Program-made: the position numbers and the translations under genes | From: an uncultured Eubacteriales bacterium | GTDB taxonomy: Bacteria > Bacillota_A > Clostridia > Christensenellales > Aristaeellaceae | Assembly (NCBI GenBank): GCA_900321945.1 | Contig: ONXY01000165.1 | Span: 1-11,635 of the forward strand | Direction of reading: 5' to 3' | DNA: 11,635 nucleotides | Shown here: positions 1-11,635 of the stretch, piece by piece | Numbering within the stretch: the first letter of the stretch is position 1 | Layout: every line of letters begins with the position of its first letter | The notes under the pieces: generated by a model | Databases searched by the model: none | Seen by the model: the letters and a program-made list of their open reading frames with translations, nothing else | What the model was told of the DNA's origin: nothing

Positions 1-762
1 GACGATCCGGGCGTGGAAATCACCTACGGAGAGACGGGATACGGCACGCTGCTGCTGATCGCCCGCCACGAGACGGAAACCCTGGACTATATCGCCTTCC
101 TGTCCATTTACAAGGGGTACTTCATCGAATTCGTGCTGGCGCCCTCGGAACAGGCGGAGGACAAGAACCTGACGGAAGACCAGCTGAAAGCCTGCATCGA
201 CTTCCTGACGGAGCTGGACTTCATTCCCGCGGTCGTGCCGGTGGGCGGAAACTGGCAGATGGTGGCCGGGAAGACCGTCATCACCAACCTCAGGGATTAC
301 GACGCGGAAGCGAACACGGTAAAGGCTGAGGCGATGCGCAGCATCACCCTGGATCCCGCGGAGATCGACGGCCTGAAAGCCGGAGACAAGCTGACCGTCG
401 GACAGGAGACCTTTGAGATCGATACGATCGAAAAGGACGAATACGGCGACATCATCATCAACGACGAGCTCATCCTGACGGCCGCGGACGACGGACTCCA
501 CGCCTACATGTACGACCATGAGTATATGGAAGCGTTCGTCAACCTGACGCTGACCGTGCCGGACGGAGTGGTCTTCGTGGACGGGATCAATCCGGAGACG
601 GGCGAGATCCTGGAGCAGCCGACTGAGCACACCGCGGAGGAGCTGAAAGCGATGCTGGCCGCCGGCGGATATCCGGACTTCGCTTCGGACAACGTGTACG
701 TCACCTTCGACGACAACGGAGAGATGACGCGGGTCGAGCGCTTCTACACACCCTGGCAGTAA
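1..762 (+). CDS. Hypothetical protein, 5'-truncated by window edge
   Basis: The reading frame is open from base 1 to a TAA at 760-762. The first possible start inside the window is a GTG at 13 without a convincing ribosome binding site, and the frame continues upstream of it, so the true start is probably outside the window. About 253 codons are visible. The protein is very acidic (many Asp/Glu) and has no membrane segment in the visible part. It looks built of beta-rich, soluble or cell-surface modules: an N-terminal part with hydrophobic strands and a helix near residues 50-75, a middle part with a KAGDKLTVG-like strand-turn pattern, and a C-terminal tail ending in VERFYTPWQ. I do not recognise the family. 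An exported or lipid-anchored protein whose signal peptide lies upstream is possible but cannot be shown here. A GC-rich hairpin follows 47 bases after the stop. Confidence 0.75.
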   Translation, partial: DDPGVEITYGETGYGTLLLIARHETETLDYIAFLSIYKGYFIEFVLAPSEQAEDKNLTEDQLKACIDFLTELDFIPAVVPVGGNWQMVAGKTVITNLRDYDAEANTVKAEAMRSITLDPAEIDGLKAGDKLTVGQETFEIDTIEKDEYGDIIINDELILTAADDGLHAYMYDHEYMEAFVNLTLTVPDGVVFVDGINPETGEILEQPTEHTAEELKAMLAAGGYPDFASDNVYVTFDDNGEMTRVERFYTPWQ

Positions 763-808
763 CGGCGGGGAAACAAACCCGCATATCATCGGAACAGACC
801 ATACAGAA

Positions 809-840
809 GCCGTCAGCGCGGGCAGCTCCGCGCTGACGGC
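809..840 (+). terminator. Perfect 13-bp GC-rich hairpin, possible terminator without T-tract
   Basis: GCCGTCAGCGCGG (809-821) and CCGCGCTGACGGC (828-840) are exact inverted repeats around a 6-base loop. The hairpin lies 47 bases past the stop of the upstream gene and 129 bases before the STAS gene start. There is no run of T after it (GTCGTGATTC follows), so it is not a classical intrinsic terminator. It may instead be a factor-dependent end, an RNA-stabilising 3' hairpin or a processing site. Confidence 0.5.
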
Positions 841-969
841 GTCGTGATTCCCGGGAAGTACGTTTCCGGAGCTGTTCCGGAACATACGGAGATCCATTCG
901 CCGGATCCGGGCGTTCCCGCAAAGCGGACGGACGGATCCGTTTCATCGGACCGGAAGGAGGAAAAAACA

Positions 970-1266
970 GTGACCATTACCAGGAAACAGAACGGAACGG
1001 AACTGGAGATCGCCCTGGAGGGCCGCCTGGACACCATGACGGCCCCGGAGCTGGAGGCGGAGCTGAAGCGGAGCCTGGACGGCGTCGAAAGCCTGACAAT
1101 CGATTTCAGCAAGCTGGACTATATCTCTTCCGCGGGGCTGCGGGTGATTCTGACCGCGCACAAGACCATGAGTTCCAGGAACGGCATGAAGGTGACGCAC
1201 GTCAACGAAATCGTTCAGGAAGTGTTCGACGTGACCGGATTCGCGGATATTCTGACGGTTGAGTGA
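970..1266 (+). CDS. STAS-domain anti-sigma factor antagonist (SpoIIAA/RsbV-like)
   Basis: This 98-residue protein is the typical length of a single-domain STAS anti-anti-sigma factor. In partner switching, the unphosphorylated form binds an anti-sigma kinase and frees its client, and phosphorylation of a conserved Ser blocks binding. Visible features are the N-terminal strands ending in EGRLDTMTAPELE (about 17-29) and the core motif DFSKLDYISSAGLRVIL (45-61). By alignment with the DSxG motif of SpoIIAA/RsbV, Ser54 is the likely phosphosite. The usual Asp before it is Ser53, as in the common ISSAGLR variants. I chose the GTG at 970 because GGAAGGAGG lies about 10 bases upstream. A longer in-frame start at 844 would add 42 residues that do not look like protein. 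The next gene begins 107 bases downstream. The stop overlaps an in-frame GTG of the next ORF, but that would give an implausible Arg-rich extension. Confidence 0.92.
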   Translation: MTITRKQNGTELEIALEGRLDTMTAPELEAELKRSLDGVESLTIDFSKLDYISSAGLRVILTAHKTMSSRNGMKVTHVNEIVQEVFDVTGFADILTVE

Positions 1267-1373
1267 GACGGGAGCCTTCCGGAACGGGCGCGGCGCGGAA
1301 ACGCGGCCGGCGCGGGAGCGGGAGAAAACGGTCCGGCCGGAGACGGCCGCGAAAGAGGAGAGGAACTGAGACG

Positions 1374-1979
1374 ATGAAAACAGATATCATTACGGTTTCC
1401 GGCAGAGGGCCGGGAATGGAAGCGGCGCTGAAGCAGGCGGACAAGGTGGCCGCATATAAGGAGATGACGGGGAAGAACGCCCTGCACCTGCGCCTGCTGA
1501 CCGAGGAAATGATGGGCATGATGCGGTCCATCACCGGCGCGCCGGAGGGAACGTTCTGGATTGAGGACGAAGACGGGGTCTACCAGCTCCATCTCCGCGT
1601 CCGGACGCTGCTGAACAGCGAGAAGAGGGAGAAGCTGCTTTCCGCGTCCAGCACGGGCCGGAACGAGTCCGCAAAGGGCCTGATGGGCCGTCTGCGGGAT
1701 TTCTTCGACTGGGGATCCGACGAGGACCTTTCAGCCATATCCAGCCCGCTTCTTCTGCCGGACATGTTCGACCATTCGAGCTCGCCGGCCCTGGACTGGG
1801 AGTGGTCCATGACGCGGTACCGGAGCGCGCTGTCCGAGCGGATGGAACAGAACGATCCGGACGCGCTGGAAGCCTGGGACGAACTGGAGAAATCCGTCGT
1901 GAAGCACGTGGCGGACGACGTGAAGGTCTTTATCCGCGGCGGCGTAGTGGAGATGATCATCCTGAAGAAAATGGCATGA
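1374..1979 (+). CDS. ATP-binding-protein-like anti-sigma factor (RsbW-like), degenerate ATP site
   Basis: This 201-residue protein starts at ATG 1374, with GAGGAGAGGAA 9-19 bases upstream. Residues about 38-55 (LHLRLLTEEMMGMMRSI) resemble the N-box helix of the GHKL/HATPase_c_2 fold of RsbW/SpoIIAB (typically LALNEALTNAIRHA). The essential Asn is absent. The strand after it (YQLHLRV) lacks the Asp-x-Gly of the G1 box. A GRNESAKGLMGRLRDFF stretch could be a remnant of the G2 box. About 75 residues follow that are not part of a normal RsbW, ending in KVFIRGGVVEMIILKKM. Its place directly after a STAS gene and before a phosphatase relic supports an anti-sigma/partner-switch role. ATP binding and kinase activity are doubtful. 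The fold assignment is inferred from context and pattern only. The stop overlaps the next ORF as ATGA. Confidence 0.7.
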   Translation: MKTDIITVSGRGPGMEAALKQADKVAAYKEMTGKNALHLRLLTEEMMGMMRSITGAPEGTFWIEDEDGVYQLHLRVRTLLNSEKREKLLSASSTGRNESAKGLMGRLRDFFDWGSDEDLSAISSPLLLPDMFDHSSSPALDWEWSMTRYRSALSERMEQNDPDALEAWDELEKSVVKHVADDVKVFIRGGVVEMIILKKMA

Positions 1980-2269
1980 CCGCCGGAAAGCGGATGGAAC
2001 GGATAAACGGGATCATGGGTAAAGGACGGGTGAAAGAGCATCATTCGCTTACCATGAGAACCTCCGCCGCGCGCTGCCTTCTTCCGGGCACGGCCGTGCC
2101 GGCGACCGGCCTGAACTGCTATGCGCTGAATATGTACGCGCAGTGTATCCGCCGCCGCGATCCACGCCTCCATGTCCGCCGGGCTGTTGACAGCTTCGTG
2201 AAGGACGCGGAGCAGTTTGACGATCTGACGATGCTGTGCCTTGAGTACAAGGGAAAACAGGAAGGCTGA
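1976..2269 (+). pseudogene. Relic of SpoIIE/RsbU-type PP2C phosphatase, only the C-terminal end recognisable
   Basis: A 97-codon ORF begins at an ATGA overlap with the preceding gene. A second possible start is ATG 2015. Its last ~26 residues (RRAVDSFVKDAEQFDDLTML and following) match the terminal helix and strand of SpoIIE-type PP2C phosphatases, including the FDD(L/I)T motif whose Asp binds the catalytic metal in that family. The rest of the ~200-residue catalytic domain, with its GDxxD motifs, is missing. The N-terminal part is basic (MGKGRVKEHHSLTMRTSAAR). A moderately hydrophobic stretch follows (about LLPGTAVPATGLNCYAL) that could be the first membrane anchor of the original protein. 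A large internal in-frame deletion would explain this shape, but that is inference. The gene lies where the phosphatase of a STAS/kinase/phosphatase module is expected. No catalytic activity is possible. It could still be translated. Confidence 0.65.
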
Positions 2270-2312
2270 GAACCGCCGCGGCGGAAGCCGGCGCGGAGAG
2301 GAGCGATCGATC

Positions 2313-2789
2313 ATGGACAACCAGCTTTTCCGCAGGAAGAGCCTCGACCACATTTCCTCCCCGGAGGAACTGCACGACTACATACGGGTTCCGGGCCCGA
2401 GAGTCTGGATGCTCCTGGCGGCCGTGCTGGTCCTGCTGGCGGGCTTTATCGCGTATGCCGGCACCGCCGTGATGGAGAATACCCTTCCCGTACGCGTGCG
2501 GGTGCAGACAACGGAGACGGCGGGAGAGGACCGGGACGGAAACGGCGCGCCGCGTCACACGGAGATCTTTTTTTACCTCCCGGCTTCTCAGAAGGACGCC
2601 GTGAAAGCCGGTATGGCCGTCCGGATTGGAACGGATACCGGGAAGGTCAGCCAGACGGGAACGGCGGACGACGGGAGGACTGTCTGCACCGTCGAGCCGG
2701 ACAGGGGAATCACGCCGCCGCCGGACGGCGAGTACGACGCGGAGCTGATCCTAGAAAGGACGACGCCGATCAGCTTCCTGTGGGAATGA
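2313..2789 (+). CDS. NHLM/NHLP-type secretion accessory (HlyD-like) protein, short form
   Basis: This 158-residue protein starts at ATG 2313, preceded by GGAGAGGAG. It opens with a conserved-looking segment (NQLFRRKSLDHISSPEELHD) seen at the start of NHLP bacteriocin-system secretion proteins. A single membrane helix follows at about 31-52 (VWMLLAAVLVLLAGFIAY), then an extracytoplasmic domain of about 105 residues with an IFFYLPASQKDAVKAGMAVR stretch like the barrel-type repeat of HlyD-family adaptors. Typical HlyD/MFP proteins exceed 300 residues and have long coiled-coil and lipoyl parts. Neither is visible here, so this is a minimal version. It should sit in the cytoplasmic membrane beside the two ABC proteins encoded next. 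Its stop overlaps an in-frame ATG of the following gene (ATGA at 2786), which points to an operon. Confidence 0.82.
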   Translation: MDNQLFRRKSLDHISSPEELHDYIRVPGPRVWMLLAAVLVLLAGFIAYAGTAVMENTLPVRVRVQTTETAGEDRDGNGAPRHTEIFFYLPASQKDAVKAGMAVRIGTDTGKVSQTGTADDGRTVCTVEPDRGITPPPDGEYDAELILERTTPISFLWE

Positions 2790-2803
2790 CGGGGGAGACG
2801 GTC

Positions 2804-4984
2804 ATGCCTGATAAGAAAACAAACAAACCCGTCAGAAACGGCGTGGCGAAGGTGCCGATGATCATGCAGATGGAGGCGCTGGAATGCGGCGCGGCCTGTC
2901 TGGCCATGGTACTCGCGTACTACGGGAAATGGATTCCGCTGGAGCAGGTGCGCCTGGACTGCGGCGTCAGCCGGGACGGTTCCAATATGAAAAACGTGTT
3001 CCTCGCGGCGCAGAGCTACGGGCTGGAGGTTCACGGATACCGCATGGAACTGGACGGAATCACGAAATCGGCCTCCTTTCCGTGCATCATCCACTGGGAA
3101 TTCAATCATTTTGTGGTACTGAACGGGTTCCGGAAGAACAAGGCTGTCATCAACGACCCGGCGCGGGGTACGGTGCAGATCGGCATGGAGGAGTTCGACC
3201 GGGCTTTCACCGGGCTGGTGCTGACCTTCGAGCCTTCCGAAAGCTTCGAGCCTTCCGGAAAGCGCAGGAGCACCCTGGATTTCGCCCGGAAACGCCTGAG
3301 AGGCGCGGGTCCCGCCGTGGCCTTTGTGGCGCTGACGTCCGTCATCGCGGGGCTTTTCGGCGTAATCAATCCCGTGATGTCCCGTATTTTTTACGACCGT
3401 CTCCTGACGGGAAAGGCTCCGGAATGGCTGGCGCCTTTCCTGCTGGCCCTGTCGGCGCTGGCGGTTTTCCAGCTGATTCTGATGTGGGCCCAGTCCGTAT
3501 ACAGCCTGAAGATCAACGGAAAGATGGCCATCGAGGGGAACGCCTCCTATATGTGGAAAGTGCTCCGCCTGCCGATGGAATTCTTTTCCCAGAGAATGAC
3601 AGGCGATATCCTGCAGCGCCAGAGCATGAACGCCTCCATCGCGGGAGCGCTGGCCGATACGGTGGGTCCGCTCGCGCTGAATACGGTCATGATGATCTTC
3701 TATCTGACCGTCATGCTGCGCTACAGCCCGCTGATGACGCTGGCGGGCGTCGCTTCCGTCGCGGTCAATCTGGCTGCCGCCCGGTACCTGGCCAGGAAGC
3801 GGGTCAACATTACCCGGGTGCAGATGCGGGACGAGGGAAAGCTGGCTTCGGCCACGATGGCGGGGATCAGCATGACCGAAACCATCCGGTCCTCCGGATC
3901 CGAGGAGGGCTTTTTCCGCAAATGGAGCGGATACCAGGCGTCCGTAAACACGCAGCGGGTGAAATACGCATCCCTGAGCGCCCGGGCGGGCCTGATTCCG
4001 CAGCTCATCAGCTCGGCGTGCAACTACGCGGTGCTGTTCCTCGGCGTATGGCTGGCAATGAACGGCCGTTTTACGCTGGGAATGATTACGGCTTTCCAGG
4101 GACTTCTCGCGTCCTTCATGGAGCCCGCCGCGACGCTGGTCGACGCGGGCCGGACCATCCAGGAGATGCGTACGGAAATGGAGCGCGTGGAGGACGTCCT
4201 TGAATATCCGGACGACCCGGCGGTGAGCTACGGCGCGGAAAACGGGGAAGAGGACTACGCCAAGCTGAAGGGGGAGGTTGAGCTCCGCCATGTGACTTTC
4301 GGGTATTCACGTCTCGGCGCTCCCGCCGTCACGGATTTCTCCATGCACCTGAAGCCCGGCGGCCGCGTCGCCATCGTCGGAGCCAGCGGATGCGGAAAAT
4401 CCACCGTCAGCAAGCTGATCACCGGCCTGTACCGGCCGTGGGAAGGAGAGATCCTGTTCGACGGCAGACCCGTCTCCCGGATTCCCCGGGCCATATTTAC
4501 GGGCTCCGTGGCTATGGTGGATCAGGATATCGTGCTGTTCGAGGACACGATCGCAAACAATATCCGGATGTGGGATGAGTCCATCGAGGACTTCGAGGTG
4601 GTGCTTGCCGCCCGCGACGCCCAGATCCACGACGATATCGTGCAGCGGCCGGGAGGATACCGGGGGAGGCTGACCGAGAACGGCAGGGATCTTTCCGGCG
4701 GACAGCGCCAGCGGCTGGAAATCGCGCGGGTGCTGGCGCAGGATCCTTCCGTCATTATCCTGGATGAAGCCACCAGCGCGCTGGACGCCCAGACGGAGTA
4801 CGACCTGGTAAAGGCGGTCCGGGACCGGGGAATCACGTGCATCGTGGTCGCGCACCGGCTGTCCACGATCCGGGACTGCGACGAGATCATCGTGCTGGAC
4901 CGGGGAAAAATCGCGGAGCGCGGCACGCATGAGGAGCTTTTTGCCAAAGGCGGCTTATACACGGAACTTGTCACGTCGGAATAA
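2804..4984 (+). CDS. NHLM-type peptide exporter: C39 peptidase / ABC permease / ATPase
   Basis: This 726-residue protein processes and exports peptides. An N-terminal C39 cysteine peptidase (about 15-145) cuts double-glycine-type leaders. The membrane domain (about 165-460) and the nucleotide-binding domain (about 485-725) drive transport. Peptidase residues are intact: Gln22 (oxyanion hole), Cys28 in ALECGAACL, His102 in NHFVVL and Asp118 in NDPARG. ATPase motifs are intact: Walker A GASGCGKST near 526, signature LSGGQRQRL near 629, Walker B VIILDEATSALD near 650 and switch His in VAHRLS near 683. The start at ATG 2804 has GGGGGAG six bases upstream. ATG 2786, overlapping the previous stop, would add six residues. 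The linker after the peptidase carries an 18-base tandem duplication (FEPSES/FEPSGK). The family match is to the first ABC protein of NHLM bacteriocin systems. The stop codon lies in a 10-base tandem repeat. Confidence 0.95.
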   Translation: MPDKKTNKPVRNGVAKVPMIMQMEALECGAACLAMVLAYYGKWIPLEQVRLDCGVSRDGSNMKNVFLAAQSYGLEVHGYRMELDGITKSASFPCIIHWEFNHFVVLNGFRKNKAVINDPARGTVQIGMEEFDRAFTGLVLTFEPSESFEPSGKRRSTLDFARKRLRGAGPAVAFVALTSVIAGLFGVINPVMSRIFYDRLLTGKAPEWLAPFLLALSALAVFQLILMWAQSVYSLKINGKMAIEGNASYMWKVLRLPMEFFSQRMTGDILQRQSMNASIAGALADTVGPLALNTVMMIFYLTVMLRYSPLMTLAGVASVAVNLAAARYLARKRVNITRVQMRDEGKLASATMAGISMTETIRSSGSEEGFFRKWSGYQASVNTQRVKYASLSARAGLIPQLISSACNYAVLFLGVWLAMNGRFTLGMITAFQGLLASFMEPAATLVDAGRTIQEMRTEMERVEDVLEYPDDPAVSYGAENGEEDYAKLKGEVELRHVTFGYSRLGAPAVTDFSMHLKPGGRVAIVGASGCGKSTVSKLITGLYRPWEGEILFDGRPVSRIPRAIFTGSVAMVDQDIVLFEDTIANNIRMWDESIEDFEVVLAARDAQIHDDIVQRPGGYRGRLTENGRDLSGGQRQRLEIARVLAQDPSVIILDEATSALDAQTEYDLVKAVRDRGITCIVVAHRLSTIRDCDEIIVLDRGKIAERGTHEELFAKGGLYTELVTSE
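3226..3262 (+). repeat. 18-base tandem duplication in the peptidase-to-membrane linker
   Basis: CTTCGAGCCTTCCGAAAG (3226-3243) is followed immediately by a near-identical copy beginning at 3244 that gains one G at 3258. In protein this gives FEPSES then FEPSGK, in the short linker between the C39 peptidase and the membrane domain of the exporter. The duplication is in frame and so is tolerated. Confidence 0.8.
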
Positions 4985-5010
4985 CCCGGAATAACCCGGA
5001 ATAACCCGGA
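4977..5010 (+). repeat. Three exact 10-base tandem repeats across the exporter stop codon
   Basis: The unit ATAACCCGGA occurs three times without change (4981-5010), preceded by a partial CGGA (4977-4980). The first TAA (4982-4984) is the stop of the upstream ABC gene. Because the unit is 10 bases long, the three TAAs fall in the three different reading frames. The repeat lies between two exporter genes, 24 bases before the next start, and does not touch that gene's ribosome binding site. Confidence 0.95.
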
Positions 5011-5034
5011 AGAACGGGCTGCGGAGGACGGACG

Positions 5035-7233
5035 ATGGGCTGGTTTAACGAACAGATCAGGCAGCGCATGGAGAGCGACCGGAATATTCTGGAAGACTCT
5101 TTTTTCCGCATGGCCGGCGTGATCACGGACGGACGGAGACCGGACAGACCGGGGGACGGGAGACCGGGTTCGAGGGAAGCGCTGAACGATATTCTGAAAT
5201 ACTACCGGCTGCGGCCGGCGGAGATTCCGGAAAGCATAAAAGACCCGGATGAACAGCTGAAATACGTCCTCCGTCCGACGGGCCTGATGGTCCGGGAAGC
5301 GGAGCTGGAGGAAAACTGGCGGAAGGACGCCTGCGGCCCCATGCTTGGGTATATAAAGGAAACAGGAGCCGCCGCGGCGCTGATTCCGGACCCCGTATCC
5401 GGATACCGCTTCAGGGATCCCGCCACCGGCCGGAAACGCCGCGTGACCCGGAAGGCGGAGAGACTGTTTTCCCGGGAGGCGCTGTGCTTCTACCAGCCGC
5501 TTCCGATGAAAAAGCTGGGCGTTCGCGATCTGCTGGGGTACATGAAAAACAGCGTCACCCGCGGCGATATATTTCTGATTATCCTGGCGACCCTGGCGGC
5601 AGTGCTGCTGGGACTGATTGAGCCGCGGGTATACGGACTGATTACGGGAACCGTTCTGAAAACAGGGAACAAACGCCTTCTGGCCGGGGCGGCGTCGTTT
5701 CTGCTGGGCAGCGCCTTCGCCGCCCGGATGATCGACGTAATCAAAAACCTGCTGACGAAGCGGATATACATTAAAACGTCCCAGGCGGTTGAAGCCTCGA
5801 TGATGATGCGCATTCTGTCGCTGCCGGTCAGCTTCTTCCGCGGATTTTCCTCCGGCGAACTGGCCAACCGGGCTTCCGGCGTCACCTCCCTGTGCGACGT
5901 AATGGCCGACGGCATCCTGTCCGCGGGACTGGGCAGCCTGATGTCCCTCCTGTACGTGGGGCAGATCTTTCAGTTCGCGCCGGCGCTGGTCCGGCCCTCC
6001 ATCCTGGTTATCCTGGCCACCGCGGCGGTGAGCCTGATTTCAGCTTTCCTGCGGACCGGAATCTCCCGGGAGCGGATGAAACTTTCCGCGGAGGAGCAGG
6101 GGATGGGCTACGCCATCCTCAACGGCATCCAGAAAATCCGCCTTTCCGGTTCGGAAAAGCGGGCCTTCGCGCGGTGGGGCCGGCTTTACGCCAGGGGGGC
6201 GGAGCTGGATTACAATCCTCCCGCGCTGCTGAGGCTGAACAGCGTGATCACCACCGGGATCTCTCTGGCGGGCACGGTCGTACTGTATTATCTGGCGGTC
6301 AGAACCGGCGTGGCTGAGCATCAGTACTATGCTTTCAGCGCCGCCTACGGACGGGTCGTAGGCGCGTTCTCCGCCCTGACCGGCGTCGCGGCTTCCCTGA
6401 CGGCAGCCAGACCGGTGCTGGAGATGGCGGAGCCGATTCTGAGCGCGGAGCCGGAGGTGACCGCCGAAAAGCAGCCGGTCGGACAGATGAGCGGAAATAT
6501 CGAAATGAGTCACGTGTCTTTCCGCTACGACGAGGACAGCCCCTATATTCTGGAAAACCTGAGCCTGAGCATCCGGGCCGGGGAGTACGTCGCCATCGTG
6601 GGACGGACCGGCTGCGGAAAGTCCACGCTGGTCCGGCTGCTGCTGGGTTTTGAGAAGCCCGAGAAAGGCGCGGTCTACTACGACCGCCGCGAACTGAACA
6701 GTCTGGATCCGCGATCTCTCCGGAAGCATATCGGCACGGTCATACAGAACGGACAGCTGTTCCAGGGGGACATCTTCTCAAACATCACGCTTTCCGCGCC
6801 GCAGCTGACGCTGGAGGAAGCCTGGGAAGCGGCGGAAACTGCGGGCATCGCGCAGGATATCCGCGAAATGCCCATGGGGATGTACACTGTGATATCCGAA
6901 GGCCAGGGGGGCATCTCCGGCGGTCAGAAGCAGCGCCTGCTGATCGCCCGGGCCGTCGCGCCGAAGCCGAAAATCCTGATCTTTGACGAAGCGACCTCGG
7001 CGCTGGACAATAAAACGCAGAAGCAGGTGTCGGAGGCGCTGGACAGGCTGCGCTGCACCCGCGTCGTCATCGCCCACCGGCTGAGCACCATCCGGAACTG
7101 CGACCGCATCCTGGTCATGGATCACGGCGCCATCGCCGAGGAAGGAACCTACGAGGAGCTGATCGCGCGGAACGGCATTTTCGCGGGGCTCGTCGCGCGG
7201 CAGAGGCTGGATATCGACACAGAGGAAGCATAA
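5035..7233 (+). CDS. NHLM-type peptide exporter: second ABC permease / ATPase, degenerate peptidase-like N-terminus
   Basis: This 732-residue partner of the upstream peptidase-ABC protein probably forms a heterodimeric exporter with it. Residues 1-160 are the variable and degenerate N-terminal region typical of the second ABC protein of NHLM systems. It contains NWRKDACGPMLGY near 93-106 and GYRFRDPATG near 122-131. Cys100 is present but the His/Asp of a working C39 site cannot be identified. Membrane helices run from about 175 to 450. The ATPase domain has Walker A GRTGCGKST near 523, signature ISGGQKQRL near 627, Walker B ILIFDEATSALD near 646 and switch His in IAHRLS near 680. The start is ATG 5035, with CGGAGG about 8 bases upstream. 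The gene lies 50 bases after the first ABC gene, across the 10-base repeat, and is followed 18 bases later by a strong terminator. Both ATPase sites of the pair look catalytically competent. Confidence 0.93.
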   Translation: MGWFNEQIRQRMESDRNILEDSFFRMAGVITDGRRPDRPGDGRPGSREALNDILKYYRLRPAEIPESIKDPDEQLKYVLRPTGLMVREAELEENWRKDACGPMLGYIKETGAAAALIPDPVSGYRFRDPATGRKRRVTRKAERLFSREALCFYQPLPMKKLGVRDLLGYMKNSVTRGDIFLIILATLAAVLLGLIEPRVYGLITGTVLKTGNKRLLAGAASFLLGSAFAARMIDVIKNLLTKRIYIKTSQAVEASMMMRILSLPVSFFRGFSSGELANRASGVTSLCDVMADGILSAGLGSLMSLLYVGQIFQFAPALVRPSILVILATAAVSLISAFLRTGISRERMKLSAEEQGMGYAILNGIQKIRLSGSEKRAFARWGRLYARGAELDYNPPALLRLNSVITTGISLAGTVVLYYLAVRTGVAEHQYYAFSAAYGRVVGAFSALTGVAASLTAARPVLEMAEPILSAEPEVTAEKQPVGQMSGNIEMSHVSFRYDEDSPYILENLSLSIRAGEYVAIVGRTGCGKSTLVRLLLGFEKPEKGAVYYDRRELNSLDPRSLRKHIGTVIQNGQLFQGDIFSNITLSAPQLTLEEAWEAAETAGIAQDIREMPMGMYTVISEGQGGISGGQKQRLLIARAVAPKPKILIFDEATSALDNKTQKQVSEALDRLRCTRVVIAHRLSTIRNCDRILVMDHGAIAEEGTYEELIARNGIFAGLVARQRLDIDTEEA

Positions 7234-7251
7234 CCGGAATGCCGAAGACAG

Positions 7252-7316
7252 AAAAAGAGGCCGTCCCCGGGATGATATCACTTCAGTGATCGTCCCGGAG
7301 ACGGCCTCTTCTTTTT
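7252..7316. terminator. Bidirectional intrinsic terminator after the exporter operon
   Basis: AAGAGGCCGTC (7255-7265) pairs with GACGGCCTCTT (7300-7310). The inner arms CCGGGA (7267-7272) and TCCCGG (7293-7298) and a tip ATCAC-TTCA-GTGAT lengthen the stem. The + side ends in TTCTTTTT (7309-7316) and the - side in an A-run (7252-7256) that gives a T-run on the opposite strand. It therefore can stop transcription both from the exporter and from anything coming from the right. The transposase relic's frame runs into the right arm. Confidence 0.93.
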
Positions 7317-7559
7317 CCGGCGGAAATCCCCCCCTGTCCGATTTGTCAGTTGATGATACAGGCTATATCCGAGGCACCCAGCTTCATAGCCGCATAAAAT
7401 ACCGCATTCTTTATTGTGAACTCCAAGCCGCTCTTTCAGCCGGTTGATGAAGTGAACCACAAGCTTATAATCCGGTTCAATTTGAATCTGAGCCAGCACA
7501 TTCTCTTCCTCACCGAGGATCGGTTCATCCAGCATCTGACAGTATACGGGTAAATCCAC
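7278..7559 (-). pseudogene. Truncated IS110-family transposase relic (N-terminal part only)
   Basis: The - strand frame has a GTG at 7559 and is open back to a TGA near 7583. Residues about 26-72 (IEPDYKLVVHFINRLKERLG, then CGYEAGCLGYSLYHQLT) match the N-terminal RuvC-like DEDD domain of IS110-family transposases, which usually carry CGYEAGCLGYxLYHQL. The Asp of SVDL and the Glu of CGYEAG fit the first two catalytic acids. Recognisable homology stops at about 7338. Beyond this the frame reads into the exporter terminator and ends at 7278-7280. Full-length enzymes are roughly 330-400 residues, so about 80% is missing, including the Tnp20 domain and its catalytic Ser. This stretch has lower GC than its neighbours, consistent with acquired DNA. 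It cannot transpose. Confidence 0.78.
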
Positions 7560-7701
7560 GCTGCCGCAAATGCGGGGGTCACTTCATATTATCTAAAATA
7601 CAAGAATAACCGAACCGGGACACAGCTTGTTCTACCGGCGGCGGACGCGGGCGGCAATACGTCCGCTTTCTCCGGAAAGATGCGTAAATTGCTGAATTTT
7701 C

Positions 7702-7730
7702 TTGCCAAACACGCCCGGTTTTGGTAAAAT
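7702..7730 (+). promoter_or_regulatory. Sigma-70-type promoter of the ATP synthase operon
   Basis: A -35 box TTGCCA (7702-7707), a 17-base spacer and a -10 box TAAAAT (7725-7730) with an extended -10 TG (7722-7723) lie just upstream of atpI. Transcription should start near 7737, giving a leader of about 25 bases with a ribosome binding site GGGGAGG (7749-7755). No other equally good promoter is visible between the exporter terminator and the end of the window. Confidence 0.85.
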
Positions 7731-7762
7731 AAAACATCAACAATCAGCGGGGAGGCGTACCC

Positions 7763-8218
7763 ATGGCAAAGCTGAATCCGACGGTCAGGAAGGAGACGGC
7801 TTATATCGCGGCGTGGGTGCTGATCCTTTCCGTTATCATGGAGGCCGTTTTTCTGCTGCTGAGGCGGTGGGAAATGCCGGTATTGACCGGGAACCTGACC
7901 GGCGGGATTCTGGCCGCGGCGAACTTCCTGCTGCTGGGCATCACGGTGGCGGGCGCGGCGGGCGGGCCGCCGGAAAAGGTGGCGATGAAGGTCCGGTCCT
8001 CCATGACTGCGAGGATGCTGGGCATGGCGGCCGTATGCGCCTTCGCCGTGGGCGTCCTGCACACGAACGTTTACGCGACGCTTCTTCCCCTGCTCTTCCC
8101 GAGAATCGGCATCGCCTTCCGGCCGCTGATCGACAGAAAGCGCGGAAAGAACAACCCGGACGCGGAGGGCAGGAACCCGGCCGTTCCGGACCCGGAAGGA
8201 AGTGACCTGCTTGACTGA
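7763..8218 (+). CDS. atpI: ATP synthase subunit I (AtpI), assembly factor
   Basis: This 151-residue membrane protein is the first gene of the atp operon. AtpI proteins help assemble the c-ring of F-type ATP synthase. Four hydrophobic segments are seen at about 13-35, 42-66, 81-100 and 103-122, followed by a charged, Pro/Gly-rich cytoplasmic tail (about 127-151). There is little sequence conservation in this family, so the call rests on the four-helix pattern, length and position directly before atpB. ATG 7763 has GGGGAGG with a 7-base spacing and follows the promoter at 7702-7730. Its end overlaps the likely TTG start of atpB. Confidence 0.85.
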   Translation: MAKLNPTVRKETAYIAAWVLILSVIMEAVFLLLRRWEMPVLTGNLTGGILAAANFLLLGITVAGAAGGPPEKVAMKVRSSMTARMLGMAAVCAFAVGVLHTNVYATLLPLLFPRIGIAFRPLIDRKRGKNNPDAEGRNPAVPDPEGSDLLD

Positions 8219-9134
8219 AGAAAAACGCGCGGCAAGCCGCCGGTTCCGTACGACGGACAGGCTTCTTGTGGCGCTGATGGTTCTTCCGCTTCTGTGCTGT
8301 CTCGTTCTGAAGGTGCTGTTTACGCCGGAAAGCGAGGGAGTGGACATCTCCGGAGCCATGATTTACCTGACCGTAAAGGGCTTCCCGGTGCAGGATCTTG
8401 TGATCACCGAATCCCAGATCAACAGCTGGGCGGTCATGCTCACGGTCCTGGGGCTGTGCCTCTGGCTGACCCACGGGCTGACGGAACGGGCGGAAACGAA
8501 ACGCCAGCTGGCGGCCGAATGGATCGTGGAGAAGTGCGAGGGCCTGGTGAACGCCAACATGGGAGAACGGTACGCCGGGTACGAGTACCTGGTCGCCGCC
8601 ATCATGGCGCTGTCCGCGCTGTCCAGCCTCAGCTGCCTGATCGGGCTCTTCGCCCCGACGGGGGATGTGAACGTGACGGCCGGATGGGCGATCCTGGTAT
8701 TCGCCCTGGTAACGTACACGAAGCTGCAGGGCGGCTTCCTGAACTACCTGAAGGGCTTCACGGAGCCGATTCCGGTCTTCACCCCGATGAACTTCATCAG
8801 CGAGTTTTCCCTGCCGGTCAGCATGGCCTTCCGTCATTACGGCAACGTCATGAGCGGAGCCGTCATCGCGGCCCTGATCGGAACCGCGCTGCGGGGGCTG
8901 AGCAGGACCGTGCTGGGGTGGATCCCGGTGATCGGAAAGATCCCGCTGCTGCAGATCGGTCTGCCGGCAGTCCTGAGCATCTATTTCGACGTGTTCAGCG
9001 GGCTGATGCAGGCGTTCATTTTCGCCATGCTGACGATGCTGAACGTTTCCGGGTCCTTCCCCCAGGAAGCCTGGGAGAAGCGGCAGGCGAAGAAGGAAGC
9101 CCGGAAACGGCGGGCCGCCGTGTCAAAAGCGTAA
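8211..9134 (+). CDS. atpB: F-type ATP synthase subunit a
   Basis: Subunit a forms the ion half-channels against the c-ring. The protein has 307 residues with hydrophobic segments near 17-37, 70-87, 122-143, 149-171, 212-233 and 243-270. The catalytic Arg is Arg208 in LPVSMAFRHYGNVMSG, equivalent to Arg210 of E. coli, which sits in LRLFGN there. FRHYGN is a variant of that motif, and the E. coli Glu219 position is not an acid here. The C-terminal ~25 residues are a basic tail (KRQAKKEARKRRAA). I chose TTG 8211 because AAGGA lies 10 bases upstream and the start overlaps the atpI end. GTG 8202 is in frame but has its Shine-Dalgarno sequence only one base away. The stop is followed by a hairpin before atpE. 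Confidence 0.94.
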   Translation: MTEEKRAASRRFRTTDRLLVALMVLPLLCCLVLKVLFTPESEGVDISGAMIYLTVKGFPVQDLVITESQINSWAVMLTVLGLCLWLTHGLTERAETKRQLAAEWIVEKCEGLVNANMGERYAGYEYLVAAIMALSALSSLSCLIGLFAPTGDVNVTAGWAILVFALVTYTKLQGGFLNYLKGFTEPIPVFTPMNFISEFSLPVSMAFRHYGNVMSGAVIAALIGTALRGLSRTVLGWIPVIGKIPLLQIGLPAVLSIYFDVFSGLMQAFIFAMLTMLNVSGSFPQEAWEKRQAKKEARKRRAAVSKA

Positions 9135-9143
9135 AGGAAAACC

Positions 9144-9176
9144 GCCGGCCCGCATCCGGACGGAAACCGGGCCGGC
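9144..9176 (+). promoter_or_regulatory. Intercistronic hairpin before atpE
   Basis: GCCGGCCCG (9144-9152) and CGGGCCGGC (9168-9176) form a perfect 9-bp stem with a 15-base loop. It lies between atpB and atpE, 17 bases before the atpE ribosome binding site, with no T-run. It may act as an mRNA-stability or processing element for the abundant c subunit. That role is inference from position. Confidence 0.55.
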
Positions 9177-9207
9177 CTATCCCAAAGAAAAACAGGAGGA
9201 AAAGAAA

Positions 9208-9501
9208 ATGGTTGAACTGGCAATGGGTATCATGTTGGGACTGTGCGGCGTGGGCGCCGGCATCGCGCTGATCGCGGGTATCGGCCCGGGTATCGGCGAA
9301 GGCCAGGCGGTGGCCGCGGCCTGCGAGGCGATCGGACGGCAGCCTGAGGCGAAGTCCGACGTGACCAGCACCATGATCATGGGCTGCGCCATCGCGGAGA
9401 CGACCGGTCTGTACGGCCTGATCATCGGTATTCTGCTGATCTTCGTGGCGCCCGGCATTTTCTCCGGCGTGCTGAAGGAGACGGTTCTGGCTCTGAAGTA
9501 A
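9208..9501 (+). CDS. atpE: F-type ATP synthase subunit c, two-carboxylate ion site
   Basis: The c subunit, 97 residues, forms the rotor ring. It has two membrane hairpin helices (about 4-38 and 53-82) joined by the polar loop GRQPEAKSD (43-51), which contacts the central stalk. The ion-carrying Glu is Glu64 in AIAETTGLYG. A second acid, Glu31, in GPGIGEGQ, occupies the position of Ilyobacter Gln32. With Thr65, Thr66 and Tyr69 this resembles the Na+-binding type of c subunit, and the Glu/Glu pair matches the two-carboxylate arrangement known from Fusobacterium nucleatum. The start is ATG 9208, with AGGAGG about 6 bases upstream in an A-rich leader, an excellent ribosome binding site in keeping with the need for many copies. 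The C-terminal KETVLALK is a short extension. Confidence 0.97.
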   Translation: MVELAMGIMLGLCGVGAGIALIAGIGPGIGEGQAVAAACEAIGRQPEAKSDVTSTMIMGCAIAETTGLYGLIIGILLIFVAPGIFSGVLKETVLALK

Positions 9502-9551
9502 GGATTGCCTTCGCCCGGCCCGGCCGGGATCCGGAAGAGGAGAAGCGAAAG

Positions 9552-10043
9552 ATGCAGTCACTGAGCATTATTTCTGTCAATTTCTGGCAGATTGTCATTT
9601 CCTTTGCCAATCTGGCGATTCTGACCTGGATTGTGAAGAAGTTTCTTTTCAAGCCGGTGAAGAAAATGATGGACGCCCGGCGGGAGAGCATCGACTCCGC
9701 CTATGCCCGGGCCGAAAAGGCGGAGGAGGAGGCGGAGGAGCACCGGCAGAACTATGCCGCCGCCATGGCCGCCGCCCGCCAGACGACGGACCACATGATT
9801 TCCCAGGCGGCCCGGGACGCCGAGCGCCGCGGCGCGGAGATCGAGAACGAGGCCCGGGAGCGCGCGCAGGAGATCGTGAAACAGGCGGAGGCGGACGCGC
9901 TGCTGGAGAAGAAGAAGGCGGAGGACGACATCCGGAAGGAGATCGCCGACGTCTCCACGCAGCTGACCGAAAAGCTTCTGGAGAGGGAAATCAGGCCGGA
10001 GGACCACCGCGGGCTGATCGATTCCTTCCTGCAGGAGCTGTAA
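9552..10043 (+). CDS. atpF: F-type ATP synthase subunit b
   Basis: Subunit b is the peripheral stalk, 163 residues. It has one N-terminal membrane helix (about 9-30, NFWQIVISFANLAILTWIV) followed by FKPVKKMMDARRESI and a long charged, Ala/Glu/Arg-rich coiled coil (about 38-150). The C-terminal part contacts the delta subunit in this family. ATG 9552 has GGAAGAGGAG about 10 bases upstream. It is 50 bases after atpE and 81 bases before atpH. Length and shape are normal for the family, and a single b gene is seen, as usual for heterotrophs. Confidence 0.96.
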   Translation: MQSLSIISVNFWQIVISFANLAILTWIVKKFLFKPVKKMMDARRESIDSAYARAEKAEEEAEEHRQNYAAAMAAARQTTDHMISQAARDAERRGAEIENEARERAQEIVKQAEADALLEKKKAEDDIRKEIADVSTQLTEKLLEREIRPEDHRGLIDSFLQEL

Positions 10044-10068
10044 CATACTGATCGACGGACGAGGCACG

Positions 10069-10102
10069 CCGCGCGGACGGAACGGTTCGCGGATCCGCGC
10101 GG
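10069..10102 (+). other. Possible intercistronic stem-loop between atpF and atpH
   Basis: CCGCGCGG at 10069-10076 and again at 10095-10102 can pair because the word is self-complementary. The overlapping CGCGGATCCGCG (10089-10100) is itself a 12-base palindrome. The structure lies in the 81-base gap between atpF and atpH. GC-rich words of this kind arise often by chance here, so significance is uncertain. Confidence 0.3.
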
Positions 10103-10124
10103 AAACGGCGAGAGGTCGGGGACG

Positions 10125-10655
10125 ATGACACATACGAGCAGGGAATACGCCGAGGCGCTGTTCAGCCTGGCGTACGAGGCCGGTCAGACGGAGGCTTATG
10201 CCGACGGGCTGACGCTGGTGGAGGAGCAGCTGGAGGAAAACCCCGGCTTTCCGGATCTGCTGGCGAGTCCCGCCGTCTCCCGGGAAGAGCGGATGGACGC
10301 CCTGAGCAGAGCTTTCGGCGACCGGATTCCGCTGCCCGAGCTGATTCTGCTGCGGATGATGGTATCCCGGGGACACGCCCGGCGGCTGCGGGAGATGATC
10401 AGCTGCTTCCGGGAGCTGGCCAGGGAGCGCCGGGGAGAAAGCACGGCGCGGGTGACCAGCGCGGTGGCCCTGACGGAGGACGAGGCGGAAAGACTGCGGG
10501 CGAAGCTGGAGGAACGCTTCGGCAGAAGGATGATTCTTGAATGCGCCGTGGATCCGGCCCTGCTGGGCGGGATCCGGGTGGAGACGGAGGGACGGGTGCT
10601 GGACGGCAGTCTGAGAACCCGCCTGCAAGAGATCAAGGAAGTGATGGATTCATGA
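10125..10655 (+). CDS. atpH: F-type ATP synthase subunit delta
   Basis: This 176-residue protein connects the peripheral stalk to the top of the alpha3beta3 head. The N-terminal helical domain (about 3-105) begins [16 protein letters not shown], close to the family pattern RYAxALFxLAxE. The C-terminal domain ends in the family signature [20 protein letters not shown] (about 142-161). ATG 10125 has a weak ribosome binding site (GAGAGG at 10110-10115, and GGGGA at 10118-10122 too close). Its stop overlaps the atpA start as ATGA (10652-10655), so the two are probably translationally coupled. Confidence 0.96.
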
Positions 10656-11635
10656 GCTCAAAGGCCGGAGAGATCAGCAGTATCATCAAAGAGCAGATCC
10701 GGCAGTACGAAAACCGGATCGAAATGAAGGAAAACGGCACGGTCATTACCGTGGGCGACGGCATCGCCACGGTTTACGGGCTGCGCTCCTGCATGGCCAA
10801 CGAACTGCTCCGCTTTGAGGACGGCAGCTTCGGCGTGGCCCAGAACCTGGAGGAGGAAACGGTGTCCGTGGCCATCCTCAGCGACAGGGACGATATCCAC
10901 GAGGGTTCCGCGGTCTACCGCAGCGGGGAACCGCTGAGCGTGCCGGTGGGCGAGGGCCTGCTGGGCCGGGTGGTGAACGCGCTGGGCGAGCCCATCGACG
11001 GAAAGGGCCCCGTCCGCTCGGAGACGACCCGTCCCATCGAGTCCCCCGCGCCCGGAATCATTGAGCGGAAGAGCGTATCCGTTCCCCTGCAGACCGGAAT
11101 TGTGGCCATCGACAGCATGATTCCCATCGGCCGGGGCCAGCGCGAGCTGATCATCGGCGACAGGCAGACCGGAAAGACGACCATCGCCGTGGACACGATC
11201 CTGAACCAGCGGGAGAGCGGCGTGATCTGCATCTACGTGGCCATCGGCCAGAAGCGCACCTCGGTGGTTCAGATCGCCCAGGAGCTGAGCCGGGCGGGCG
11301 CCATGCCCTACACGATCATCGTTTCCGCCTCGGCCGCGGAAAGCGCGCCGCTGCAGTATATCGCTCCCTATTCCGGCTGCGCGATGGCGGAGTATTTCCG
11401 GGCGAAGGGACGGGACGTGCTGATTATCTACGACGACCTGAGCAAGCACGCGGTGGCCTACCGGGCGCTGAGCCTGCTGATCCGCAGGCCTCCGGGACGG
11501 GAAGCCTATCCCGGAGACGTCTTCTACCTTCACAGCCGCCTGCTGGAACGCGCGGCCTGCGTGGCTCCGGAATACGGCGGAGGTTCCATTACCGCCCTGC
11601 CGATTATTGAGACCCAGGCGGGCGACGTTTCCGCC
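10652..11635 (+). CDS. atpA: F-type ATP synthase subunit alpha, 3'-truncated by window edge
   Basis: 328 codons are visible of a usual ~500. Subunit alpha holds the non-catalytic nucleotide sites of the F1 head. The N-terminal beta-barrel (about 25-95) includes [11 protein letters not shown]. The P-loop is GDRQTGKT (169-176), the same position as in E. coli, and [17 protein letters not shown] (about 260-276) contains the Walker B Asp. [20 protein letters not shown] and [17 protein letters not shown] are standard. The frame starts at ATG 10652, overlapping the atpH stop, with GGAAG about 14-18 bases upstream. The conserved Arg finger (SVSRVGG in relatives) would lie beyond the window. It remains open to base 11635. 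Confidence 0.98.

Follow-up and report, generated by a model that had tools for sequence, protein, structure and literature searches.

Bases 970-7233 of the window (the whole stretch of DNA analysed here, 11,635 bases long, which seems to be one whole contig and apparently comes from an uncultured clostridial bacterium) are best explained, with a probability of about 0.55, as an NHLM peptide-export operon behind a reduced partner-switching module, in which the phosphatase and the kinase would have been lost, the STAS-W pair kept, the enzymes supplied in trans and the exporter acted upon by W. Partner switching is mainly known for the control of sigma factors. In the scheme proposed here, the ancestor, like some relatives, would have possessed a local SpoIIE phosphatase together with a kinase, and both would have been removed by deletion in the window's lineage, with the tail of the phosphatase left in an open frame. 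Phosphorylation and dephosphorylation of the STAS protein, if they still occur, would depend on enzymes encoded elsewhere; W would be an ATP-independent STAS partner, and the phosphorylation of STAS would decide whether it is free or occupied. The signal of W, as we infer, would go to the exporter (its activity or its expression) and not to a sigma factor. In the family of genome G001, NHLM exporters are recurrently flanked by partner-switch genes; this is a new observation, and it suggests that peptide export has been placed under such switches more than once. The features of the window are collected in Table 1.

Table 1. Coordinates of the genes and gene parts of the window.
Feature	Position	Strand	Profile or remark
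Gene U, open at contig start, function unknown	13..762	+	no Pfam match above cut-off
STAS anti-sigma-antagonist-like protein, 98 aa, GTG start	970..1266	+	PF01740, TIGR00377
W, 201 aa, predicted RsbW/SpoIIAB fold, Pfam-dark family	1374..1979	+	
97-codon ORF with SpoIIE phosphatase relic	1976..2269	+	
SpoIIE phosphatase 3'-end match inside the 97-codon ORF	2121..2266	+	nhmmer; secure from ~2174, weak in 2121-2173
Short NHLM accessory protein, 158 aa	2313..2789	+	residues 14-47 similar to the beginning of TIGR03794
NHLM ABC1: peptidase C39, permease and ATPase	2804..4984	+	TIGR03796
NHLM ABC2: permease and ATPase	5035..7233	+	TIGR03797

The initial annotation had described a STAS gene, an RsbW-like gene and a phosphatase remnant, all co-directional and ahead of an exporter operon, and these features are indeed found in that order. 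It had also reported the lack of a sigma factor, and none was found among the window proteins scanned with Pfam/NCBIfam-type profiles; PF13581 and PF07228 gave no match among them either. The absence of an RsbW-type kinase gene was a point overlooked at that time; the contig starts at base 1, and it is possible that a kinase gene lies upstream of it. Downstream of ABC2 are found an atpI-like gene and the genes for the ATP synthase subunits a, c, b, delta and alpha. An antisense ORF of 93 aa without a Pfam match (7278-7559) is located between ABC2 and the atp operon; we take it to resemble a piece of an IS110-type transposase. No structured RNA was detected in 1980-2175 (z -0.11), Rfam gave nothing at gathering cut-offs, and promoters and terminators were about as numerous as in shuffled sequence.

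The exporter is of the NHLM type according to its two ABC equivalogs: ABC1 reaches 916.5 bits with TIGR03796 (cut-off 853.3) and ABC2 711.8 bits with TIGR03797 (cut-off 709.4). The window therefore shares with the NHLM (also NHLP) bacteriocin export cassette (TIGR03794/03796/03797) both ABC proteins above the NCBIfam cut-offs, and differs from it in the partner-switch genes upstream and in the short accessory protein, which stays far below the cut-off of the HlyD-type TIGR03794 (21.4 bits against 156.2, over residues 14-47 only). Homologues of this accessory protein (137-333 aa) precede ABC1 in 59 of 60 exporter loci.

The STAS protein is intact and retains its serine. It matches PF01740 (E 3.4e-13), exceeds the TIGR00377 cut-off, and carries the motif YISSAGLRV, which includes the candidate phosphorylation serine and is invariant in 67/67 aligned rows. 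Its gene is immediately 5' of W in 68 of 80 loci of relatives (the best 80 of 207 found by scanning genome contigs); some of the other 12 are cut by a contig end, and L031 has STAS after W. Among the matches listed from the 308 genomes of the family of G001, no conspecific genome was recognised, the best identities to the window being 76% for W and 81% for STAS alone, and neither the 97-codon ORF nor the accessory gene was found. Homologues of gene U are located upstream of STAS-W in L003, L004, L082 and L087.

W is a conserved protein with a predicted RsbW fold and without nucleotide-binding boxes. The RsbW-like label of the initial annotation holds for the fold, which the predicted model (mean pLDDT 67.6) assigns to the RsbW/SpoIIAB type, and fails for the rest: W has no match in Pfam, NCBIfam or PADLOC, none with PF13581 at E up to 10, a best E of 0.076 against PDB sequences, and lacks the N-box Asn as well as the G1 and G2 boxes. 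The same is true of its Pfam-dark family (2442 matches; 53-75% identity to W across the 80 loci; present in 14 of 200 genomes of the order), where an Asn at 40-56 and the DxGxP motif are both absent from 54/54 aligned rows and a G2-like pattern occurs in 1/54. In relatives, the RsbW-type kinase is a separate gene, which is absent from the window. The separate kinases of neighbouring loci match PF13581 in 4/4 cases (6.6e-21 to 4.9e-26), keep the N-box Asn, D-x-G and GGLG invariant in 8/8, and show no sequence link of note with W (hhalign probability 6%). Since W has no nucleotide-binding motifs, the local kinase half of the module is absent too, and W would act independently of ATP, judging by the absent motifs and the predicted model. 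One member of the W family, P0072, is attributed to Aristaeella lactis, a cultured relative. A variant of W with 92% identity, P0004, is found on a contig of 3,344 bases; its differing N-terminus looks by eye like STAS-W spacer sequence, as though the initial codons had gone missing.

The claim that only the terminal piece of the phosphatase persists was borne out. In 11 loci (L001, L007, L016, L021, L031, L046, L054, L062, L067, L069, and L118), SpoIIE phosphatases end in a C-terminal stretch of 26-32 residues that shares 72-93% identity with the tail of the 97-codon ORF, while other phosphatases among the 31 rows gave weaker tail matches, the weakest clear ones being of 36-48%. A DNA profile built from 23 phosphatase 3' ends matches 2121-2264 (nhmmer, E 8.1e-26, 76.9 bits), the alignment being poor in 2121-2173 and good in the remainder. 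Taken together, these two results place the likeness to a phosphatase beyond chance, and the tail descends from a SpoIIE/PP2C phosphatase gene (PF07228), of which it represents the last 31-48 codons; the phosphatases of relatives used in the comparison measure 435-793 aa (that of L031 is cut by a contig end). The catalytic domain is gone, as the ORF has no match with PF07228 at E up to 10. For residues 1-48 (bases 1976-2120) no origin was detected. Residues 22-67 resemble by eye the membrane segment of L021, and a phosphatase N-terminus was considered for this part and rejected because the search gave no significant match. The other frames of 1960-2190 gave nothing significant against 2289 neighbour proteins or against the kinase, MATE, phosphatase and W profiles. 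No intact ancestor of this tail came to light (the tails of L097 and L099 are less similar). The relic itself is ordinary gene decay.

The frame that holds this relic starts in an ATGA overlap with the stop codon of W, and the suggestion that it encodes a working small protein, with the C-terminal phosphatase piece acting as a decoy for STAS or for a phosphatase, has to be weighed. A protein search with the ORF returned 136 matches, of which the best 120 were listed; P0122, a cluster of 10 member sequences that may include the window's own, keeps the frame open at 97% identity, and P0129 (147 aa, longest contig 68,977 bases) is by eye another phosphatase without its catalytic part and with the tail in frame. 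A decoy is nonetheless improbable, because 1976-2170 shows a weak codon signal (5.5 across 65 codons, the following 33 codons scoring 12.6), two of the three differences between P0122 and the window fall in the tail, and P0122 is the only whole-length relative among the 120 matches listed, nearly all the others having the tail, or barely more than it, in common with the ORF. These matches thus revealed no family extending past close kin, and a conserved family of intact 97-codon ORFs was precisely what the initial annotation had named as evidence against its own reading. P0122 bears equally on an assembly artefact that would have united two genomes at 1976-2120. Short contigs in which a similar tail is fused to other genes do exist (P0123 with PF05164, P0134 with PF04055, and P0136), and the fusions of P0123 and P0134 look like chimeras; however, P0122, a cluster of 10 member sequences, covers the ORF from end to end and departs from the window at three places, which makes an artefact here highly improbable. 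The recurrence of this allele supports the reading of a reduced module, as does the homology of the tail.

Gene orders around the relatives of the STAS-W pair were obtained with a codon-scored gene caller. In the 79 loci that could be counted (L049 was dropped, as W was not called there), the gene after W is a different one in 26, one on the opposite strand in 13, an RsbW-type kinase in 10, a SpoIIE in nine and a MATE transporter in eight, the rest comprising gaps of >300 bases (six), contig ends (four) and a STAS or W gene (three). Within 6 kb on the same strand of W, a SpoIIE is found in 16/79, a kinase in 20/79 and neither in 52/79; short contigs depress these counts, and among the 43 loci with full flanks the figures are 10 for SpoIIE, 13 for a kinase, 17 for either and three for an NHLM ABC1. 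A missing local phosphatase is consequently common, since SpoIIE is near W in only 16/79 loci. The initial annotation was right that the window has none (PF07228 has no match among its scanned proteins), but this is not special: 63/79 loci (short contigs included), and 33/43 with full flanks, likewise lack a same-strand SpoIIE within 6 kb. In each of nine genomes of relatives there are 1-8 SpoIIE genes, together with 6-10 HATPase_c_2 matches (E <= 0.001), 3-6 of them over the curated cut-off, and 1-6 rows matching W, some of which are pieces of one gene. Of the three options offered previously (a decaying module, a non-canonical control, or a phosphatase acting in trans), these two observations make the last one the likeliest. 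Enzyme supply in trans, which would hold for the window by analogy with these genomes, and a W conserved without the N-box Asn (54/54) both favor a reduced module.

Full modules are preserved in some of these relatives. L001/L107 and L046/L114 have STAS, W, a full SpoIIE and a kinase before the accessory gene and exporter (other genes follow the kinase), in agreement with the earlier proposal that a phosphatase was lost from this place; in L029/L100 and L026, too, W and the accessory gene are separated by a full phosphatase, a kinase or both. All these loci support the view that the window's module has been reduced, as does the grouping of its ABC1 with L097 and L099 (FastTree support 0.87, several deeper supports on the path being low), both of which have a single SpoIIE-kinase fusion gene directly 5' of the accessory gene (L097:7168-9639; L099:9097-11565).

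The link between module and exporter, for its part, was strengthened by recurrence. Relatives of ABC1 (E <= 1e-100) were found in 144 of the 308 genomes of the family of G001. Eighty exporter places were examined, of which 76 were the first 77 of the rank list less one of two equal-scoring places of G226, and four (L146-L149) were hand-picked from genomes with close STAS-W relatives; L154 (no ABC1 call) and 20 places with <5 kb upstream were dropped, which left 59. Co-directional partner-switch genes (STAS, W, kinase or SpoIIE) start <=5 kb upstream of the exporter in 15/59 and 3.5-5.5 kb downstream in 8/59, and lie on at least one side in 22/59 (22/55 without the hand-picked loci, all negative), compared with 2/240 overlapping 5-kb strand tiles of a control (two genes in 380 kb, sampled as 20 regularly spaced stretches of 19 kb, 10 from G008, seven from G026 and three from G009). 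This excess supports the proposed reading. Partner-switch genes located upstream but on the opposite strand occur in 2/59; the fuller arrangements of L114 and L142 are just beyond the counted range and were left out. The arrangement STAS-SpoIIE-kinase-accessory-ABC1-ABC2 is complete in L150, L151, L152, L158 and L160, while L107 and L114 show STAS-W-SpoIIE-kinase, further genes and then the accessory gene, L100 shows STAS-W-kinase-accessory, and L119 and L124 STAS-kinase-accessory. On the ABC1 tree, such arrangements fall on several branches. In three further stretches (G008, G003 and G009) a kinase lies ~9 kb downstream of the ABC1 start; of these, L215 alone also has a STAS call, which follows a large protein. 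Against the proposed reading stand the 37/59 exporter loci with no partner-switch gene in the counted ranges, the intact ancestor of the tail, which was not found, and, outside the family of G001, the 16/20 exporter loci without such genes (with profiles built from a narrow set), the others having STAS near NHLM (L193, L197, and L200), SpoIIE (L193) or a W-like gene (L201).

The main competing explanation is that STAS-W is a free-standing pair, alongside which a rearrangement brought an NHLM block edged by the tail of its former phosphatase. Several observations fit it: the other or opposite-strand genes that often follow W (26 and 13 of 79 loci), the stretch 1976-2120 of no found origin, which is scar-like, L003 and L004, where U precedes STAS-W with no exporter in the 8 kb examined downstream, and L017 and L020, where STAS-W is upstream of atpI-atpB as in the window with no exporter between. 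Also against the proposed reading, an NHLM ABC1 lies within 6 kb on the same strand of STAS-W in only 4/79 loci (L001, L009, L026, and L029; that of L046 is just past this range, at 6.9 kb), which indicates that STAS-W is not exporter-specific. Against a rearrangement, these four loci and L046 all have STAS-W upstream of, and co-directional with, the accessory gene and ABC1, 740-7800 is not enriched in terminator-like sites over shuffles, and in a careful STAS-W tree 5/6 exporter-linked pairs, the window's included, fall in one 16-row set (100/99). The exporter label requires four changes on this tree, a number reached by 6/500 shuffles, the bootstrap being not settled; the sequences thus point to a modest clustering of the exporter-linked pairs. 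A rearrangement is therefore rather unlikely. FastTree grouped the window's STAS-W with L009 and L029 (0.95), a group that was set aside as the careful tree starred the 16-row set only.

The window differs from the RsbV/RsbW/RsbU and SpoIIAA/SpoIIAB/SpoIIE systems in that the N, G1 and G2 boxes are absent from W, neither a sigma factor nor a kinase gene is seen, and the phosphatase is a tail only; the local kinase and phosphatase of partner-switching systems are both missing. The SiaB-SiaC system of Pseudomonas aeruginosa is another of the closest known systems, with no sequence relation shown. The closest known precedent appears to be BtrU/BtrV/BtrW of Bordetella, a partner switch coupled to secretion, as is proposed for the window, but to a type III system; it requires a phosphatase, a STAS protein and a kinase-type partner alike (PMC8256260). 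Literature joining NHLM export and partner switching was not found by title or abstract start, in a coverage that leaves out most subscription journals.

The surroundings are of greater interest than the relic, as they hold a Pfam-dark STAS companion of predicted RsbW fold and a repeated coupling of partner switches with NHLM exporters. The window itself may be regarded as a natural experiment, in which STAS and W were retained after the loss of the phosphatase and, apparently, of the kinase. A broader model is tentative and somewhat doubtful: the W family would consist of RsbW-fold pseudo-kinases, STAS-W would be a portable output pair whose STAS is set by kinases and SpoIIE in trans and in turn releases or retains W, and W would directly gate exporters (NHLM, perhaps MATE-kinase fusions) post-translationally and with no sigma factor. 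With the recurrent NHLM linkage, the fusions of MATE and kinase and a conserved pseudo-kinase partner, partner switching would reach export machinery across a large group of rumen and gut Clostridia, most of them uncultured, and would provide a testable handle on the control of peptide export in them.

Two other observations were made in the relatives. Between the NHLM exporter and the downstream kinase, L213 (8349-11759), L214 and L215 encode a large protein of 1049-1136 aa, with a secretion signal by eye, which is a possible export substrate. A MATE-type gene is found within 6 kb on the same strand in 22/79 STAS-W loci, and in L008 (800-2536) a MATE transporter with a C-terminal RsbW-type kinase domain (PF01554 and PF13581) lies beside STAS-W; fusions of this kind were also labelled, with local profiles, in L016, L057 and L073.
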